From: a virus
Reading direction: 5' to 3' (one strand)
DNA length: 64,000 bases
IMG/VR virus record: IMGVR_UViG_3300026488_000011
Coordinates: 62,001 to 126,000 of that record
The notes below the pieces were generated by a model. The model was not told the DNA's origin. It saw only the letters and a program-made list of their open reading frames with translations, and made no database searches. The position numbers were made by a program, and so were the translations under genes. The first letter of the stretch is position 1, and each line of letters begins with the position of its first letter. Below, in pieces: positions 1 to 64,000 of this stretch.

Positions 1-39
1 GTCTTTAATAAATTTTTCTATCTCTTGTCTCTTTTTCAT
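1..39 (-). CDS. 5' end of an unidentified leftward gene (partial)
   Basis: Only the first 13 codons are in the window (MKKRQEIEKFIKD), running off the left edge. The ATG at 39 was chosen because an AAAGG ribosome site lies 8 nt upstream; an in-frame ATG at 45 is too close to it. The residues are charged and helical, and no function can be given. Confidence 0.35.
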   Translation of the reverse strand, partial: MKKRQEIEKFIKD

Positions 40-82
40 ATTCATTACCTTTACTTTTATCTTTCAGGAAAAGAAAAAAAGC

Positions 83-129
83 GAGATGAAGAACAAAGAC
101 GTAATAGAGGAAGACTAGTTCTTCATCTC
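83..129 (-). terminator. Hairpin at the end of the 123-548 gene
   Basis: A perfect 12-bp inverted repeat (GAGATGAAGAAC / GTTCTTCATCTC) with a 23-nt loop. The TGA stop of the leftward gene (123-125) lies in the stem, and an A/T-rich run with a T tract in the leftward sense follows. Confidence 0.5.
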
Positions 130-548
130 TTTGCCGCTTTTCTATCTCTTTTATGTCTATTTCTTCTACGTTTATTTCTTATCTTCAACTTTAATTTTCC
201 GAATCTTTCTGATAAATCCAGTTCCATGGAAGATGAATTTTTATCCAATATCTCGTATCTAATGGCGGCTTTGGCGTCCTCAACGAATTTGTCGAGGTAC
301 TCCTCTGGTATATCGGCCATGATTCTTCTCATGGCCGCATTCCAGTCCTTCACAATTAAGGCGGGATCTATATGGTTTGTCCCGCCTTCACTCCAGACGC
401 TGACCTCGTCTAGAGTGTCGATGATGTCGTCGCCACATACGTGGCTTATTTCTACTAGTTCTATTCTATACTCTTTTTCCCCTCCACTGGGGAATTTTAA
501 TGTAGTAGAGAATATTACATTATTACCATTATTTAATTCTTTTACCAT
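123..548 (-). CDS. Hypothetical protein, 141 aa, basic C-terminus
   Basis: I do not recognise this protein. The reading frame could start at a TTG at 602, but the ATG at 548 (MVKELNNG) is preferred because a strong GGAGGT lies 5 nt upstream. The protein has a mixed alpha/beta N-terminal two thirds and an acidic middle, and it ends in a strongly basic tail (KIRNKRRRNRHKRDRKAAKR) that could bind nucleic acid or a nucleic-acid-rich complex. The 190 nt upstream hold two small hairpins and a TTATATATAA run that may be promoter material. Its stop codon sits inside a terminator hairpin. Confidence 0.7.
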   Translation of the reverse strand: MVKELNNGNNVIFSTTLKFPSGGEKEYRIELVEISHVCGDDIIDTLDEVSVWSEGGTNHIDPALIVKDWNAAMRRIMADIPEEYLDKFVEDAKAAIRYEILDKNSSSMELDLSERFGKLKLKIRNKRRRNRHKRDRKAAKR

Positions 549-721
549 TTTGACCTCCAAAGTCCCGGACGCCATATTAGGAGACTCTAAAGAGTCGCTC
601 AATTGTAAGGCGGCTTAAGAGCTTCCGCCTGGCGCTACCCGGAACAAAATTTACGTTAATTAGTTTTGCTTTGTCTTATAAGTTATATATAAGTGAAATA
701 AAATGCATGCTAAAAATACAT

Positions 722-749
722 ACCTTTCTAGGAACGTTCCTAGAAAGGT
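722..749 (-). terminator. Perfect 28-nt palindromic terminator
   Basis: ACCTTTCTAGGAAC / GTTCCTAGAAAGGT with essentially no loop. The TAG stop (740-742) of the leftward gene is inside the first arm. T-rich sequence follows in the leftward sense. Confidence 0.7.
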
Positions 750-1453
750 ATTATCAGATAGATTTTATCAGGTTGTTTTAAACTAACATATTTTAGATTA
801 AAGTTAACGGTGGTCTTAGGGAGTATAGTGTATAGAGGTAGTGTGGCATCATTGCCAAATACATTACCTCTGTCTAATTCTATAAAGGCTAGGTTATTTA
901 CCCTTTTATAAATACTAACACCTCCTATATCTTCTCTCACTCTTCCATCATATCCATTTCTTAAACCGTGTAAGTTTAACATCCTTACCCTATAGTTAAC
1001 AGGTGCGTTGCCTTTAGGTAAATTCACTACTGGAAAGTCTTTGAACACATAACTGAAACCATCATCTATGTTACTAGTATTATAACCTACCCTGTATCCA
1101 GTTAATTCCAGGTAAGCGTTAGGAATAATACTTAAGTCATAACTATCAGGATTAGGCATCATGATATAATCGTTGTATTTTGCATCATGATAGATAGCAA
1201 AAGGTGTGTCTCTAAATACTGATTTACCTTTTACTAAAAAGGTAAACCTATTGTCCATATCTGGGTCATATGGTTTATTATTAGGTTCATTATTACTTAC
1301 CTCTAAAGAATCAATCTCAACTTCAGATATTAATTTATCAGGTAGTGTTATCATTGGTACACTAGAAGTAAAAACTAAATTTACCACAGGGTCGCTGTTT
1401 TTCTTTTCATTACCATCGTACAGTTTGAAGGATCTCCTATCAATATTACTCAT
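740..1453 (-). CDS. Hypothetical protein, 237 aa, predicted beta-rich
   Basis: Start supported by AAGGAG before ATG 1453. The sequence is rich in beta-branched and aromatic residues, with many short strand-like segments (e.g. VVNLVFTSSVPMITLP, TTVNFNLKYVSL). It has no signal peptide, membrane segment or catalytic motif that I can see. Composition and its place next to tail and recombination genes would suit a virion component, but this is inference. It lies 10 nt downstream of the 138-aa gene at 1464-1880, so the two are probably cotranscribed and end at the hairpin at 722-749. Confidence 0.75.
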   Translation of the reverse strand: MSNIDRRSFKLYDGNEKKNSDPVVNLVFTSSVPMITLPDKLISEVEIDSLEVSNNEPNNKPYDPDMDNRFTFLVKGKSVFRDTPFAIYHDAKYNDYIMMPNPDSYDLSIIPNAYLELTGYRVGYNTSNIDDGFSYVFKDFPVVNLPKGNAPVNYRVRMLNLHGLRNGYDGRVREDIGGVSIYKRVNNLAFIELDRGNVFGNDATLPLYTILPKTTVNFNLKYVSLKQPDKIYLIIPF

Positions 1454-1463
1454 TCTCTACTCC

Positions 1464-1880
1464 TTAAATAGCGTCATTATTGAACAATAAAGGTATTGTA
1501 TAATCAATCATGCAATCTAGCCATCCTTCTTCATCTGCATAGTATGGAATAGCCATCAATAGAGGCATGATGTCAATATTTTCGTCTTCTGCTTTTAATT
1601 TATATAGATGATTTATCAGTACTCCGCTAATAACCAATTTTTGTACTTGATCTTTCTTATTTTCAATATCAGGTTCTTCTGCTCTAATCATCTCTTCTAT
1701 TTTCTGTGCTTTTTCAGGATTTATCTTATAAGCTGCTTCCATCAGTTTTCTAAAGATATTTATATCGGCATCAGATTTCTCACTAGCGTATAATTTTAAT
1801 CCTGCCATTCTAAGTTTTTGACTAGCTTCTTGTAGCTCTTTCATAGATTGTTCAATCTCGTTTAACTTTTTACCGTCCAT
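1464..1880 (-). CDS. Hypothetical helical protein, 138 aa
   Basis: Start with AAAAGGAGAAGAA before ATG. The N-terminal 30 residues are a likely coiled coil (MDGKKLNEIEQSMKELQEAS), and the rest is predicted alpha-helical with an acidic C-terminus. No recognisable family. It is first in a two-gene leftward unit with 740-1453 and lies downstream of the RecA-like gene, separated from it by the hairpin at 1937-1957. Confidence 0.75.
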   Translation of the reverse strand: MDGKKLNEIEQSMKELQEASQKLRMAGLKLYASEKSDADINIFRKLMEAAYKINPEKAQKIEEMIRAEEPDIENKKDQVQKLVISGVLINHLYKLKAEDENIDIMPLLMAIPYYADEEGWLDCMIDYTIPLLFNNDAI

Positions 1881-1936
1881 TTCTTCTCCTTTTATAATAT
1901 TATTGTTTCAGTGTATAAAGAGAAAAGAAAAAAGTT

Positions 1937-1957
1937 GACTAGGAATATTTCCTAGTC
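1937..1957 (-). terminator. Terminator of the RecA-like gene
   Basis: GACTAGGAA / TTCCTAGTC hairpin with a 3-nt loop; the TAG stop of the leftward gene (1952-1954) forms part of the stem. Leftward it is followed by CAACTTTTTTC. Confidence 0.65.
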
Positions 1958-3415
1958 GTTAAACCATTTTTCGTATTCCTTTTTAGGCTTTTTAGTTTTC
2001 TCATCCATCCAGTATGGAGTATAAAGACCTTTTCTCATTTTTAATAAATCCACTGTACTTAGAAACGGTGGTACGTCGGGACTATATTGTTTAATTGTCC
2101 ACCAGCCTCTAGTCTTAAGCAACATATTCCAATCATATCCAAGTTTTTCCAAATCTTCTCTCAGTTCTTTAGGACTACATAATAACCCTTGAGTTTTCAT
2201 AACAGGTTGAAATGTGTGTAATTGTAATAATTCAGAAGTAATATTTACAGCTCTTCTTAATTTTTCATCTTGTTCTAACTTATTTCTCACAGTAGTCCTA
2301 CTCAACTTCACATCTGGATAGAGTTCTAACCAATAGCTTCTTACTGATCCATCTAGTCCAAACTTATTAGTTTTAATATAATGGAATTCTGTTAAGCTAG
2401 GTAGTACGCCTTCTGTCTGGCTAACTACTATTGGAAGAGTATATCCCGATGGACCGGACTTGCTCCTTACTTGTAATAAGTTTACTACATTCAGATCAGT
2501 CTCAATATCGTCTTCACCCCTAGGATATTCTGGTTGTTTTGTAGACTGATTAATTAAGGCAGACGGACTAAATGTTTTCCAGTAATGAGTAGTTAAGAAC
2601 ATTACTTTATCAGTAGCACCTTTAATCTTTTCGTCTTGCTTCATAAACTGTAGATCTTTTGTAGGTTTAGCAAATGGATTACCAGACATATCTATCTTTT
2701 TACCTAAATGTGTACTGAAAAGAAAATAGATATTTGCTCTGTTAGATAATCCTGGCATGTCCTTCAACACCTTTGTTTTATATAATCCCTGTTTCATAAA
2801 TAAGGTGTTTGTTTTATCTTCTTCAAGATTTTCTAACATGTCTATTGTAGTTTCTGATTCAAACTCTGTTAGAGAATCTATTTCTACAAACGATGGATAC
2901 GGTAACTTTAAAGGTTCCTTTTTAAGGTTATCTAGAAAAGCTTCATATACTACCTCAACATCCTTATCTTCTTCTTTTTCCTTTACCATAGGATAAAGCT
3001 CTTCTTTTAACCATTTATTGGCCGGTAATTCTGATTTAGTCCTGATCACCCACTGACCTGTCATAATTGGATCCCTATCCAAATATTTTGTATGTTTATT
3101 CACTAAGTTATTATAACGGTCAGGATTTAATAACATATTGTCTTCTGTATCGTAAGTCTCCATCATAATTAATTCTGGATAACTAGCAGCCATTCTATCA
3201 GCTGCTGTGTACATCATATGGTGCATTAAGGTAGATTTAAACGTATTACCTAACCCAGCAAATCCTTCAATACTACTTAGTCCTCCATTTATAATAGATT
3301 CACCTTTAGCTCCTGTTACTATTGCTCCTGTAGGTATATCCAGTAAAGCACCTACATTTATTAACGGTCTTAATCTTAAGTTATTCGGTTTTCTTATTAA
3401 TTTTTTCTTAGCCAT
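1952..3415 (-). CDS. RecA/UvsX-like recombinase ATPase
   Basis: This is a 487-aa protein with a RecA-fold core. A Walker A loop is at about residues 53-62 (AGLGNTFKST). A Walker B strand follows later in FVEIDSLTEF, where the acidic residue after the hydrophobic strand would bind Mg. A further beta strand, NIYFLFSTHLGK, resembles the sensor/L2 region of RecA, KaiC and Sak4-type ATPases. Enzymes of this family form filaments on single-stranded DNA for recombination-dependent replication and repair; phiKZ-type phages encode a divergent UvsX-like member. The C-terminal 150 residues are not recognisable. The start is set by GGAGAAACT before ATG. It is monocistronic or first of its operon, and ends in a hairpin that contains its stop codon. 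Confidence 0.75.
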   Translation of the reverse strand: MAKKKLIRKPNNLRLRPLINVGALLDIPTGAIVTGAKGESIINGGLSSIEGFAGLGNTFKSTLMHHMMYTAADRMAASYPELIMMETYDTEDNMLLNPDRYNNLVNKHTKYLDRDPIMTGQWVIRTKSELPANKWLKEELYPMVKEKEEDKDVEVVYEAFLDNLKKEPLKLPYPSFVEIDSLTEFESETTIDMLENLEEDKTNTLFMKQGLYKTKVLKDMPGLSNRANIYFLFSTHLGKKIDMSGNPFAKPTKDLQFMKQDEKIKGATDKVMFLTTHYWKTFSPSALINQSTKQPEYPRGEDDIETDLNVVNLLQVRSKSGPSGYTLPIVVSQTEGVLPSLTEFHYIKTNKFGLDGSVRSYWLELYPDVKLSRTTVRNKLEQDEKLRRAVNITSELLQLHTFQPVMKTQGLLCSPKELREDLEKLGYDWNMLLKTRGWWTIKQYSPDVPPFLSTVDLLKMRKGLYTPYWMDEKTKKPKKEYEKWFND

Positions 3416-3524
3416 AGTTTCTCCTTTATCTTTTTCATTCAGGAAATCATGTTGTAATAAAAAAGATTACATAGAGTAAACAAGTTACTTTGAAATAAAC
3501 GATAACATACAAAAAGGATAAAGC

Positions 3525-5339
3525 ATGGGTTTAAAAATAATCAGTATTAGTAAGTGGGATGATGAGAATACAGGCTTAACACATTACGCCACTACATGGC
3601 AAGTATCTGATTCTCCTGATTTTCAAAATGTATTGTTAGAAGAACCGGAATCTGAAACTTTCCTAGATACATGGGAAGTTAATTTAGCTATCCCTACTGG
3701 AGAAGTATACTATGTGAGAGCTAAAAGACATTTTAAAGATAGCGAAGGTAACGTCGTAGAAAATGATATTTGGCTAGGACCAGAGCCATTAATAGAGGCA
3801 TCGGAAATTAAAATAGAACCGCTTAAACCTAGTGTTTATGTAGAAGACCCATACGTGGAATTTGTATCTCTAGATGCTGAGAATGGTTTAAAATTAAGAG
3901 CCTTAGAACCTAAAGACGGTATAGGCGTAGTATCAGTAGACTGGACAATAAAGGCAGACGGTAAGACCGTTTATAGTATAATGGATAAAACTGAGGATCC
4001 GTTTGTACTTATTGTTTCTAACGATGTTTATAACTTTACTGCAGCAGAAGAGATTGAAGTATTAGTTAGATATAATGGTAAACTAGGCGTTTCTAGTAGA
4101 CTTTATAAAGACAAAATAGAGTTAACTAAAAGATTATTTCATTTAGACGTAGATTTAAGTAATTTCCCTCTAAACGAGAATACATTAGTAAATATAATTA
4201 GTGATAGCGATATAGGTGTGACTGTGTATAGTCCAGTTCTGATTACTACACTCGATAATAAAGTAATAGCTGAGGCACAAGTATTAGACGGCAATAAATT
4301 GGATATCCCAGCTTCGTATTTAAAACCTAACACTAGTTACAAGATAAGCATACCTGTAAGTTATGTAGACCCAGTTGAGAATGTAAAAAGATCTACAGAA
4401 GTGGTGTTTTATATCAAAACAGCCAAAGCTAGTGAAGCATTTACTATTAATCCTGATTATGAGTACAAGAATAGATTTGTGAGAGTAGGTTTAGTAGACC
4501 CTAAAGATTTTGACATAAAACCAATACCACAACACACAGAACAACCTATTACTGGAACAATACCTATGCTGGATTACAATGGTAGAATCGATCTTAAACT
4601 ACTGACTGGGTTAGAGAATGGATTTGGATTATCTAGTATCAAGAAACTATTCGATTATGATTCTGAAGCCATAAAATTCGAATTCCTTCCTTACAATAGA
4701 TTATTGGTATTCAGAAAACCAATAGATAAAGATCCTGTAATGGAATTATACGAATTCGATCCTTATAAAGATGAGCTAAAAGCCATTAAAACAAATGTCA
4801 TCTTTCCACAAGCAATGTCTATTATAGAAAGAAATCCAACGTTTATACTAGATGATAAGTTTGGATTCGGTATAGTTAATGAAGGTTCTTTAGAATTAAA
4901 TGTTATTGATAAAGATGGTAACATAGAGACAGTTAAAACTCTTACATTGCCAGGAGTAGAAGGTCTTAGAAATGTAACATTATCACAATTTGATTACGAT
5001 ACCCTAATGATAGTACCTGAGGGAGGCACCGTACCTACAAGATCTATTGTATATGATTTTAATAAAGACGATTTATTCCTAGGACCTGTAATTCCTGAAG
5101 ATTTTAGAAATAAACCATTAACTAATAATAGACTAATTAATGGTAACATCATTTACTTTAAATTAGACACTCCTGATGATTTCATGGTTTACAATAGAAA
5201 AACACATAGTTTCGACATTACTCTAAACGACTTAACAACAGAAAATAACTGGATCGGTAGTATCAAACTTAAATCAGGTAGACTATTAAAATACCTAATT
5301 GATAGTGACGGCAAAATCAACTTTTATCTATATGAGTAG
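3525..5339 (+). CDS. Virion structural protein with FN3-like N-terminus and propeller-like C-terminus
   Basis: A 604-aa protein with no signal peptide. The first 90 residues resemble a fibronectin type III sandwich (THYATTWQVSDSPDFQNV ... VYYVRAKRHF), and two further Ig/FN3-like segments seem to follow up to about residue 300. Residues 350-604 contain repeated strand units of the form LLVFRK...LYEFDPYKDEL and LELNVIDKDGNIETV, as in kelch or beta-propeller domains. This layout suits an exposed tail or head decoration or a receptor/carbohydrate-binding component. It lies directly upstream of the sheath and tube genes in a rightward late block, with AAAGGAT before ATG. The functional call comes from architecture and context only. 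Confidence 0.6.
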   Translation: MGLKIISISKWDDENTGLTHYATTWQVSDSPDFQNVLLEEPESETFLDTWEVNLAIPTGEVYYVRAKRHFKDSEGNVVENDIWLGPEPLIEASEIKIEPLKPSVYVEDPYVEFVSLDAENGLKLRALEPKDGIGVVSVDWTIKADGKTVYSIMDKTEDPFVLIVSNDVYNFTAAEEIEVLVRYNGKLGVSSRLYKDKIELTKRLFHLDVDLSNFPLNENTLVNIISDSDIGVTVYSPVLITTLDNKVIAEAQVLDGNKLDIPASYLKPNTSYKISIPVSYVDPVENVKRSTEVVFYIKTAKASEAFTINPDYEYKNRFVRVGLVDPKDFDIKPIPQHTEQPITGTIPMLDYNGRIDLKLLTGLENGFGLSSIKKLFDYDSEAIKFEFLPYNRLLVFRKPIDKDPVMELYEFDPYKDELKAIKTNVIFPQAMSIIERNPTFILDDKFGFGIVNEGSLELNVIDKDGNIETVKTLTLPGVEGLRNVTLSQFDYDTLMIVPEGGTVPTRSIVYDFNKDDLFLGPVIPEDFRNKPLTNNRLINGNIIYFKLDTPDDFMVYNRKTHSFDITLNDLTTENNWIGSIKLKSGRLLKYLIDSDGKINFYLYE

Positions 5340-5358
5340 AGTCAATACTCTACTCATA
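5331..5358 (+). terminator. Terminator after the 604-aa structural gene
   Basis: TATGAGTAGAGT / ACTCTACTCATA, 12-bp perfect stem with a 4-nt loop, followed by seven T. The TAG stop codon (5337-5339) is in the first arm. Confidence 0.85.
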
Positions 5359-5435
5359 TTTTTTTATCTTTGGTCCATTATGATATTACTTTAGCATGAT
5401 TACTATTTTAGAATATTGAAATTAAAGGATTAAAC

Positions 5436-7622
5436 ATGGCAACAACACCAGTTAATGCAGCTCCTATGTTTATACCATTAGGAACTGACGATAAATCAAC
5501 TAGACCTATCACACCAGCACCAATTCCAATTCCATCACATCTACCTCTAGTATTCCTTAAAACAGCTAGAGGACCAGTAGTAGATGAAATGGGATTAGCA
5601 GTAAGAGAATTAGTAGACGGTAGTAAATTACTAAAGTTATACGGAGATAGAACTCTCGATGTAAATGATGTGTTTTACAATCATGCTACTAAATTAGCAA
5701 ATACTGTATTAGGGAAAGGTAATAGTATATTAGTTCAAAGACTAGTATCTGAGGATGCTAGAAATGTTAAAGCTAATATCACTGTGTACTTAGATGTATT
5801 ACCTACAAAAGTACCGAACTACAAAAGACACAGAGATGGTTCAATCGCATATGACGAAAACGGTGAACCTATCGAAGATGAAAATAGTCCAATTGACGGA
5901 TTTAAGGTAAAATTAGTAGGAATTTCTGAGAGATCTACAGATGATGTAAATCCTGCTACAAGCCCTATCGGTACAAAAACTACTTTACCTGGTACAATGG
6001 TAGATGACAGCGGTGAAAGTACTGTACGCTCACAAATGTACCCTATCTTAGAATTCCAAGCAATGTACCCAGGTAGTGATTATAACAACATTGGATTTGC
6101 CATTAATCTAATATCTAACGATATGATAAATCCTGATGTTATAGAACTTATTAAAGCACTGCCTTTCGAACTTTATGTTTACGAAAAGAAAGATGGTGTG
6201 CCTACTATTAAAAGAACGTTATTCGGATCACAGTACAAAGATTTCGTATTTAAACCAAATACAACTGATCCAATTACAAATAAACCATATACATTACCGG
6301 AAGTACTGTATAGAGAATGGTATAATACAGATAATATGGAATTACCTCTAGAATATCCTGATGTTCAGAAACCATACATTTACTACGATAATCTAGAATT
6401 CTTGTTAGCTGAATTTATTCAAACTGAGAAACCATATATCAATGCTGATATTGAAACAGTGGACGGCGTAATCGTAAATACGTCAGAATGGTTTGATTTC
6501 TTACCAGATGCTACTGATAATGAAAATAAATGGTTATTAAACCCATTTAACGCATTCTCTAGTAAGAGAGTAAAATACTTTTCAATAGTGTATGACGATT
6601 CTGCCGTAGATGATAAGATATACAAAAACGTATACTTTAATGCTAACTTGCCATTCTATTTAGCTAATGGTATAGACGGTGATCTAACAGAAGAGAAGTT
6701 TGAAGAACTAGTATCTGTAGAAATGGATAAGTATATTGATCCTAACAGTGAATTCATGGATCTAGCTAAAAACGTAGAATCAGTATTTTACGACAGTGGA
6801 TTCAGTATAGACGTTAAGAAAAAACTGGCTAACTTCATAGGCTTAAGAAAAGATACATTTTTAGTATTAAGTACTAGAGAAGATAAACTAGGTGATAAGT
6901 TCGTAGATTTATCTACAGAAAGAGCTATTGCTATTAACCTAAAAGCTAGATTACAATTATTCCCAGAATCTACATTCTTCGGAACTCCAGTGGCTAGAGC
7001 TATGATTGTAGCAGGCAATGGTATTGATAAAAACGATAACACTAACCACAGATGGCCGTTAACTTTACACGTAGCTGCTAAAGCTGCTAGAATGATGGGT
7101 GCTGGTAACGGTAAATGGAATCCTAACTATCTATTCTTCAAAGGTGAAGATAACGTAATTGAACAGTTTATAGACGTGCAGCCGGCATTCGTGCCTCAAG
7201 GTGTTAAACCAGCACTATGGTCAGCAGGATTGGTATGGCCAGAGAAATATGATTTTAGAAGATACTACTTCCCAGCAATGCAAACAGTATATGACGATGA
7301 TACTAGTATCCTGAATAACTTTGCTGTAGGTATGGCTATTACTAAGATAACAAAAGTAGCGGCAGCTGCGCATAGAAAATTCTCAGGAGTAGTAGAATAT
7401 ACTCCAGACAGATTAATAGAAGAAGTTGAAAACTATATGATGTCTGAACTTAAAGATAGATTTGCTGGGGTTGTAAAACCTGTAGTAAAAGTAATGATTA
7501 CTGATTATGATAAAGAAAGAGGCTATAGCTGGACAACTGTTGTTAAAATGTATGCTAACAACATGAGAACTGTTAACACATTCTCTATCGAAGCTTGGAG
7601 ATTAGAGGACTATACAGGGTAA
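5436..7622 (+). CDS. Contractile tail sheath protein
   Basis: This 728-aa protein looks like a myophage sheath. The N-terminus is proline-rich (PITPAPIPIPSHLPLVF) and leads into a segment typical of phiKZ-like sheath proteins (ELVDGSKLLKLYGDRTL ... GNSILVQRLV), where gaps in the sheath fold are set. The C-terminal 200 residues hold the most conserved sheath-fold part (VARAMIVAGNGIDKNDNTNH, AAKAARMMGAGNGKWNPNY, and a terminal strand VVKMYANNMRTVNTFSIEAW). Sheath subunits stack around the tail tube and contract on infection. The adjacent downstream gene encodes the tube, which is the usual order. AAAGGATTAAAC precedes the ATG. Confidence 0.92.
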   Translation: MATTPVNAAPMFIPLGTDDKSTRPITPAPIPIPSHLPLVFLKTARGPVVDEMGLAVRELVDGSKLLKLYGDRTLDVNDVFYNHATKLANTVLGKGNSILVQRLVSEDARNVKANITVYLDVLPTKVPNYKRHRDGSIAYDENGEPIEDENSPIDGFKVKLVGISERSTDDVNPATSPIGTKTTLPGTMVDDSGESTVRSQMYPILEFQAMYPGSDYNNIGFAINLISNDMINPDVIELIKALPFELYVYEKKDGVPTIKRTLFGSQYKDFVFKPNTTDPITNKPYTLPEVLYREWYNTDNMELPLEYPDVQKPYIYYDNLEFLLAEFIQTEKPYINADIETVDGVIVNTSEWFDFLPDATDNENKWLLNPFNAFSSKRVKYFSIVYDDSAVDDKIYKNVYFNANLPFYLANGIDGDLTEEKFEELVSVEMDKYIDPNSEFMDLAKNVESVFYDSGFSIDVKKKLANFIGLRKDTFLVLSTREDKLGDKFVDLSTERAIAINLKARLQLFPESTFFGTPVARAMIVAGNGIDKNDNTNHRWPLTLHVAAKAARMMGAGNGKWNPNYLFFKGEDNVIEQFIDVQPAFVPQGVKPALWSAGLVWPEKYDFRRYYFPAMQTVYDDDTSILNNFAVGMAITKITKVAAAAHRKFSGVVEYTPDRLIEEVENYMMSELKDRFAGVVKPVVKVMITDYDKERGYSWTTVVKMYANNMRTVNTFSIEAWRLEDYTG

Positions 7623-7635
7623 TCCTGTAATCCTC
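7600..7635 (+). terminator. Weak hairpin between sheath and tube genes
   Basis: GAGGACTATACAGG / CCTGTAATCCTC, an imperfect stem around the sheath stop codon, with no long T run. It may attenuate or process the sheath-tube transcript rather than end it. Confidence 0.35.
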
Positions 7636-7669
7636 TTCTCTTATTACAAAAAATATAAAGGAAGTTAAA

Positions 7670-8593
7670 ATGGCTATTAATGTAAATTCTAACAACGTAA
7701 CAGTAAGTGCATTTGAAGCAGTTACTAAAGATGGAGCTACTGAAACATGGGCTAGTAAACTACCTAGCGTTGACCTAAGACATGGTGGACAATGGGGATA
7801 TTTACCTTCTATAGGTGGAGTAAGAGACGGTAAAGCTATCCATTCATGGATGTACAATCAAAGATACATCAGAAGAGATATTATACCTGTAGTCTTACAA
7901 TCTCCTAGAGTATTTGACTTACTACCTAACAGTGAGTATTGGCATGCCGCGTATAAAGCACTATGGGAAAGACATGCTAGAATTATCGAGGGATTAAATT
8001 CTTCATTATCTGTAGAAGTAGGAGAAACTGATTTAGGCTTGGAAGGTGCTAGTCTTGAAGAACCTACTAACGTAACAAGAGAGAAAACAAATGTATCTAC
8101 TACATTAGACGAGAAGTATGGTAACCCTATCGAAGTACTAATCGACATCAACATTAGATTCGGGTTTATGGATCCTGACACTAAAGCACCGTTATTAACT
8201 ACTCTAGAGGGTGCTGAAAACATTGGCGTACATAGTCCTGAATGGTGGACAGGTACAGTATTATTTATAGAACCAGACGTGTTACAAAGAAATGTAGTGC
8301 ATTCATGGTTAGTGTCTAACTTATTCCCTAGAATGAATCCAGACATCATTGGTAAAAAAGAAAAGAAAGCTGCTAAGGAAATGAAAGAGATGACTATCGA
8401 CTGGGGTGGTCTGGCATTACCTCCGACTAACATCCATGTAAGAAACTTAGCACAAGAAATTCTTGACAATATGAAATTATACACATTAACACCAGATCAA
8501 ATCCTATTACCTGCTGATAAAGTTTCAGCAACATTATCTGGATTTAAAGATATGGATGTTTATTACCAAATGAATAACACTAATGAATCTTAA
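7670..8593 (+). CDS. Tail tube protein
   Basis: A 307-aa protein directly after the sheath gene, with AAAGGAAG before the ATG. Gene order and size fit the inner tail tube protein of phiKZ-like myophages. The sequence has strand-rich segments (PIEVLIDINIRFGFMDP; TGTVLFIEPDVLQRNVV) and no catalytic motif. The tube forms the channel through which DNA and virion RNA polymerase would pass. The call rests on synteny with the sheath and general resemblance, as I cannot run an alignment. The gene ends at a strong hairpin at 8593-8624. Confidence 0.8.
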   Translation: MAINVNSNNVTVSAFEAVTKDGATETWASKLPSVDLRHGGQWGYLPSIGGVRDGKAIHSWMYNQRYIRRDIIPVVLQSPRVFDLLPNSEYWHAAYKALWERHARIIEGLNSSLSVEVGETDLGLEGASLEEPTNVTREKTNVSTTLDEKYGNPIEVLIDINIRFGFMDPDTKAPLLTTLEGAENIGVHSPEWWTGTVLFIEPDVLQRNVVHSWLVSNLFPRMNPDIIGKKEKKAAKEMKEMTIDWGGLALPPTNIHVRNLAQEILDNMKLYTLTPDQILLPADKVSATLSGFKDMDVYYQMNNTNES

Positions 8594-8624
8594 TATCACA
8601 TAGGACTTATGTCCTATGTGATAT
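8593..8624 (+). terminator. Strong rho-independent terminator after the tube gene
   Basis: 14-bp perfect stem ATATCACATAGGAC / GTCCTATGTGATAT with a TTAT loop, followed by a T-rich tract (AATTTTGTTTTT). Confidence 0.85.
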
Positions 8625-8657
8625 AATTTTGTTTTTAATTAAAGAAAAAAAAAGAGT

Positions 8658-8680
8658 CACTAGAGGTTTAACCTCTAGTG
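8658..8680 (-). terminator. Terminator of the 148-aa leftward gene
   Basis: CACTAGAGGTT / AACCTCTAGTG; the TAA stop (8668-8670) is in the loop. Leftward it is followed by CTCTTTTTTTTTC. Confidence 0.85.
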
Positions 8681-9114
8681 ATTGCTTCTTCCAATTCGTC
8701 TCTAAGCTCTCTAATGTGTGATTTAGACACATGTGCCATTTGGGTAGACACTTTAACTTTAATAGAAGGCTTCTTAACAACTTTGTCTGTACCAGGAATT
8801 CTTACTTCCTTTTCTCTTTCTATAAAAACTTCAATTTTGTCACTTTTAACTAAGCCGTATGGCATTGCTGTCTCAATTCTCTTCACGTTTTTATCGCTAA
8901 AGATGCCTTTAGCTTCTTCTACTGTAGTATCCACCGCAGCCCTCACATATGACTGCATAACTTTTGTTACTTTCTTAAACTCTTTCTCAGTAACGTCATG
9001 CTCGTTCAAATAGTTTTTAAATACGTTTTCGTCTTTAGGCTTCACAACAGCCACGCCGTCATTTACCTCTACATCAAATTCTACACCGTTTAAAATCATT
9101 TTTTCTTTTGCCAT
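8668..9114 (-). CDS. Hypothetical protein, 148 aa
   Basis: The reading frame is open further upstream, but ATG 9114 (MAKEKMILNG) follows AAAAGGAGCTATA and is taken as the start. The protein is highly charged, with a compact N-terminal strand pair (MILNGVEFDVEV ... VAVVKPKDE) and a long helical middle. A basic strand follows (KVVKKPSIKVKVS), and the end is acidic and helical (HIRELRDELEEAITRG). No known family is recognised. A promoter-like TATATTATT lies about 40 nt upstream, so the gene may be early. Confidence 0.7.
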   Translation of the reverse strand: MAKEKMILNGVEFDVEVNDGVAVVKPKDENVFKNYLNEHDVTEKEFKKVTKVMQSYVRAAVDTTVEEAKGIFSDKNVKRIETAMPYGLVKSDKIEVFIEREKEVRIPGTDKVVKKPSIKVKVSTQMAHVSKSHIRELRDELEEAITRG

Positions 9115-9143
9115 TATAGCTCCTTTTCTTGTTTTGTTTTCGA

Positions 9144-9156
9144 CTAAATAATATAC
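9144..9156 (-). promoter_or_regulatory. Early-promoter-like motif
   Basis: Leftward sequence GGTATATTATTTA about 30-42 nt before the start codon of the 148-aa gene. It matches the motif seen upstream of many other leftward genes in this window. Confidence 0.4.
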
Positions 9157-9224
9157 CAACAAAAAATCATGAATTCAATACCTCTTCTACACTGATCTCA
9201 TGAATATTAAATAAGGAGAAAAAT

Positions 9225-10283
9225 ATGGGAATCACTACGAACGACTTAAGCTTTGTTAAAGATATAAACAGTTCGTTTACAGATTTGATAAAAGCTACAG
9301 AAAATAAAAGCAATAAGACACCTAGTATAAATAAATTACCTAGTTATAAAATAAACAGTCTAGGTGGTTTAAAAGAGGTAGACAATAAAACGCTAGAGGC
9401 AGATCTTAAAACATCTGATATGATATCGATAGATGATATACGAGAAAACGTAAATGATTTACTAAAGAACGAAGAAGTTAGATTAATTTTAAAAGATGTG
9501 GTAAAAAACACTAGCATTGAATTAGACGCTACGACATTAGCTAAGATAAGATCCAGTCTAGTAGAAGAGGTAAGTAAGAAACTAGACGGCAATGAACTAA
9601 CGCTGAAAGCTAAGAATGACCTAAAAAGTCTAATTAAAAAATTATGTAATGGCTCCGGTAAGAACAGATTTAATCTAAATAAAAACTTAAAAGATATGTT
9701 AAAAGGTCTGGGTTTAGCCGAGTTATTAAAGCTTATAAGATGTATAGGCGATCCAGCTACTTATCTTACTAATATAGTAAATGGTTTAAAATCAGCTCCA
9801 AGTAAAGCTGGAAACATTGCGTTTAAATCAATACTCAAAACCGGTAAAATAGATTTTGCTAAAATCGGTAAGGTCGTATCCGATTCTACTATTAACGGAA
9901 TCGCCAAAACTAATCCTGGTGTAGGTAAACTTATATTAGAATCCAAAGTAATGAAGAACAAAGAAACCAGTAATCTCGATAGTGAAAGTAAAAAGATAAT
10001 ACTCAACAACAGCCTTTATGCTGCTAATGACGAAGTTTATAATTCAGATAAGACATGGTCGAGTTTTGCTAGTGATGTCGCTAAATATAAAACTAAAAAG
10101 ACAGCCAGCGGATTAAGCACAGATACATTAATTTCTGTATATAGCGGAATGAGTGTAAATGATTTTGATGATCCTACTTTTCATAAAACGAAAAGTAATG
10201 ATAAAAAACCTCAAGCTGTTAAAAATGAAACAGACTTTGTAAGTCAATTAGGTATTAAATTCAAAGAACAACAATTCGTATAA
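9225..10283 (+). CDS. Hypothetical protein, 352 aa, helical, lysine-rich
   Basis: AAGGAGAAAAAT precedes the ATG. The protein is mainly alpha-helical. There is a Lys/Asn/Ser-rich N-terminus, a helical middle with the hydrophobic stretch LAELLKLIRCIGDPATYLTNIVNGLK, and a polar tail. No enzyme motif or signal peptide is visible. It forms a two-gene rightward unit with 10295-10717 (11-nt gap). Its position between the tail tube and a large tail-type gene suggests a virion or assembly role, which is inference only. Confidence 0.65.
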   Translation: MGITTNDLSFVKDINSSFTDLIKATENKSNKTPSINKLPSYKINSLGGLKEVDNKTLEADLKTSDMISIDDIRENVNDLLKNEEVRLILKDVVKNTSIELDATTLAKIRSSLVEEVSKKLDGNELTLKAKNDLKSLIKKLCNGSGKNRFNLNKNLKDMLKGLGLAELLKLIRCIGDPATYLTNIVNGLKSAPSKAGNIAFKSILKTGKIDFAKIGKVVSDSTINGIAKTNPGVGKLILESKVMKNKETSNLDSESKKIILNNSLYAANDEVYNSDKTWSSFASDVAKYKTKKTASGLSTDTLISVYSGMSVNDFDDPTFHKTKSNDKKPQAVKNETDFVSQLGIKFKEQQFV

Positions 10284-10294
10284 AAGGAAGTATT

Positions 10295-10717
10295 ATGAAG
10301 ATATGGGAAAAAGTTGATATAGAAGGATTATCATTAGCGGACAATTTGTCTGATAAAATGCTGGCGTTAATAGTAGCTAGCGATGCCGATAATTCAATAC
10401 TGAATTCAGTAGATACTACTGGAAATATAGAGTTTCTAAAAACTATAAACGAAAATGAAAATCTAGGACTGAACAATTCTATGTTAATGCTAGCTCACTT
10501 ATTAGGTGGCGGATATAAAGATATCTCATTAGGTTACTTAATATTATTCAAACAGATAGTCGATAGTTTAAAGAACAAGAATCAATTGCAAGTCTTAAAG
10601 ACACCTATTCCTCTAAGAAAGGAATTTAAGACAAAAGTACTGCCTCTATTGGAGAATGATGACATTGATTATTCACATATTTTTAAAAAATATAAAACTG
10701 GAGAGATAGGAGATTAA
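10295..10717 (+). CDS. Hypothetical protein, 140 aa
   Basis: AAAGGAAG precedes the ATG, and the gene lies 11 nt downstream of the 352-aa gene. The sequence is mostly helical (KMLALIVASDADNS; MLMLAHLLGGGYKDISLGYL) with a basic C-terminus. No family is recognised. The TAA stop is the centre of a 30-nt perfect palindrome shared with the convergent gene at 10731. Confidence 0.7.
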   Translation: MKIWEKVDIEGLSLADNLSDKMLALIVASDADNSILNSVDTTGNIEFLKTINENENLGLNNSMLMLAHLLGGGYKDISLGYLILFKQIVDSLKNKNQLQVLKTPIPLRKEFKTKVLPLLENDDIDYSHIFKKYKTGEIGD

Positions 10718-10730
10718 TCTCCTATCTCTC
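10701..10730. terminator. Bidirectional palindromic terminator
   Basis: Perfect 30-nt palindrome GAGAGATAGGAGATT / AATCTCCTATCTCTC between convergent genes. The stop of the rightward gene is in its centre, and the stop of the leftward gene abuts it at 10731. Confidence 0.8.
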
Positions 10731-12818
10731 TTATTGATTTTCTATATAGTTTACAGATTTATTCTCAAGAATATCTTTTACAAAGTCTGGCGTAATATCG
10801 TATAATTTTGCAGCAGTATAACTATTGCTAAATACTTTATCTACATTAGCTTTCATTCTAGCTAAGTTTAATTTAGCTTGTGGTACGAAAAACGTACTAT
10901 CGTTTAGATTTCTAGCTGCCAGAGTAGATATAAATCTATTAATAGCTGAATCTTGATTAAAGCTAGTAAATGCTTCCATACCTATATCTGTCACAATTGG
11001 TACTGTCATTATCTTGCTAAAGTCAGTAACTGTGAAGGTAACATCAATTGCTAGCGGTCTGCGCTGTTTATTAAACGGAAGATTAGATACTCCTCTTTCT
11101 ATTGTTAATGAAGTAATCATACCCAACTTAATATTATCATAACCTCTTAAAAACATACTGCATAAGAATGGAGACGTATAACTAGATGGTCCTGTAGCTC
11201 TAGGTAATGCTCCCGCCATCAATGCCGCTAAAGGTATATAAATATTTCTTAGCTGACTAATAGGATTTCCGTAAGGAGATATTAACCTAATTTTAAATGT
11301 ATGTTCTGGGAAGCTAGCACTGCTGTCTATCCATCTTTTAGGTATGTCTAAATTAGCATTACCTAAAAGAGCTGTCAGTACATTCGATAATCCAAACGTA
11401 ATTTGATCCAGCGCACCCATAGCAAAGTCTTTTAGTCCTTTTATTAAATCATCTACACCGGGCAATACACCTCCGGCTAAATCATATTTTAAAGATTTAG
11501 ATTTACTACCAATTGATTTTAACATACCTTCTAATTCAATATCTCCTACTTCGTTATTAAAAGATACTGATACTGGTCCAGGATTTTCTACTCTGAAAAC
11601 TGCATACGTAGCACCTCCTTCTAACATGGCTTTATAATGGTCAAATACACTATTTAATTTTTCAGGATCATCCATAGGAGTATTACCTCTATCAATTCTA
11701 CCCTCTTTGTCGTAAACTTCGACTTCGCCTGGTAGTTTATCTTTAATAGTAACAGAATTAGATTTAGGTTCTTCTTTACCATATTGCCACGATTTAGATA
11801 ATGTTTCTCTCACGTACTTAAAGTAATCAGATTTTTTCTCTCTAACATGTATAGGAGCTTCTAATAACTCTCTTGCTAGTCTTTTTACATCAGGAGCTTT
11901 TTGACTAGCTTCGTATAGCTCCATTTCTTTCTTATGCATATACGCTGCTAATCTCTGAGTCTTAGTGATCATAGAGAATACGTCTATGTAATTGTCTCCT
12001 GTTATTATATCAGGCATGTATTGTCTAATAAACCTCAAGTCTTCGTCGTCTAGTTTAATAGGTAATCCGAGTTTATTCTTATCAGCCTTACCAAACATAG
12101 GGCTGATTAAACCTAACTCAGTAGCAAACATAGTTACTAATGAATTCACGCTAGACCAGTATTCAAACATAGCAGGCTTCATATGGTAATAACTAAATCT
12201 ACCAGGCCCTGCCACTACATCGTAAATAGTGGATAATGTCTTTCTTAATACTACTGCTGCTAGGCCTACCACACCAAATCCCATAGTAATAGCGACTATC
12301 CCATATATCTGACCTAGATTATACATAAATGGGCTTCTGCCTTCATTAGCTATTACCGATTGTTTATAATCGGCTGCATTAAGAATAAATGTAAACAAGT
12401 TATTAAACTCAGGCACTCCAAATGTCATAAAGACATCAAAACTATTATCATCTATAACTTCTCCGTAGTATCTACCCATACCTATATTACCGCTAATATT
12501 ATTGACAGTTACTTCATTTCTACTACTCAATCTTCCCTTTAATCTAATATCTGAATATCTAGTAAATTGCGGATAAACATTTATAGGTATATTACCTCCT
12601 AAACTAGTATCCGTAAATTTGGTTTCAGTAATGGACCAGTATCTATTAAATTTATCCTCTTCTGTTAGTTCAGTAGACTTTACCATAAATGAATCAAATA
12701 CCCACTCATCGTCATTAGGTTCTACTTCGTCACCGATATATGAGGAAGTATTTCTATATTTTCTTATTACGTAATCGTCTTCTAAAAGACTATCGACATC
12801 GTTTAAAAAGTCATTCAT
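10731..12818 (-). CDS. Putative virion (tail/baseplate-type) protein with membrane-like segment
   Basis: A 695-aa protein with AAGGAGTAAGGA before the ATG. The N-terminal 150 residues are beta-rich. Around residues 170-200 there is a hydrophobic stretch (GIVAITMGFGVVGLAAVVL) that could be a membrane segment. The middle is charged and helical (MHKKEMELYEASQKAPDVKR). The C-terminal third contains a strand-rich domain (FKIRLISPYGNPISQLRNIYIPLAALMAG, then LAIDVTFTVTDFSKIMTVP) that resembles tail/baseplate hub-type domains. I do not recognise an exact family. It heads a long leftward series of small genes of virion type (12880-17062), though it lies downstream of them in transcription. Confidence 0.6.
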   Translation of the reverse strand: MNDFLNDVDSLLEDDYVIRKYRNTSSYIGDEVEPNDDEWVFDSFMVKSTELTEEDKFNRYWSITETKFTDTSLGGNIPINVYPQFTRYSDIRLKGRLSSRNEVTVNNISGNIGMGRYYGEVIDDNSFDVFMTFGVPEFNNLFTFILNAADYKQSVIANEGRSPFMYNLGQIYGIVAITMGFGVVGLAAVVLRKTLSTIYDVVAGPGRFSYYHMKPAMFEYWSSVNSLVTMFATELGLISPMFGKADKNKLGLPIKLDDEDLRFIRQYMPDIITGDNYIDVFSMITKTQRLAAYMHKKEMELYEASQKAPDVKRLARELLEAPIHVREKKSDYFKYVRETLSKSWQYGKEEPKSNSVTIKDKLPGEVEVYDKEGRIDRGNTPMDDPEKLNSVFDHYKAMLEGGATYAVFRVENPGPVSVSFNNEVGDIELEGMLKSIGSKSKSLKYDLAGGVLPGVDDLIKGLKDFAMGALDQITFGLSNVLTALLGNANLDIPKRWIDSSASFPEHTFKIRLISPYGNPISQLRNIYIPLAALMAGALPRATGPSSYTSPFLCSMFLRGYDNIKLGMITSLTIERGVSNLPFNKQRRPLAIDVTFTVTDFSKIMTVPIVTDIGMEAFTSFNQDSAINRFISTLAARNLNDSTFFVPQAKLNLARMKANVDKVFSNSYTAAKLYDITPDFVKDILENKSVNYIENQ

Positions 12819-12859
12819 TCCTTACTCCTTAAGTTCTATATTCACAAAAAAGCAAACCA

Positions 12860-12885
12860 CAGTGACGTAGATATCTACATCACTG
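12860..12885 (-). terminator. Terminator of the 134-aa gene
   Basis: CAGTGACGTAGATATCTACATCACTG, a 26-nt near-perfect palindrome. The TGA stop (12880-12882) is in the first leftward arm, and GTGGTTTGCTTTTTTG follows. Confidence 0.75.
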
Positions 12886-13284
12886 AGTTAGTGTTGATTT
12901 TAATTCTACATCCACCTTATAACCTAATGCCGCTATCATATTCTTTATATTAATAGCATCTTCATTAGTGATATTTCTGATTGTGAAAATAGCATCTACC
13001 TGATCTATCGCGATAATACTACTAGGAACAATCCAGTCATTTGCTAACACAACTGTCTTGCCATCCATTGTCTCAAACATCGTATATAGTACATCACGAG
13101 GATTTAATAGTTCTGCGGATGTCTCTTGTATAATAGCCTCCCTAATACTTATCACATCTGAAAACTTAATAGCTATATTAAAATCTACATTTGCTATAGC
13201 TTTTACGTTATTATATGTTTGACCTAGAGTAACAGGTGCTATGGTCGTAAAATTATATCTTTTACCTACTTCGAATAAAGCCAT
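12880..13284 (-). CDS. Hypothetical protein, 134 aa, probable virion component
   Basis: Start has an AAGGAGATAAA site. Mixed alpha/beta sequence with strand-like segments (MALFEVGKRYNFTTI; GKTVVLANDWIVPSSI; AIFTIRNI) and a DVLYTMFETMDG turn. No motif is recognised. It is the last of the leftward series 12880-17062 and is bounded by hairpins on both sides. Confidence 0.7.
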   Translation of the reverse strand: MALFEVGKRYNFTTIAPVTLGQTYNNVKAIANVDFNIAIKFSDVISIREAIIQETSAELLNPRDVLYTMFETMDGKTVVLANDWIVPSSIIAIDQVDAIFTIRNITNEDAINIKNMIAALGYKVDVELKSTLTQ

Positions 13285-13331
13285 TTTATCTCCTTACTAT
13301 TTTACCTTTTATCAGAAAAAAGAAAATAACA

Positions 13332-13354
13332 GTCTAGGAACTGTGGTCCCAGAC
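13332..13354 (-). terminator. Hairpin at the end of the 123-aa gene
   Basis: GTCTGGGA / TCCTAGAC with a 7-nt loop and one G.T-type mismatch; the TAG stop (13334-13336) lies in the second arm. A T-rich run (TTATTTTCTTTTTTC) follows leftward. Confidence 0.55.
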
Positions 13355-13705
13355 ATAAGTTATCTTAGCTATCTTACCATTTACCTCTACAGAAGTAATT
13401 ACAGGATTTTTAAGATGCTGTGTTAATTGTTTAAACTTTGTAATTATATTCCTCCATACAGTATCGGCTATCCTATAACATAATATTGTTTCATTGGCTG
13501 TATCTATCTCTAATCCCAACGATTCAATAGCTTTACATACTACGTCGTCAAAGTCTACCTCTTTTTCAGGAATGTTATCCAATAGCTGGAATATAAAGAA
13601 CGACTTATCGTATGTAGAAGTTAAGCCAAGAGTCCTTAACACATTGACTAGTACTGTAGGTATGTTTATTACCAATATACCTTTATCTCTATTTACTCTC
13701 CTCAT
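13334..13705 (-). CDS. Hypothetical protein, 123 aa, small-virion-protein series
   Basis: AAGGAGGACATAAGAA precedes the ATG; its first codons overlap the last 4 nt of the upstream gene, so translation is probably coupled. The sequence has the pattern shared in this cluster: an N-terminal strand, helical middle, and a C-terminal helix plus strand pair (IADTVWRNIITKFKQL ... GKIAKITYVW). Function unknown. The series as a whole resembles a set of diverged duplicates. Confidence 0.65.
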   Translation of the reverse strand: MRRVNRDKGILVINIPTVLVNVLRTLGLTSTYDKSFFIFQLLDNIPEKEVDFDDVVCKAIESLGLEIDTANETILCYRIADTVWRNIITKFKQLTQHLKNPVITSVEVNGKIAKITYVWDHSS

Positions 13706-14178
13706 TTCTTATGTCCTCCTTTTATTACAAGTATTACTAGTCTAGCATCATCCAACCATTTGTACGGTAATATAGCCTTGACCACTGTTTGCGCCCTAGA
13801 CATTACATCTATTATTATACGATGTAATAATGTTTTATCAGTAAGGACATTTTTTATTTTTAATTGTTCGTCCTCATTGCTTAAAGTAAAATCATTATCG
13901 AACCTAATTTCTTCTATTATGTCACTTATCACGCCTTGATAGTGGATATAGTCATAATTTAGGTTGTATGGATTGTCATACGACAATAATACAAGATGTT
14001 CGATTACGTGCCGTATTAGTCTCTCATCAAGACCATAATGCGTAGTGAGTCTTTTATAAATAGGATTTACATCCAAAACTATTAACTCACTATCGTATTC
14101 ATCGTTGTCTTCTACATATTCTAGCAGATTCTCTTCTAATAAGCTAGATATAGATTCGGAATGTATGCTAGGTCTCAT
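13702..14178 (-). CDS. Hypothetical protein, 158 aa, small-virion-protein series
   Basis: Overlaps both neighbours by 4-11 nt, so it is a tight operon member. It is acidic at the N-terminus and helical in the middle (YGLDERLIRHVIEHLVLL). The C-terminus is a basic helix plus strand (VVKAILPYKWLDDARLVILV), matching the C-terminal pattern P-x-x-W-hydrophobic-strand seen in the neighbours at 14168 and 14714. No recognised family. Confidence 0.65.
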   Translation of the reverse strand: MRPSIHSESISSLLEENLLEYVEDNDEYDSELIVLDVNPIYKRLTTHYGLDERLIRHVIEHLVLLSYDNPYNLNYDYIHYQGVISDIIEEIRFDNDFTLSNEDEQLKIKNVLTDKTLLHRIIIDVMSRAQTVVKAILPYKWLDDARLVILVIKGGHKK

Positions 14179-14701
14179 TTACTTCTCCGAACAACAGATA
14201 ATCATAGACCCACATCACTGGTATGAACATACTGGTATCTATTTCTTTGGTTATTCCTGCGATTAAATCAAATCTATATCTTTCGTTTGTACGTAACACG
14301 TGGTTATTTATAAATCGATTTATGGCTACCTCTAACCTATTCATAAGTTTATTGGCGGAAGAATAAGGCAACTCAACTAACCCAGGATCCAACATCAATC
14401 TTAGCTCTCCTAAAAGAGCTTTCTTCCAATCTTCGAGTTGTCCGGGATGAGTCAATTCGTAATACTCGATTGCTAACATGTATTCCAACATCACTCTGCC
14501 TCTAAATAAGTCAAACTCCGTCCTGTATTTATCAGATAGTGTTAATTGGTTATCACATACATTTGTTTCTAATCTAATACCATCACAAACTTTACTTAAA
14601 TTTAATGTCTTTAGACTCACAAAGTTATTAGCTCTGTGTTCTATCAGTTCAGCTAGAGTAAGAGTGTATAGTCTTAACCTACCTTTTAAACCTCTTAACA
14701 T
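14168..14701 (-). CDS. Hypothetical protein, 177 aa, small-virion-protein series
   Basis: AAAGGAGGTGGAAC precedes ATG 14701. It has a basic N-terminus, a strand-rich segment, and a helical second half (VMLEYMLAIEYYELT; ANKLMNRLEVAINRFINNHV). The C-terminus is IPVMWVYDYLLFGE. This ending resembles LPLGWVENYLVLGIE of the next upstream gene, suggesting common ancestry. Function unknown; probably a tail or baseplate part by context. Confidence 0.65.
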   Translation of the reverse strand: MLRGLKGRLRLYTLTLAELIEHRANNFVSLKTLNLSKVCDGIRLETNVCDNQLTLSDKYRTEFDLFRGRVMLEYMLAIEYYELTHPGQLEDWKKALLGELRLMLDPGLVELPYSSANKLMNRLEVAINRFINNHVLRTNERYRFDLIAGITKEIDTSMFIPVMWVYDYLLFGEVNET

Positions 14702-14713
14702 GTTCCACCTCCT

Positions 14714-15214
14714 TTATTCAATTCCTAGCACAAGATAATTCTCTACCCAACCCAATGGTAATAAATTTTTATGTGGTACAAAAGACAGTTGGTTCTTAAG
14801 CCTAAATGCTAACGGATAAAAGACCTCATCTATTAACCTAAGTATAAATCTGAGAAGTTCCGGTCTATAATCTTCAGACGTCAGATAGACTTGTATAGAC
14901 GGAGAGTAAAACTCTGTTAAAGAAATGGCATCATTTATTTCGTTTAAGAAATCATGCATATAAGATTTCTTTAAATTATCCAGATATCCTGGTTCAAAAT
15001 CATGCAGAGCTAATTCCTCTATTACTGCCTTAGCGATAAAAATTATCATTTGGTAAACTTCTATATTAGCGTCAAATTCTCTAGACGTTAACTCACCTAT
15101 TTTCTCTAGAGGTGAGTTTAAGTTTAATACTCTGTACTCTCTAATGTTTAACGGCTGTAATGCTTCGTAAATATATTCTGTAGCTATCTTTGAATTTAGT
15201 CTTAGATTATGCAT
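14714..15214 (-). CDS. Hypothetical protein, 166 aa, small-virion-protein series
   Basis: AAGGAGGGGAA precedes the ATG. The architecture is the same as that of the 177-aa neighbour: a basic N-terminus, a helical core (EVYQMIIFIAKAVIEELAL; LLRFILRLIDEVFYPLAFRL), and a terminal LPLGWVENYLVLGIE. The repeated ending is the best evidence that these genes arose by duplication. No biochemical function can be read. Confidence 0.65.
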   Translation of the reverse strand: MHNLRLNSKIATEYIYEALQPLNIREYRVLNLNSPLEKIGELTSREFDANIEVYQMIIFIAKAVIEELALHDFEPGYLDNLKKSYMHDFLNEINDAISLTEFYSPSIQVYLTSEDYRPELLRFILRLIDEVFYPLAFRLKNQLSFVPHKNLLPLGWVENYLVLGIE

Positions 15215-15230
15215 TTCCCCTCCTTATATT

Positions 15231-15557
15231 TCATTCGTAATAGACTCCTAATTCCACGGCTAATCTTCCTTCATCCTCTATATAATTTAGAACTCTAATA
15301 TCTTTGAACTCATACCTTACCTTACCTACGTTAGACTGTATATATTTATCGAGCGATGTCGTGAATAATGATAATACATCGTATTTAGGCGTAGTTTTTA
15401 ATTTATTCTTAACACTATCGATGTATTTCTCGATGGTTTCTGCGTAGTCTGGATATTGATAATGTTGAATCAATACGTGTTCTGTCTTAACATTATCTAC
15501 TATTGTAAAAAAATAAGACCTAAAGTGAGTTAGGTCTAAATAGACCTTTTCTACCAT
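15231..15557 (-). CDS. Hypothetical protein, 108 aa, small-virion-protein series
   Basis: AGGAGACCTAAA precedes the ATG, which overlaps the upstream gene's end by 7 nt. Short alpha/beta protein with a helical middle (ETIEKYIDSVKNKLK) and a strand-rich end (YEFKDIRVLNYIEDEGRLAV). No family recognised. It is translationally coupled to 15551-16042. Confidence 0.65.
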   Translation of the reverse strand: MVEKVYLDLTHFRSYFFTIVDNVKTEHVLIQHYQYPDYAETIEKYIDSVKNKLKTTPKYDVLSLFTTSLDKYIQSNVGKVRYEFKDIRVLNYIEDEGRLAVELGVYYE

Positions 15558-16042
15558 TTTAGGTCTCCTATTATTAACACCTTAAATATAGTATCAGCCA
15601 CGTCATAGACGATGGCTGCGTTAGTAGGTATCTCGTCTTCTATGATTTTAAATCTACCATATACATAATCCGATTTTGTCACGGTAGATATTTTGTAATA
15701 AAACCTCGCTCTGATATCTAAAATTTCTGAAGCTATTTTTTCTTCATCCTTTATCTCTACCGTTAAGAAACGAGATCTAGCTTCTTCTGCTAGCGTGTAT
15801 TTAAAAGACAGTACAAATTCTCTAGCTTCAAAATCCTGACCAATGTATAGTAACTTTAGTATTATCGATTCTCTAACAGAATCAATAATGTCTTTTTCAA
15901 ACTCTTTCTTGTAATCTAAGGCAGGTAAAAATCTTTCCGCCTGTATTGGAAAGTTTATAGCTACCACGCCCTTTAACAGATCCTTTGGTATTTTGCTTAC
16001 ATAATTTTCCAGTAAGTCAGTACTGAAAATATAGTTAAACAT
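15551..16042 (-). CDS. Hypothetical protein, 163 aa, small-virion-protein series
   Basis: AAAGGAGAAAGC precedes the ATG. Helix-rich first half, strand pair in the middle (REFVLSFKYTLAEEARSRFL) and a hydrophobic C-terminal helix-strand (AAIVYDVADTIFKVLIIGDL) of the type seen in the neighbouring genes. No function recognised. Confidence 0.65.
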   Translation of the reverse strand: MFNYIFSTDLLENYVSKIPKDLLKGVVAINFPIQAERFLPALDYKKEFEKDIIDSVRESIILKLLYIGQDFEAREFVLSFKYTLAEEARSRFLTVEIKDEEKIASEILDIRARFYYKISTVTKSDYVYGRFKIIEDEIPTNAAIVYDVADTIFKVLIIGDLKW

Positions 16043-16052
16043 GCTTTCTCCT

Positions 16053-16781
16053 TTAAGTCTCTTTATTCAACAACTTTAATACACTGTTTAGAAGATATCT
16101 TCTGCTACTAGGAGAAGGTAAAATATCTATCTTAAACATTTCTTCACTAGTATAAATCCTAAACGTATTGTGTTCATGTCCTCTTAAAACATTATAGACG
16201 GATTCTCTTATATTGGAAATACAACTAGGCATATGATCTATAAATTCTGGGTTAAAGCCCAACGATAGGATGTATTGTTCAATGGTCTCTATGTCCCTTA
16301 TATCGGAATGCAAGAATACGTCATTACTTATACCCATTATATCTTCATAAATCAAGTCTACTTCCGGATTATTCATTTCCATAAACTTTATTACGAAGTA
16401 TTCAGATATTAGCTGGATCATATGTCTAGCTGATATATACGGTCTTATCGAACCCACATCCTCGTATGTTAAAGGTTCTTTTCTGGTAAAAATGGTATTA
16501 CCAGATAATAGAAACTTCTTTACTTCTTCTATATCTTTAAATATCATAGATCCGGTATTTGTATAAACTGGTGTGTTGAATAGGAATACCAATTCCTCTC
16601 CGGTAAATATTCCCTCGTTCATCATGAATTTATTTGGATTAGAAGATACTACAAAATGTTGTAACCTCTTTTGACACATAGGAATGGGTACCACGAGACT
16701 TTTGGTGTTATCATATGCTGAGTTATCAATAGCAGGACTAGTAGGTGTTAGTCTCAAGGTTATGGGCAATTTTCTCCACAT
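16053..16781 (-). CDS. Hypothetical protein, 242 aa
   Basis: AAAGGAGTAATC precedes the ATG. N-terminal proline-rich stretch (LRLTPTSPAIDNSAYDN), central mixed region, then a helical segment with the acidic stretch DIRDIETIEQYILSLGFNPE. It lies between the small series and the 92-aa gene in one leftward unit. Family not recognised; a virion or assembly role is inferred from context. Confidence 0.65.
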   Translation of the reverse strand: MWRKLPITLRLTPTSPAIDNSAYDNTKSLVVPIPMCQKRLQHFVVSSNPNKFMMNEGIFTGEELVFLFNTPVYTNTGSMIFKDIEEVKKFLLSGNTIFTRKEPLTYEDVGSIRPYISARHMIQLISEYFVIKFMEMNNPEVDLIYEDIMGISNDVFLHSDIRDIETIEQYILSLGFNPEFIDHMPSCISNIRESVYNVLRGHEHNTFRIYTSEEMFKIDILPSPSSRRYLLNSVLKLLNKET

Positions 16782-16783
16782 GA

Positions 16784-17062
16784 TTACTCCTTTACATCAA
16801 AAACTAGTACTAGAAAAGTATCCCTGAAAAACTTATCCGTGACAACTATATCGGAGTACTTACTCAATACTGACAAAATATTCCAGATTTTAGTACTTAG
16901 TTTAGTATAAGTTTTTTCTTCTAATTTTACAGGGCCTTTTTCATAGACACTAATCTGTGGAAACATTTCTCCCAACAGTTTACTGACTATAAAGACTACT
17001 TCCTCCCTACTATGTCCAGCGTTAAAAGCACACTCCATATCTATAGCTATTATAATCTTCAT
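16784..17062 (-). CDS. Hypothetical protein, 92 aa
   Basis: The reading frame has ATGs at 17068 and 17062. The second is preferred because AAAGG lies 6 nt upstream of it and directly abuts the first. It begins with a hydrophobic strand (MKIIIAIDMECAF) and ends in another (TFLVLVFDVKE), so a small compact alpha/beta fold is likely. It is the first gene of the leftward series that ends at 12880. Confidence 0.65.
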   Translation of the reverse strand: MKIIIAIDMECAFNAGHSREEVVFIVSKLLGEMFPQISVYEKGPVKLEEKTYTKLSTKIWNILSVLSKYSDIVVTDKFFRDTFLVLVFDVKE

Positions 17063-17088
17063 ACTCATCCTTTAACAAAAAATAATAT

Positions 17089-17119
17089 CGCTATACAGAC
17101 TCAAGAGAGTCTGCTAGCG
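17089..17119 (-). terminator. Terminator after the PhuZ gene
   Basis: CGCTA...AGACTC-AAGA-GAGTCT...TAGCG, two stacked stems just downstream of the leftward phage tubulin gene, followed by ATATTATTTTTTG in the leftward sense. Confidence 0.75.
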
Positions 17120-17125
17120 TTATTT

Positions 17126-18151
17126 TTATAACACCAACCCATCGTCTTCTAAGCTATCTTCCAGCTGATCAAAAGTAGAAGACTGGGTGACTTTTAATTT
17201 CTCTAACTCTTTATGTCTATAACTAAGATTTTCTAAATCTGTATTTAATTCGTTCTTTTTAAAAGTCAGATAGAGCGGAAATACCTTATCTCCAAAGATT
17301 TCCTTATGCTCCTCTGTAATAACGCCTACCTTGTTATGTAGAAGAGGTACTTCTATCTTGTAGTCTTTAATAGACGGCAATAGAGCTGTCCGAGCTAAGA
17401 TAGCGTTATAGTCGTCTAATATTCCTATTTTAGTTCCTAATTTATAAATACCGGGTTCTACTGTGAAACTCTTATATCTAGTGGGAATAAAGAAGTTATT
17501 CATGTCTTGGTGATCTATATCCTGCATAGTACCTGATATAAACATAGAAACCAGCGAAAGATATCTCAGGATGTTTCTATTTACTTCCTTTTCAGATTTA
17601 GGACTAGTTGAACCTTGTATGCTATTGCTAAAGTAAACTATACCTTGCGCAGTATTTGTCAACTTAGCCAATTTATTAAGACCTACTAAAGTGTTGATTG
17701 TATTTGTTACCGCTAATAAATTTGATTCATCTCCGACCACCACTGGGATAGTGGTCAAATCTTTTGCTCTCATGTATTTGAACAATAGCGATCCAATAAT
17801 ACTACCAGAACCGCCACTAGCACTATTAATGATTACATGGTATTCGTTTTTATTAGGTTTGATAGAATCTACGTAAGGTTTAATATTCTCTTCGATATCT
17901 TTAACTAAACCTACGTCTTTTCTTTCACCAGACATACCATCCAGAGCTTCTTTAGAGAATCTTTTAGATGTTACTTTTAAGAAACTCTCTGTTAAACTAC
18001 TGTATTTAGACACAGTTTTATCAGTCGTATCTAAAGAATTTACCTCCACTTCCGAAAATGAGCTTCCTAACGTTCTTAACTCCTCTATTATATCAGCAGT
18101 AATATTAATACCGGCTCCTCCGCATGCATGGATAATCATTTTACCTCTCAT
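17126..18151 (-). CDS. phuZ: Phage tubulin/FtsZ-like GTPase (PhuZ-type)
   Basis: This 341-aa protein follows the PhuZ layout. The N-terminal strand and first nucleotide loop is MIIHACGGAGINIT. The tubulin signature loop is at about residues 110-120 (NSASGGSGSIIG), where the first glycine of the usual GGGTGSG is replaced by serine. A conserved helix-strand follows (VVVGDESNLLAVTNTINTL). A long C-terminal helix precedes an acidic tail (LEDSLEDDGLVL), which in PhuZ drives filament contacts. PhuZ polymers centre and rotate the phage nucleus and carry capsids to it in phiKZ-like infections. The ATG at 18151 has GGAGAAACA upstream. Its presence argues that this phage builds a nucleus; the shell protein gene itself was not identified in this window. 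Confidence 0.87.
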   Translation of the reverse strand: MRGKMIIHACGGAGINITADIIEELRTLGSSFSEVEVNSLDTTDKTVSKYSSLTESFLKVTSKRFSKEALDGMSGERKDVGLVKDIEENIKPYVDSIKPNKNEYHVIINSASGGSGSIIGSLLFKYMRAKDLTTIPVVVGDESNLLAVTNTINTLVGLNKLAKLTNTAQGIVYFSNSIQGSTSPKSEKEVNRNILRYLSLVSMFISGTMQDIDHQDMNNFFIPTRYKSFTVEPGIYKLGTKIGILDDYNAILARTALLPSIKDYKIEVPLLHNKVGVITEEHKEIFGDKVFPLYLTFKKNELNTDLENLSYRHKELEKLKVTQSSTFDQLEDSLEDDGLVL

Positions 18152-18213
18152 TGTTTCTCCTTTTTTTCGATTTTACTTTGTTTTAACAAAGTGTAAATAA
18201 TTTTGTTTAAATT

Positions 18214-18414
18214 CTAACTCTGTGCAAATGATTTATTTTTTTCTAGATCTTTTTTAGTGTATTTAACGATGCCTACATCATCGTATCCTTTTTCCAGCCA
18301 AAGTAACGCGATCTTATTAGCTTCTTTTAGAGTTACTAAATAATCATTGACTTCTACACCACCTACAAACACAGAATATCTTTTTTCTTTCATAAGTTTA
18401 CTATTTTTAGACAT
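18214..18414 (-). CDS. Hypothetical protein, 66 aa
   Basis: AAGGAGTCTAAT precedes the ATG, 1 nt after the upstream stop. Small basic protein with a strand-helix-strand pattern (RYSVFVGGVEVNDYLVTLKEANKIALLWLEK). The VNDYLVTLKEANKIALLWLEKG part looks like a small RNA- or protein-binding ferredoxin-type unit, but this is not certain. Cotranscribed with 18416-18667. Confidence 0.65.
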   Translation of the reverse strand: MSKNSKLMKEKRYSVFVGGVEVNDYLVTLKEANKIALLWLEKGYDDVGIVKYTKKDLEKNKSFAQS

Positions 18415-18415
18415 A

Positions 18416-18667
18416 TTAGACTCCTTGTCTTAGTTTATTGGTTATATGATAATCCTTGATCTTCTTCTTCATAACTAGATTTAGCAAAGTTTTCTCTAGT
18501 TCTTCAGTATTTACTGTCTTTAACTCACCTTTCCTAACATAAAGACTGGTAAAACCTTCAATATTTTTACCAGTCTTTAATGGCCCAGCTTTACTAACAA
18601 AATTTTCGTCAATACCGATGTTCTTTTCCAACACCAGCATTGCTACGTATTCGTTTCTATCTTTCAT
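18416..18667 (-). CDS. Hypothetical protein, 83 aa
   Basis: AAGGAGCAAAT precedes the ATG. Mixed alpha/beta protein with a basic C-terminus (LVMKKKIKDYHITNKLRQGV). No family recognised. It lies between a 26-aa membrane peptide gene and the 66-aa gene in one leftward operon. Confidence 0.65.
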   Translation of the reverse strand: MKDRNEYVAMLVLEKNIGIDENFVSKAGPLKTGKNIEGFTSLYVRKGELKTVNTEELEKTLLNLVMKKKIKDYHITNKLRQGV

Positions 18668-18687
18668 ATTTGCTCCTTCTATAATAT

Positions 18688-18768
18688 TTATTCTGGCGAC
18701 CTAAGCAGTAAAAAGATACTAGCTAAAAATACAACTCCAGACATAATTGCACCCATAAACATATCCAT
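18688..18768 (-). CDS. Small membrane peptide, 26 aa
   Basis: A very strong AAAGGAGGTTAAA site precedes ATG 18768. The product is MDMFMGAIMSGVVFLASIFL followed by LLRSPE: a single hydrophobic transmembrane helix with a short polar end. It is first in a leftward operon with the 83- and 66-aa genes, with a promoter-like motif about 30 nt upstream. Function unknown; small membrane peptides like this often modify host envelope proteins, but that is only an inference. Confidence 0.6.
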   Translation of the reverse strand: MDMFMGAIMSGVVFLASIFLLLRSPE

Positions 18769-18796
18769 TTTAACCTCCTTTGTTAAGCTTGTCTAG

Positions 18797-18810
18797 TTAA
18801 TAATATAAGG
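18797..18810 (-). promoter_or_regulatory. Early-promoter-like motif
   Basis: Leftward CCTTATATTATTAA followed by CTAGACAAG, about 30 nt before the 26-aa gene. The CTAGACAA extension recurs upstream of 27027 and 33536. Confidence 0.4.
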
Positions 18811-18824
18811 GTGTAAAAATATAG

Positions 18825-18852
18825 ACCTACAGAGGATTATTCCTCTGTAGGT
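18825..18852 (-). terminator. Terminator of the metalloprotease-kinase gene
   Basis: ACCTACAGAGGA / TCCTCTGTAGGT, 12-bp perfect stem with a 4-nt loop containing the leftward TAA stop (18837-18839); followed by CTATATTTTTAC. Confidence 0.8.
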
Positions 18853-20846
18853 AATTTATAACCTCTATTTCTTTTGTCGTAGATAGGATCACTAATTATT
18901 AGACTCCCATCTGAATTAATCCCTACGTTACCGTAATGTATATCTAACACCAATGGACTCGTATCTTTAAACCCTCTAACGAAATCATATAGCGCTTCTA
19001 CCTGATCTCTTAAATCCGGATGAATAGACTCATCATCGGATATTTCATCCAGAATCATTTCTAGTTCTTTTTTAATGCTCACATAACCGTATAAATTACT
19101 TATTCTATCATCCACTCTATTACATGTCTCTATAAAATATCTGATATGTTTATTATTTCTACCAGGGAATTCCAGTTTATCCACTTCTATAACATAAAAT
19201 GGTTTCAGACCAGGAATAGTGAATGTTTCTGTATTTAATACGTTAAATCTATCCCTTATTCTATTCAACCACATAAATTTAATAATATCAGATGTCAACA
19301 ATATGACTGTGTCATCCAACGTAATAGCAGTTGTAGCTACACCGTTATTAATATCGTAATCCTTATCAGAGATCAGTCTGATATTTTTCTCTCCAAGTTT
19401 TAACTCTAAATTGTATTTGGATTTAATATATTTATTAACTTCATCCAGTAATGCAGGAGATGCTTTAAATAGTTTTACAGGTGGCCAGTATTCCAGTTTA
19501 GTCACATATTCCTCATTACCGAGAGTCAGTTCCTCTGCTCCGAGTTCAATTTTCTTACCTAGATAATGAAAGTCGTTATCTATTAGTTCTTCTATCAGTT
19601 TCTCAATCTCTTTACTAGGCTTAAGTGTTGCACCGAAATTAAAACCTGTTCCTTGGTAATGGATTAAAAATGAAAACACTGATTCCTCTTCTAGTTTCTT
19701 CATAATTTCTTCCAGTGCATCAATTTGTTTAATTGTTTCTTGCAAATCTTTTTTGTTTAGTTTATAAGATCTAAGTATTCTTATTAGATCTAATTTTATT
19801 TTCTTTATTCTATCAGGAAACTTATCATACCTACCTGCATCCATCATAAACATGCGAATTAAAATGTTTATTAGAAGATAAGATCCAATCAAAAATAGCG
19901 TAGCCCAGAATGTAAATAAAACGTTTGAGCTAAATGACCATAAATAAAATAGAATCATGAGTGTCAAATTTATAAGACCTAATAAACCGGACATAAATAT
20001 TTTCTTATACTCAGGATTGAAGTATTTAATAAGTCCAGTTGCTAAGTACTCTCCGTAACCAAACCTGACTGCAAAATCGTCAGCATTCAACTCTACCTGA
20101 TTATTATTCTTATAATCTGTACCTAGCTTCCTTAATAAGTTATCTAACGGTTCTACCAATCTGTTTACAGTATTGATTGCTAAAAGTGCTTGGTCTTTTT
20201 TATTTAACTTATCTATTTTCTCTCCAGTAACTATTTCTAATTCCTTAATAACCTTGTCTAAATTTCCAGATTTAGCAGCTAACCATGCCTCTATCAAGTG
20301 TATATTATTCTGTACTGAGTATGCCATAAATTCGAAACTAGTAAAACAATGTCCTATCTCATGCATAATTACAGCTGCTATTTCCTTTTTACTTAAGTGA
20401 TTTCCCTCGATTTCGTTAGAGTCTATGAATAACCAACCTTTAACATTCTTAGGAACACCTAATACTTTTGCTTTCTCGTAGTCAATTTTTATTTTTACAG
20501 ACTTTAATATTTTATAGTTCTCTAGTAATGTTTTTTCAATACCACTTGTTGGTTTTACTTCATGTATGTCTCCCACTGGAACATTTACCTCGGTAAGTAC
20601 TGCAGGTGGTATACATGCAAATCCATCATCACTGCTTTTAACTAATAATCTAAATCCAAATCTGTCGTATATCATGTCTGACAGTTTATTAAAATGTTCT
20701 AACCTTACTCCTGTATCTTGCATCTCTTCTATTAGTGTCTCTAACTGTAAATTAAACGGATCATCGTACATAGGATGTACTAGTGTTTCAAAACCTTCTT
20801 TAACATTTTCCGATTTTGTTTTTTCCGGAATAAATTTATCAAACAT
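18837..20846 (-). CDS. Membrane M48-like metalloprotease fused to a kinase-like C-terminus
   Basis: This 669-aa protein has two separate signatures. The N-terminal half has HEIGH at residues 162-166, the HExxH zinc site. About 90 residues on comes ELNADDFAVRFG, the ExxxD third-ligand motif of M48-type gluzincins. Two long hydrophobic helices follow at about 290-340 (LLGLINLTLMILFYLW; FWATLFLIGSYLLINILI). The C-terminal 200 residues end in LDIHYGNVGINSDGSLIISD (634-653), the H-x-G-N...D-P pattern of phage and APH-type kinase catalytic and metal loops. The segment before it (KPFYVIEVDKLEF) looks like the N-lobe hinge. A canonical HRD aspartate is replaced by the LD-x-H form. AAGGAGAAAAGA precedes the ATG. 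A role at the host inner membrane is plausible but unproven. Confidence 0.7.
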   Translation of the reverse strand: MFDKFIPEKTKSENVKEGFETLVHPMYDDPFNLQLETLIEEMQDTGVRLEHFNKLSDMIYDRFGFRLLVKSSDDGFACIPPAVLTEVNVPVGDIHEVKPTSGIEKTLLENYKILKSVKIKIDYEKAKVLGVPKNVKGWLFIDSNEIEGNHLSKKEIAAVIMHEIGHCFTSFEFMAYSVQNNIHLIEAWLAAKSGNLDKVIKELEIVTGEKIDKLNKKDQALLAINTVNRLVEPLDNLLRKLGTDYKNNNQVELNADDFAVRFGYGEYLATGLIKYFNPEYKKIFMSGLLGLINLTLMILFYLWSFSSNVLFTFWATLFLIGSYLLINILIRMFMMDAGRYDKFPDRIKKIKLDLIRILRSYKLNKKDLQETIKQIDALEEIMKKLEEESVFSFLIHYQGTGFNFGATLKPSKEIEKLIEELIDNDFHYLGKKIELGAEELTLGNEEYVTKLEYWPPVKLFKASPALLDEVNKYIKSKYNLELKLGEKNIRLISDKDYDINNGVATTAITLDDTVILLTSDIIKFMWLNRIRDRFNVLNTETFTIPGLKPFYVIEVDKLEFPGRNNKHIRYFIETCNRVDDRISNLYGYVSIKKELEMILDEISDDESIHPDLRDQVEALYDFVRGFKDTSPLVLDIHYGNVGINSDGSLIISDPIYDKRNRGYKLPTEE

Positions 20847-20924
20847 TCTTTTCTCCTTAATATCGTTAAGATTTCAATTAAACCACGCATTCATTGAAGA
20901 TAAATCTAACATAAAGGAGAAAAT

Positions 20925-22304
20925 ATGGACAATTATGTATCCATAGATACAGTGGACATAATGGAGAATATAATAGCTTTAGAAAGCTATTTAGAATTTG
21001 AAGATACTATAGAGAAGATGAACGAAAAAGAACAAGAATTGGTACTGAGACCAATTACTGCTGGTAATGAAAGTGTTAAGGAAACTGTAAACAAAATGAT
21101 TAAAACAGTGGTAGAGAATGTAAAAAAGCTTTGGAAAGCTATAAAACAACTTATCAAAAAGATTATAGACTGGGTTAGAGGGTTGTTTGGTAAAAATAAA
21201 AAGAAGAACATAGATATAGCTAAAGAAGTTGAAAAACAAATGGAAGAAGAAACTGCAAAATACCTAGAAAATAAAAAAGAAATAGTAGTTAAGTTAGATA
21301 AAGTAAAAGAAGAACAAAAAGAAAATGATGAAGAATTAAAAGCCATAGAATTTAACTTAGCTAAAAGTTTTCTAATCATGTACACGGATAAAGCTATTGA
21401 TTTAATAAACTCTGGTAAATTAAAACTTAAAAAAGATATAGAGATGAAAATCAAAAAAGAGTTGTTCTCAATAGCCTTTACCGATAAGGAAATTTCTCCT
21501 AAAAGATTTCTAGAATTTACAGCAGCACAAGGTATTTTTATTAAACAATTAGACGTTGTCCTAGAGTACGAAGGTATTAGAATAATTGATAAAAGCAAAG
21601 GAACTGGACTGGACTTAGTTTTAGCTGCTTCTCCGGTAAGATTGAAGAAAACTAGTCTTGATGATGCTATTATTAAAGTAATACAAAGACATTATAAATC
21701 TGCGTTTGTGGTAGATACCGATAGCTTTACTAGACATAGATTAAAATTCAGAATAGCTGATATGAAGAGCGCTGGACATGTTTCTTTCGCCATAGACAAA
21801 GCTAAGAAGTATAACAAAGTAAAAATATCAGATATAGAAAAGAATCCTGAAAAGTATAAAGCTATTGAAGACTTAATTAATAAAGCTAAAAAATGTAAAA
21901 CAGAGTTCCTCACACTAGACGGTGATAGCAAGATACCTGGATTTAATTTAAGTAAGACTAAGTTGATCTTACCTAAATTATCAGATATGACTGAAATTGC
22001 TACGACCATGGATAAAGTTAAAGCCTTGGCTAAAGACATGACTGATAAATTGGATAAGTTACTGAAAGAAACTGATAAGGCTATTGAGGATTATACTAAA
22101 AGCAATCAAAATCCTATCCTGCTAAATGCTTTAAAAGTATTTATTAAAAAATACAGATTTATTAATCAAGGTTATCTATCTACCTTAGCCGATAGTAATA
22201 AAACAATTGAAGACTACTTATACTTCAGAACTGTACTACATTTATCCCCTAACTATTTCGAAAATGAACCTTTAGAAATAGCTGAAATGTTAAAACCAGA
22301 ATAA
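20925..22304 (+). CDS. Hypothetical lysine-rich protein, 459 aa, possible internal virion protein
   Basis: AAAGGAGAAAAT precedes the ATG. The N-terminus has an acidic helix (IENIIALESYLEFED-like), then a strongly basic amphipathic segment at residues 65-95 (KLWKAIKQLIKKIIDWVRGL). The rest is a charged helical protein with a beta-containing middle. No enzyme motif was found. Basic, coiled virion proteins of this sort are injected or packed inside phiKZ-like heads, often after cleavage of an acidic N-terminus; that match is suggestive only. It lies alone on the plus strand between two leftward genes and shares its terminator with the RecJ-like gene. Confidence 0.55.
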   Translation: MDNYVSIDTVDIMENIIALESYLEFEDTIEKMNEKEQELVLRPITAGNESVKETVNKMIKTVVENVKKLWKAIKQLIKKIIDWVRGLFGKNKKKNIDIAKEVEKQMEEETAKYLENKKEIVVKLDKVKEEQKENDEELKAIEFNLAKSFLIMYTDKAIDLINSGKLKLKKDIEMKIKKELFSIAFTDKEISPKRFLEFTAAQGIFIKQLDVVLEYEGIRIIDKSKGTGLDLVLAASPVRLKKTSLDDAIIKVIQRHYKSAFVVDTDSFTRHRLKFRIADMKSAGHVSFAIDKAKKYNKVKISDIEKNPEKYKAIEDLINKAKKCKTEFLTLDGDSKIPGFNLSKTKLILPKLSDMTEIATTMDKVKALAKDMTDKLDKLLKETDKAIEDYTKSNQNPILLNALKVFIKKYRFINQGYLSTLADSNKTIEDYLYFRTVLHLSPNYFENEPLEIAEMLKPE

Positions 22305-22310
22305 AAATAT

Positions 22311-22342
22311 ATGTTACCACTGGATTAATCCAGTGGTAACAT
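22311..22342. terminator. 32-nt palindromic bidirectional terminator
   Basis: ATGTTACCACTGGATT / AATCCAGTGGTAACAT, a perfect palindrome between convergent genes. The leftward TAA stop (22325-22327) sits at its centre. Confidence 0.8.
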
Positions 22343-24166
22343 TTTCTCTACATTTAATAAAATAGAGTTAGAAGACATATACGTACTAACTGAAATGGCA
22401 TATACTATTCTGATTTTCTTAATAGATCTTATCTCTACGTCTAGCTTATTATCCAAGTCTTCCTTCGTAAACGTGTAAAACATACTTACTTTAAAATCTG
22501 ACAACTGGGAAAACTTCAATTTGGCTTTTAGATATTTCTTTCCGTTCTTAGTAAATACTCTAAAGCTATGGATATAAACATCTGATGCGAACAATGGTCT
22601 TGGAAAACCTTGACCATATGGACCAGCAGCCCTTACGTCGAATAGATTTGTAAACAATCTTTTATTGCTGTAAATTATATCGTCTACGTAGATTGTTTCT
22701 TCTCTACTTAAATCTTCTTTACTGACTTCTTCCACGAGTAGATTAAAGAAATTTTCTAGATCAGGTTTTATTTTTACACCTACTGCTTGCTTATGTCCTC
22801 CATGTTTAATGATCACATCTGATCTACTGTATATTTTATCTAATATCTCTTTAAGATTAGCCTTATTTCCAGATAACCTACCTGAACCTATCAATACCTT
22901 TTCTCCATCCCTATCATGTTCTGTAAAACATATTACTACATTATAACCTTCCGAAAATAGAATGTTGTTAGCAATAATGCCTTGCAAGCCTTCTGTGTTT
23001 TTTATAAGAGCTACTAAGACATTATCAGTTTTGTATACTACTTTATCTTCTCTTTTTAAAGCTTCTATTTGTAGTTCTTTCCTTTTATCGTTTAGGTCTT
23101 CTATCTCGTTAAGGTAGACCTCGGAATCATCTAAGTCTTCTGCTATCATTAATTCCAAAGCAAGACTAGGGTTATCTATTCTGCCTGCTGCATTTAGTTT
23201 AGGAACTACTTCAAAGCCTAATACCACTTCATCTATGAAATAACTAGTAGTTAGATTTTCTCGCACTCTCGTCCAAAACACATCATGTTGGATAACATTG
23301 CTGTTTATATCCTTTAGAGCCTTTATTAGTATCTTTCTGTTTATATAGTCTTTTAAGCTCACCACATCGCTTACTATCGTCATACCTACATAGGTGAGTA
23401 AGTAATAATAATAGTCTACTTTGTTATCAAATTGCGTCGGATATTTTATTTCTTCTAACTCTGGATACTTTTTAACTAAATTTAAGTATGCGTATAGTAG
23501 AGAAAAATATATTACATTAGCACCAGTTATATGTTTAGACATCTTGCTATCTAGTCTCTGTGGATTGATGAAAGCATCAGCTACGGTAGATACAGTGTTA
23601 GAAATATCATAGAGATGATGGTCGGTTACTACTATTTTTATACCTAGTTTTTCCTTTAAGTATTCAAATCTCTCTCTGTCATGACTACCATGATCAGATG
23701 TTACTAATACGTCAAATGGTTTTATCTCATACATCCTAACCAACATCTCTACTATTTTATCATTAATACCGTTACCATATTCTCTTCTATTCGGAATAAC
23801 TTCAAAGTTATCCATATTAAACAGATGTTTATACATCTTATACGCTATAGCTCCAGACGTCACTCCGTCCACATCATAATCGCATACATGTATCACTCTC
23901 AAGTTTTTAGTAATTACTTCTTCCATAATGTTTGTAAACTTATCTACATCAGGTAGATTTCGTATAAAATCAGTTGTTAAGATTTTATTTAATCTAGTTT
24001 TATAATAGGGTTCTAGTTCTTCGAATTTCTCATACCTACCAGCATATATAGCTTTTACTAAATCCCTAGTTTCGTATTCACTTAACTTTAGAAACACTTC
24101 TGGATTTAACTTCCTCAATTTTATGCCTGTTTTCTCCATATCCTTAATTAGATCTTCTTTCATCAT
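22325..24166 (-). CDS. RecJ-like DHH single-strand exonuclease
   Basis: ATG 24166 is preferred over a GTG at 24193 because AAAGGATAAGG precedes it, giving 613 aa. DHH-family motifs follow in order: DYDVDGVTS (about residues 96-104), a RRE-containing motif II region (IPNRREYGNGIN), DHGSHD, and TDHH. The DHHA1 C-terminal part holds GGHKQAVGVKI. RecJ degrades single-stranded DNA 5' to 3' with Mn or Mg bound by the Asp/His set; here it would serve recombination, repair or host DNA breakdown. About 130 C-terminal residues form an extra OB-like strand-rich domain (YLKAKLKFSQLSDFKVSMFY), as in RecJ. It faces the 459-aa gene across a shared terminator. Confidence 0.85.
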   Translation of the reverse strand: MMKEDLIKDMEKTGIKLRKLNPEVFLKLSEYETRDLVKAIYAGRYEKFEELEPYYKTRLNKILTTDFIRNLPDVDKFTNIMEEVITKNLRVIHVCDYDVDGVTSGAIAYKMYKHLFNMDNFEVIPNRREYGNGINDKIVEMLVRMYEIKPFDVLVTSDHGSHDRERFEYLKEKLGIKIVVTDHHLYDISNTVSTVADAFINPQRLDSKMSKHITGANVIYFSLLYAYLNLVKKYPELEEIKYPTQFDNKVDYYYYLLTYVGMTIVSDVVSLKDYINRKILIKALKDINSNVIQHDVFWTRVRENLTTSYFIDEVVLGFEVVPKLNAAGRIDNPSLALELMIAEDLDDSEVYLNEIEDLNDKRKELQIEALKREDKVVYKTDNVLVALIKNTEGLQGIIANNILFSEGYNVVICFTEHDRDGEKVLIGSGRLSGNKANLKEILDKIYSRSDVIIKHGGHKQAVGVKIKPDLENFFNLLVEEVSKEDLSREETIYVDDIIYSNKRLFTNLFDVRAAGPYGQGFPRPLFASDVYIHSFRVFTKNGKKYLKAKLKFSQLSDFKVSMFYTFTKEDLDNKLDVEIRSIKKIRIVYAISVSTYMSSNSILLNVEKMLPLD

Positions 24167-24263
24167 TTCCTTATCCTTTCTTTTATCTTTCACAAAATCC
24201 TAATTTGTTATTTAATACTGGTAATCGGTCGATTTGTTGAATAAAGATTAGTAAGGAGAAGTA

Positions 24264-25481
24264 ATGAACAGATATAAAGATGTTAAATCTTTTTTTAGTT
24301 ACTGGTTAAGAGATATTAAATTTGACGAGAAACTTTTTAAAGAACTACAAAATTTTAGACTTTCATGGGCGACTAAGACTGACGAATATGTGGAGTTTTT
24401 AGGGAGTAACTTGCTAGGAGTGCATAACATTGTATTTTCTAGTCTAGACGATGATGCTCTGTTGTCTATATTTAAAATCAGTGACCTGAAAGAGTTACAA
24501 GAAGATTTTTACAAGGTAGAAGGTATTAATAAGAAATTCAAGATAGCTAGTAATGTCATTTATCATATGCTAATATATACCGCGCATAGGTTTATCACAA
24601 ATAGTAAACTTAAAAAGAACGTTCAGTATGGAGGAGCTAGAGAAGCTTGTCTAATTATGCAATATAGAATGTTTTCTAGTTTCTATTACCATTATTTTAA
24701 ATATCTAGTAGACCCAAACATAGCACAGACAGTGTATGAAAAGTTATCTCACAAATACTTGATTAAACAACTAGGAAGCTGGCAAGAAGTATTCGATTAT
24801 AGAGTAAAGAAATGTCTAGAAAAATCATCTCCATTTTACAAAAGATTAGTTAGACTAACTACTGAAGACGCTGTAAGGATAATAATCGATATACAAACTA
24901 AGCTGAGATCAAATGTCATAAGCATTTATAAAATACTAGTAGAAGTAGTTAATAATAAAGAAGCCATGAATACGGTAGATGCTACATTTACAGGGGGAGA
25001 GAATAACGAGAAACAAGTTAGAGATGTGGATAGTCTAAACAAATACGTTAACATTATGAAGCAGATAACATATTCTCCAAATGACTTTATAGATCATGAC
25101 TTAGTTACAGTAGTAGTTAGTTTGTTTCCTAATATAAAAGAAGATCTTATAACTAAGTTTCTAGTCTGCATGACCGAGGAGAGAATAAATAAACCTAAAA
25201 ATTACTATCCATTATTAGAGAAGATGATTTATATAAATCTGGAATATCTACAAAGATGGAATGTAAATATCTCAGATAGATCTACCATACCTAAAGCCTT
25301 AGTGATGGTCAGAAACTACTGGTCTAGTAGTAAGGTTAAAAATAAAGACATGGATGAAATAAAAAATTATTTAAGACGTATGGCTAAAGTATGTACAGGT
25401 AAAAGAACTAGTTGGTTAGTAAATAGTCTATCTATAGCATTTGTAACTTATGTATTTCTACGAATGCTAAAAAACGATTAA
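24264..25481 (+). CDS. Hypothetical helical protein with C-terminal membrane-like helix, 405 aa
   Basis: AAGGAGAAGTA precedes the ATG. The protein is almost entirely alpha-helical, rich in Lys, Tyr and Phe, with segments such as EACLIMQYRMFSSFYYHYF and a C-terminal hydrophobic stretch (LVNSLSIAFVTYVFLRMLK). No catalytic motif. It is followed 37 nt later by the 150-aa Cys-containing gene in the same direction. A virion or head-assembly role is possible from context, but I do not recognise the family. Confidence 0.65.
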   Translation: MNRYKDVKSFFSYWLRDIKFDEKLFKELQNFRLSWATKTDEYVEFLGSNLLGVHNIVFSSLDDDALLSIFKISDLKELQEDFYKVEGINKKFKIASNVIYHMLIYTAHRFITNSKLKKNVQYGGAREACLIMQYRMFSSFYYHYFKYLVDPNIAQTVYEKLSHKYLIKQLGSWQEVFDYRVKKCLEKSSPFYKRLVRLTTEDAVRIIIDIQTKLRSNVISIYKILVEVVNNKEAMNTVDATFTGGENNEKQVRDVDSLNKYVNIMKQITYSPNDFIDHDLVTVVVSLFPNIKEDLITKFLVCMTEERINKPKNYYPLLEKMIYINLEYLQRWNVNISDRSTIPKALVMVRNYWSSSKVKNKDMDEIKNYLRRMAKVCTGKRTSWLVNSLSIAFVTYVFLRMLKND

Positions 25482-25518
25482 TTAACTGAATTAAATAAAA
25501 AACAATTAAGGAGTTCAC

Positions 25519-25971
25519 ATGGATATGGAGAAATTTTTCCCAGAAGTTTATGATACTACAACTGAAGAAACAACTAATAAAGATGCCGATAAAGACACAA
25601 GTACAACAAACACGGATGATGCAAGCAATGAAGAAAAAGATCCGTATATTGGATTCGAAGTTAATGACGTAGATGAAGAAACAAAGAAAGAGTTTGAAGA
25701 TGCTGAAGTAGAAGAGACTAAGGATAAAAAGGGCAAGAAGAAAATTAAGATTAAAATTAAACATCCTGGAGCAATGACTGAGTATTGTAAGAAGAAAGGG
25801 TATGACGGCGTAACATGTGGTTGTTTGTGCGAAGCTATGAACGACCCTGATCCAGTATGGCATAAACGTGCAAACTTTGCTTATGTATTCGGTTTTCGTA
25901 AAAACGGTAAACAATGTGCCTGTATGGAAGAAATCTATAAAAAGAGAAAGAAAGAGAAAAATAAAAAATAG
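25519..25971 (+). CDS. Small protein with acidic N-terminus and HPGA...KRANFA motif, 150 aa
   Basis: AAGGAGTTCAC precedes the ATG. Residues 10-75 are acidic and Thr/Asp/Glu-rich, probably disordered. They are followed by a lysine run (KKGKKKIKIKIKHPGAM) and a compact Cys-rich unit: HPGAMTEYCKKKGYDGVTCG, then CLCEAMND, then KRANFAYVF. The KPGAL...KRRAxLA-type arrangement is a small motif common in phage structural proteins; here it is enriched with at least five cysteines. A zinc site is possible. The tail is basic. It abuts a hairpin shared with the convergent gene at 25984. Confidence 0.65.
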   Translation: MDMEKFFPEVYDTTTEETTNKDADKDTSTTNTDDASNEEKDPYIGFEVNDVDEETKKEFEDAEVEETKDKKGKKKIKIKIKHPGAMTEYCKKKGYDGVTCGCLCEAMNDPDPVWHKRANFAYVFGFRKNGKQCACMEEIYKKRKKEKNKK

Positions 25972-26002
25972 ATCAACGAGGGACTATTTATCCCCGTTGA
26001 TC
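25971..26002. terminator. Bidirectional terminator between 25971 and 25984 genes
   Basis: GATCAACGAGGGA / TCCCCGTTGATC with one mismatch and a short loop that holds the leftward TAG stop (25984-25986). Both convergent genes end at it. Confidence 0.75.
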
Positions 26003-27027
26003 AAAATTCTTCTCGCGATCACTTTTAACAGGAATTCAGCTATAGTTTTCTCCTGTAATGGCGCGGATATATTCAACTCGTCATCCAGTATGTAGTAGTT
26101 TCCATCGGTCAGAGACCAAATATATTTTATGTCATCTATCTCGTGATTTCCTATCACGACACTTCCTTCCACTGCGAAAGCTTTATGCTCTTTGCCGTTT
26201 ATAACTACTACGTTTATACTTCTGCTATCGTATTCTATATCTGCTCTGTCAAAGACATACATAGAGACGCATGCGTTTAGTCCTGAGGATATGTTCTCGA
26301 CTTCTGATTCGATATTTGAAAAGATCGGAGCAGCTAATAGTTTATCGCCCAACATCCAAGCAACCATCTCGTAATTGCATTCTGATTCTATTACGTAATA
26401 CTCGCCTAAGCTTAACAATTTCGAATGACCATTTTCTACTAAATATTTCCCTAGCTCTCTAGCTAGCTTCTTATTGCTGTATGCTTCAGAAAAGTCTATA
26501 TCAGCGTCATCATCCATAAGATAAATCTTTTTAATAGATATAGCAAACTCATCAACATGTTTTATTATGTTATTTTTATTCGCCTTAACTCCGCTTACTT
26601 TAAGTATCTCTACTTCCATATCAGCGAATGTACCATAAATGGTAAAAGTTTTGCTTAACTTGGCATTTAGCGTTAAGGTTGTTTCTATTGTTTTTAGTTC
26701 GCTACTGTTTTCTGATTGGTTGTCAGATTGGGTATTCATAGGCATTCTTGACGAAGTTAGCCCGTCGCCAGCCATACGCACGTTAAACGTATCGTATGGG
26801 TAGAAAGGTTGTGGTGCTGCGTAACATGGCCCCGCTGCCGGGTTATGATGGTTTGTAAACATTGGTCCATTATAGCTCATTTGTCCACTAAATGCGTTCG
26901 GATAAAGAAATTGTGGTACTGTGTGGTAGCATCCTGACCCCAATACGAGATTACTGTAAGGCCCTGGATTCGTCGGCCCGTTATAATTCATATGTTCGAT
27001 ACCAGGTCTAAAGTTTTCTCTTTTCAT
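25984..27027 (-). CDS. Hypothetical protein with Pro/Gly/Tyr/Asn-rich N-terminus, 347 aa
   Basis: ATG 27027 is preferred over a GTG at 27033 because AAGGAG lies 5 nt upstream. The first 100 residues are low in charge and rich in Pro, Gly, Asn, Tyr and Met (NYNGPTNPGPYSN; NHHNPAAGPCYAAPQPFYPY), typical of a disordered, self-associating segment. A short polar linker follows (NTQSDNQSENSSELKT). The C-terminal 230 residues are an ordered alpha/beta domain. No family recognised. An early-promoter-like motif lies about 35 nt upstream, so early expression is likely. Confidence 0.7.
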   Translation of the reverse strand: MKRENFRPGIEHMNYNGPTNPGPYSNLVLGSGCYHTVPQFLYPNAFSGQMSYNGPMFTNHHNPAAGPCYAAPQPFYPYDTFNVRMAGDGLTSSRMPMNTQSDNQSENSSELKTIETTLTLNAKLSKTFTIYGTFADMEVEILKVSGVKANKNNIIKHVDEFAISIKKIYLMDDDADIDFSEAYSNKKLARELGKYLVENGHSKLLSLGEYYVIESECNYEMVAWMLGDKLLAAPIFSNIESEVENISSGLNACVSMYVFDRADIEYDSRSINVVVINGKEHKAFAVEGSVVIGNHEIDDIKYIWSLTDGNYYILDDELNISAPLQEKTIAEFLLKVIARRILINGDK

Positions 27028-27061
27028 ATTCACTCCTTTTTTGGTTTAGTTTGTCTAGTTA

Positions 27062-27070
27062 GTAATATGT
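27062..27070 (-). promoter_or_regulatory. Early-promoter-like motif
   Basis: Leftward ACATATTACTAACTAGACAA, about 35 nt upstream of the 347-aa gene. It carries the same CTAGACAA extension as at 18797 and 33562. Confidence 0.45.
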
Positions 27071-27092
27071 AAGTAAAACTAAATGAATTAAT

Positions 27093-27123
27093 CATACAGA
27101 TTGGAATAACTCCAATCTGTATG
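27093..27123 (-). terminator. Distal terminator of the 27189-27794 operon
   Basis: CATACAGATTGGA / TCCAATCTGTATG, 13-bp perfect stem with a 5-nt loop, lying between the small-protein operon and the promoter of the 347-aa gene. Confidence 0.65.
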
Positions 27124-27176
27124 CATGCTGAATAAAATGGCAAAAGAAAAAATATTCAAATTAAAAAATAAAAAAG

Positions 27177-27211
27177 TAGGCGAGGAAATCAAATATCAAC
27201 ATCCTCGCCTA
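27177..27211 (-). terminator. Proximal terminator of the small-protein operon
   Basis: TAGGCGAGGA / TCCTCGCCTA, a 10-bp perfect stem around the stop of the 45-aa gene (27189-27191). In the leftward sense it is followed at once by CTTTTTTATTTTTTAATTTG. Confidence 0.75.
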
Positions 27212-27326
27212 AAATATCATCAAACCAGTCGGTCGCGATATCCGCGACATACTCGCCTGTCTTCCAGGCGATCGCAGCCGCGAAAACTGTTAGTGCGGCT
27301 AGACCGACTGTTTTAACAGCCTCCAT
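27189..27326 (-). CDS. Small membrane-associated protein, 45 aa
   Basis: Product begins MEAVKTVGLAALTVFAAAIA and continues WKTGEYVADIATDWFDDILG: a hydrophobic N-terminal helix followed by an acidic amphipathic end. Its ATG overlaps the last codons of the 47-aa gene (the stop of that gene at 27313 lies inside it), which indicates translational coupling. The stop codon is inside a terminator hairpin. Overall small, acidic and one membrane span; function unknown. The opposite-strand reading frame here has no ribosome site and is not used. Confidence 0.65.
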   Translation of the reverse strand: MEAVKTVGLAALTVFAAAIAWKTGEYVADIATDWFDDILGEDVDI

Positions 27327-27456
27327 TTTCTTCTTTCTCTTCAACTTTTTTAGGGGATTCGTTCTTTCCCCCTTTTATTACGGCACAACCTATTGCCGTT
27401 ACTACTACTCCTACTGCAGCGCCTATTGCTGCAGATACTAAATCTAAATCTTTCAT
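27313..27456 (-). CDS. Small membrane protein, 47 aa
   Basis: The frame is open upstream to 27537, but AAAAGGAGCAAAA precedes ATG 27456 and a promoter-like motif lies between the two, so the short form is taken. The product has one hydrophobic helix (VSAAIGAAVGVVVTAIGCAV) and a charged tail (KKVEEKEENGGC). It is coupled to the 45-aa gene downstream. Function unknown. Confidence 0.7.
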   Translation of the reverse strand: MKDLDLVSAAIGAAVGVVVTAIGCAVIKGGKNESPKKVEEKEENGGC

Positions 27457-27494
27457 TTTTGCTCCTTTTGTTAGTTTAGTTTTATTACATCTGA

Positions 27495-27504
27495 GTAATA
27501 TATA
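27495..27504 (-). promoter_or_regulatory. Early-promoter-like motif
   Basis: Leftward TATATATTACTCAGATG about 40 nt before ATG 27456. One of the best matches to the TATATTAC early motif known from phiKZ. Confidence 0.5.
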
Positions 27505-27542
27505 AACATAATGTCTTGGAATCCAGTAATAAAACACTGTAT

Positions 27543-27568
27543 GATAGGGTAGGAAATCCTACCCTATC
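27543..27568 (-). terminator. Terminator of the 75-aa gene
   Basis: GATAGGGTAGGA / TCCTACCCTATC with a 2-nt loop; the TGA stop (27567-27569) overlaps the stem edge. The next leftward promoter starts about 40 nt later. Confidence 0.75.
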
Positions 27569-27794
27569 ACATACCGAATAAGTTTTTAATAATCATACTG
27601 TCTTTAACGAAAACTAAGTAAGTTAGCAATGCCAGTACCACTAGATTTATTCCTAATGCTACCAAATCATAGAGAAGAGTTTGTCTCATATCCAAGTCAA
27701 GAATTATCTTTAGTTTATCTAACTTTGCTTTAATAGATCTTATTTCCGTAACTATCGCCAATATAGTCAAAGCCCAAATCAAGAAATATATCAT
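27567..27794 (-). CDS. Membrane protein, 75 aa, two transmembrane helices
   Basis: AAAAGGAGAAAGTT precedes the ATG. Helix 1 is at about residues 2-18 (MIYFLIWALTILAIVT) and helix 2 at about 45-65 (LVALGINLVVLALLTYLVFV), with a charged stretch between (EIRSIKAKLDKLKIILDLDM). No family recognised. Topology resembles small phage holin-like or superinfection proteins, but there is no further evidence. It is the first gene left of the long non-coding region. Confidence 0.7.
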   Translation of the reverse strand: MIYFLIWALTILAIVTEIRSIKAKLDKLKIILDLDMRQTLLYDLVALGINLVVLALLTYLVFVKDSMIIKNLFGM

Positions 27795-28107
27795 AACTTT
27801 CTCCTTTTATTTCCGCGATTCTAAAATATATCTCTCTCTCAGAAATCTATTCACTTTCTAATCTTCAAGAAGCTTTATATCATCACTGGATTATACATCA
27901 AAATACTTGTCATAGTCTATTCCACTAGTCTACTTCTGTGTGATTATTTAACGATCATCTAGACGAATTATTCACTCTCTTGCGCATGCATGATAACTCT
28001 CATCTATTTCCTCTCAAGCAATATAGCCCATCGGTAAAAAACAATGACCGTTTAAACAATCTAATCACTCACTAGCACTTGCTCTAAGTTATTTCTCAAA
28101 TAATCAC

Positions 28108-28172
28108 TAGATCAATTTCTTTTTCTTTCAACGGAAAGAAAACTTTTTCTGAAAGAAAAAGAAATTGATCTA
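28108..28172. repeat. Inverted repeat, 22-bp arms
   Basis: Perfect arms at 28108-28129 and 28151-28172 (TAGATCAATTTCTTTTTCTT-type, pyrimidine-rich on the plus strand) around a 21-nt purine/pyrimidine loop. Confidence 0.85.
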
Positions 28173-28272
28173 AACAAACTCAACTGAGAGAATTCTCTCA
28201 AAAGAATTCTCTCTAACCGATAGGACATGCTAGGATCTCTACCCGATCTAGATGAAATTTACTTTCTTTTTG

Positions 28273-28314
28273 GAGTATATTATATATTCTCTTAAGAGAA
28301 TATATAATATACTC
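28273..28314. repeat. 42-bp perfect palindrome
   Basis: GAGTATATTATATATTCTC on one side and its exact complement on the other, meeting at CTTAAG (28291-28296). It contains TATATTA boxes on both strands. Confidence 0.9.
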
Positions 28315-28357
28315 TTTTTCTTTGTTAATTAAATAGTAACACAGATTAGTAATAGAT

Positions 28358-28411
28358 GCTATAGATACGAGTATAATATAACTAAAGTTATATTATACTC
28401 GTATCTATAGC
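28358..28411. repeat. 54-bp palindrome, 26-bp perfect arms
   Basis: Arms at 28358-28383 and 28386-28411 start with GCTATAGATACGAGTATAAT and are separated by only AA. This is the longest near-contiguous palindrome in the window. Confidence 0.9.
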
Positions 28412-28431
28412 CCTATAATAATTTAACAGAT

Positions 28432-28482
28432 TTATTTTTTCTTTTTCTTTTTTTGCTTCTTTTTTTCTTTTTCTTTTTTGCG
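28432..28482. repeat. Polypyrimidine tract
   Basis: About 50 nt of nearly pure T/C with repeated TTTTTCTTTTTC units, directly after the 54-bp palindrome. Such tracts mark origins or easily melted DNA elsewhere; the role here is inference. Confidence 0.6.
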
Positions 28483-28700
28483 AAATCTATTCCTTGAGAG
28501 AAATCAAGAAGACGAAAGCATATCTATCCCAGGCAAAGAAGAGGAGAAGCATAAGGCAAGGTAGTGATTAGAGTCTGGAGAAACAGTTACTTACAAGACG
28601 GAATTGAAGAAGTTCACTTTTTTTACCTTGTTCATGTTTTACTATGACGGTGGATAGAGAAGAAGCAAAAGAGTCTTATAGATCTTAAATTTCGCATGGT

Positions 28701-28748
28701 TTAGTTTAGCCCGCACCGCTTAGCTGCTAAGGATTTAATTATAGACAT
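28701..28748 (-). CDS. Possible 15-aa leader peptide
   Basis: An excellent AAAAGGAGGTACGCAA site precedes ATG 28748, giving MSIIKSLAAKRCGLN. The ribosome site is far stronger than for most genes here, but the frame is tiny, so this may be a leader peptide or a remnant. No stronger evidence of expression can be read. Confidence 0.35.
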   Translation of the reverse strand: MSIIKSLAAKRCGLN

Positions 28749-28931
28749 TTGCGTACCTCCTTTTGTTTGGTTTTTATTAATACTTTTTGATTTTTGATTT
28801 TGTCGGTTATTCGGATTATTCAGAGTTTAATGTAGTGCCCGATAGGAAAAGCAACATAGATTTTACTCTATCCATCGTCAATCAAGTTTCACCTCCTTTG
28901 TTTGGTTTGCATAGCGACTCTTGGTAAATGA

Positions 28932-28961
28932 ATAGACACTAGGTATCTACCTAGTGTCTAT
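28932..28961. terminator. 30-nt palindrome upstream of terL
   Basis: ATAGACACTAGGTAT / CTACCTAGTGTCTAT-type palindrome followed rightward by CCGTATTTTTTGG. It lies about 50 nt before the TerL start and could end rightward transcripts entering from the non-coding region. Confidence 0.55.
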
Positions 28962-29010
28962 CCGTATTTTTTGGCTTACCATGAAAAGATAAAATTTAAG
29001 GGAAATAGCG

Positions 29011-31146
29011 ATGATTTTGTTTTATGAAGATTGGGAAAAGTACCCAAATGCTATAGTGCACCTTAATACCAAGAACGAGTCGTTTATAAGGATAGCTAAA
29101 CTATTAAAACATATGGGAATAAAAAACCATGCTTTTATGTTAGCGCTACATAATCCATTATTAAAAGATATTGATCCTCATGATCCTAATCTTACTCTAG
29201 AAGAGAAATTAATGATTGGTGAGGAATGTAAAGTTAACTTTTGGTATTATATTAGAGAAGTAGCTAGAGTATCTCCTCCTGCAGGTAGCCAACCAATTCA
29301 ATTCAGAGCCAATAGAGCTAATATAGCTCTTTTCTGGCTGTTCTTTAACCATATCACATCTTATCTGATACAGCCAAGACAGACTGGTAAATCTATCTCA
29401 GTTGCTGAATTATTAGGTTGGGTAGCTGATTTAGGTACTACTAATACAGATACATCTATTCTTACTAAAGACGACAAGCTAAGAGCTAAGACATCTCTCA
29501 CTATCAGAGAGATAATCGAGATCTTACCAACGTATTTAGTATTCCTTACTAAGAAGGATGTAAAAAACTCCGAGAAGATTACAGTTAAATTCTGGAATAA
29601 TATTATAAACTTGTATGTAGGTAGAACAGATCCTAAAGCTGCTGATAACGTAGGTAGGGGTATGACAACTCCTATTGTAAACATTGATGAGTTTGCTTAT
29701 ATTCCAAATATTGATATCACATTACCAGTTATCCTGGCAGCTACTACAGCGGCTAGGGAAGTTGCTGAGCAACAAGGTGTACCGTATGGTACAATCTTTA
29801 CCACAACAGCAGGTAAGTTGAATACTAAGGAAGGTAGATTTGCCTACGATGTTTATAAGTCTGCTATGAGATGGACAGAACATCTATATGATTGTAAAAA
29901 TAGAAAAGAGTTAGAAGATGTTGTTTCCAAAAATACGAGTAAATTAGGTAAGAGAAGTTCTAGAGTAGTATTGTTAGAGTTTAACCATAGACAACTCGGG
30001 TATACGGATGCTTGGTTAAGAGAGAGAATGTCTGCAGCCTTAGCAGAAGGTGAAGATGCTGAATGTGATTACTTAAATAAGTGGTTAGCTGGTAATATGA
30101 GCTCTCCTCTTAGTAAAGAACTGTTAGAGATTATTAGAAACAGTATGGTTAAAAATCCTAATACTAAAATTACAGAATATGGGTACGTGGTAAGATGGTT
30201 TATTAGTGATAACAGAATAGGAGAATATAAAGCTGGTAAACCTATGGTGATTGCGTTAGATACATCAGATGCTGTAGGTAATGACGACATAGCTATGGTA
30301 ATCAGAGATGTGGAAACAGGTGAAGTCTTAGCAGCAGGCAATTATAACGAAACCAACTTAATCACCTTCGCTGATTTTATAGCTAACTTATTGGAAGAGT
30401 TTCCTAATTCTGTTTTGATACCAGAGAGAAGATCTTCTGCTGTAGTAATAATAGATTATCTATTAAGATTATTATTTAACAAGGGTATAAATCCATTTAA
30501 GAAAATTTTTAACTGGGTATACGACGAACCTGAAAAGTATAAAGACAAATACCCAGATGTATTTAGTAAAAAGGTACATGATTTTGAAACTATTACTGCA
30601 TTAAAGAAATATTTTGGATTCGCTACCAGCGGGACAGGTAAGACATCTAGATCGTTACTATATGGAAACGTACTAGCAGCTTCCGCTAAATATACAGGAG
30701 ATAAGACTAGAGATCCTGTCCTGATAGAACAGATTTCATCACTTACTGTTAGAAATGGTAGAATAGATCATACCGCTACTGGTAAAGACGATATGGTAAT
30801 AGCTTGGCTGTTAGGTTATTGGTTTCTTACTAATTCTAACAATAAACAACTCTACGGAATCAACCCTGATACTGTATTAAAATCATTGGTGGATATAGAG
30901 ATTATGAAAGAGGCAAATGTAGATAAAAACTACATAATTGAACAGAACAAACTAAGAAAAGAGATAGAAAACCTATTCAATATTCTTAAGAAAACAAATA
31001 ACGAATTTGTAGCTATTAAGACTCTAAACAAAATTAAACAATTAGAATCTAAATTGGATGTTAAGGTAGTCAAAAACTTTAATATAGATGCTATGTTAAG
31101 TGAGTTAAAAATTATGAAAAAAATAAGTAAGTATAGAAAGGGGTAG
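29011..31146 (+). CDS. Terminase large subunit (packaging ATPase-nuclease)
   Basis: A 711-aa TerL of the phiKZ-like type. The ATPase domain has Walker A at residues 121-128 (QPRQTGKS) and Walker B at 221-228 (PIVNIDEF), with a following coupling region (TTTAGKLNTKEGRF). The C-terminal RNase H-like nuclease starts at about residue 415 (MVIALDTSDAVGNDDIAMVI), whose Asp residues bind metal. A further acidic site is at about 473 (SVLIPERRSS) and a late Asp in TGKDDMVIAWLLGYW. TerL threads DNA into the prohead and cuts it. The start has AAGGGAAATAGCG, and the gene lies right of a long non-coding region. It ends in a hairpin shared with the convergent small membrane gene. Confidence 0.93.
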   Translation: MILFYEDWEKYPNAIVHLNTKNESFIRIAKLLKHMGIKNHAFMLALHNPLLKDIDPHDPNLTLEEKLMIGEECKVNFWYYIREVARVSPPAGSQPIQFRANRANIALFWLFFNHITSYLIQPRQTGKSISVAELLGWVADLGTTNTDTSILTKDDKLRAKTSLTIREIIEILPTYLVFLTKKDVKNSEKITVKFWNNIINLYVGRTDPKAADNVGRGMTTPIVNIDEFAYIPNIDITLPVILAATTAAREVAEQQGVPYGTIFTTTAGKLNTKEGRFAYDVYKSAMRWTEHLYDCKNRKELEDVVSKNTSKLGKRSSRVVLLEFNHRQLGYTDAWLRERMSAALAEGEDAECDYLNKWLAGNMSSPLSKELLEIIRNSMVKNPNTKITEYGYVVRWFISDNRIGEYKAGKPMVIALDTSDAVGNDDIAMVIRDVETGEVLAAGNYNETNLITFADFIANLLEEFPNSVLIPERRSSAVVIIDYLLRLLFNKGINPFKKIFNWVYDEPEKYKDKYPDVFSKKVHDFETITALKKYFGFATSGTGKTSRSLLYGNVLAASAKYTGDKTRDPVLIEQISSLTVRNGRIDHTATGKDDMVIAWLLGYWFLTNSNNKQLYGINPDTVLKSLVDIEIMKEANVDKNYIIEQNKLRKEIENLFNILKKTNNEFVAIKTLNKIKQLESKLDVKVVKNFNIDAMLSELKIMKKISKYRKG

Positions 31147-31166
31147 TAGGTCTATGCCTACTACCC
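31141..31166. terminator. Shared terminator of terL and the 51-aa membrane gene
   Basis: GGGTAGTAGG / CCTACTACCC with a 6-nt loop. Each convergent gene ends with GGG TAG in its own arm, so both proteins end in basic residue-Gly. T-rich tracts flank both sides. Confidence 0.8.
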
Positions 31167-31316
31167 TCTCTTTATCTTACGTTCAGACCATACCATGTAT
31201 GCATGGAGCAGCAGGAAGGCTACTAGCCATGCTATCATAGCAACCATGTCTGAATTAGATTCTACTCCTATCAGAGTAGCTAATAAGCCTAAAACTATTA
31301 AAACTAAAATGTCCAT
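31161..31316 (-). CDS. Small two-helix membrane protein, 51 aa, candidate holin
   Basis: GAGGAGGACGAA precedes ATG 31316. Helix 1 is MDILVLIVLGLLATLIGV, helix 2 is MVAMIAWLVAFLLLHAYMV, and the tail is basic (WSERKIKRG). It begins 10 nt after the end of the lytic transglycosylase gene and is cotranscribed with it, the usual neighbourhood for a holin. Holins accumulate in the inner membrane and trigger lysis. Size and topology fit a class II-type holin; sequence identity to a known family is not claimed. Confidence 0.6.
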   Translation of the reverse strand: MDILVLIVLGLLATLIGVESNSDMVAMIAWLVAFLLLHAYMVWSERKIKRG

Positions 31317-31326
31317 TTCGTCCTCC

Positions 31327-31902
31327 TCAATATCCCAGAAATTCTATACTTTTTTTCCATTTTCTAAATGCTAGTATTCTATTATATATTCTTTTAGCAT
31401 ACCAAAAATTAGGCATAGTGCCTCCATTATAACACCCCCAAATCTTTTTCCAATTCTTTCCATGTAGTTCTCTTAAATCTCTCAATTTCTTAATCGCATA
31501 AGCTAAATTGAAATCATTGTCTCTTATCAACTTCGTACGGACTTCAATCCGTCTGTATTTGTTCTTGTAGTTTAATTCATTATCTTTCATAAACCAAAAT
31601 AAGTTTATCCCCATTAAGCCGTAGTCTCCGGCCTCGTTATCTCCCCATCTGTTAAACTTACTTTCCTCCCATGCTATTGCCACACAAGTGTTCTGTAAGT
31701 CGAATTGACTACAAACTTTGTAAACCTTAGATAACCAGTAAAGTTGATCCTGAGAAAGATTCAATAATTCTTTATAATAATTCTTGAACAACACCCTATC
31801 GAATTTCACCACGCTAGGTGTGCCGATAGGTTTGTTTCTCTTGCTATAAGCATTGCTTGCTAGTAATCCTATTATGGATAAAACTAATATAATGTTTTTC
31901 AT
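31327..31902 (-). CDS. Lytic transglycosylase endolysin with signal peptide (SLT fold)
   Basis: GGAGGAAAA precedes the ATG. Residues 1-20 are a secretion signal (MKNIILVLSIIGLLASNAYS) with a plausible cleavage after S20. The lysozyme-like SLT domain follows: the catalytic glutamate is probably E80 in AWEESKFNRWG, followed by the family signature GDYGLMGINLFW and a C-terminal IWGCYNGG...YAKRIYNRI. It cleaves the MurNAc-GlcNAc bond of peptidoglycan, forming anhydro ends. phiKZ-type phages use a transglycosylase endolysin; here export would be by the host Sec system rather than only by a holin. Overlaps the 130-aa gene upstream by 4 nt. Confidence 0.85.
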   Translation of the reverse strand: MKNIILVLSIIGLLASNAYSKRNKPIGTPSVVKFDRVLFKNYYKELLNLSQDQLYWLSKVYKVCSQFDLQNTCVAIAWEESKFNRWGDNEAGDYGLMGINLFWFMKDNELNYKNKYRRIEVRTKLIRDNDFNLAYAIKKLRDLRELHGKNWKKIWGCYNGGTMPNFWYAKRIYNRILAFRKWKKSIEFLGY

Positions 31903-32291
31903 TTTTCCTCCTTGATAGCTTTATATCCTGTTATTATGTGTTCTTTAACCATTTCTTCAAGTGCTTCTTCTACTAGGTCTCGTATTTTGTCTATATCTTC
32001 AGTGTTTCTAAATTTTTCTATCCAAATGATTATGTCATTATTCTCTTCACAATAGATACCTAGTACTCCTTTCCAAGTATCTTTCTGTCCGAATAGATGA
32101 CATCCTAGATTTTTAGCATTAGAACTTACAGGTTGAAAATATTTTTTGTTCCATTCTAGTTTTCCATCTTCACCTTTTCTCTGTTTACAGAAATTTCTCA
32201 AATCTAATCTGAAGCTACATGGACTAGCTTTTACTCCATTGTCCAGTACCGCTGGTTTATAGCCGTTTACTTTGTATAGTATTGTTCTCAT
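31899..32291 (-). CDS. Hypothetical protein, 130 aa
   Basis: AAGGAGCAATA precedes the ATG, and a promoter-like GGTATTACTC lies about 40 nt upstream. Mixed alpha/beta protein with four cysteines spread over the first 100 residues and an acidic helical C-terminus (IRDLVEEALEEMVKEHIIT). No family recognised. It overlaps the start of the transglycosylase gene by 4 nt, so the two are translated together; a role in lysis control is possible. Confidence 0.65.
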   Translation of the reverse strand: MRTILYKVNGYKPAVLDNGVKASPCSFRLDLRNFCKQRKGEDGKLEWNKKYFQPVSSNAKNLGCHLFGQKDTWKGVLGIYCEENNDIIIWIEKFRNTEDIDKIRDLVEEALEEMVKEHIITGYKAIKEEK

Positions 32292-32327
32292 TATTGCTCC
32301 TTTTTTATTTGGTTGTTTTGATCAAAT

Positions 32328-32337
32328 GAGTAATACC
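32328..32337 (-). promoter_or_regulatory. Promoter-like motif
   Basis: Leftward GGTATTACTCATTTGATC about 40 nt before the 130-aa gene; a weaker match to the early motif. Confidence 0.35.
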
Positions 32338-32360
32338 TAAATGAAAAATAAAGGACGCTA

Positions 32361-32597
32361 ATGAAACGTGTTATTCTTGCAGTATTTATAACGGTTACAG
32401 GTTTATTTGGTAATATAGTCAATGTGAATAATATTTATCCTAGCGATAATGTTTGTATATTATCAAAATCTAGTGTTACTGACGATAAAGTAATTTGTTT
32501 AAATGGTATAATGTACAGAAGTATTAATGCTAAAGAATTCAAGGAACTGAAGTATCTAGATAAAACACCTATGAAATGTAATTGCATAGATAGGTAG
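32361..32597 (+). CDS. Secreted small protein, 78 aa
   Basis: AAGGACGCTA precedes the ATG. The N-terminus is a signal peptide (MKRVILAVFITVTGLFGNIV, cleavage near G17/N18). The mature part is about 60 residues with four Cys, two of them in the terminal PMKCNCIDR, so a disulphide-bonded periplasmic protein is likely. It lies next to lysis genes but faces the other way. No family recognised. Confidence 0.65.
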   Translation: MKRVILAVFITVTGLFGNIVNVNNIYPSDNVCILSKSSVTDDKVICLNGIMYRSINAKEFKELKYLDKTPMKCNCIDR

Positions 32598-32616
32598 CAA
32601 TTACTACCTATCTATG
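32585..32616. terminator. Shared terminator of convergent genes 32361 and 32604
   Basis: CATAGATAGGTAG / CTACCTATCTATG with a 6-nt loop. Both genes read GAT AGG TAG in their own arm, so both proteins end in Asp-Arg. Confidence 0.8.
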
Positions 32617-33215
32617 TCTATATTTTCTACCAAGATACTGTTTCTCTTTTTCTCTTTGAAGTCTATCTTTCCGTCTAACCAAAGATTGAAATAGTGATCC
32701 ATGTCTACTAATACAGGATTATTATTCAGTAATAATTTTATAGATTTGTTATTATCTGTATCAGATCTATAGTAGTCTTCAGGTATTACCATCTCTAGTT
32801 TCTTTTCATTCATGAGTTCTATTAAAAGTCTAGAAGAGTTATCTAAACGTCCTAAGAAATCCAAATATTTCTCCATCTTATCTTTATCGACATATTTTGT
32901 AAACCATGTTATTAGTTCATTAGTTATCTCTAATAAATCTTTCAGATTTATATAGACGGTTTCTCCAGATATTATTATACTTTCCTCTGGGAACTTATTA
33001 TGTTCTAAACTAGATAGGATATCTAAGAAAGTAAGTATAACTGAAGTAAACCTATGACGCTTTTCTATCATCGAGATTTTTATCTCAACATTACCATTCG
33101 GTAAAAGATTAATATAATCTAATTCAATAGTTTTGTTTAGCTTACTGTTTAATGTATCGGACAACTTCTTTAATTCTTTTCCTTTTAGGAATAATGACAA
33201 ACCTTTATTATCCAT
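32604..33215 (-). CDS. Hypothetical protein, 203 aa
   Basis: AAAGGAGCGTTA precedes the ATG. Helical, with many Leu/Asn/Asp residues and a strand pair (NLLPNGNVEIKISMIEKRHRF). No membrane segment or enzyme motif. Last of its small leftward unit before the shared terminator; family unknown. Confidence 0.65.
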   Translation of the reverse strand: MDNKGLSLFLKGKELKKLSDTLNSKLNKTIELDYINLLPNGNVEIKISMIEKRHRFTSVILTFLDILSSLEHNKFPEESIIISGETVYINLKDLLEITNELITWFTKYVDKDKMEKYLDFLGRLDNSSRLLIELMNEKKLEMVIPEDYYRSDTDNNKSIKLLLNNNPVLVDMDHYFNLWLDGKIDFKEKKRNSILVENIDIDR

Positions 33216-33271
33216 TAACGCTCCTTTATTATACGTTTTTTATTCAAAATAGTAGACAAAAAAATAAAAAA

Positions 33272-33293
33272 GAGCCTACGGATGTCTAGGCTC
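33272..33293 (-). terminator. Terminator of the 86-aa membrane gene
   Basis: GAGCCTA / TAGGCTC with an 8-nt loop; the TAG stop (33276-33278) is in the stem. CTTTTTTATTTTTTTG follows in the leftward sense. Confidence 0.8.
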
Positions 33294-33536
33294 AAGATAG
33301 CAGTTATGTGAAAACCCGCCATCCCAAGCCCAAACATCCTCTTCTCCTATGTAAACAGGATTTTTGCTGGCATTTATTTCATGCCAGCCTGTGTTGGTTT
33401 CGCATACCAACACAGTTCTTCCTGTAGAAATACTGTGTTCTGGAGAGGTACTATTTAACACACCCAGAACAACTATTATAGTGCCCAGTAAAGCCAGATA
33501 TTTGTAACCTGGCTTTTCTTTTATTCTTTTAATCAT
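33276..33536 (-). CDS. Membrane-anchored periplasmic protein, 86 aa
   Basis: AAAAGGAGTAAAA precedes the ATG. A basic N-terminus is followed by one hydrophobic helix (YLALLGTIIVVLGVLNST) and a polar outer part with two Cys and four Trp (ETNTGWHEINA; DVWAWDGGFSHNCYLEP). This topology suits a signal-anchored protein facing the periplasm. Small early membrane proteins of this sort can block entry of other phages, which is only a suggestion. A motif with CTAGACAA lies upstream. Confidence 0.65.
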   Translation of the reverse strand: MIKRIKEKPGYKYLALLGTIIVVLGVLNSTSPEHSISTGRTVLVCETNTGWHEINASKNPVYIGEEDVWAWDGGFSHNCYLEPRHP

Positions 33537-33561
33537 TTTTACTCCTTTTGCTTTGTCTAGT

Positions 33562-33573
33562 TAATGATGTATA
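33562..33573 (-). promoter_or_regulatory. Early-promoter-like motif
   Basis: Leftward TATACATCATTAACTAGACAA, about 30 nt before the 86-aa gene. Confidence 0.35.
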
Positions 33574-33608
33574 AATGAAACAGAATCCGCACTAGTAAAG
33601 AAAAAAAA

Positions 33609-33630
33609 GACATAGTTTAACGACTATGTC
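33609..33630 (-). terminator. Terminator of the 33624-37235 operon
   Basis: GACATAGT / ACTATGTC with a 6-nt loop; contains the TAG stop (33624-33626). In the leftward sense it is followed by TTTTTTTTC. Confidence 0.85.
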
Positions 33631-34247
33631 TTTCTAACAAACTTATATCTTTTACCCTTATCTATATTTTTGGATTTGGGACAGAACAATCGATTAATAC
33701 CGCCAGTGATATTAGTAGACTCTTTTTCTTCTATTTCTACCAGCATTAAATTCCATTCCAAATCTTTTAACGTTTTCTCCAGAACAGTTTTCGTAATATC
33801 ATTCATTACGTAAACATTGTTTTCTAAACTAGTGTCTAGGGATAATACTGAGTCTAATAAATCCATATCCACTGTTCTCTTATCTATCTCTTCTATATCC
33901 TTCATAGTTAGTATATGATAGAGATTTAGAATTCTGCCTAATAGAAGATTAAGCATTATAGCTTTTTTAGCTTCAATTAGATATCCATCAGATCCTAGTG
34001 CTGTTTTTACAATAATCTCTAACATGTCTAATGCTTCGATAGGTTCTATAGTCTTGTTAAGCAGATTTTTATCATATTCAAATATAGCATAGTTTATACC
34101 GACTATCTTCTTCTCAACATCATCATTCGGCATGTCGGTTACAGTTACTAAGTCACTATACTCGTCCTTGAAAACATTTAATACAGTATCTAATACCTTT
34201 TCTAAGGCTATTCTTCTTCTTGCTCTTAGCGCTGTCTGTTCTAACAT
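33624..34247 (-). CDS. Hypothetical protein, 207 aa
   Basis: Start has GAAAGGTGTCAA. Helix-rich protein with a basic C-terminus containing one Cys (NRLFCPKSKNIDKGKRYKFV). No motif recognised. It is last of a six-gene leftward operon (33624-37235) with short gaps, so it probably acts with its neighbours; no more can be said. Confidence 0.65.
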   Translation of the reverse strand: MLEQTALRARRRIALEKVLDTVLNVFKDEYSDLVTVTDMPNDDVEKKIVGINYAIFEYDKNLLNKTIEPIEALDMLEIIVKTALGSDGYLIEAKKAIMLNLLLGRILNLYHILTMKDIEEIDKRTVDMDLLDSVLSLDTSLENNVYVMNDITKTVLEKTLKDLEWNLMLVEIEEKESTNITGGINRLFCPKSKNIDKGKRYKFVRKT

Positions 34248-34261
34248 TTGACACCTTTCAT

Positions 34262-34639
34262 TTACTTAGTTTCAGAATTAGTATCTAATTTGTTTTTTAA
34301 ATAAGACTTAGATAGAAACAGTATCGTAGCGGCCTCCAGCATAGAGGCTACACTATCATACTCTTCTTTCTTCTTAGTAGACACAACGTCCTTTATGTAG
34401 GTGAGTATCTCGGATAAAAACGGACAGTTTTCTAATAACAACTCAGAACCATCCACAATGATATTCTTATTATCATCGTCTTCTAAATCTTGAAATAACG
34501 TAAACGCGTCTTCCATGGCGGCTAAAACTGATGCGATATTCCATGCTTTTTTCTCACCGTTTAGTTCCTTTTTATTTAAGATAATGCCCATGCCTCTTTC
34601 TATCATGTTTTCATACATAATTTCTGGATTCACTTTCAT
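34262..34639 (-). CDS. Hypothetical protein, 125 aa
   Basis: AAAGGAGGAAAGA precedes the ATG. Largely helical, with an acidic middle (FQDLEDDDNKNIIVDG). No family seen. It lies 14-16 nt from its neighbours in the operon. Confidence 0.65.
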   Translation of the reverse strand: MKVNPEIMYENMIERGMGIILNKKELNGEKKAWNIASVLAAMEDAFTLFQDLEDDDNKNIIVDGSELLLENCPFLSEILTYIKDVVSTKKKEEYDSVASMLEAATILFLSKSYLKNKLDTNSETK

Positions 34640-34655
34640 TCTTTCCTCCTTTTGT

Positions 34656-35273
34656 TTATATATTTCCTTTGTGTGGATCAGTAGGATCCTTTCCTTCTGC
34701 TATTAAATCTTCAGCTATATCCCAAGCATCTTGGATTATCATCCTTTCTGATAAAGTAAATGGATTAGGACTTTCCAAGCTACAATGTGTTATTACACCA
34801 TTTCCTTCTTCGTCAAATCTAAGGAACCCGTCAATTACATGGAGATAATCATCTCTCCATTCTGCAGGCACGTCTTTCTCCGGTAAATGAACTTCATCAT
34901 CCCAGCCTTGCAACCTGTTATTCATATACATGTTAAACAGAGCAGGATCAGCTAGTATATACTGTCGCATCATCCAACCAGAGTTATAAATGTTATCATA
35001 ATTCACAGCGTATATCCTATCGTTGAATACAGCTGCACTATGTCTAGCAATTAATTCTTTAGCTTTGTCAATAATGGTATTATTCGTCACAGTCTGGAAA
35101 GTCTGAGTCACCCTCGCTGCAAAATCTTGTCCGTATTGTTGTACCGTTTGGATAAACTGTTGATAATTTCTTTGGAAATAATCCATAGCCCTTTGATCAG
35201 GCATAGCGTTTACCAACATCTTGCTAACAGTATTTAGCATATTTACATCATCCGCTATAATTACATTAGCCAT
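34656..35273 (-). CDS. Hypothetical helical protein, 205 aa
   Basis: AAGGAGAAGAAA precedes the ATG. Glutamine-rich helical N-terminal half (YFQRNYQQFIQTVQQYGQDF) and a Trp/Asp-rich second half (NNRLQGWDDEVHLPEKDVPA). Composition differs from its lysine-rich neighbours. It may be conserved among phiKZ-like phages near the RNA polymerase genes, but I cannot confirm this. Confidence 0.6.
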   Translation of the reverse strand: MANVIIADDVNMLNTVSKMLVNAMPDQRAMDYFQRNYQQFIQTVQQYGQDFAARVTQTFQTVTNNTIIDKAKELIARHSAAVFNDRIYAVNYDNIYNSGWMMRQYILADPALFNMYMNNRLQGWDDEVHLPEKDVPAEWRDDYLHVIDGFLRFDEEGNGVITHCSLESPNPFTLSERMIIQDAWDIAEDLIAEGKDPTDPHKGNI

Positions 35274-35283
35274 TTTCTTCTCC

Positions 35284-36303
35284 TTATTTTTGCGAGATAA
35301 ACGCCTTATAGACGCGATTGGCTACCGTATCCAGAGATTCAAAAATATCTCTTAGGTAGTCGGGGACCAATAAATCTTTAAACGTTATCTCGTCTTCATT
35401 TTTTAACTTTGGTTTATTCAGAGTCATAGCTCTAATTAAATAATATATAGTTAAATAACTATTCAGTATGCTTTTCCCGTGTAAGTCTTTCATATAGTTA
35501 AGCACATACTTCGGCGTACCTTTATTTAACAGGAATTTATTTAGTAAAAGCATCCAGAACGCTAACATAACGTAATTATCCCTAATGACCGGATCTACCT
35601 CTGACTTCGATAATAATTCATCGTCTATCGTAGTACCCGATATTCCTGTAATTACTTTGTTTACTCTGTTCATTACTAGTTTCACAAATTCTACATCTCT
35701 GAGTACTATGTTAGAATTCATCTTGTTGTAAGTATCTGTAAAAGGTTTGATTTGCGGATGATTCGTCTTTAGCTTAAATAATCTCACTGATGAAATTTTC
35801 TTACCTTTTCTTTCTTCCAGAATTACTAATTTATATTCGTACTCAGAATCTATTTCTTCTATAAGGCTATAATCTATTCTCTGTGCCGTGTGCACAATAT
35901 AATAGAGAATAGAAAGAGGTTTTAATAGTTTTAAATCTTCTCTTGTAAAGCTCCTAATCTTTCTCAGAGTTTTATTGTATTCTAACACATTTTTAAGACT
36001 ATGTCCAGAAATTAGTTTACTTTTAAAATCTTTTACACAATCTCCTGAAGTCGGCTTAAAATTCCTGCATACTTCAGGCACTAGGTCTTCTGGTAATTTG
36101 CAATTTTCTCCATCTAAGAAAATACAATCTTTACTACATATATCAAACGTACCATTGTCCCATTCCTTTCTTATTACTACCAATTTTTCTCTATCAAACA
36201 GCACGGAAAAGCTCCCATTAGCTAATAAATCCGTTTCGTAATATATTTTAGCTAATTCTTGTGGTGTTAATAATGGTTGGCATTTACCGCATACACATTT
36301 CAT
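35284..36303 (-). CDS. Cysteine-rich (YkgJ-like) metal-binding protein, 339 aa
   Basis: GAGGAGGAATAA precedes the ATG. The first 90 residues hold nine Cys: CVCGKC at the start, then CSKDC, LDGENC, VPEVCRNF and SGDCVKDF. This spacing recalls the YkgJ/CxxCxxCC family of small zinc or iron-sulphur proteins. The remaining 250 residues are helical and basic, with no motif. YkgJ-type domains are thought to bind Zn or an Fe-S cluster. A nucleic-acid role is possible but unproven. It sits 11 nt or less from both neighbours. Confidence 0.6.
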   Translation of the reverse strand: MKCVCGKCQPLLTPQELAKIYYETDLLANGSFSVLFDREKLVVIRKEWDNGTFDICSKDCIFLDGENCKLPEDLVPEVCRNFKPTSGDCVKDFKSKLISGHSLKNVLEYNKTLRKIRSFTREDLKLLKPLSILYYIVHTAQRIDYSLIEEIDSEYEYKLVILEERKGKKISSVRLFKLKTNHPQIKPFTDTYNKMNSNIVLRDVEFVKLVMNRVNKVITGISGTTIDDELLSKSEVDPVIRDNYVMLAFWMLLLNKFLLNKGTPKYVLNYMKDLHGKSILNSYLTIYYLIRAMTLNKPKLKNEDEITFKDLLVPDYLRDIFESLDTVANRVYKAFISQK

Positions 36304-36609
36304 TTATTCCTCCTCTTCTATTTCTTCTAAACGTTTTGCTATACTTGTAAGTAAGTTAGTTATTGAGAGTATGTATTCAGACGCCATACGTTTATCTCTC
36401 CATGTGTTTTCATTATCTAATTGTTGCAGCATTGATGTTAACATATTTTGGACAATAGAAAATGCTTTTGCTAATTCTTCTTTGTTTAGTTTATCTAAGA
36501 CATGTTTTAGATTACCAGTAGCTTGTTCGAAATATAACCCTGAGACTATCTTAGATTTTACTTCATCAGTTATCTCGCCATTCAACTGTTTTTTATATGC
36601 TTCATTCAT
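36304..36609 (-). CDS. Hypothetical protein, 101 aa
   Basis: AAGGAGAAGAG precedes the ATG, which overlaps the end of the 209-aa gene by 4 nt; its stop lies next to the ATG of the following gene. Helical (LDKLNKEELAKAFSIVQNML; ILSITNLLTSIAKRLEEIEE) with an acidic end. A small helical bundle or adaptor for the GGDEF-like protein is possible by coupling only. Confidence 0.65.
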   Translation of the reverse strand: MNEAYKKQLNGEITDEVKSKIVSGLYFEQATGNLKHVLDKLNKEELAKAFSIVQNMLTSMLQQLDNENTWRDKRMASEYILSITNLLTSIAKRLEEIEEEE

Positions 36610-37235
36610 CTCTTCTCCTTCTCTATGGTTTTTACTAATAGTTCTAACAGCCTATCTACTTTAGATTTATCACCCCAGATCGCGATCATAAATTCTCCAG
36701 TTATCATAGCGTCATTATGTCTCAACACTATTTTTTCATCATGACCTATATTGTTACTAAGAATTGTGATTGTTTTCTTATATAGGGATTCTAATTTGTC
36801 TGCTCCAGTTTGTCCATATCGATCCGCAAACTCTTTTATGTTTTCGATATAGATGAAGTAAAGACCTAGCGTCATGACTTCCTCACCGTACTTTGCCATA
36901 GTGGAATTCATGATACCTGCTTTTAGTATATGCTCGCTATCTTCATTATCTTTATCAAACAGTGCTTCCGCTGACACCATAATAGGACATTCGCTCTTTA
37001 TTGCTTCGTATTCTCTATCTGATTCCAAAATTTCATCTTCGGTCCTATCTAGGATATCGAAAACGCTATCTAGTTCTTCTAGTAAATTTGTTAATTTACC
37101 ATTTGTCACAAATGTTAAACGCTCGATATTTAGCCCTGTAATGGTGCTGTAAAACGTAGCAGACGGAGTATTATCGCCAGATAATAATAAGTTGTCTACC
37201 AACCTGTTCATATTACCAAATCTCACATATCTCAT
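36606..37235 (-). CDS. Degenerate GGDEF-like protein, 209 aa
   Basis: AAAGGAGGTAGAA precedes the ATG. Residues 115-209 follow the order of a GGDEF (diguanylate cyclase) domain: the strand LGLYFIYIENIKEFADRYGQ aligns with the metal-binding strand and helix, with D replaced. Then come TGADKLESLYKKTITIL (helix with GxDxLL) and the active-loop position ITGEFMIAIWGDK in place of GGDEF. Catalytic acidic pairs are mostly lost, so it may bind rather than make nucleotides. The N-terminal 110 residues are unknown. It is first in the operon and has an early-type promoter motif 40 nt upstream. This fold assignment needs a structure-based check. Confidence 0.5.
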   Translation of the reverse strand: MRYVRFGNMNRLVDNLLLSGDNTPSATFYSTITGLNIERLTFVTNGKLTNLLEELDSVFDILDRTEDEILESDREYEAIKSECPIMVSAEALFDKDNEDSEHILKAGIMNSTMAKYGEEVMTLGLYFIYIENIKEFADRYGQTGADKLESLYKKTITILSNNIGHDEKIVLRHNDAMITGEFMIAIWGDKSKVDRLLELLVKTIEKEKR

Positions 37236-37270
37236 TTCTACCTCCTTTTATTTAGTTCTTATTCTCTACT

Positions 37271-37282
37271 TAGTAATATATA
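37271..37282 (-). promoter_or_regulatory. Early-promoter-like motif
   Basis: Leftward TATATATTACTAAGTAGAGA about 35-45 nt before the 209-aa gene; one of the best matches to the phiKZ early TATATTAC box. Confidence 0.5.
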
Positions 37283-37312
37283 GATTTATTATTCTAGAAA
37301 CGAAGAAAAAAA

Positions 37313-37337
37313 AGGTGCAGGGAGTTACCCTGCACCT
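37313..37337 (-). terminator. Terminator of the split RNA polymerase beta' gene
   Basis: AGGTGCAGGG / CCCTGCACCT; the TAA stop (37325-37327) is in the loop. In the leftward sense it is followed by TTTTTTTCTTCG. Confidence 0.85.
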
Positions 37338-37546
37338 AACAGCTTTCTAGCTACTGGATCGTCTTCAGGACTACGGCTATCTTCTCTCATGTGTGTAAAG
37401 TTAGATAGCGTAGCCACTGTGGTAGACGGTATATATAAGTTTTTATTAACCTTACCGTCTATGTCTATGATGTTGTAATGTGGAGAAAACTTCTTAGCTA
37501 TCTCCGCCATCTTATTATCTAGTAATATAGTAGCATTCATTTCGTC
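37325..37546 (-). CDS. Exon 3 of the split RNA polymerase beta' N-terminal subunit
   Basis: It begins with GAC GAA ATG at the 3' splice site (intron 2 ends in G at 37547), giving DEMNATILLDNKMAEI and on to a stop at 37325, 73 codons. The first Asp completes the NGDFDGDEMN catalytic motif as the third Mg ligand (D409 of the spliced 481-aa product). Ending about 70 residues after the motif is the same split point as the intact beta' gene at 48278 (51 residues after). As a free-standing frame it would begin only at ATG 37540, with no ribosome site. Confidence 0.82.
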   Translation of the reverse strand, partial: DEMNATILLDNKMAEIAKKFSPHYNIIDIDGKVNKNLYIPSTTVATLSNFTHMREDSRSPEDDPVARKLLGAG

Positions 37547-37962
37547 CGTGATGTTCAGACAGGGTCGTTACTCCTGTCCCGCGGCATTACCCGCAGCTCT
37601 AGCTTTCACTAGAGACCAGACTATACCATCACCCTTTACCATAGGATCAATTATCCCTTAGGCAGTCGGGTGCCCTCCGTTTCGAACTCACTTGAGTCCT
37701 ACTCTACTCGGTTTTCACTATTCCGTTTCCAGAATAGCTATCCTTTCGACAGTCGTTGAACACACACCATATCCATTTGGACGTAGGTGCTTCGCTGCGG
37801 ATCGTCCTATACTAACGAGCTTTTTACTATACCATGGAGCACTCGCCTCCCCATGCCCTTATCCGGTTTCCCGGATAAGTTAGTACTCATTAGCTTCAGG
37901 ATGTCTCCGCAATTAGGAGGGTTTTTAACTAGAGTATTTCTACTCTAGGACAGCCAGTATTA
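37547..37962 (-). mobile_element. Group I intron 2 (416 nt, no ORF)
   Basis: Core elements in the leftward sense: P (AATTGCGGAGAC, about 37902-37914), Q (CCGCAGCGAAG, about 37790-37800), R (GTTCAACGACTG, 37750-37761) and S (GTATAGTCTGGTC, 37612-37626). UUGCGG and CCGCAG form P4; GACU and AGUC form P7. P1 is read as exon GACGGU with the guide GCUGUC at 37949-37954, with U.G at the splice site. The intron follows U and ends in G. It is strongly similar to intron 1. Confidence 0.85.
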
Positions 37963-37971
37963 ACCGTCGAA
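37963..37971 (-). CDS. 9-nt microexon (exon 2) encoding Phe-Asp-Gly
   Basis: Leftward TTC GAC GGT between the terminal G of intron 1 (37972) and the first base of intron 2 (37962). It supplies FDG of NGD-FDG-DEMN, including the second Mg-binding Asp (D407). It pairs at its start (UUCGA) with UCGAG just before the guide of intron 1 (P10) and at its end (GACGGU) with the guide of intron 2 (P1), so both splice sites are fixed by pairing. The frame is kept exactly. Confidence 0.8.
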
Positions 37972-39749
37972 CGAGTACAATGTACTCGGACCATATCTTC
38001 ATCCCTTACCATAGGATAGATCATCCCTTAGGTAGTCGGATGCTCCCCGTTTCCCATCCAATTAGATGGTACCCTACTCGCTTTACCAGTAGTTACACTA
38101 CCAGCGGGCAGTCTTACCTTACCCTCACTATTACTATACCTTTCGGTATAGTCGCAGCTTTCGGTGGCCTCTGAACACATCCCATATCTATAAAAGACGT
38201 AGGGACTTCGCTGCGTCGATTCCGCAACACTATGACGTTTTTACCATACTCGTCGCTTCCATTACTGGGACGAGTATCATACTCGGTTTCCCGGTATGAG
38301 TGGTAGTCATAGCTTTTACACGGTTCCCGCAGTTAGGGGAGTATTTTGCTAGAGTATTACTACTCTAGGGTGACCTCGACCCGTTAAACTTTAACAACTC
38401 TTTTAATACCCAGAGAATCTATTATAGGTACATTTTTATCTTTTATGCAGTTAATGATGGTCTTTTGACTTACGTTAAAATGTCGAGCTGTCTCTCGTAT
38501 GCCCTTGAATTCCTTCTTTGTCCCGTCTTTAAATTCTACTAATATAGAAGTACTCCTAGAATAGTTGACTAAATTATCCATACACCACTTACCATTTTTC
38601 CATAACACCCAATCATTTATACGGTAACATTTGTCATCGTTTAGAAATTTTGCTAACTTAGCTCCGCTAATCTTTAAAAACTTTTTAGCTGGCTTTATAC
38701 CATTAAATTCTTTTACTTCACCTGTAACTAAATTTTTAACTTTCACCGGTTCTTTAGATTGTTTTTTATGTAGTTTAAATAATTCATATCTTTCATGGTC
38801 CTTTAAAACATCCAATAACATAGAATCCTTGTATAGGTAACCTTTTTCACCAGTCAATTTCCTCCACAATTTAGTCTTGTTATTATAGAACTCCAATTCG
38901 CCAGATTCTTTATTTCTAACGATTATACCCCATGGTAAATCTATTAAACTAGGATCCATAAGATACTGCCTATAACTATTGTCGTCTGCTAAATAATATA
39001 ATTCATCAGGTTCTGTCTCTGAATCAGAGGTCTTGCTAAACCAAGACGGGGTCTTCTTGTCAGATATAGTAGATTTACTTAACCCTAATATTTTACTCAC
39101 CCTGTTTAAATTACTACAAAACCAGATCCTTTTATCTAATACATTTGTTAACACATACATACCTAGCTTTAAGTTTGTTCTTGTATGTACGTTAGCAGAA
39201 TTTTGTTCCATGGTAGTCCAATGAATATTTTCTAAACGATTGTCCTTTTTATTGTTATTTTTATGGTCTACGATATAATCTGTAACAAAATCATTATTCG
39301 GCAACCATGCATATGCCATAAGGCGGTGTACTGTCGTTCTGTAGTGAGAATGTGTTTGTGTTGTGATTATGACACAATTATAACCGCTGCAATCAGATGT
39401 TTTTAATTTGGTGTTTGTTATTAAGTCATAAACATTTCCTACCTTATCTACAGCATACCTAGGCGCTATTGGGACAACAGCATATTCTTTCTTTGTTCTC
39501 ACACTGCAAAATACAACAGGCCTATCAAACATTGGTATATGTACTACTTCATACGGACCATTGCCTTGTCTTATCCTGGCAGGAACGTACTTTATGATGT
39601 TCTTTAACCACTCTAAACCTTTTGGGTATTTGTAATTCTCTGGGTATCTTATAAATTGTTTTTTGATCTTCATTCTTAACTCCTTTTTAAGTACTCAGTA
39701 TAAGGAGTTATTGTTTTAAAAAATGCTGTGTTTAACGGGTCTATAACGC
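37972..39749 (-). mobile_element. Group I intron 1 (1778 nt) with HNH endonuclease in the P1 loop
   Basis: It begins GCGTTATAG after exon U (39750) and ends in G (37972). The guide GUCACC (38369-38374) pairs with exon GGUGAU, giving the U.G pair. The guide lies after the endonuclease gene, which is therefore in the P1 loop, closed by the 12-bp repeat GACCCGTTAAAC / GTTTAACGGGTC (39730-39741 and 38378-38389). The core follows: P (AACTGCGGGAACC), Q (GACGCAGCGAAG), R (GTTCAGAGGCCACC, 38163-38176), S (AAGATATGGTCC, 37988-37999). Confidence 0.85.
38384..39673 (-). CDS. HNH homing endonuclease of intron 1
   Basis: A 429-aa protein with AAAAAGGAGTTAAGA before the ATG. The nuclease is HNH: VDHKNNNKKDNRLENIHW at about residues 135-152, with the His and Asn residues placed as in phage intron endonucleases (NUMOD4-HNH type). 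The C-terminal half has two DNA-binding NUMOD1/IENR repeats (NLVTGEVKEFNGIKPAKKFL and FKDGTKKEFKGIRETARHFN). It makes a break in intronless copies of the target so that repair copies the intron. The stop codon lies inside the P1-extension repeat of the intron. Its own ribosome site suggests it is translated from the unspliced transcript or excised intron. Confidence 0.9.
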   Translation of the reverse strand: MKIKKQFIRYPENYKYPKGLEWLKNIIKYVPARIRQGNGPYEVVHIPMFDRPVVFCSVRTKKEYAVVPIAPRYAVDKVGNVYDLITNTKLKTSDCSGYNCVIITTQTHSHYRTTVHRLMAYAWLPNNDFVTDYIVDHKNNNKKDNRLENIHWTTMEQNSANVHTRTNLKLGMYVLTNVLDKRIWFCSNLNRVSKILGLSKSTISDKKTPSWFSKTSDSETEPDELYYLADDNSYRQYLMDPSLIDLPWGIIVRNKESGELEFYNNKTKLWRKLTGEKGYLYKDSMLLDVLKDHERYELFKLHKKQSKEPVKVKNLVTGEVKEFNGIKPAKKFLKISGAKLAKFLNDDKCYRINDWVLWKNGKWCMDNLVNYSRSTSILVEFKDGTKKEFKGIRETARHFNVSQKTIINCIKDKNVPIIDSLGIKRVVKV

Positions 39750-40964
39750 ATCACCGTTTGGCGCTTTGATAGTCATCATGTTTACACCGATGGTCTTATC
39801 TTCGATATTAGTTTTGAATTTAGTTATATAATAGAGTTGACTAGACCCCATTAACAAGCTAGGATTCCTGTTAAATATTACAGGGATTCCTTTATAAGGA
39901 GATTCTTCTATCAACTCGTTCAGAATTTCTTCTATTACTGGATAATGCTTGTTGACGGCTTCAAAAACTAGGTTAGAAGCTTCTTTATACGTGTATCCTC
40001 TTTTTAAGAGCTTATTTATAATATGCGGTCTAAATGCAGTAGGACCTATTATCCATGGTACATGCAACACATCATAATCTTCGCTGGTAGGGAGTGAGGT
40101 GATTACCGCTCTGAAGGTAAAATGACTACGAGTACCATAGATATGTTTTCTCACCATTCCTTTTTTACCGGATAGCTTTTCTTTACTATATTTGATAAAG
40201 AGCTTAGCTATCCCGGAGATTATTTTACCTACACCATTCTCTACCTTTTTACTGTAAGGATCCATGTTTGCTAACTTTACTGCTAATAGCGATATATCGA
40301 TAACGTCTCCTAACATAGTAGTGGTATAAGCATCCTTCCCTGTTACTTCCATTACAAATAGTCTCTTATTCACTAACGGTAAATAATCTACTAGGAGTTT
40401 ATCCCTATTCCTTTTCCATTCCTCTAGCAATCTCTTGGCTTTCTTATCCTTTTTATTGGATTTAAACACAGAATTATTAGCTATATAGAGCAATATTTTC
40501 TCTATGTTATTTATAACGTTTAGATACCCCCTACCTCCTATTATATTTTTGATAGAATGGAGATATGTAGGTATCTTAGGAGGATTATAAGAAGTATCTG
40601 CTAACCAGCGTAGCCCGTCTATTCTTTTACCTAATATAGATGTGAGTTGATTCCAGAAATGCGGATTTAGGAATTTTAAATCATCCCTGAACTTCTCTAT
40701 CCATAGTAGCGGCTTTATTATGTCAAAAGCTTTCACTACAGAAGTACCGCATTTAGGACATGTCTGACCGAGTCTCCATGCACCTTTGAAATACCCGCAC
40801 TCGCATTGTGGTATGATGGAAATTTCGTCCTCGTATTGAGTAAACAACAGCTTTTTCATTTTCTCAGGTTCGACGTCGGTTATTTTAAAGTTGTTGAGAA
40901 TTAACTTACGATCTGTTTCGTGGAAATATTGATTTAGATCATTATAGTCTTGTACTATTGGCAT
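39750..40964 (-). CDS. Exon 1 of RNA polymerase beta' N-terminal subunit
   Basis: AAAGGAGGAAGA precedes the ATG; the exon encodes 405 residues to NGD at the splice site (the read-through frame continues only to a TAG at 39741). A zinc-binding site has C54, C56, C69 and C72 (CECGYFKGAWRLGQTCPKC), with the same spacing as bacterial beta' C70/72/85/88. Further conserved parts are GTRSHFTFRAVIT, HVPWIIGPTAF and the lid of the active centre IFNRNPSLLMGS. D405 is the first catalytic Asp. Joined with exons 2 and 3, it gives a 481-aa beta' N-terminal half like that of the phiKZ polymerases, whose beta' is always split. It probably belongs to the phage polymerase not carried in the virion, but that is inference. 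Confidence 0.85.
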
Positions 40965-40982
40965 TCTTCCTCCTTTTGTTTG

Positions 40983-41243
40983 TTACGTGTTATAATGGTC
41001 AATTTGTTCAAATGCGTCGATTAGGCCTAAATCGAGCATTTCGTTTATGATAAGTAATAATTCATCTGCGTATTGATTAATTACTAGACGATCCTTAATA
41101 AGACGTTCGTCTAAAGTAACTACTACGCAGACATCCCTTTTACAAGGTTTTACGAAAACGCATCTAGATAAGTTTTCGGTACGTTCCATGATAAATTCAT
41201 GGATTGTTTCTGGTTCTTCAATTGTGAACAATAGGTACCGCAT
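40983..41243 (-). CDS. Hypothetical protein, 86 aa
   Basis: GAAGGAGTTGC precedes the ATG. Alpha/beta sequence (MRYLLFTIEEPETIHEF ... DVCVVVTLDERLIKDR) with two Cys and a helical end. It is directly upstream of the split beta' gene in the same unit, 18 nt away. A TATATTATTAATT motif lies about 50 nt upstream. Function unknown. Confidence 0.65.
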   Translation of the reverse strand: MRYLLFTIEEPETIHEFIMERTENLSRCVFVKPCKRDVCVVVTLDERLIKDRLVINQYADELLLIINEMLDLGLIDAFEQIDHYNT

Positions 41244-41292
41244 GCAACTCCTTCAGTGTTTTAAAATTTTAAGTTATTCAGGTCGATGACCA

Positions 41293-41307
41293 AATTAATA
41301 ATATAAA
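41293..41307 (-). promoter_or_regulatory. Promoter-like motif
   Basis: Leftward TTTATATTATTAATTTG about 50 nt before the 86-aa gene; close to the early motif but with an extra AT-rich flank. Confidence 0.35.
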
Positions 41308-41328
41308 AATAAAAAAATGTGTGATACG

Positions 41329-41356
41329 ACATAGAGGTGTAACTACACCTCTATGT
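41329..41356 (-). terminator. Terminator of the 152-aa gene
   Basis: ACATAGAGGTGT / ACACCTCTATGT-type stem with a short loop; contains the TAG stop (41343-41345). Followed leftward by CGTATCACACATTTTTTTATTTTT. Confidence 0.8.
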
Positions 41357-41801
41357 GATTTAATCTAATTGAGACCTTTGCTCTTAGCTTAGATATCTTG
41401 CCTTGATATACTCTTACAATTTCTTCGTCCTCGAAGATGATGTACTCATCGACAACTTCGCATTCGTCTTGATCCAATATAGATAAGACTGCGTCTCTCT
41501 CGCTACCAAGACGCACACCATATACATCTACTTCGATAGCAATGGAGTAGCTGTATAGTGCGTTGTGTAGTTTATCTATTATTCTATCAGGATGCATGCA
41601 TCCTGGCTGGTAATTAACGTAAACTGTGATTTCAACCGCTAATAAATTATTATTTTCATCAACGACCTCTACTTCTTCTATCTTAACCTCCATAGGACTA
41701 ATCTCATTTTCTAGATATTCTTTTAATCCATCTATATCTAGGTTTTTATTGGTTTTGAATTCTAAAGCTCTGAACCAAAGTTGTGGATTATGCGTATTCA
41801 T
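41343..41801 (-). CDS. Hypothetical protein, 152 aa
   Basis: AAAAGGAGAATAA precedes the ATG; it overlaps the upstream gene by 14 nt. Alpha/beta with many Glu and Val strands (VKIEEVEVVDENNNLLAVEI; SIAIEVDVYGVRLG), overall strongly acidic. No family recognised. Operon with the 174-aa coiled-coil gene. Confidence 0.65.
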   Translation of the reverse strand: MNTHNPQLWFRALEFKTNKNLDIDGLKEYLENEISPMEVKIEEVEVVDENNNLLAVEITVYVNYQPGCMHPDRIIDKLHNALYSYSIAIEVDVYGVRLGSERDAVLSILDQDECEVVDEYIIFEDEEIVRVYQGKISKLRAKVSIRLNHIEV

Positions 41802-42312
41802 TTATTCTCCTTTTGTTATTTGGGTTACTGGATACTTCTTCCTTATAGTCTTCATTAAACTGATCCTTGGTTTCTTTACCTTCATCTGTGTCTACAACTT
41901 TGTCTTGTTTCATTAGGACATCAACATACTCACTTCTTAAGTCTGATAATTCCTGACTATCTTGACCGTTGTTATCTTCCAGCATTTTCCTCATCTGACT
42001 TAGCATTGTTAGTTTATGATCTAGTTCTGAGGAATCCTCATCCAGTTTAAATAATGCTGCTTTTGTTGCCGCGATGTCTAGGACCTCATTTATTAAATCT
42101 AGAGCTAGTTTATTTTTCACTTCTAGCTCTTTGATTTTGATTTTCAGCTCGCGATTCTCTTTTATGTTATTTTCAATTTCATTCGTCATATTCCAGAAGT
42201 CATCTATCAATTTACTTCTGTCTCGCTTGCAGGTATCTAATTCTTGTTCTAACCTTTCTATTAACGCATTAGCTTTGTCTACTAATGATTCTAACCACGC
42301 TACTCTATCCAT
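41788..42312 (-). CDS. Coiled-coil protein, 174 aa
   Basis: AAAGGAGAGTAAA precedes the ATG. Residues 5-70 form a clear coiled coil with regular leucines (LESLVDKANALIERLEQELD; ENREL-KIKIKELEVKN). The acidic C-terminus is probably disordered (DTDEGKETKDQFNEDYKEE). No enzyme motif. An early-promoter-like motif lies about 40 nt upstream. A scaffolding or adaptor role is possible. Confidence 0.65.
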   Translation of the reverse strand: MDRVAWLESLVDKANALIERLEQELDTCKRDRSKLIDDFWNMTNEIENNIKENRELKIKIKELEVKNKLALDLINEVLDIAATKAALFKLDEDSSELDHKLTMLSQMRKMLEDNNGQDSQELSDLRSEYVDVLMKQDKVVDTDEGKETKDQFNEDYKEEVSSNPNNKRRINEYA

Positions 42313-42346
42313 TTTACTCTCCTTTTTATTTAATGTTCGCTCCTAT

Positions 42347-42358
42347 TAGTTATATATA
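42347..42358 (-). promoter_or_regulatory. Early-promoter-like motif
   Basis: Leftward TATATATAACTAATAGGAGC about 40 nt before the 174-aa gene. Confidence 0.4.
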
Positions 42359-42372
42359 AGTAAAAAAAATAG

Positions 42373-42402
42373 ATACTATCAGGATCTAGATCCTGATAGT
42401 AT
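42373..42402 (-). terminator. 30-nt palindromic terminator of the 502-aa gene
   Basis: ATACTATCAGGATCT / AGATCCTGATAGTAT, perfect palindrome directly after the TAA stop of the leftward gene, followed by CTATTTTTTTTAC. Confidence 0.85.
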
Positions 42403-43910
42403 TATAAAACTTCTATTTGTGTCATCAAAAAGTCTCCTAGGAGTTCCACTGTGGCGTAAAACGCAGCTTCACTTGGTGTAATGTTTTCACCCAGCATTTT
42501 TGTAGCATCATAACTAACAAATTTAGGATACATTGTGTTGGCTGTAAGTGTTAACATAATCTCTTTAGATGTATTTACTACATCCATCAAATCAGCTATT
42601 TGTTTATTTTCTACAATTTCAGTCACTACTTCTTTCACTATTTTTTCTCTAATATCTTCGTTCGGATAAATCTCTGACATTGCTTTACTATTCGCTAATA
42701 CACTTCTGCTTAGTATATAAATGCTCATCAGTGAGTTTCTTTCTCTCTCTTTATTTTTAACAATTAATAGTCTACCGTATTTGTTAAATATTGCTTTAAA
42801 CTCATCCTTCTTGCTTAATAAATCTTCAGCTTTTAACAATACAGATAATCGTTTTGTATCAATAGGACTTTGAGATAATTCAGATAGAGCTATTCCGTAC
42901 AATACACTATTATCGACCTTAGTTCCGTCTTCGTTTACTTTAGATAATACTGGCAATACTACAGCCACTGCGTAACCGTCCTCGCTTCTATATACATACG
43001 GTACCAGAATATTATTATTAATCATTGTTAGTAAATGTCCGTAGAGACGATTGAATCTTTTAATAGCTGCATTCATAATAGCTTCAGCCGCAGCTGCTTG
43101 TTCGGGTAAGTTAGATTTTCTTGCGTTAATGTAGATATTTCTAAGTGCAAGAATTAATAAAGCTAACATATCTAAATCAGATGCATCGGCATTATTAATC
43201 TCTTTCAATATCTCTTTAGCATCACTAGTAGATAATAAAGAATAAATGTGGTTTACCAACTCATAACTTTTAGGTATTTCGTTTAATCTATTTTTTAAAG
43301 CATTTTCTATCTCTAACTCATCCTGTTTCTCTATGCTATCGCTAAGAGACATTACGCTGTCAAACGCAAGAGGTATTCCTAATGCATCCTCTATCCTAGC
43401 ATTTGTCTCAGTGAGATAACCTCTTTCTTTTAACAACTGATATAAATAACTGTCGTCTAAGTAGAATATTTCAAAATCACTTTCAGGATCAGATGCTTCT
43501 AAGTTGCTAATACCAGCATTTACTCTCTCTACATATCTACTTAGGTCACTGTTTAATCTTCTAAAGAAGATTAGCTCTTTATAAGTTTTGTCACTAAGTC
43601 TTTTTATAATTTCATCATCTGTTAAATCAGATATTCTAGGGGTAAAGTTATTTTCGTCTATAGTATTAAAGTTTACATAATTAAGTAAACCACCTAATAC
43701 AGGTACCAATCTACCCTTACAACCAGGTTTACCACATGCTTCTTGTAACAACTGTTTCACTTTGTTTTCAACTACTACGTCTATTAGATCTTTTATGGTC
43801 TCATCAGGTAACTTAGACATGTTTTCAAATATGTCTTTTTTAAGTAAATCTTTTAACGTAAACCACTCTATCTCTTTAAGAGCAGTCTTAATTTTTCTGT
43901 TATCATACAT
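42402..43910 (-). CDS. Hypothetical helical protein, 502 aa
   Basis: AAGGAGAAATAAG precedes the ATG. Strongly alpha-helical and acidic, with a Cys pair near residue 60 (EACGKPGCKGRLVPV) and a helix-rich body (LLALLILALRNIYINA; EQAAAAEAIMNAAIKRF). It lies between the two RNA polymerase gene groups, downstream of beta. It could be a polymerase-associated subunit (phiKZ's non-virion enzyme has one non-homologous subunit) or a virion protein; nothing in the sequence decides this. Confidence 0.6.
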   Translation of the reverse strand: MYDNRKIKTALKEIEWFTLKDLLKKDIFENMSKLPDETIKDLIDVVVENKVKQLLQEACGKPGCKGRLVPVLGGLLNYVNFNTIDENNFTPRISDLTDDEIIKRLSDKTYKELIFFRRLNSDLSRYVERVNAGISNLEASDPESDFEIFYLDDSYLYQLLKERGYLTETNARIEDALGIPLAFDSVMSLSDSIEKQDELEIENALKNRLNEIPKSYELVNHIYSLLSTSDAKEILKEINNADASDLDMLALLILALRNIYINARKSNLPEQAAAAEAIMNAAIKRFNRLYGHLLTMINNNILVPYVYRSEDGYAVAVVLPVLSKVNEDGTKVDNSVLYGIALSELSQSPIDTKRLSVLLKAEDLLSKKDEFKAIFNKYGRLLIVKNKERERNSLMSIYILSRSVLANSKAMSEIYPNEDIREKIVKEVVTEIVENKQIADLMDVVNTSKEIMLTLTANTMYPKFVSYDATKMLGENITPSEAAFYATVELLGDFLMTQIEVL

Positions 43911-43956
43911 CTTATTTCTCCTTAATATCTGTTGTTATTTAATCAAACAAAAGAAA

Positions 43957-43984
43957 TCTATGACGGAATATATTCCGTCATAGA
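43957..43984 (-). terminator. 28-nt palindromic terminator of the beta gene
   Basis: TCTATGACGGAATA / TATTCCGTCATAGA, perfect palindrome just after the TGA stop of the beta gene; T-rich tract follows leftward (TTTCTTTTGTTTG). Confidence 0.85.
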
Positions 43985-46900
43985 TCATTTACTAAAATAC
44001 ATCTCAGCAACTTTTTTACTTAGATGCTCCAGTAGGCCAGCAGTGGTACCCATTAGACTAGGACTGTTTACTATCCTAGCATATATAGCTCTAGCACTAA
44101 ACAATACCTCTATCTCTTCACCGTTTTCTCCTACAATAGGATAACTGAATATATCTCCTACTGTGGTTTTTAACTGGTTAGCTATAATTGCTTTATCACC
44201 AGTACCCATATTCGATTCCACTAAGATATAGAACTTAATTTCTACCTTACCTTCATCCAGTGGCTTACCTTCTATAGAATAACTGCTATCTACTCTACCT
44301 GTGAATTTCCTATTAGTCTTAGGATCTATTAAATTCTTCTCTGTTTCTTCTACTAATTTTCTAATAGATTCAGACAGTTGTTCTTTTTCACAATTATAGA
44401 ACACCTGTATCTTAATTATCTTACCTTTTATCTTAGCTTTAGGTGTAGTCTTAACAAAACCTTGTAAAATGTCCAGAGCCTCTTCTGTAAGTTTACCATC
44501 GTCCATTATTCCAGTATTAATCATTAATAACGCTGTAGATGGCTCTACGCTATCTCCTACATTTAATACGTTTACTATTTCTTCAGTAGCATCCAGGACT
44601 ATGCTTCTGGATTTCACATATTGTATTTTAGCCTTATTTGCTAACTTGCTGCTTATAGCACAACTATCCTCATACGTTTCATTAAGCTCCATTAAAGCTG
44701 TTCTCACTGTTAAGTATGGCTTATAAGTTACCTTAGTAGGATCGAAGATATCTGGTTCGAAGAAACTACTATCGTAATAAATTACATCTCCTTCTTTTAC
44801 CTTTTGATCTTTAACCACATTAGGTTTTAAAACATGTAAGTAACTAGTATTGGATTCTTCTTTACTAGTCCAATTCGAATAAACAAAAGTTTCTTTTTTA
44901 CCGCTTTTGTATTCTACCACTATTTTATTCCTACTTACTTGTTTTACTATACCATCTTTTTTAGCGAATCCTATAAACTTTTTATCTAACCTGTAAGGAA
45001 GTACTGAATCATACCCTGTTCTAACTGGATATACAGATCCGTTTATTAATGGAAGTACATGTGAATTTTGTACGTTAATAAAGTTAAGTCTCTTTGAATC
45101 ATCGGTAGTGCTAAACGGTGCTAGAAGAGCACTGGTACTTAATACATTAGCAAAATCTATTTCCTTTAACTCACCTTTCATTCCTCTTAGGTTTTTAATC
45201 ACAGGATTCGCTGATAGATACGCTGAAATACCTACGTCACCTGAGTCCTTATGTCCTTCAGATATCACTCCTATATCATCAGGATGTAATTCTCTAGTAC
45301 CCTTACTCATGGATTCTTTTTTTCTACCTTGGAATCCTATATAGGTAACGTCTTCTCTCTCTTTTAAGTAGATTAGAGGATTTGTATCGTCTAATAAAAT
45401 ACTAGCACTATCTTCGTTTAAGAGTCTCCAGACAATATATGGATCTAAGTTCAATCTACTCCTACCAAAGAACTCTTCATTCTTTTTCTGTCTTATCGCT
45501 TCTACCATTTTGGAATACACCATCTGAGGTACTTTCTCATAGCCTCTAATCACATACCCCTTCATGCTTTGTGGATGTAGATAGAAATCATTTACTAACA
45601 TCTCATTAGCCCTCAGTAAGAGTCCTGTAAACGTAGTAGGTTCTTTCATTTGTTTCAATACGTTGGCAGTTACTGGATCGACATAGAGATCATCTAACAA
45701 TTGTATCTCTGTAATACTGTTTAAAGGTAAGCCTATGTCTTTAAAAAACGCTAACATCATTTCGCGACTGTTAAAAGTGTCTAGCGGTAGATCTTTTGTT
45801 ATCTTAGGAAAGTGATTCAAACCTTCAAACAACATGATGTGTTCTGGTTTATCCCAATACACTACCAATGTCTCAAACTTAGTTTTAAATACGGTAGCAT
45901 TCTCCGGTTTTAGATTTTTTCTACCCTCCAGAATATCATATTTTACTCCTAGCATCTTTAGTAAGTTTTCTAAGCCTAGATAATAAGACAACATAAACAC
46001 TGTCGGAATATAGTTTTTATAAATTTTAACTAAACTATACTCATTCACGAGTTTAGTTTTGTCTATCGGGACTATGTTGTAGAAGTTATCTAACTTCTTC
46101 ATAGTCTTATCATAGACATATAAGTCATTACTCTGATTTATGAATAGAGGTTTATCATTTCTACTACCACATAAAACATACTTACCGTTTTCTTCTAATT
46201 TTTCTAATTCGATACCTAATTTGTCTGCGAATAAGTCCCTATTAGGATAATCAAAATCAAACAACATATCCTTATACACGTATGATTTAATAAATCTCAT
46301 ATGCAGAGAATAGACTTCTGGTAGTATGACATCAGGTACGTGTACTTCTCCTAACACTAAGTTTTTTATCTTACCAGATTCTTGTAACTTTAATAATTGC
46401 TTTTTTAGACTATATCCTGCGTTTAATTTCATGTATGGGGCTTTATCTATAAACAGTTTGCCATATGCACTACTTAATGCTACTCTATTATAAGCGATCT
46501 TTTTTATTGGCAAGTCGGATCTTTGTTTTCTAAGCACATAACCGTTACCGGACATTTTATACTGTCCGTCTTCATCTATCTTAGGAATTTTAAACTTTAC
46601 CTTATGAGTACCTTTGTTTATATCCGTGAATACAATCTCATATTCTTCATAATCTCCTAAGATGTTTCCGTTTTCTACTCTATTAAGTTCTTTTATTACC
46701 ATCCCTCCTCTCTGAAGAGAGAATATTGTACGAGCTATATCTTTCTTAAGTACCTCTCTTATGTACTTTCTGTCGAAAGCTCCTATTGTATCCTCCAATG
46801 CTTTTTTATCAGGCATTATCTTTACATCAGGTAGTTTTTTATCTTTTTCAGTTATTTCTACTTCTTTATCAGATATAGTTAAGTAATCTTTTAACGGTTT

Positions 46901-48199
46901 TCCATCTCCGAATACATCTGATTCCAACACTTCCTCGATACTTCTCAATAACTTAGTTTTCTTTTTCTCTACTCCGTTGATTTCGGTCAAATGCTCAATT
47001 GTTCTTATTGTATCTTTTACTACATCATCATCAGACTTTATTATTTCCTCAATGTCGTTATATTTTGGTTTAGTCTTACTTAATCCGGTTATCTCATCTT
47101 CTTCTGGTTCCATTTTTATAATGTCTTCTATGTCTATTGTATCATCTTCTGTTTCTACTACTTGCTCATCTATTTCGTCTACTACTATGCTGGTGTTTGA
47201 ATCTATTACACCTTTCTTCTTTGTTTTACTAATAGGTAAAATATCTTCAACTGTTTCTTTGTATGTACCTTTTTCTATTTCGTTTTCCTTAAATCCAGGA
47301 AGTAAGTATTCACTATGCAATGTAAAATGTAATAACTTAAAAAGTTTATCGGGATCGTATTTAGTACTATTCTCTAATGTATCATAATCTTTATCGAACT
47401 TTAATAGCTCTGCTAGGTTAACCACTAATCCTTTCTCGTCTAGAACAAAAACAAAGTTTATCTTAGATAGATCCTTCAGCTTTTCTACTTTCTGTAAAGG
47501 TGTCTTTTCTTTTAATTCTTTATATAGGACTCTGAATGTATCCAATAAAGACAATCTTTTAAAATCGAAAAACGTCTTTATAAGCTGTAGATCATACTCA
47601 GTTTTATCTAAATATTTTTTTATCAGTTGTCTACCATAGAAGACTTCTGGTAACTCTAAGATAACGAAATGATGTGGTCCTAATCCTGTACCAAAATCAA
47701 TTCTATTAAGTTTTAGAATTCTGTCTATAATAGTCCTGCTAGTCACTCTGTATTTTTCATACTCATGTTTAGGATGGTTTTTCCATCTGTATATGGTGTC
47801 CAAAACTGAGTAGTTTATTATTAAATCCCTATCTTTTAATATCTTAGGATTCTTCTCTAAAGCATTATAGACTTTCTTACTTAACTCAGTCTTAAAGTCT
47901 GGATAGTCCTTATTGAACTTACTGGCGAAACTAGATTCGTTAATTACTGACTTAGTCACCTTTTCAGGTTTATCGGAATATTCCAATACATTAACCACGA
48001 TACCCTTACTTATGTTTCTGAAATAAGGTAAAGTCCTGTTAGGATACAAAGTGTTGTTTTCTTTATAGAAATGAAGTATTGTTCCCTGAGGAAATACTAT
48101 ATCGCTTAAATTCAAAACTTTAGGATATATAAAATCATTAGCCTTTCTCAATCCTAGTTTTTTGTACCATAATCTATATTTTTTTTTCCTAGTACTCAT
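43985..48199 (-). CDS. RNA polymerase beta subunit, full-length fused form
   Basis: AAGGAGTAAAGC precedes the ATG; 1404 aa. The C-terminus has the beta catalytic lysines: GDKAIIANQLK gives K1336 and K1344, spaced by 8 exactly as K1065 and K1073 of E. coli beta. Upstream motifs follow beta in order: HPDDIGVISEGHKDSGDVG (fork region), ALLAPFSTTDDSKRLNF, PVRTGYDSVLPYRLDKKFIG, and VRTALMELNETYEDSCAISS (NGYNFEDS-type). The N-terminal 500 residues are a phage-type lobe with a long acidic linker (about 330-400). In phiKZ this subunit is split in two, but here one frame covers it. It lies next to the beta' part at 48278, so one complete polymerase half is clustered here. Whether it is virion-borne cannot be decided. 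Confidence 0.85.
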   Translation of the reverse strand: MSTRKKKYRLWYKKLGLRKANDFIYPKVLNLSDIVFPQGTILHFYKENNTLYPNRTLPYFRNISKGIVVNVLEYSDKPEKVTKSVINESSFASKFNKDYPDFKTELSKKVYNALEKNPKILKDRDLIINYSVLDTIYRWKNHPKHEYEKYRVTSRTIIDRILKLNRIDFGTGLGPHHFVILELPEVFYGRQLIKKYLDKTEYDLQLIKTFFDFKRLSLLDTFRVLYKELKEKTPLQKVEKLKDLSKINFVFVLDEKGLVVNLAELLKFDKDYDTLENSTKYDPDKLFKLLHFTLHSEYLLPGFKENEIEKGTYKETVEDILPISKTKKKGVIDSNTSIVVDEIDEQVVETEDDTIDIEDIIKMEPEEDEITGLSKTKPKYNDIEEIIKSDDDVVKDTIRTIEHLTEINGVEKKKTKLLRSIEEVLESDVFGDGKPLKDYLTISDKEVEITEKDKKLPDVKIMPDKKALEDTIGAFDRKYIREVLKKDIARTIFSLQRGGMVIKELNRVENGNILGDYEEYEIVFTDINKGTHKVKFKIPKIDEDGQYKMSGNGYVLRKQRSDLPIKKIAYNRVALSSAYGKLFIDKAPYMKLNAGYSLKKQLLKLQESGKIKNLVLGEVHVPDVILPEVYSLHMRFIKSYVYKDMLFDFDYPNRDLFADKLGIELEKLEENGKYVLCGSRNDKPLFINQSNDLYVYDKTMKKLDNFYNIVPIDKTKLVNEYSLVKIYKNYIPTVFMLSYYLGLENLLKMLGVKYDILEGRKNLKPENATVFKTKFETLVVYWDKPEHIMLFEGLNHFPKITKDLPLDTFNSREMMLAFFKDIGLPLNSITEIQLLDDLYVDPVTANVLKQMKEPTTFTGLLLRANEMLVNDFYLHPQSMKGYVIRGYEKVPQMVYSKMVEAIRQKKNEEFFGRSRLNLDPYIVWRLLNEDSASILLDDTNPLIYLKEREDVTYIGFQGRKKESMSKGTRELHPDDIGVISEGHKDSGDVGISAYLSANPVIKNLRGMKGELKEIDFANVLSTSALLAPFSTTDDSKRLNFINVQNSHVLPLINGSVYPVRTGYDSVLPYRLDKKFIGFAKKDGIVKQVSRNKIVVEYKSGKKETFVYSNWTSKEESNTSYLHVLKPNVVKDQKVKEGDVIYYDSSFFEPDIFDPTKVTYKPYLTVRTALMELNETYEDSCAISSKLANKAKIQYVKSRSIVLDATEEIVNVLNVGDSVEPSTALLMINTGIMDDGKLTEEALDILQGFVKTTPKAKIKGKIIKIQVFYNCEKEQLSESIRKLVEETEKNLIDPKTNRKFTGRVDSSYSIEGKPLDEGKVEIKFYILVESNMGTGDKAIIANQLKTTVGDIFSYPIVGENGEEIEVLFSARAIYARIVNSPSLMGTTAGLLEHLSKKVAEMYFSK

Positions 48200-48259
48200 G
48201 CTTTACTCCTTAATACGTTAATTTCAATTCAACGACCTATTAAAAAAGAAAACTAATCA

Positions 48260-48285
48260 CAGAGTAGATAACTACATCTACTCTG
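48260..48285 (-). terminator. Terminator between beta' and beta genes
   Basis: CAGAGTAGAT / ATCTACTCTG with a 6-nt loop; contains the TAG stop (48278-48280) of the beta' gene; followed by TGATTAGTTTTCTTTTTT leftward. Confidence 0.8.
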
Positions 48286-49903
48286 TAAACATCTTTAATG
48301 CTAAATCGGAAATATCGTTACTATTGGAATAAACTAATTTTCCAGTTGGGTCTAGGTAAAATTTAGTACTATTAAGAAACTCCATTAACTCTTTCCTGGA
48401 TTCATCTTCATATACGATTGTAGCCGACATTTTATCACCATCAAAGTCAGCTCCTAGTCTCCCTAGGAAAGCTACGTTAGGGGAAAGAGACAAGAAAGGT
48501 TTACTATCAAATCTAGGATACTCGTAAAGTTTAATAGGTTGTGGTTGATGCAATCCTTTATAGAGGACTTCTCTACCTTCTATAGTAGTTTTTAGATAAA
48601 ACTTGGTAGGATATACCGAACCCAATCCTGTAATAGGATATCTTGTTACGAAACCTGGGTAATTATCAGCAATATCAAAAATGCTAAGATATACTAACTC
48701 CATATATGTCATAGGTCTAATATACTTCTTATCATAACCTACAGGCATTAATCTAACATCGTCAATTATCTCTACTACATTTCCATCGTCATAAACCAGG
48801 AACATATACTTACCGTCTACTACAATAGGAGCCTTTTGTATATCTTCCTGTATTAATTTGTTAATGGATTTCTCTAACCCATCGTCTGTTACCCATTGGG
48901 ATCTAGTCTTGTTACTGACCTCCACTAATTCTTTTTCAAACGTCTTAGGATTATAGAGATATGCGTTATTGCTCTCTGGATCAAATACGTTGTTCAGAAA
49001 TTTAGTTCTTATGTGGTAAATAGCTATAGGAGTAATACCTTTAGTAAACTGATATAACCCTATTACTGTTTGATCAAATCTGGGTCTATTAGGCTGGTGA
49101 TTGACTTTAATCTTTATAGGTATAGCTGTAATTACGTTTCTGGTACCGTACATTACTGTACGCTTTACCCACTTGCCTTGTATAAATCCTTCTTTACCGG
49201 ATAGTATATTTTCTATATACTCGTAAATCTCTGTTACTTTCTTTTCTAGTCTGGCTTTAATAGGATCTATGAATTTAGAACCTAATGCTTCCGAACCAAA
49301 TTTCTTCGCTGTGTTGGAGATAGTTAATAAATCTCTATATAGATTATTTATTTCATCTTCCAATACCTTTCCATTAGGGAGGACTTGTCTGTCCCTCATA
49401 CCTGCTGGTAATACTAACCATTTATCTACTAATACATCTTTTGCTTTATACTTCTTGATAAATTCAATTCTTTTCTTTCTTATTTCTGAATTAGTTTCTC
49501 TAAATTTTATCTCGTCAAAATGTTTTATAAAAAAAGAAAAACCTGTTTCTCCATCTGCCTTTGTAGCTGGTTTAAAATTCTTCTCTTCATCATCCCAGAT
49601 AGCATATTTAGTACCCTCTATAATTCCCTTATACAAGCTCTCTAATTTACATAAATGTCTGTAAACCAATGGATGTATTATATCCGTACCTAAAGAGATA
49701 TATCCAAATCTTTCTAGTCTTTCTTTGGATCCTACTGGTCCAAATATCTCAGTAGAGAATAAACCATCCTTATGGAAGACAGTAGAGTTTTGCTCATATA
49801 CGTCTTTAGTTTTTACTTCTCCTAACCTTTTTACTATATCGGTAGTCAGGATTAAAATTTCTATATTAAATGGTATTTTTGGTCTAAATACGTTTTCAGA
49901 CAT
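48278..49903 (-). CDS. RNA polymerase beta' N-terminal subunit, intact
   Basis: AAAGGAGAAACA precedes the ATG; 541 aa. The catalytic loop is GADFDGDKM with Mg-binding D486, D488 and D490. The start of beta' is also clear (DGLFSTEIFGPV), but the zinc-binding domain that normally follows it is absent: FGPV runs straight into ERFGYISLGTDIIHPLV, the RERMGHIELASPV part. Other conserved parts are YGTRNVITAIPIK, HQPNRPRFDQT and LSPNVAFLGR. It ends about 50 residues after the motif, the usual split of phiKZ-type beta'. The C-terminal half must be encoded elsewhere in the genome. It pairs in place with beta, transcribed in the same direction. Confidence 0.85.
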   Translation of the reverse strand: MSENVFRPKIPFNIEILILTTDIVKRLGEVKTKDVYEQNSTVFHKDGLFSTEIFGPVGSKERLERFGYISLGTDIIHPLVYRHLCKLESLYKGIIEGTKYAIWDDEEKNFKPATKADGETGFSFFIKHFDEIKFRETNSEIRKKRIEFIKKYKAKDVLVDKWLVLPAGMRDRQVLPNGKVLEDEINNLYRDLLTISNTAKKFGSEALGSKFIDPIKARLEKKVTEIYEYIENILSGKEGFIQGKWVKRTVMYGTRNVITAIPIKIKVNHQPNRPRFDQTVIGLYQFTKGITPIAIYHIRTKFLNNVFDPESNNAYLYNPKTFEKELVEVSNKTRSQWVTDDGLEKSINKLIQEDIQKAPIVVDGKYMFLVYDDGNVVEIIDDVRLMPVGYDKKYIRPMTYMELVYLSIFDIADNYPGFVTRYPITGLGSVYPTKFYLKTTIEGREVLYKGLHQPQPIKLYEYPRFDSKPFLSLSPNVAFLGRLGADFDGDKMSATIVYEDESRKELMEFLNSTKFYLDPTGKLVYSNSNDISDLALKMFTE

Positions 49904-49970
49904 TGTTTCTCCTTTATGTCATTTGCTCACTAGAACATAATGGAATCTAGATAAAAAAAGAAATAATTCT

Positions 49971-49992
49971 GTCTAGGAATTGTTTCCTAGAC
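49971..49992 (-). terminator. Terminator of the 68-aa gene
   Basis: GTCTAGGAA / TTCCTAGAC with a 4-nt loop; the TAG stop (49973-49975) is in the stem. Leftward AATTATTTCTTTTTTTATC follows. Confidence 0.8.
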
Positions 49993-50179
49993 ATACAGTT
50001 TTAATTTCTTTGCATACAGATTTAAGCTCATCTAGGTCTACGTTTAATTCCTCAGATGCTCTTCTAATATTACCAAATACAACACCTTGTGCTTTTACAG
50101 CGCAGTTGTCTGTTACTGGATTATAGACCAGTAATAATTTTATCCCTGATAGTTCTGTATATCTCATACATCTAGACAT
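49973..50179 (-). CDS. Hypothetical protein, 68 aa
   Basis: AAAGGAGTAATC precedes the ATG. Small alpha/beta protein with four Cys (MSRCMRYTELSGIKLLLVYN ... LKSVCKEIKTVCLG) and an AKAQGVVFGNIRRAS-like turn. No family recognised. Early-promoter-like motif upstream at 50218. Confidence 0.65.
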   Translation of the reverse strand: MSRCMRYTELSGIKLLLVYNPVTDNCAVKAQGVVFGNIRRASEELNVDLDELKSVCKEIKTVCLGNNS

Positions 50180-50217
50180 GATTACTCCTTTACACTAATT
50201 GTTATTGTTCGTCTACT

Positions 50218-50230
50218 AAATAATATACTC
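50218..50230 (-). promoter_or_regulatory. Early-promoter-like motif
   Basis: Leftward GAGTATATTATTTAGTAGACG about 40 nt before the 68-aa gene. Confidence 0.45.
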
Positions 50231-50510
50231 ATAAACTTTTTTAGAATAGGAATATAATGATACCCCTCTGAGGGAGAGGGGTAGGAATCGCGAAACGAAT
50301 GAACGAAGTGAATGAGTGAGATGATTCCTGGGGAGAGGGAGCATACCATATAGTACTGCTGTGTGAGTATGTGAGCTAATACCCTGAGGAAATGAGTGAG
50401 GTAGGATAAGACCAAGCGAACATACGAACGCTACCGGCTAAGCAGACCCTATAAGCAATAGCTATAGGGGAGAGGGCTACGCCCTCTCCTTATATATAAA
50501 TATAAAAATA
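50231..50510. ncRNA. GC-rich structured non-coding stretch
   Basis: In an AT-rich genome this 280-nt stretch is unusually G/C-rich and full of stems: CCCCTC/GAGGGG (about 50264-50283), GGAATC/GATTCC around a purine-rich GAACGAAGTGAATGAGTGAG loop, CATAC/GTATG, CCTATA/TATAGG and GGAGAGGGC/GCCCTCTCC (50469-50489). Short reading frames in it lack ribosome sites. A structured RNA or the remnant of a mobile element (for example a decayed intron) would fit. Strand and family are undecided. Confidence 0.45.
50469..50489. terminator. GC-rich hairpin in the non-coding stretch
   Basis: GGAGAGGGC / GCCCTCTCC with a TAC-type loop, followed rightward by TTATATATAAATAT. It closes the GC-rich stretch on its right side. 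Confidence 0.45.
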
Positions 50511-50583
50511 CTTATCAAGATATAAAATAAAAAAATAATTAATGAGAATAGCTATGTGTTAAACTACTCCTATAGCAATAAAG

Positions 50584-51096
50584 CTATAGGGTAGCTAAAT
50601 CATTTACTATCTTAGATGCTGTTGAGTATACGTCTAAAGTATTGAAATGTTTGATTAAGTCATTGACAGTAGTTATTGTACAGTTTTTTAATTTATCGTA
50701 TGTAGTAGGGGCAATGATGTTTTTAGAAAAGTATTCATCTGCTCTACGTTTAGCTTCTGGAGTAATTAGAGTATTAGGAGAGCCTAGGAGATGTTTTTTA
50801 ATTATCTGTATTACTGGATTTTTTAGTTTATTATCTACGGTAAAATGGTTTCTGTCTAGAGTGACATAAGTAAGCATAGTAGATGGTGTTAAATCAAATG
50901 TAGTTATTAACTCTCTGAGTTTATTAATGGGTAGAGAATCGTCGTAATAGAGGATGTTTATGTTAGTAATGATTTCTGCCCTTGTATAGGGTGTGAGTTC
51001 ATCTTGGTTTGTGATACGGAGTTCACAACTTACCGATTGAGGGAATTTGTGATTGTTGGTCTTGTCAAAGTGTAATTTACTTAATAGGATTCTCAT
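50584..51096 (-). CDS. Hypothetical protein, 170 aa
   Basis: The frame is open to 51123, but AAAGGAGGTAAAA lies before ATG 51096 (MRILLSKLHF), taken as the start. Mixed alpha/beta, basic, with strand segments near the N-terminus (CELRITNQDELTPYTRAEII) and a helical C-terminal half. No family recognised. A promoter-like motif lies about 35 nt upstream, and a CTATAGC..GCTATAG hairpin surrounds the 3' end. Confidence 0.65.
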   Translation of the reverse strand: MRILLSKLHFDKTNNHKFPQSVSCELRITNQDELTPYTRAEIITNINILYYDDSLPINKLRELITTFDLTPSTMLTYVTLDRNHFTVDNKLKNPVIQIIKKHLLGSPNTLITPEAKRRADEYFSKNIIAPTTYDKLKNCTITTVNDLIKHFNTLDVYSTASKIVNDLATL

Positions 51097-51126
51097 TTTT
51101 ACCTCCTTTGATTTTTTATCCAAGTA

Positions 51127-51137
51127 AGTAATGTATA
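51127..51137 (-). promoter_or_regulatory. Early-promoter-like motif
   Basis: Leftward TATACATTACTTACTTGG about 30-40 nt before ATG 51096. Confidence 0.4.
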
Positions 51138-51192
51138 GTTAGAAGTTGTTAGATGATTGGGTGAGCGAGTAGATATAATATATAAGGAGAAC

Positions 51193-54100
51193 ATGATGGC
51201 AAATGATAAAGATTTGGACAAAATGTTAAACGATGATGGTCTGGATGAATTAGATAAATTATTCGAAGATGAGAGTATAGATATAGACAGTGGTTTAGAG
51301 GGTGATAGCAGAGATCCTGTAGACAAGGTCCTAAAGAGTACTAAGTCGGCTATGAAGGATTATGACTTAAAAAGTAAATTATTAGAAAGAGTAAAGGATG
51401 ATGTAATAGATACACTGCCGAATGATTTACGTAATGTAGTAACTGGTATAGATAATGAAATATATGGATTAAAAAGAGAAATAGAGGATAAGCTACCAGA
51501 TGTCAAAAAGACCTTAAAGAGTATGTTAGGAGATGCTGAAGAGTTAGCTCCTAATAAAGTATTAGGTATTAATATTAAAGACAAGATAAGAAGATTAAAA
51601 GACAAAATACACGTAGAGGAAGAAACTTTCATTCCTGAGGAAACACTAGACGAAAAAGCTAAGAGGTTTAGTGATGAAATCTTAGGAGGGGATATACAGA
51701 AGAGCATTTTATCGGATATAGATGTTAAAACTAATGTTAATTTAAATCTAGAGCTCTTAAAAGAGGCAAAGACCACGAATAACTTTTTGTTAAAACTAAG
51801 TAGTAAATATTACAAAAACAGCTTGGAATTAATGTTTAAACAACTCCATGCGTTGGTAAGCATAGATGAAAAGACTAAATTACTAGTCGAGACATTACCT
51901 AAACAGTTAGAAGGTATATTGAGAAACACGTCAATACCTGACGTAATGAAGTATAGGGGTAATGAACTACTAAAAGAGAATTTACGTAGAGATATGATGG
52001 AAAGTGGTATAGAGCTGATAAAAAATAGTCAAAGTGTAAGGACTATTACGAGCAAGTTAAAGAAGGCTGCGCTGAGTGGTTTTAATAAAGGTTTAGAAGG
52101 TCTAAGAACAGGGCAAGAATTTATTTCCACTCAGAGAGAGATGAAGGAATTAATGAGTGACGTGGGTATGGACCCTACGCAAATGGCTATACAATCAGGT
52201 TTTGATTTTGCACTAGGTACGGTAATGACTGGCTTAAAAAAAGGTGTGAGAAAAGTAGCCAGCAAGTCTAGAGTAGCTAATAAATTGCACTACAAACTGG
52301 ATAAAACCATATCTAACCCTGAAAAAGTACTAGAGAAATGGGAGAATAAGCTAAACGATAAAAACAATCCTTTAGCAGAATCCATGGCAGAGTTTATCTC
52401 TAGTTTAAGAAAGGAGATGGGTAGTAGTAAAACTGATATCGACTTAAGTCGGGATGTGAACCAACCAACAGTGTTCGATATAAAAACTAAACTAGCTATC
52501 ACTAACATAATACCTACTTATCTAAGTAAGATACTGGCAGAGGTAACAGGTATTAGATTAAAGTTAAAAGCTCCTAAAGTAGACGAGATAGTATTTGACT
52601 ATAAAAGAAACAGGTTCTTTACCGCTAAACAGCTGAAAAATAAATTTATAAGAGACAGTAAAAAAGCTAGTAAGTATGTATTAAAAACAATAGAGGAAGA
52701 ATCTCCTAAGATTATTAGTATACTAGAGAAAGATACCAAGTTAAACGAAGAAGAGAAGAAACAGGTAACATCAGCTTTATTAAAGCATGTAAACGAAGGC
52801 GGTAGCAAGGATATTAGATTCTTAAAAGACGAAGGATTCTTGGATAAACTAGATGAAGGTCTAAAAAATAAACTAACTCCAGTATTAGATAAAATATCTA
52901 AAGATTACACATCTGTAGATCTTAAAGAAGTTGAAGAAGCCAAAGAAGCCTTGAATAGAATAGAACGCAGTCTAGCTAACGAAGCTAAAGAATTTGGAGA
53001 AAGAGCTAAAGAGTTGGCAGATATTGGTAGAACAGATATATTAGAAACTCTAAAGATAATAAATGACGACCATACCAAAATCAGCGGAGAAAGAGTATTT
53101 GATATAGTCACTGATCTTACTAATAGGGATATTAGTAAAAACAAAATAAAATATGCTGATTATATACGTACAAGGAATGAGGATGCGGAAGATTCCGATA
53201 AAGAGTACATAGAAGACAAGATAAATAAAAAATTTAACGAATTCAAGAACATAGCTTTACCTAAGATAGATGACATTAAGAAGGAAACAAAAGAGATTAT
53301 CAAACACCCTGATAAGAAACTCAATATCGTTAAAAACGAACTAACTAAAACTGTGGAGAAAATAAAAAACACAAATAGACCAAAGATAGAGAATATCACT
53401 AAGCCAGTAGGTACAGCTTTAAATAAAGCACAGACCAAAGCTGAAGAAGTAGTTAAACCTCTAGTAATCAAGATTGAAAGTTTTGAGAAACCTAACTTAA
53501 TGAAAGAGAAATTAATAAGTAAGATAAACGATGTTAAGAAACTGGAATATAAAGAACTAAAATCAGGAGCAGTTAAAACATACAATAATATCTCCAGTAA
53601 GTTAGTGAAATCTATCGAAAAATTTGAAAGTAAATTACCTTCTAATCCTGATCAGGAACTAAAGCAAAACGTTAATAAGTTAGAACACATAATACAGAAT
53701 GATCAGTTAGACAATCTTTTAGAGGTACAATTAGCTCAAAAGCCATTACCTAAAGATATACACGAAGCCAAAATCATCTATGAGGAAACTGTACATAGTT
53801 TAGACCCTACTGGTAGATTAAAAGAAGAATTAAGTAAGAAGGGAAATTGGATAGAGAGATTATATAATATCCATAAAGGTGTTATGGCTAAGATTCAAGC
53901 AGGTGTATTTAATCTTAAAGAGAAAATGAGTGAACTGTTTAGTGGAGATACATTTTCTAACTTAAAAGATAGATTGGGTCTAGCTGGAAAATTAGGATCT
54001 AGAGGGTTAAAAATACTAGGAGCCGGAAAAGACTGGTTAGTTAAACATGGACAGTTATTAAAAGACAATACTTCTGAACTACTATATGATCCAGAGACAG

Positions 54101-56256
54101 GTAAGTTTAAAAGACCTACTATAAAAGGCTTAGCTAAATTTGGATATAAAACTTTTATGGGTAGTGCTAAAATAACCGGAGAGACAACAAAAGAAACATA
54201 TGGTCAAATGTTCGGAGTCTTAAAAGATATCAAAGATTCTTTAGTAAAAAATACAGAAAAGAATGAAAAGATAGTAAAGGTATTAAATAAGACCGTTACT
54301 TTAGATAAAAATAAAACCAATACTAATACGGCTTCTAAGTTTGCTAGTATGTTAAAATCTACTGTAAAGAAACAGTCATCCATACTGAAAGGTATCAAAG
54401 ACAAAGTAACATCTAACAAAAAAGAAACACAAGTGAATCCGTTTGATAAAGATGGTGACGGTGATAGGGATGGAAACTGGAAAGATAGATTAGCCTTGTT
54501 TAAGAAGAAGAATAAAAATGTCAATCCTTTGGAAAAGAGATTAATGCCTGCAGTAGATAAGAAGGAGGATCTGTTATCCACATTACTTAAATGGGGACCA
54601 TTCTTAATAGGCGGTCTAATAACAGGATTTAAGAAGATATTAGGCGGAGTTACAGATAGCTTAATAACTGGATTCAAACATGTGTTATGGGAACCTATCA
54701 AGTGGTTAGGTAATACTATTATGTCCGGTATAGGAAAGGCATTAGGTTCAATAACAGGATTAATTAGTAAGATACCAGGGTTAGGTACAGTAATTGAAAA
54801 AGGTAAAGATCTATTCAAATCTGCTAAGGACAAGGTAAAAGACCTATTTACCAAAGGTAAGACTCCTGATATAAAAGATAAAATAAAACCTAAAACTGCA
54901 TTACCTAAAAAACCAGTAAAAGTGAAACCATCCAGTATTAAATCAGTATTGAGCAGGATGAAGAATTTAGTGGTGAAGAAGTTAGGTAAGAAGGCAGGAG
55001 CTAAATTATTAGCTAAAATAGCTACTAGATTTGTACCGTTTGTAGGTACCGCAATGTTGGCATACGACGCTGTAAAAGTAGGTTACTATATGATGCATGA
55101 TGGTCTATCACTACCTGCGGCAGTATCCAAACAGCTATTAGGATTTAGTATATTTGACGATAACGAACCTGCGATTGATCCAGAAACAGGTGAACCTATT
55201 AAACCGGATGTAGAGAATAAAGATTCTGAGAAAACCAAAACTACAGAAGCAAATATAGAAACGAAACAAGAACATCCATCTACAGTATCTAATTGGAAAA
55301 AAGAAACATTCCACCAAGTACCTAATCAGAAATCCAAACCTCCTAAGATCAAAAACTATCACATTGGTGACACTTTAAAAGAGATTAAAATACCTATTGG
55401 CAATAAGGAAGAATTAGTTGCTAAGTTGGTGAAACATGAAGGGCTTAAATTAAGAAAGTATAGGGATAGTCTAGGGTACGAAACTATAGGTGTAGGACAT
55501 CTATTAGATACTAGAAAAGGCGGTGTTCCTCTAAGAGATATAATAGACAGAGATACTGACCAAATAACTGAGCCAGAAGCATTTAAGATTTTAGCTTATG
55601 ATACTAATAAAACAGGTAAGAAGTTGTATAGTTTGCTTCCATGGCTAAGAAATCAGCCAGAGATAGTGCAAGAAGATTTGATAGATATGGGATTTAATTT
55701 AGGTGTAGGCGGATTACTTAAATTTAAGGATACCTTAAATGCCATTAAAGAAGGTGATTATTCTAAAGCTGCTAATAACCTAATGAGATCTAAATGGTAT
55801 AAGCAAGTAGGTGATAGAGCGAAAGAAATAGTAAATGACTTTATGTCATTATCGCAATCAGCAATATCTACCAGTAGCACAATGGCAACTACAGTAAGAA
55901 ATACTAGATCACAAGCTGAAACATATGTAAATACTATAAATAAACAACAGAATGAAATAGTAAAAGAGACTGCTAAACAGGCTAAAGCTCCTATAGCTAA
56001 TGTAGATTATACTCCACATTTTGAAAACAGCACGCAACAACAATCTATTACTAATAACCTACTGAAAGAATCCTTGAATATACAAAAACAAATGTTGAAT
56101 ACGTTACAAGGTATTTACGAAATTAGTAAAGCTACATTAATGTTACAGCATCCTGACAAAAAAACTGTAAAAGCAATTACTAAAAAAGAAAAGGAGAGAA
56201 GGTATATAGAACCTCCTACTAATCCAGCATTATCTGTAAATGTAAATGAATTTTAA
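51193..56256 (+). CDS. Giant virion protein with C-terminal GH24 lysozyme (cell-puncturing/tape-measure-like)
   Basis: AAGGAGAAC precedes tandem ATGs at 51193 and 51196; about 1688 aa. The first 1000 residues are charged and helical with long coiled-coil stretches. An EF-hand-like calcium loop is at about residue 1085 (DKDGDGDRDGNW). Hydrophobic helices follow (LLKWGPFLIGGLITGF; RFVPFVGTAMLAYDAVKVGY). A T4-lysozyme (GH24) domain starts at about 1406, with E1416, D1425 and T1431 at exactly T4's E11/D20/T26 spacing (HEGLKLRKYRDSLGYETIGV). The tail is a Gln-rich helix. Such proteins lie in or near the tail and cut peptidoglycan at entry. The helical body would also suit a tape measure; phiKZ carries a comparable giant cell-puncturing protein. 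Confidence 0.8.
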   Translation: MMANDKDLDKMLNDDGLDELDKLFEDESIDIDSGLEGDSRDPVDKVLKSTKSAMKDYDLKSKLLERVKDDVIDTLPNDLRNVVTGIDNEIYGLKREIEDKLPDVKKTLKSMLGDAEELAPNKVLGINIKDKIRRLKDKIHVEEETFIPEETLDEKAKRFSDEILGGDIQKSILSDIDVKTNVNLNLELLKEAKTTNNFLLKLSSKYYKNSLELMFKQLHALVSIDEKTKLLVETLPKQLEGILRNTSIPDVMKYRGNELLKENLRRDMMESGIELIKNSQSVRTITSKLKKAALSGFNKGLEGLRTGQEFISTQREMKELMSDVGMDPTQMAIQSGFDFALGTVMTGLKKGVRKVASKSRVANKLHYKLDKTISNPEKVLEKWENKLNDKNNPLAESMAEFISSLRKEMGSSKTDIDLSRDVNQPTVFDIKTKLAITNIIPTYLSKILAEVTGIRLKLKAPKVDEIVFDYKRNRFFTAKQLKNKFIRDSKKASKYVLKTIEEESPKIISILEKDTKLNEEEKKQVTSALLKHVNEGGSKDIRFLKDEGFLDKLDEGLKNKLTPVLDKISKDYTSVDLKEVEEAKEALNRIERSLANEAKEFGERAKELADIGRTDILETLKIINDDHTKISGERVFDIVTDLTNRDISKNKIKYADYIRTRNEDAEDSDKEYIEDKINKKFNEFKNIALPKIDDIKKETKEIIKHPDKKLNIVKNELTKTVEKIKNTNRPKIENITKPVGTALNKAQTKAEEVVKPLVIKIESFEKPNLMKEKLISKINDVKKLEYKELKSGAVKTYNNISSKLVKSIEKFESKLPSNPDQELKQNVNKLEHIIQNDQLDNLLEVQLAQKPLPKDIHEAKIIYEETVHSLDPTGRLKEELSKKGNWIERLYNIHKGVMAKIQAGVFNLKEKMSELFSGDTFSNLKDRLGLAGKLGSRGLKILGAGKDWLVKHGQLLKDNTSELLYDPETGKFKRPTIKGLAKFGYKTFMGSAKITGETTKETYGQMFGVLKDIKDSLVKNTEKNEKIVKVLNKTVTLDKNKTNTNTASKFASMLKSTVKKQSSILKGIKDKVTSNKKETQVNPFDKDGDGDRDGNWKDRLALFKKKNKNVNPLEKRLMPAVDKKEDLLSTLLKWGPFLIGGLITGFKKILGGVTDSLITGFKHVLWEPIKWLGNTIMSGIGKALGSITGLISKIPGLGTVIEKGKDLFKSAKDKVKDLFTKGKTPDIKDKIKPKTALPKKPVKVKPSSIKSVLSRMKNLVVKKLGKKAGAKLLAKIATRFVPFVGTAMLAYDAVKVGYYMMHDGLSLPAAVSKQLLGFSIFDDNEPAIDPETGEPIKPDVENKDSEKTKTTEANIETKQEHPSTVSNWKKETFHQVPNQKSKPPKIKNYHIGDTLKEIKIPIGNKEELVAKLVKHEGLKLRKYRDSLGYETIGVGHLLDTRKGGVPLRDIIDRDTDQITEPEAFKILAYDTNKTGKKLYSLLPWLRNQPEIVQEDLIDMGFNLGVGGLLKFKDTLNAIKEGDYSKAANNLMRSKWYKQVGDRAKEIVNDFMSLSQSAISTSSTMATTVRNTRSQAETYVNTINKQQNEIVKETAKQAKAPIANVDYTPHFENSTQQQSITNNLLKESLNIQKQMLNTLQGIYEISKATLMLQHPDKKTVKAITKKEKERRYIEPPTNPALSVNVNEF

Positions 56257-56286
56257 CTATGCTAGGAGATTATTCTCCTAGCATAG
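56257..56286. terminator. Shared terminator of the giant gene and 56270
   Basis: CTATGCTAGGAGA / TCTCCTAGCATAG with a 4-nt loop holding the leftward TAA stop (56270-56272); rightward it is followed by CTTTTTTC. Confidence 0.85.
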
Positions 56287-56899
56287 CTTTTTTCATATCT
56301 TCTGTAGATATTATGTCTAGAAATTCTGTCTTTAACCTTTTTTCGATGTCTTTTACTACCTCTTCTGTTACTCTCTTTTTAAAGATTTTGTAATCATCAT
56401 CATTATTAATCTCAGTTATTCCTAGTTCATCTCTAACATCTGCGATTATGTTAAGGATTGCTTTTAATCCTTTTGCGTATTTTATATACTTACTATCTAC
56501 CTCATTTATTTCTATAGCTCCTCTTTTTATTTTGCTATAGATCTCAATTCTTTTCTCTTTCAGATTCTTCATTTTTAATATTTCGTTTAGTAGCTCTTTA
56601 TCGCTTAAGATCTTATCCAGAACTACTAACTCTATAGCATACCAATAGTTTGGTACATGGTGTGTTTTGTAACCATCTAATCTCTCCCTATCCTTATCCG
56701 TTAGTACTTTATCCAGGATAGATATACCAGCTTTTCTCTTATTTAGATAATACATCACGTTTTCGATAGACATCACATCACCTAGTAATCTGCTCTTGAA
56801 CTTAGAGACATGCTTCGGGTGTAATCTATCTGTCTTCCTTTTTCCTTCAGGAAGTATTTTGATTATTTTGTTATCTCTTGTGTTATCAACTAACGCCAT
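56270..56899 (-). CDS. Hypothetical protein, 209 aa
   Basis: AAGGAGAGAAGA precedes the ATG. Helical and strongly charged (LKEKRIEIYSKIKRGAIEIN; VVKDIEKRLKTEFLDI), basic overall at the N-terminus. No family recognised. Last of a leftward series 56270-58393 of four small genes with short gaps or overlaps. Confidence 0.65.
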   Translation of the reverse strand: MALVDNTRDNKIIKILPEGKRKTDRLHPKHVSKFKSRLLGDVMSIENVMYYLNKRKAGISILDKVLTDKDRERLDGYKTHHVPNYWYAIELVVLDKILSDKELLNEILKMKNLKEKRIEIYSKIKRGAIEINEVDSKYIKYAKGLKAILNIIADVRDELGITEINNDDDYKIFKKRVTEEVVKDIEKRLKTEFLDIISTEDMKKAMLGE

Positions 56900-56917
56900 T
56901 CTTCTCTCCTTCTTCTA

Positions 56918-57334
56918 TTAGTGTTTTAATATTTTGTTCTTAAGATCTTCGTTCAATAGGATGTACGAAAGATATAATTTTTCAGCTGTGAAGTTTTCTA
57001 CATCAGCATATGTAAAAGGTTTAACAGTTTCACCATAGTCATCTATTATGGTTCTGAGATACTCAGACAGATAACCTTTCATGGTCTCTCTAGCATCATA
57101 GTCGTTATCTACATAGTCCAATGCTGTTAGTTTATGACATAAAGATTTTAATCTATGGTATCTACTGTCGTGTAGATCCATCCATGTGTCTAACTCATCT
57201 TCAATAACAGCTAACAAACTAAATCTAGTTCTGATATCAAAATCTTTTATAACGGATTTGAAAGTTTCTATTTCATTTTCGTTTCCTGTTTCTAATCCCT
57301 GTAAGATAAAGTTGTCTAGATCTTTCTTAGTCAT
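56918..57334 (-). CDS. Hypothetical protein, 138 aa
   Basis: AAAAGGAATTAAACT precedes the ATG, which overlaps the upstream stop by 4 nt. Helical and acidic, with an NFTAEKLYLSYILLNEDLKN end. Coupled to the 198-aa gene. No motif recognised. Confidence 0.65.
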   Translation of the reverse strand: MTKKDLDNFILQGLETGNENEIETFKSVIKDFDIRTRFSLLAVIEDELDTWMDLHDSRYHRLKSLCHKLTALDYVDNDYDARETMKGYLSEYLRTIIDDYGETVKPFTYADVENFTAEKLYLSYILLNEDLKNKILKH

Positions 57335-57927
57335 AGTTTAATTCCTTTTATACCGTGGATAGTTTCTTCGTCATTTAGCCATTTTACCTTGGCATATATT
57401 TCCATATTATCTACTTGCATAAATTCTAATACCAGGAAGACAAATGTCTTCCAAGTGAGTTTCTTTTTAGACATTGCATTATAGATGCTATTCTCAGATT
57501 TACTGCCTTTATAACTCTTAAGTAGTTCGGCAGTTTTGCCTTTGTAACCTAAGGCTTCTATGATTTGATCTCTCAAATCCGCTAAGAATTTACCATACTC
57601 CTGGTAGTTATCGGGAGTAATTTCTACCATAGCTTTAACAGTCTTCTCGCCTTTATGCACCACGACAGTAAAGATCAATTTCTTTACTCCTAATACATCG
57701 AATAATAATAGGAGGAATCTTTTCCATGTTAATTCGGAACCTTTTATTAACTTGTTTAGGGTACCCGTGTTTAAGGCTCCTTTTTTATTCCTGTTTTTCC
57801 TCCAATAACGCTTGACAGAGAAAACTAAACTACTCTGGAGATTGTTCTCCAGGATTATTTTTCTCCACATTTTAGCTAGCAAACCGTTCTCCGTAGTTGC
57901 TACGGGGGTTCTTTCTAAGTCTTCCAT
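57331..57927 (-). CDS. Protein with duplicated domain, 198 aa, possible DNA-binding
   Basis: The frame opens at 58005, but GAAGGAGCGTACT precedes ATG 57927 (MEDLERTPV), taken as start. Two halves share a pattern: LNKLIKGSELTWKRFLLLLF at about residues 58-77 and IYNAMSKKKLTWKTFVFLVL at about 147-166, each followed by a hydrophobic strand. The unit resembles a helix-turn-helix of XRE type (helix, KG.LTW, helix), so each copy may bind DNA, but this is weak. A first basic segment (RYWRKNRNKKG) is also present. Part of the leftward series to 56270. Confidence 0.6.
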   Translation of the reverse strand: MEDLERTPVATTENGLLAKMWRKIILENNLQSSLVFSVKRYWRKNRNKKGALNTGTLNKLIKGSELTWKRFLLLLFDVLGVKKLIFTVVVHKGEKTVKAMVEITPDNYQEYGKFLADLRDQIIEALGYKGKTAELLKSYKGSKSENSIYNAMSKKKLTWKTFVFLVLEFMQVDNMEIYAKVKWLNDEETIHGIKGIKL

Positions 57928-57970
57928 AGTACGCTCCTTCTGTAGTAAGTAAATGTCGTAGTAAGAGTAA

Positions 57971-58393
57971 CTACTTTGCAAGATGTTTAAAGATATTGTC
58001 GACAATATCTTGCATATTAATAATATATTTTTTAATAACCATTGAATTAAATGTTTGATCAGTGTCTGTGTCTAGACTCTCTATCCAGTCTTTAAGGTCT
58101 TTTAGTTTGGGTATAGATCTGTGTAGAAACAAGATTTTATTCTCTGCCTCATCGTCTAACCCGTCTTTACCGCTTAACCATTCTAACATCGGAATATCTC
58201 TAATCACAGACATTTTAATTTTTCCTACTTCTAGCTTATCTGTATAATCATGCGTTAATAAATATTCGACAGCTTCTACATAATCTTCTAGATAGCGGTG
58301 TAATGAGTTTAACTTTACCTTTCTTACCTTGGGTGAATAGATATCTAATTTTATATCAGTATTCCTGTCTTTATTTTTCCACCAGTTCCACAT
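57971..58393 (-). CDS. Hypothetical protein, 140 aa
   Basis: AAGGAGTATCA precedes the ATG. Basic N-terminus (MWNWWKNKDRN) and helical body with an acidic middle (SGKDGLDDEAENKILFL). First of the leftward series; its 3' end contains the palindrome AGATATTGTC/GACAATATCT at 57991-58010. No family recognised. Confidence 0.65.
   Translation of the reverse strand: MWNWWKNKDRNTDIKLDIYSPKVRKVKLNSLHRYLEDYVEAVEYLLTHDYTDKLEVGKIKMSVIRDIPMLEWLSGKDGLDDEAENKILFLHRSIPKLKDLKDWIESLDTDTDQTFNSMVIKKYIINMQDIVDNIFKHLAK
57991..58010. repeat. 20-nt palindrome inside the end of a gene
   Basis: AGATATTGTC / GACAATATCT lies about 7-13 codons before the stop of the 140-aa gene, without a T tract. It could be a binding site or an attenuator for the genes downstream. 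Confidence 0.45.
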
Positions 58394-58459
58394 TGATACT
58401 CCTTTATAGTACTCAACAATATGTTTTACCGTGAATAATTATGTTAATAAGGAGAAAGA

Positions 58460-58873
58460 ATGAGTAACTCAATTAGAGACATTGATAAGGCTAATGTATT
58501 TATGCCTGAAGAAATGAGGGTATTAGATAAAACCCTCGAAATAAGAGAGAAGATAGTAGACAAAATGATAGAGGACGGTATACCTTATAAGACTTCAGAA
58601 ATTAGAGTACTTAACGAGGTCTTAAATGCCATGGATTCTAACGTCATGGGTAGAACAGATAGAAGATTGAAGATGAAAGAAAATGATAATAACGAAAATA
58701 TCTTAGAGATGATGAGAGAAGTTTTAATAAACGTGGAAAAGAAAAAATCCACAGTAACTGTTGAACAAAGACAAATAGAATTAACAGAAGGTTTAAGACC
58801 AGATGAAATTGTATTAGGAGAAGATCAAATAGAGTTTCAGGAAATTTCCCTAGAAGATTTAGAAGGAGAATAA
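58460..58873 (+). CDS. Hypothetical protein, 137 aa
   Basis: AAGGAGAAAGA precedes the ATG. Acidic, helical, with many Met, Glu and Lys residues and a Glu-rich tail (EFQEISLEDLEGE). The size, charge and helical pattern are compatible with a small terminase-type or adaptor protein, but no motif supports this. First of a three-gene rightward set (58460-60247) with almost no gaps. Confidence 0.65.
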   Translation: MSNSIRDIDKANVFMPEEMRVLDKTLEIREKIVDKMIEDGIPYKTSEIRVLNEVLNAMDSNVMGRTDRRLKMKENDNNENILEMMREVLINVEKKKSTVTVEQRQIELTEGLRPDEIVLGEDQIEFQEISLEDLEGE

Positions 58874-58874
58874 G

Positions 58875-59696
58875 ATGGTATTTAACACAACAAGGACTAT
58901 TTATAGTCTAAAATTACAAACGGCATTGTTAACAGGAGCCGAGTATGAGACTTTGCCCAATACTACGTTAAATGAAAAGTTTAGTATTCTGCCCAATTAT
59001 GTAATTACGGGAACATATCCTAGATTAAATTGTTATGTACTGGGTGTAGGTGGTAATCCTATAATTGAGAATACAGCTATTGACCTTAAAAGAGGTAAAC
59101 ATAGAGCTACCGATGGAGCCCTGTTTAAACATTTACCGTTTATAATTAGAAGAACTGACGATGATATCAGTGATGAATTAAAACAAAAGTACAGACTAAG
59201 AAAAGTAGAGAATATAAATGGAATAGATTATATAGTTTACTACGCCAAGGTACTAGATAAAATAGATTTTACTAACACCATATTCCAGGTAAATAGTGAC
59301 TTTGGTAATAACTTCATAGGTCCATATGATACTACTAATGATCCTACAATACTCAATCCTACTCCTCTACTGGATTTAGACATAACCAAGATAAAAGGTA
59401 GTTACGTGTTAAATATGTGTAAGGTGTTATTCGTATTGGAAGATTGGGAAATCGAAGAGTTAAAAAACTCTATGTCGATCATGTATCCAGGTGAGACACT
59501 TACTTCTATTAGTGAAATAGGTCTATGTTCAGGTATAGACATAGACTATAACGGCTATAAGGAATCTGTAAAGACCCAAATAAACTTCTTTACTGACATG
59601 AATTTGGACTTACAATTATTGGATAATCTAAAAGTAAATAACAGAGTAGAATTTTATTTGGAACTGGGGGGAATGGAACCTCTCTATAAAGGATGA
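58875..59696 (+). CDS. Putative virion structural protein, 273 aa
   Basis: GAAGGAGAATAAG precedes the ATG, 1 nt after the previous stop. Beta-rich, with short strands and many Asn, Asp and Gly residues (RLNCYVLGVGGNPIIENTAI; ELKQKYRLRKVENINGIDYI). No enzyme motif. It lies between the 137-aa gene and the RuvC gene; a head or tail completion role is an inference from composition only. Confidence 0.6.
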   Translation: MVFNTTRTIYSLKLQTALLTGAEYETLPNTTLNEKFSILPNYVITGTYPRLNCYVLGVGGNPIIENTAIDLKRGKHRATDGALFKHLPFIIRRTDDDISDELKQKYRLRKVENINGIDYIVYYAKVLDKIDFTNTIFQVNSDFGNNFIGPYDTTNDPTILNPTPLLDLDITKIKGSYVLNMCKVLFVLEDWEIEELKNSMSIMYPGETLTSISEIGLCSGIDIDYNGYKESVKTQINFFTDMNLDLQLLDNLKVNNRVEFYLELGGMEPLYKG

Positions 59697-59698
59697 TT

Positions 59699-60247
59699 AT
59701 GTTTAAGTTACTAGGCATCGACCCAGGTACTAATTTCTGCGGTGTATCTATTTTTACTATAGAGAGTCTAGATAAAATAGTCGATGTAAGGACAGAGTTA
59801 ATAGATATCTCTAATCCAATCTACACAGATTTATCAAACGACCTGTTTTATAGATTACACCGACTAGAAGAAGCTATTAAGAAATTATGTTTAACAGAAT
59901 ATCCGTTTATGCCTATAGCCTTAGGAATCGAAGCTGGATTTATAAATAGATTTAGACCGGCAGCATATGGCCCTTTAGCTAAATCAAGTTTTATAATAGA
60001 ACATGCTTTTAAAGACATAACGGGATCTAATCTAATCGTAGAATATCCTCCTAGTATAATTAAGAAGAGAGTGAGTAGACAGGGGTTAGCTACTAAATCA
60101 GATATGTTAACCGCTGTATTAAACAATGATGAACTTTCGCCATGGTTAATAGGAATGGAAACTGAACATGAAATTGATGCGATAGCTATAGGATATTGCT
60201 TACTAGAAGATATTAGAGAAAGACCTGAAATATTGTACAAAGTATAA
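59699..60247 (+). CDS. RuvC-like Holliday junction resolvase
   Basis: ATG 59699 is preferred over 59693 because AAAGG lies 6 nt upstream of it. The RNase H-like RuvC fold is clear: KLLGIDPGTNFCGVSI (first Asp), IALGIEAGFINRFRPAAYG (second acidic), and EHEIDAIAIGYCLL near the C-terminus (third and fourth acidic residues). A conserved lysine-rich loop (PSIIKKRVSRQGLATKSDM) lies before the last helix as in RuvC. It resolves recombination junctions and branched DNA before packaging. phiKZ-like phages encode a comparable resolvase. It is the last gene of a rightward set. Confidence 0.85.
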   Translation: MFKLLGIDPGTNFCGVSIFTIESLDKIVDVRTELIDISNPIYTDLSNDLFYRLHRLEEAIKKLCLTEYPFMPIALGIEAGFINRFRPAAYGPLAKSSFIIEHAFKDITGSNLIVEYPPSIIKKRVSRQGLATKSDMLTAVLNNDELSPWLIGMETEHEIDAIAIGYCLLEDIRERPEILYKV

Positions 60248-60255
60248 AAAAATAA

Positions 60256-60284
60256 AGTTAGTGGAGATTATTTCTCCACTAACT
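60256..60284. terminator. Terminator between ruvC-like and AAA+ genes
   Basis: AGTTAGTGGAGA / TCTCCACTAACT with a 5-nt loop holding the leftward TAA stop (60268-60270); leftward TTTATTTTTTTATAC follows. Confidence 0.85.
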
Positions 60285-61245
60285 CATATTCTATTCTTAA
60301 AGGCTTAGATTCCAATATTAACTTTTTCCCATCGTATTCTAATATGTCTTGGGAAGTAAAGAAAGTTTGATCGTTATAGTAACCGGACTCTTCCTTGTTA
60401 TAGAACAAGTCTATGTAGACGTCTCCGGCTTCTATAGCTCCTACGCTAAGAGTAGTAGGTACTACCTTATAGGATTTTTTGTCTAATTCTTTACCGTCTT
60501 TTAATACCCTTTTAATCGCTAGTATCTTTGTAGGTTTCATAAAGTCTACATTTAGAACACTTATAAGAGTATCGAATGGAATTGATGGATCTTCAAGGTG
60601 TTCTTCTACTATTGCTTTTAGGTGGTCAAATGTAAAATCTTTAGTGGATAAGTAAGATTTCAATAATTCGTCTAGGAAACTCTTGTTCACACCTTTTTCT
60701 TCGCAATATTCTATAATAGTGTTTTTATCTAGCTTATTGAACGTAACAGAGTATTTTAACCTACCTGGTCTGTTCCTGATCAGCTTAGATATTTTATAGG
60801 GTTCATTCTCTGTTACTAATACTAATCTTCTTCTACCTAATGTGTTGGATAGTAGTGTTAACATTTTCTCTTGTTCTTCAATACTGAATGTCTTACCGAA
60901 TTCATCGAAGAATAACACTGCATTGTCTAATGTCTCTAGAAATGAAATTAGATCAGGACTAAACTCTACATTAGTGATTAGATATACACTCATGCCGTGA
61001 TCTATAGCTCTATTAGCTATAGATTTAGCTATCTCTGTCTTACCTGCTCCTTTTAATCCTAATAACATCACACCGCCTATTAAGTTTTTTCTTTCCAGAC
61101 CTTTCCATATTACATCCCTGTACCTTCTAGCATCTCCGTACAGCTTTTCCGGTTCTTTAAATTTATGTGTTAAGGTGGTAACATAATAAGATTTGGAAAA
61201 TGGATCTTGCTTTACCTCATAAACCATAGGTATATTCATCCACAT
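60268..61245 (-). CDS. AAA+ ATPase
   Basis: AAAGGAGTAAAAC precedes the ATG; 325 aa. Walker A is GLKGAGKT at residues 63-70, Walker B NAVLFFDEFGK near 115, followed by a sensor 1 region (LVLVTENEPYKISKLI) and an arginine finger-like NRPGRLKYSV. A winged or strand-rich C-terminal domain of about 100 residues follows. Known AAA+ proteins of phages load helicases, unfold proteins or move nucleic acids; which applies here cannot be read. It runs leftward, alone, from a promoter-like motif at 61274. Confidence 0.8.
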   Translation of the reverse strand: MWMNIPMVYEVKQDPFSKSYYVTTLTHKFKEPEKLYGDARRYRDVIWKGLERKNLIGGVMLLGLKGAGKTEIAKSIANRAIDHGMSVYLITNVEFSPDLISFLETLDNAVLFFDEFGKTFSIEEQEKMLTLLSNTLGRRRLVLVTENEPYKISKLIRNRPGRLKYSVTFNKLDKNTIIEYCEEKGVNKSFLDELLKSYLSTKDFTFDHLKAIVEEHLEDPSIPFDTLISVLNVDFMKPTKILAIKRVLKDGKELDKKSYKVVPTTLSVGAIEAGDVYIDLFYNKEESGYYNDQTFFTSQDILEYDGKKLILESKPLRIEYELVEK

Positions 61246-61273
61246 GTTTTACTCCTTTATGATTATTACACTT

Positions 61274-61286
61274 AAATAATATATGG
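61274..61286 (-). promoter_or_regulatory. Early-promoter-like motif
   Basis: Leftward CCATATATTATTTAAGTG about 30-40 nt before the AAA+ gene. Confidence 0.45.
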
Positions 61287-61325
61287 TTTACTTTCTCTGA
61301 ATATAACATTAAGAAAGGAGACGGT

Positions 61326-61811
61326 ATGTTAAGATTTTGGAGTTTTATAAAGACTAAAGAAGGATTACTTTCTATAATAATTTTAACTTTTGTAGGTGTG
61401 CCGTTAGTTCTCTCAATATTTAATGGCATTAAGTCTACCTTTATGGATACTTTTGGTATTAAGACAGATAGCGAAATTAAGGCTGAGCAAAAAGTGGTGA
61501 TTGATAAAATAACAGAGGAGAACAGGAACTTAAAGAAAATAAACGAGATTAAAGCTAAGATAGTGAAGATAAACGAAAAGAAAGTGATCGACGAAATAAA
61601 AGAAGAGAAAAAGATCGATGAGTTTAAAATTAATCTGATTAAAGAAGTAGACAAAGAACCAGACGTTAAGGTTAAAGAACAAGTGAAAGTAATAACTAAA
61701 AACAAATCTCCGCAAACGGTAATAATAGATAAGAAGAAGTATGAAGAAGAAGGATTGAAAAATATCAATCTTATCTATCAAGCCTATGAATTAGTAAAGG
61801 ATGTAAAATGA
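61326..61811 (+). CDS. Inner-membrane spanin (i-spanin, Rz-like)
   Basis: AAAGGAGACGGT precedes the ATG; 161 aa. One N-terminal transmembrane helix (SIIILTFVGVPLVLSIF) with a short basic inner end, then a long lysine/glutamate coiled coil (about residues 50-120) reaching into the periplasm. The next gene, overlapping by 4 nt, encodes a lipoprotein, which is the arrangement of two-component spanins. Together they fuse inner and outer membranes as the last step of lysis. No direct family match is claimed; topology and gene order carry the call. Confidence 0.8.
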   Translation: MLRFWSFIKTKEGLLSIIILTFVGVPLVLSIFNGIKSTFMDTFGIKTDSEIKAEQKVVIDKITEENRNLKKINEIKAKIVKINEKKVIDEIKEEKKIDEFKINLIKEVDKEPDVKVKEQVKVITKNKSPQTVIIDKKKYEEEGLKNINLIYQAYELVKDVK

Positions 61812-62128
61812 TTAGGTGTACGTTGTTATTCGCTTTGTTAGCATTTTTTATAACCGGATGTAGTAAACAACCAGAATATAAAATTATCTATAAAGAAAAG
61901 ATTGTTAGAGTATATCCTCCCGAGTATTTAACCAAGGATAATATTAAACTACCTCCACCGCCTAGCAAATATCGATACATTACAGGAGATCCTTTTCAAA
62001 GAGAGAGGTTACTGACTAAATATGTGATAGAATTATTAATCACTATTAAAAAGTATAAAGTAAAGCTTAAAAATATTAACGACTGGAACAAGAAGACAAA
62101 TAAGATATTATCTACTACTGACAAATAG
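61808..62128 (+). CDS. Outer-membrane spanin lipoprotein (o-spanin, Rz1-like)
   Basis: 106 aa, starting within the last codons of the i-spanin (ATGA overlap). N-terminal lipoprotein signal MIRCTLLFALLAFFITGCSK with the lipobox ending in C18, so the mature protein is lipid-anchored in the outer membrane. The mature part has a proline-rich stretch (LPPPPSKYRY), typical of o-spanins, and a basic end. The stop codon lies in a terminator hairpin. Confidence 0.85.
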   Translation: MIRCTLLFALLAFFITGCSKQPEYKIIYKEKIVRVYPPEYLTKDNIKLPPPPSKYRYITGDPFQRERLLTKYVIELLITIKKYKVKLKNINDWNKKTNKILSTTDK

Positions 62129-62138
62129 TCAGTAGTAG
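62112..62138. terminator. Shared terminator of the spanin gene and 62129
   Basis: CTACTACTGAC / GTCAGTAGTAG with a 5-nt loop; rightward it is followed by six T. Both gene ends lie within it: TAG of the o-spanin and TGA of the leftward gene. Confidence 0.85.
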
Positions 62139-62323
62139 TTTTTTAATTTAGTTTTATTTCCATATTTATCAACAATTATGATGTCATTGGGATCGTAATA
62201 ATTTTTTAATATACTCAATACTATGTCCATCCTATTTTTATATTTGAAAAAATGTTTTTTAACAATAATGTTGTTTGCCTTTATCTCTACAGTGTATTCA
62301 AATTGTGAAAGATTAATACTCAT
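62129..62323 (-). CDS. Hypothetical protein, 64 aa
   Basis: AAAGGAGACCT precedes the ATG. Small basic strand-rich protein (QFEYTVEIKANNIIVKKHF ... IIIVDKYGNKTKLKN). No family recognised. It lies downstream of the spike gene pair, 9 nt after the 170-aa gene. Confidence 0.65.
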   Translation of the reverse strand: MSINLSQFEYTVEIKANNIIVKKHFFKYKNRMDIVLSILKNYYDPNDIIIVDKYGNKTKLKNYY

Positions 62324-62332
62324 AGGTCTCCT

Positions 62333-62845
62333 TTATAATACTTTAGTTTCGATAGTCTCGCTACAACCCCCGCCGTCTGATTCTTTAACTGTCCATATAA
62401 TCTCTCTCACATGTTTAAAAATTATATGGAAGAAATCATAAAAGGGAGGGTAATGTAGTTCTCTATCAATAGCATTTACTAAATCAGTCGCTATTGGTTC
62501 TATTATTTTAATAGCATCATTCTCTACACTGTCTATAGAATCACAGGAAACTGGTTCTCCTGTAGGTTCTATCGTAGTAGACCAATATCTGGCTATCTCT
62601 CTGGCTAATATCCAAGGTACCTCTGATTTAGGCTCTACAGACCTAAGGTCTCCAAAATTTAATGTACCAGCTGGCGTGGTTATATCTATATTTGGATTAG
62701 TAGGTTCTGCTGATTGAAATTCTTGGTCTAGAATCCTTTCTAACGCTCTAACTGAATCTAGTCCTCCGTCGTAAGGATGTTGAGATAAAAAGCTATCTAA
62801 CGCGGTCTTGTAATTCTCAGCTGCTCTGTTTTCATCCATAGCCAT
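62333..62845 (-). CDS. Putative tail/baseplate-associated protein, 170 aa
   Basis: AGGACAGTAAA precedes the ATG (weak site, within the end of the spike gene). Acidic, mostly helical, with Pro-rich middle (PTNPNIDITTPAGTLNFGDL) and a Gly-rich end (KESDGGGCSETI). Direct coupling to the spike gene suggests a baseplate completion or assembly role. Confidence 0.6.
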   Translation of the reverse strand: MAMDENRAAENYKTALDSFLSQHPYDGGLDSVRALERILDQEFQSAEPTNPNIDITTPAGTLNFGDLRSVEPKSEVPWILAREIARYWSTTIEPTGEPVSCDSIDSVENDAIKIIEPIATDLVNAIDRELHYPPFYDFFHIIFKHVREIIWTVKESDGGGCSETIETKVL

Positions 62846-62846
62846 T

Positions 62847-63809
62847 TTACTGTCCTCTGATTGTATTTATTTTATCAATTATTTCCTGGAACATAGATAT
62901 GGATGTGTCGGTCCATCTGGTTTCATAACCTAGATTACCTATATGTTGTGCTGATATTAATTTGTTTAAAAAGTCTACCAGTGTATCCATTAACTCAACT
63001 CCTCCTCCTGTTATAGTAACGCTACCAGCAGTTAATCCATAGTGATTATCGACATTCTTAGTCTCAGTGCTTGTATGTGTGTCTATGGTCTCGCTAGCTT
63101 CAGTTTTGTGGTGTTTAGTATTAATGGATATTAGGTTTGTTGTCTTAACAGTCATTGCGTTGTTGGTTGAGATGTTTAATGTATCAGTAGGACTATCTAG
63201 TTCTATATAATTTCCTTTACCATCCAATACTTTTAAATTCCCGTCTTTAGTGTTTAAGATAAAATCGTATGATGTATATTCATTCCACTTATCACCCGTA
63301 TGGAACTTTATTATCTTGTCTCTGGTATTTATTTCTAGATAATATGTATCTTCTAAAAGCTCATCAGGATCTAACTTAGGTTTGTCGGAAAATACAAATC
63401 TTACTACTTCTTCTTTTCTTAAACTTAAATCATTAAACATTGTTGTCCAGAAGAATAAGTCACTGTTACTATATCTCCATAATAACACCTGCTCGCCCTT
63501 TCTTACATCAGGAGGTGTTAATCTATTATACTGTCCAAAAGAAAACCATTTAGCTCTGATTGTTTTACTTCTGTCTATTTGTAATTTTAAAGTTTTTATG
63601 TCATCATTTTCATGGTCTACTATTTTTACATCAGCTTCTATTTCTTCATCATTCATGTCAGGTCCTACCGTAGGTAATTTCTCTACAGGGTAAATCTCTA
63701 CTATATCACTATCCCAGTCTTTATCTCTTACTACAAAACCTACTGAATAAAATATTAAGTTAGAAGGATCTACTTTATGTAGATATAGATCTTTCTCTAA
63801 ATTATCCAT
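62847..63809 (-). CDS. Baseplate spike / gpV-like protein, 320 aa
   Basis: AAAGGAGTACTT precedes the ATG. The first 150 residues have an OB-like strand-rich layout. From about residue 185 there are short repeated strands (LKVLDGKGNYIELD, TLNISTNNAMTVKTTN, SINTKHHKTEASE), the pattern of a triple-stranded beta-helix as in tail-spike needles (gp5/gpV type). The end is a helical cap. Such trimers pierce the outer membrane when the tail contracts. The call comes from the repeated-strand pattern and needs a structure prediction. Confidence 0.65.
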   Translation of the reverse strand: MDNLEKDLYLHKVDPSNLIFYSVGFVVRDKDWDSDIVEIYPVEKLPTVGPDMNDEEIEADVKIVDHENDDIKTLKLQIDRSKTIRAKWFSFGQYNRLTPPDVRKGEQVLLWRYSNSDLFFWTTMFNDLSLRKEEVVRFVFSDKPKLDPDELLEDTYYLEINTRDKIIKFHTGDKWNEYTSYDFILNTKDGNLKVLDGKGNYIELDSPTDTLNISTNNAMTVKTTNLISINTKHHKTEASETIDTHTSTETKNVDNHYGLTAGSVTITGGGVELMDTLVDFLNKLISAQHIGNLGYETRWTDTSISMFQEIIDKINTIRGQ

Positions 63810-63871
63810 AAGTACTCCTTTATCTCACTTCTTTTTCAATTAAGCTTCTAATATGAATTTAAGGAGGAGTA

Positions 63872-64000
63872 ATGAAGTTAGTAAAGTTACACTTGAAAGA
63901 TTATAATAGATTATCAGTGTCTGGAATAAGAGAGTTGATTTATAAACCAGAGAAAAAAATACAAGTCATACTCGGTACAAATGGATCAGGTAAGTCGTCC
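63872..64000 (+). CDS. SbcC/Rad50/gp46-type ATPase (5' part)
   Basis: AAGGAGGAGTA precedes ATG 63872. The 43 codons in the window give MKLVKLHLKDYNRLSVSGIR, then IQVILGTNGSGKSS: a first beta strand followed by the Walker A loop (GTNGSGKSS) at about residues 34-42. This start, in which Walker A lies about 35 residues in, is typical of SMC/Rad50-like proteins. These work with an Mre11-type nuclease in recombination and DNA processing. The gene continues past the right edge. Confidence 0.75.
   Translation, partial: MKLVKLHLKDYNRLSVSGIRELIYKPEKKIQVILGTNGSGKSS

Follow-up and report, generated by a model that had tools for sequence, protein, structure and literature searches.

The beta' N-terminal subunit of the phiKZ non-virion RNA polymerase (nvRNAP), gp55, holds the sequence 417-DFDGD-421, and gp71-73 form the beta subunit (PMC8287921, PMC7618050). 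Its gene is interrupted by a group I intron bearing the HNH gene PHIKZ056. The phiKZ DNA breaks between AAT and GCTGATTTTGACGGCGAT, and because the name of PDB chain 7ogp_A combines "PHIKZ055" with "DNA-directed RNA polymerase,PHIKZ056.1", the subunit is the product of the two annotated genes flanking PHIKZ056. Introns at the NADFDGD motif are already known in phages from this PDB naming, from the Intron_gpI annotation of Escherichia phage Goslar, and from others. A word search for introns in two phiKZ polymerase structure papers (PMC8287921, PMC7618050) found no mention, and no description of gp55 introns or gp55 micro-exons was found in the open-access literature, from which many papers are missing. 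PhiPA3 gp210 likewise is an HNH protein in a group I intron beside conserved Asp codons of a jumbo-phage RNA polymerase, but in PhiPA3 a single intron interrupts the virion RNA polymerase (vRNAP) beta gene, and activity was shown experimentally (PMC11620839). Several group I introns per gene, a small exon and exon skipping also occur in other genes, i.e., Twort orf142, phiNIT1 rNDPL and SIOphi TerL; the small exon is reported from phiNIT1, the skipping from Twort and SIOphi (PMC11878797). Exons of a few bases between self-splicing introns are found in mitochondria as well (PMC8971849, PMC10352661), down to 3 nt and 1 nt (PMC8971849), but these are organelles.

The gene analyzed here lies on the minus strand of a 64,000-nt stretch of DNA (the window, G000:C1:62001-126000) taken from a 185,491-bp IMG/VR virus record, an uncultured giant-phage contig. 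Its matches identify it as the beta' N-terminal subunit of a phage nvRNAP and the orthologue of phiKZ gp55: exon 1 matches phrog_2987 (E 1.9e-96), with PHIKZ055 among the phage homologues, and the joined protein aligns to 7ogp_A over residues 4-462 (E 2.5e-66), gapless across the motif (..kapnADFDGDqlnltl..). A first-pass annotation, made from the sequence alone, had called for alignment of the spliced 481-aa product with the phiKZ beta' N-terminal subunit, and the match to gp55 does run end to end. Its comparison with phiKZ gp71-73, however, picked the wrong subunit (beta instead of beta' N). Sequence family and the DFDGD motif in the joined product both satisfy membership of the gp55 group, and the partner-subunit test for a phiKZ-type nvRNAP is met by homologues of gp68, gp71, gp73 and gp74; together with those of gp69 and gp70 they lie at about G000 9.4–18.7 kb (gp123 was outside the search). 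The only other DxDGD in the 185-kb record is the GADFDGD of the vRNAP paralogue (phrog_2986, window position ~48454). Thus an intact NADFDGD copy of the same subunit (phrog_2987), which by the first-pass annotation's own account would have refuted it, is absent from the record. A chimallin match in the record is weak (E 0.003).

The gene is divided into three exons by two group I introns (Table 1). When the exons are joined in frame, a 481-aa open frame containing KAPNGDFDGDEMNATILLDN (NGDFDGDEMN) results, and the exon and intron coordinates and the join given by the first-pass annotation proved exact. It had also placed one catalytic Asp on each exon and predicted that skipping of exon 2 would keep the frame at the cost of the middle Asp; the joined sequences agree on both points, the skipped product reading ..NGDDEMN... 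That the codons for the metal-binding Asp are spread one by one over three exons seems to be new. phiKZ gp55 differs in having one intron, at N^ADFDGD, with all three Asp on one exon and without a micro-exon. Without splicing, the reading frame of the gp55 orthologue reaches a stop two codons into intron 1. Alignment through the junctions, a second phage, the Rfam match and the guide statistics of intron 1 place the spliced reading beyond chance.

Table 1. Features of the interrupted gp55 orthologue (window positions).
Feature	Position	Strand	Remarks
Exon 1	40964-39750	-	1215 nt, residues 1-405; 3' end ..AAC GGT GAT, protein ..KAPNGD
Decoy 5' splice site AACGGU in exon 1	39753-39758	-	5 pairs with guide 2; use would give NGDEMN
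Intron 1 P1, exon side GGUGAU	39750-39755	-	6 bp, U.G at junction
Intron 1, group I	39749-37972	-	1778 nt; HNH ORF within P1 loop
ORF-loop-closing 12-bp helix, 5' strand GACCCGUUAAAC	39730-39741	-	
HNH endonuclease ORF	38384-39673	-	429 aa; Pfam HNH_3 and NUMOD1, both above cut-off
ORF-loop-closing 12-bp helix, 3' strand GUUUAACGGGUC	38378-38389	-	3-nt overlap with P10 strand
Intron 1 guide, P10 strand GUCGAG	38375-38380	-	pairs with exon 2 UUCGAC
Intron 1 guide, P1 strand GUCACC	38369-38374	-	pairs with exon 1 GGUGAU
Exon 2	37971-37963	-	9 nt, TTC GAC GGT (TTCGACGGT, UUCGACGGU); codes F-D-G
Intron 2, group I	37962-37547	-	416 nt, no ORF
Intron 2 guide GCUGUC	37949-37954	-	pairs with exon 2 GACGGU; 6-bp P1, U.G end
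Exon 3	37546-37325	-	222 nt including stop; begins GAC GAA ATG; DEMNATILL.., 73 residues
Inferred splice junctions		-	AACGGTGAT / TTCGACGGT / GACGAAATG; no RNA data

The group I fold of both inserts, along with the gene, guides, frame and conservation, can be regarded as demonstrated as far as sequence analysis allows, and self-splicing of both introns is inferred, without RNA or peptide data. Intron 2 scores 79.3 bits with the Rfam model RF00028 (cut-off 50) and passes the test for a group I core, P3-P8. The core of intron 1, 3' of the ORF, gives a whole-model match of 40.2 bits (E 5.8e-9) and 28.2 bits in a genome-wide search. Of the covariance-model check proposed by the first-pass annotation, the half concerning intron 2 is therefore fulfilled, whereas intron 1 is found only below the 50-bit curated cut-off. 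Folding yields z-scores of -7.5 (intron 2) and -6.3 (intron 1). When these two introns are aligned with their counterparts in the second phage, each of the four sequences forms P2, P3, P4 and P7, and compensatory differences between introns 1 and 2 comprise two in P3 and one in P7, besides G.U exchanges. Both introns have a U.G at the 5' splice site in P1 and a terminal G ahead of the 3' exon; they are about 75% identical over parts and, judged by sequence, are paralogues of each other.

Intron 1 was folded without the ORF, a short loop being substituted for it. A simple P1 directly beside the end of exon 1 was rejected, as its loop would have only 2 nt; the guide is instead located downstream of the ORF, past the helix formed by GACCCGUUAAAC and GUUUAACGGGUC. 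Its adjacent P1 and P10 strands are equalled in at most 0.04% of shuffled sequences. The P1 of intron 2 alone is equalled by 3–5% of shuffles, forms a local 8-bp hairpin in the free fold, and has no P10 counterpart detectable by the guide search. Bases 1–6 of exon 2 are the P10 partner of intron 1 and bases 4–9 the P1 partner of intron 2. Since GAC (bases 4–6) takes part in both pairings, the full P10 of intron 1 and the P1 of intron 2 are mutually exclusive, and it is because of this overlap of three that nine bases suffice for P1 and P10 recognition. Such overlapping use of the nine exon bases seems to be new, and it offers a natural test of the minimal exon size between two autonomous group I ribozymes.

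The same two introns, at the same sites and around an identical 9-nt exon, occur in a second phage, IMGVR_UViG_3300026382_000006 (L004). Its exon DNA is only 67% identical to that of the window, with synonymous changes saturated (pS 0.75) and dN 0.26, whereas identity reaches 94% in the core of intron 1 and 96% in intron 2; in the nearest 30 nt beside the junctions it rises only slightly, to 77% and 83%. Part of this gap between core and exon divergence is accounted for by constraint on the RNA core. The HNH ORF, however, is 85% identical with dS 0.79, against saturated exons. This fits an intron block whose common ancestor is more recent than that of the exons, and hence transfer between phages, which remains an inference. 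With dN 0.073 and dN/dS of about 0.09, the ORF is by these rates under selection, so that intron 1 meets the criterion of a mobile intron encoding a selected HNH/NUMOD protein. L004 was also the only match in a search for relatives of this protein. The pattern TACTCGTTYGAYGGNTAA occurs in 12 stretches of IMG/VR; among these, gene and introns were matched by blast only in the L004 contig, and an arrangement with exactly these sites is known from the two phages only. Vibrio phage matches to intron 1 (L005, L006) were set aside, as they lack a gp55 match.

According to our main reading, to which we assign a probability of roughly 0.9, two related group I introns occupy NGD^FDG^DE, their ordered exit leaves an mRNA with an uninterrupted NGDFDGDEMN, and the pair is mobile as a block; splicing, order, nicking and joint mobility are inferred. 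Each intron would locate its own 5' splice site via its 6-bp P1 with the terminal U.G, while P10 would serve intron 1 in locating its 3' splice site. Because of the shared GAC the introns should exit sequentially, presumably intron 2 first, since its P1 is a local hairpin; its exit would free GAC for the P10 of intron 1. By analogy with PhiPA3 gp210, which does so in the vRNAP gene (PMC11620839), the HNH protein of intron 1 probably nicks alleles without the intron, for which protein data are lacking. As the introns are only 9 nt apart, they are expected to be co-inherited as one mobile block. Overall, the interpretation of the first-pass annotation, i.e., two group I introns around a three-codon exon, is supported, the arrangement having been kept in a second, diverged phage. 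Limits of this explanation are the lack of RNA and peptide data, the score of intron 1 below the Rfam cut-off, the missing P10 of intron 2, the occurrence of the exact arrangement in just two phages, and the uncultured origin of the contig.

From the exon skipping reported in Twort and SIOphi (PMC11878797), some RNA at this locus could be mis-spliced. Taken further, exon 2 might mostly or always be skipped, or the decoy AACGGU used, the usual product being inactive without FDG or DFDG and the nine bases a mere by-product of guide needs. Both routes keep the frame, and the decoy does pair with guide 2. This is very unlikely, however, because the nine bases code exactly for the missing F-D-G of a motif that the polymerase requires and that the solved phiKZ subunit shares with nearly all surveyed relatives, and because they are identical in L004 although the two phages differ at one in three exon positions. 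It is very unlikely, too, that the locus is a decaying pseudogene, with transcription left to the vRNAP alone or to the host. The intact DxDGD of the vRNAP paralogue and the low Rfam score of intron 1 could be taken that way, but both diverged phages have kept the reading frames of the exons open, with dN at 0.26 where synonymous change is saturated, the remaining nvRNAP subunits are retained, the intron helices carry compensatory changes, and the HNH ORF is under selection.

Beta and beta' are spread over several genes in jumbo phages (PMC8287921), and exons 1 and 3 could in principle encode separate polypeptides that assemble, the inserts never being excised. This is barely tenable, because the second Asp would go unencoded, the first ATG of exon 3 (37540) is located past the third Asp, the solved structure shows the phiKZ homologue running through the motif as one chain, and both inserts are group I introns. 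The metagenomic origin of the record also raises the matter of an assembly artefact, to which we give next to no credence, since the independent and diverged L004 contig has the same structure and the cultured phages KEN49 and Goslar carry comparable arrangements.

The interrupted motif of the window has counterparts in both near and distant relatives. Among 48 gp55 loci surveyed in IMG/VR, a few of them from the same or near-identical phages, 31 are intact by script, L064 (TADVDGD) is also intact on reading, and about 16 are interrupted. With numbering that begins at the Asn codon, insertions follow base 3 (phiKZ, L047), 6 (L065), 9 (window, L004, L035, L036, L074, L047), 10 (L040), 11 (Goslar), 18 (window, L004, 2050HW, L042, L046, L073, L033), 21 (KEN49, W10-2, phiLBG22, L029, L047) and, less surely, 24 (Goslar, L065). 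Rfam introns above cut-off are present in L029, L033 (two), L035, L036, L040, L047, L073 (two), L074 and KEN49 (three), and matches below it in L042, L046, L063 and L065, with two further in L047 (37.3 and 21.8 bits). These inferred insertions show the seven-codon motif to be a hotspot of group I intron accumulation, and their repeated pile-up in one motif seems to be new. In jumbo phages, introns accordingly target time and again the sequence that is most highly conserved in multisubunit RNA polymerases, and they hide the catalytic motif from ordinary annotation.

Besides phiKZ, three relatives have inferred arrangements close to that of the window. Pseudomonas phage KEN49 (L007) likewise has two group I introns around a tiny exon in the motif, but this exon, coding ADFDGD, is 18 nt long and contains all three Asp, and a third intron lies upstream. 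In Goslar (L024/L063), two introns also enclose a tiny exon, the first with a 7-bp P1 and an 8-bp P10, but the exon has 13 nt, the sites are 11 and 24, and the second 5' site lacks a clear P1. IMGVR_UViG_3300037502_002993 (L047) shares tandem group I introns in this motif, the middle one at site 9 with a core resembling intron 1, but has three introns (N^AD^FDGD^A) with exons of 6 nt (GCGGAT) and 12 nt (TTTGATGGTGAT), the joined protein being KAPNADFDGDALILILNLDN. Further tiny exons are inferred in L065 (18 nt) and L033 (20 nt). For intron A of L047, the middle intron of KEN49, intron A of L033 and intron 2 of Goslar, the guide search gave none or weak candidates, and their borders are less certain because they are set by frame, motif and terminal G only; the second border of L065 (after GCC) is uncertain as well.

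Intron-bearing rows are scattered in the gp55 tree. Single introns at site 9 (L035, L074) and site 18 (2050HW, L042) fall on separate branches, and near-identical subunits have introns at different sites (Goslar and L065; phiKZ and L053). Tentatively, and with considerable doubt, the NADFDGD motif might be an arena of competing introns, in which an intron anywhere in the motif would split the targets of rival endonucleases, so that introns replace and stack on one another and break up the catalytic loop into micro-exons, the smallest of only two codons. If so, polymerase activity would hinge on up to three ribozymes being removed in order. Such mutual target destruction, as yet untested, would explain intron turnover, and the gp55 motif is a direct test case for intron competition of the PhiPA3 gp210 kind. 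As to size, the 9-nt exon, which the first-pass annotation held to be exceptionally small, is real but not the smallest, being undercut by the inferred 6-nt exon of L047 and by the mitochondrial examples (PMC8971849).

The Gly residue of NGD, which replaces the NAD of the beta' motif, was found only in the window phage and the second phage (L004) among the surveyed phages. Since the Gly codon supplies bases to the P1 helix of intron 1, the intron and the motif may have co-evolved. The corresponding motif of AR9 reads SGDYDGD, and therefore Gly alone is tolerated at this place. According to folding, the HNH ORF in intron 1 has its ribosome-binding site paired within a 9-bp hairpin in both the window phage and L004. 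Intron endonucleases of T4 are subject to translational control, and by analogy the paired site is reminiscent of such regulation.

Sequence resembling the core of intron 1 (72–76%) also occurs in the Vibrio jumbo phages pir03 (L005) and Yong XC31 (L006), where it falls under annotated hypothetical proteins outside gp55. The vRNAP beta gene of the second phage holds a further group I intron, possibly near the insertion place of PhiPA3 gp210; the window copy of this gene is uninterrupted. The 220-kb phage record that contains the three-intron locus L047 (G002) gave seven matches to group I introns, and three of these lie in gp55. In Goslar and the phage of locus L065, whose gp55 subunits are near-identical, the first gp55 introns occupy different sites: after base 11, with an HNH, in Goslar, and after base 6, without an ORF, in L065 (counted from the first base of the Asn codon).

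Between the polymerase genes of the window lies a 502-aa protein with no PHROGs family and no Pfam match above the cut-off; in L004 an ORF about as long (504 aa) occupies the corresponding relative position.

Locations of the features in the window and in related phage loci
Feature	Location	Strand	Remark
Hairpin over HNH ORF ribosome-binding site	window 39676-39710	(-)	L004 counterpart 5378-5412
NGD codons	window 39750-39758; L004 5330-5338		
502-aa protein	window 42402-43910	(-)	
Intron 1 core-like sequence	L005 4001-4183; L006 4001-4178		
Further group I intron, second phage	L085 847-1115 (G001)		100 bits
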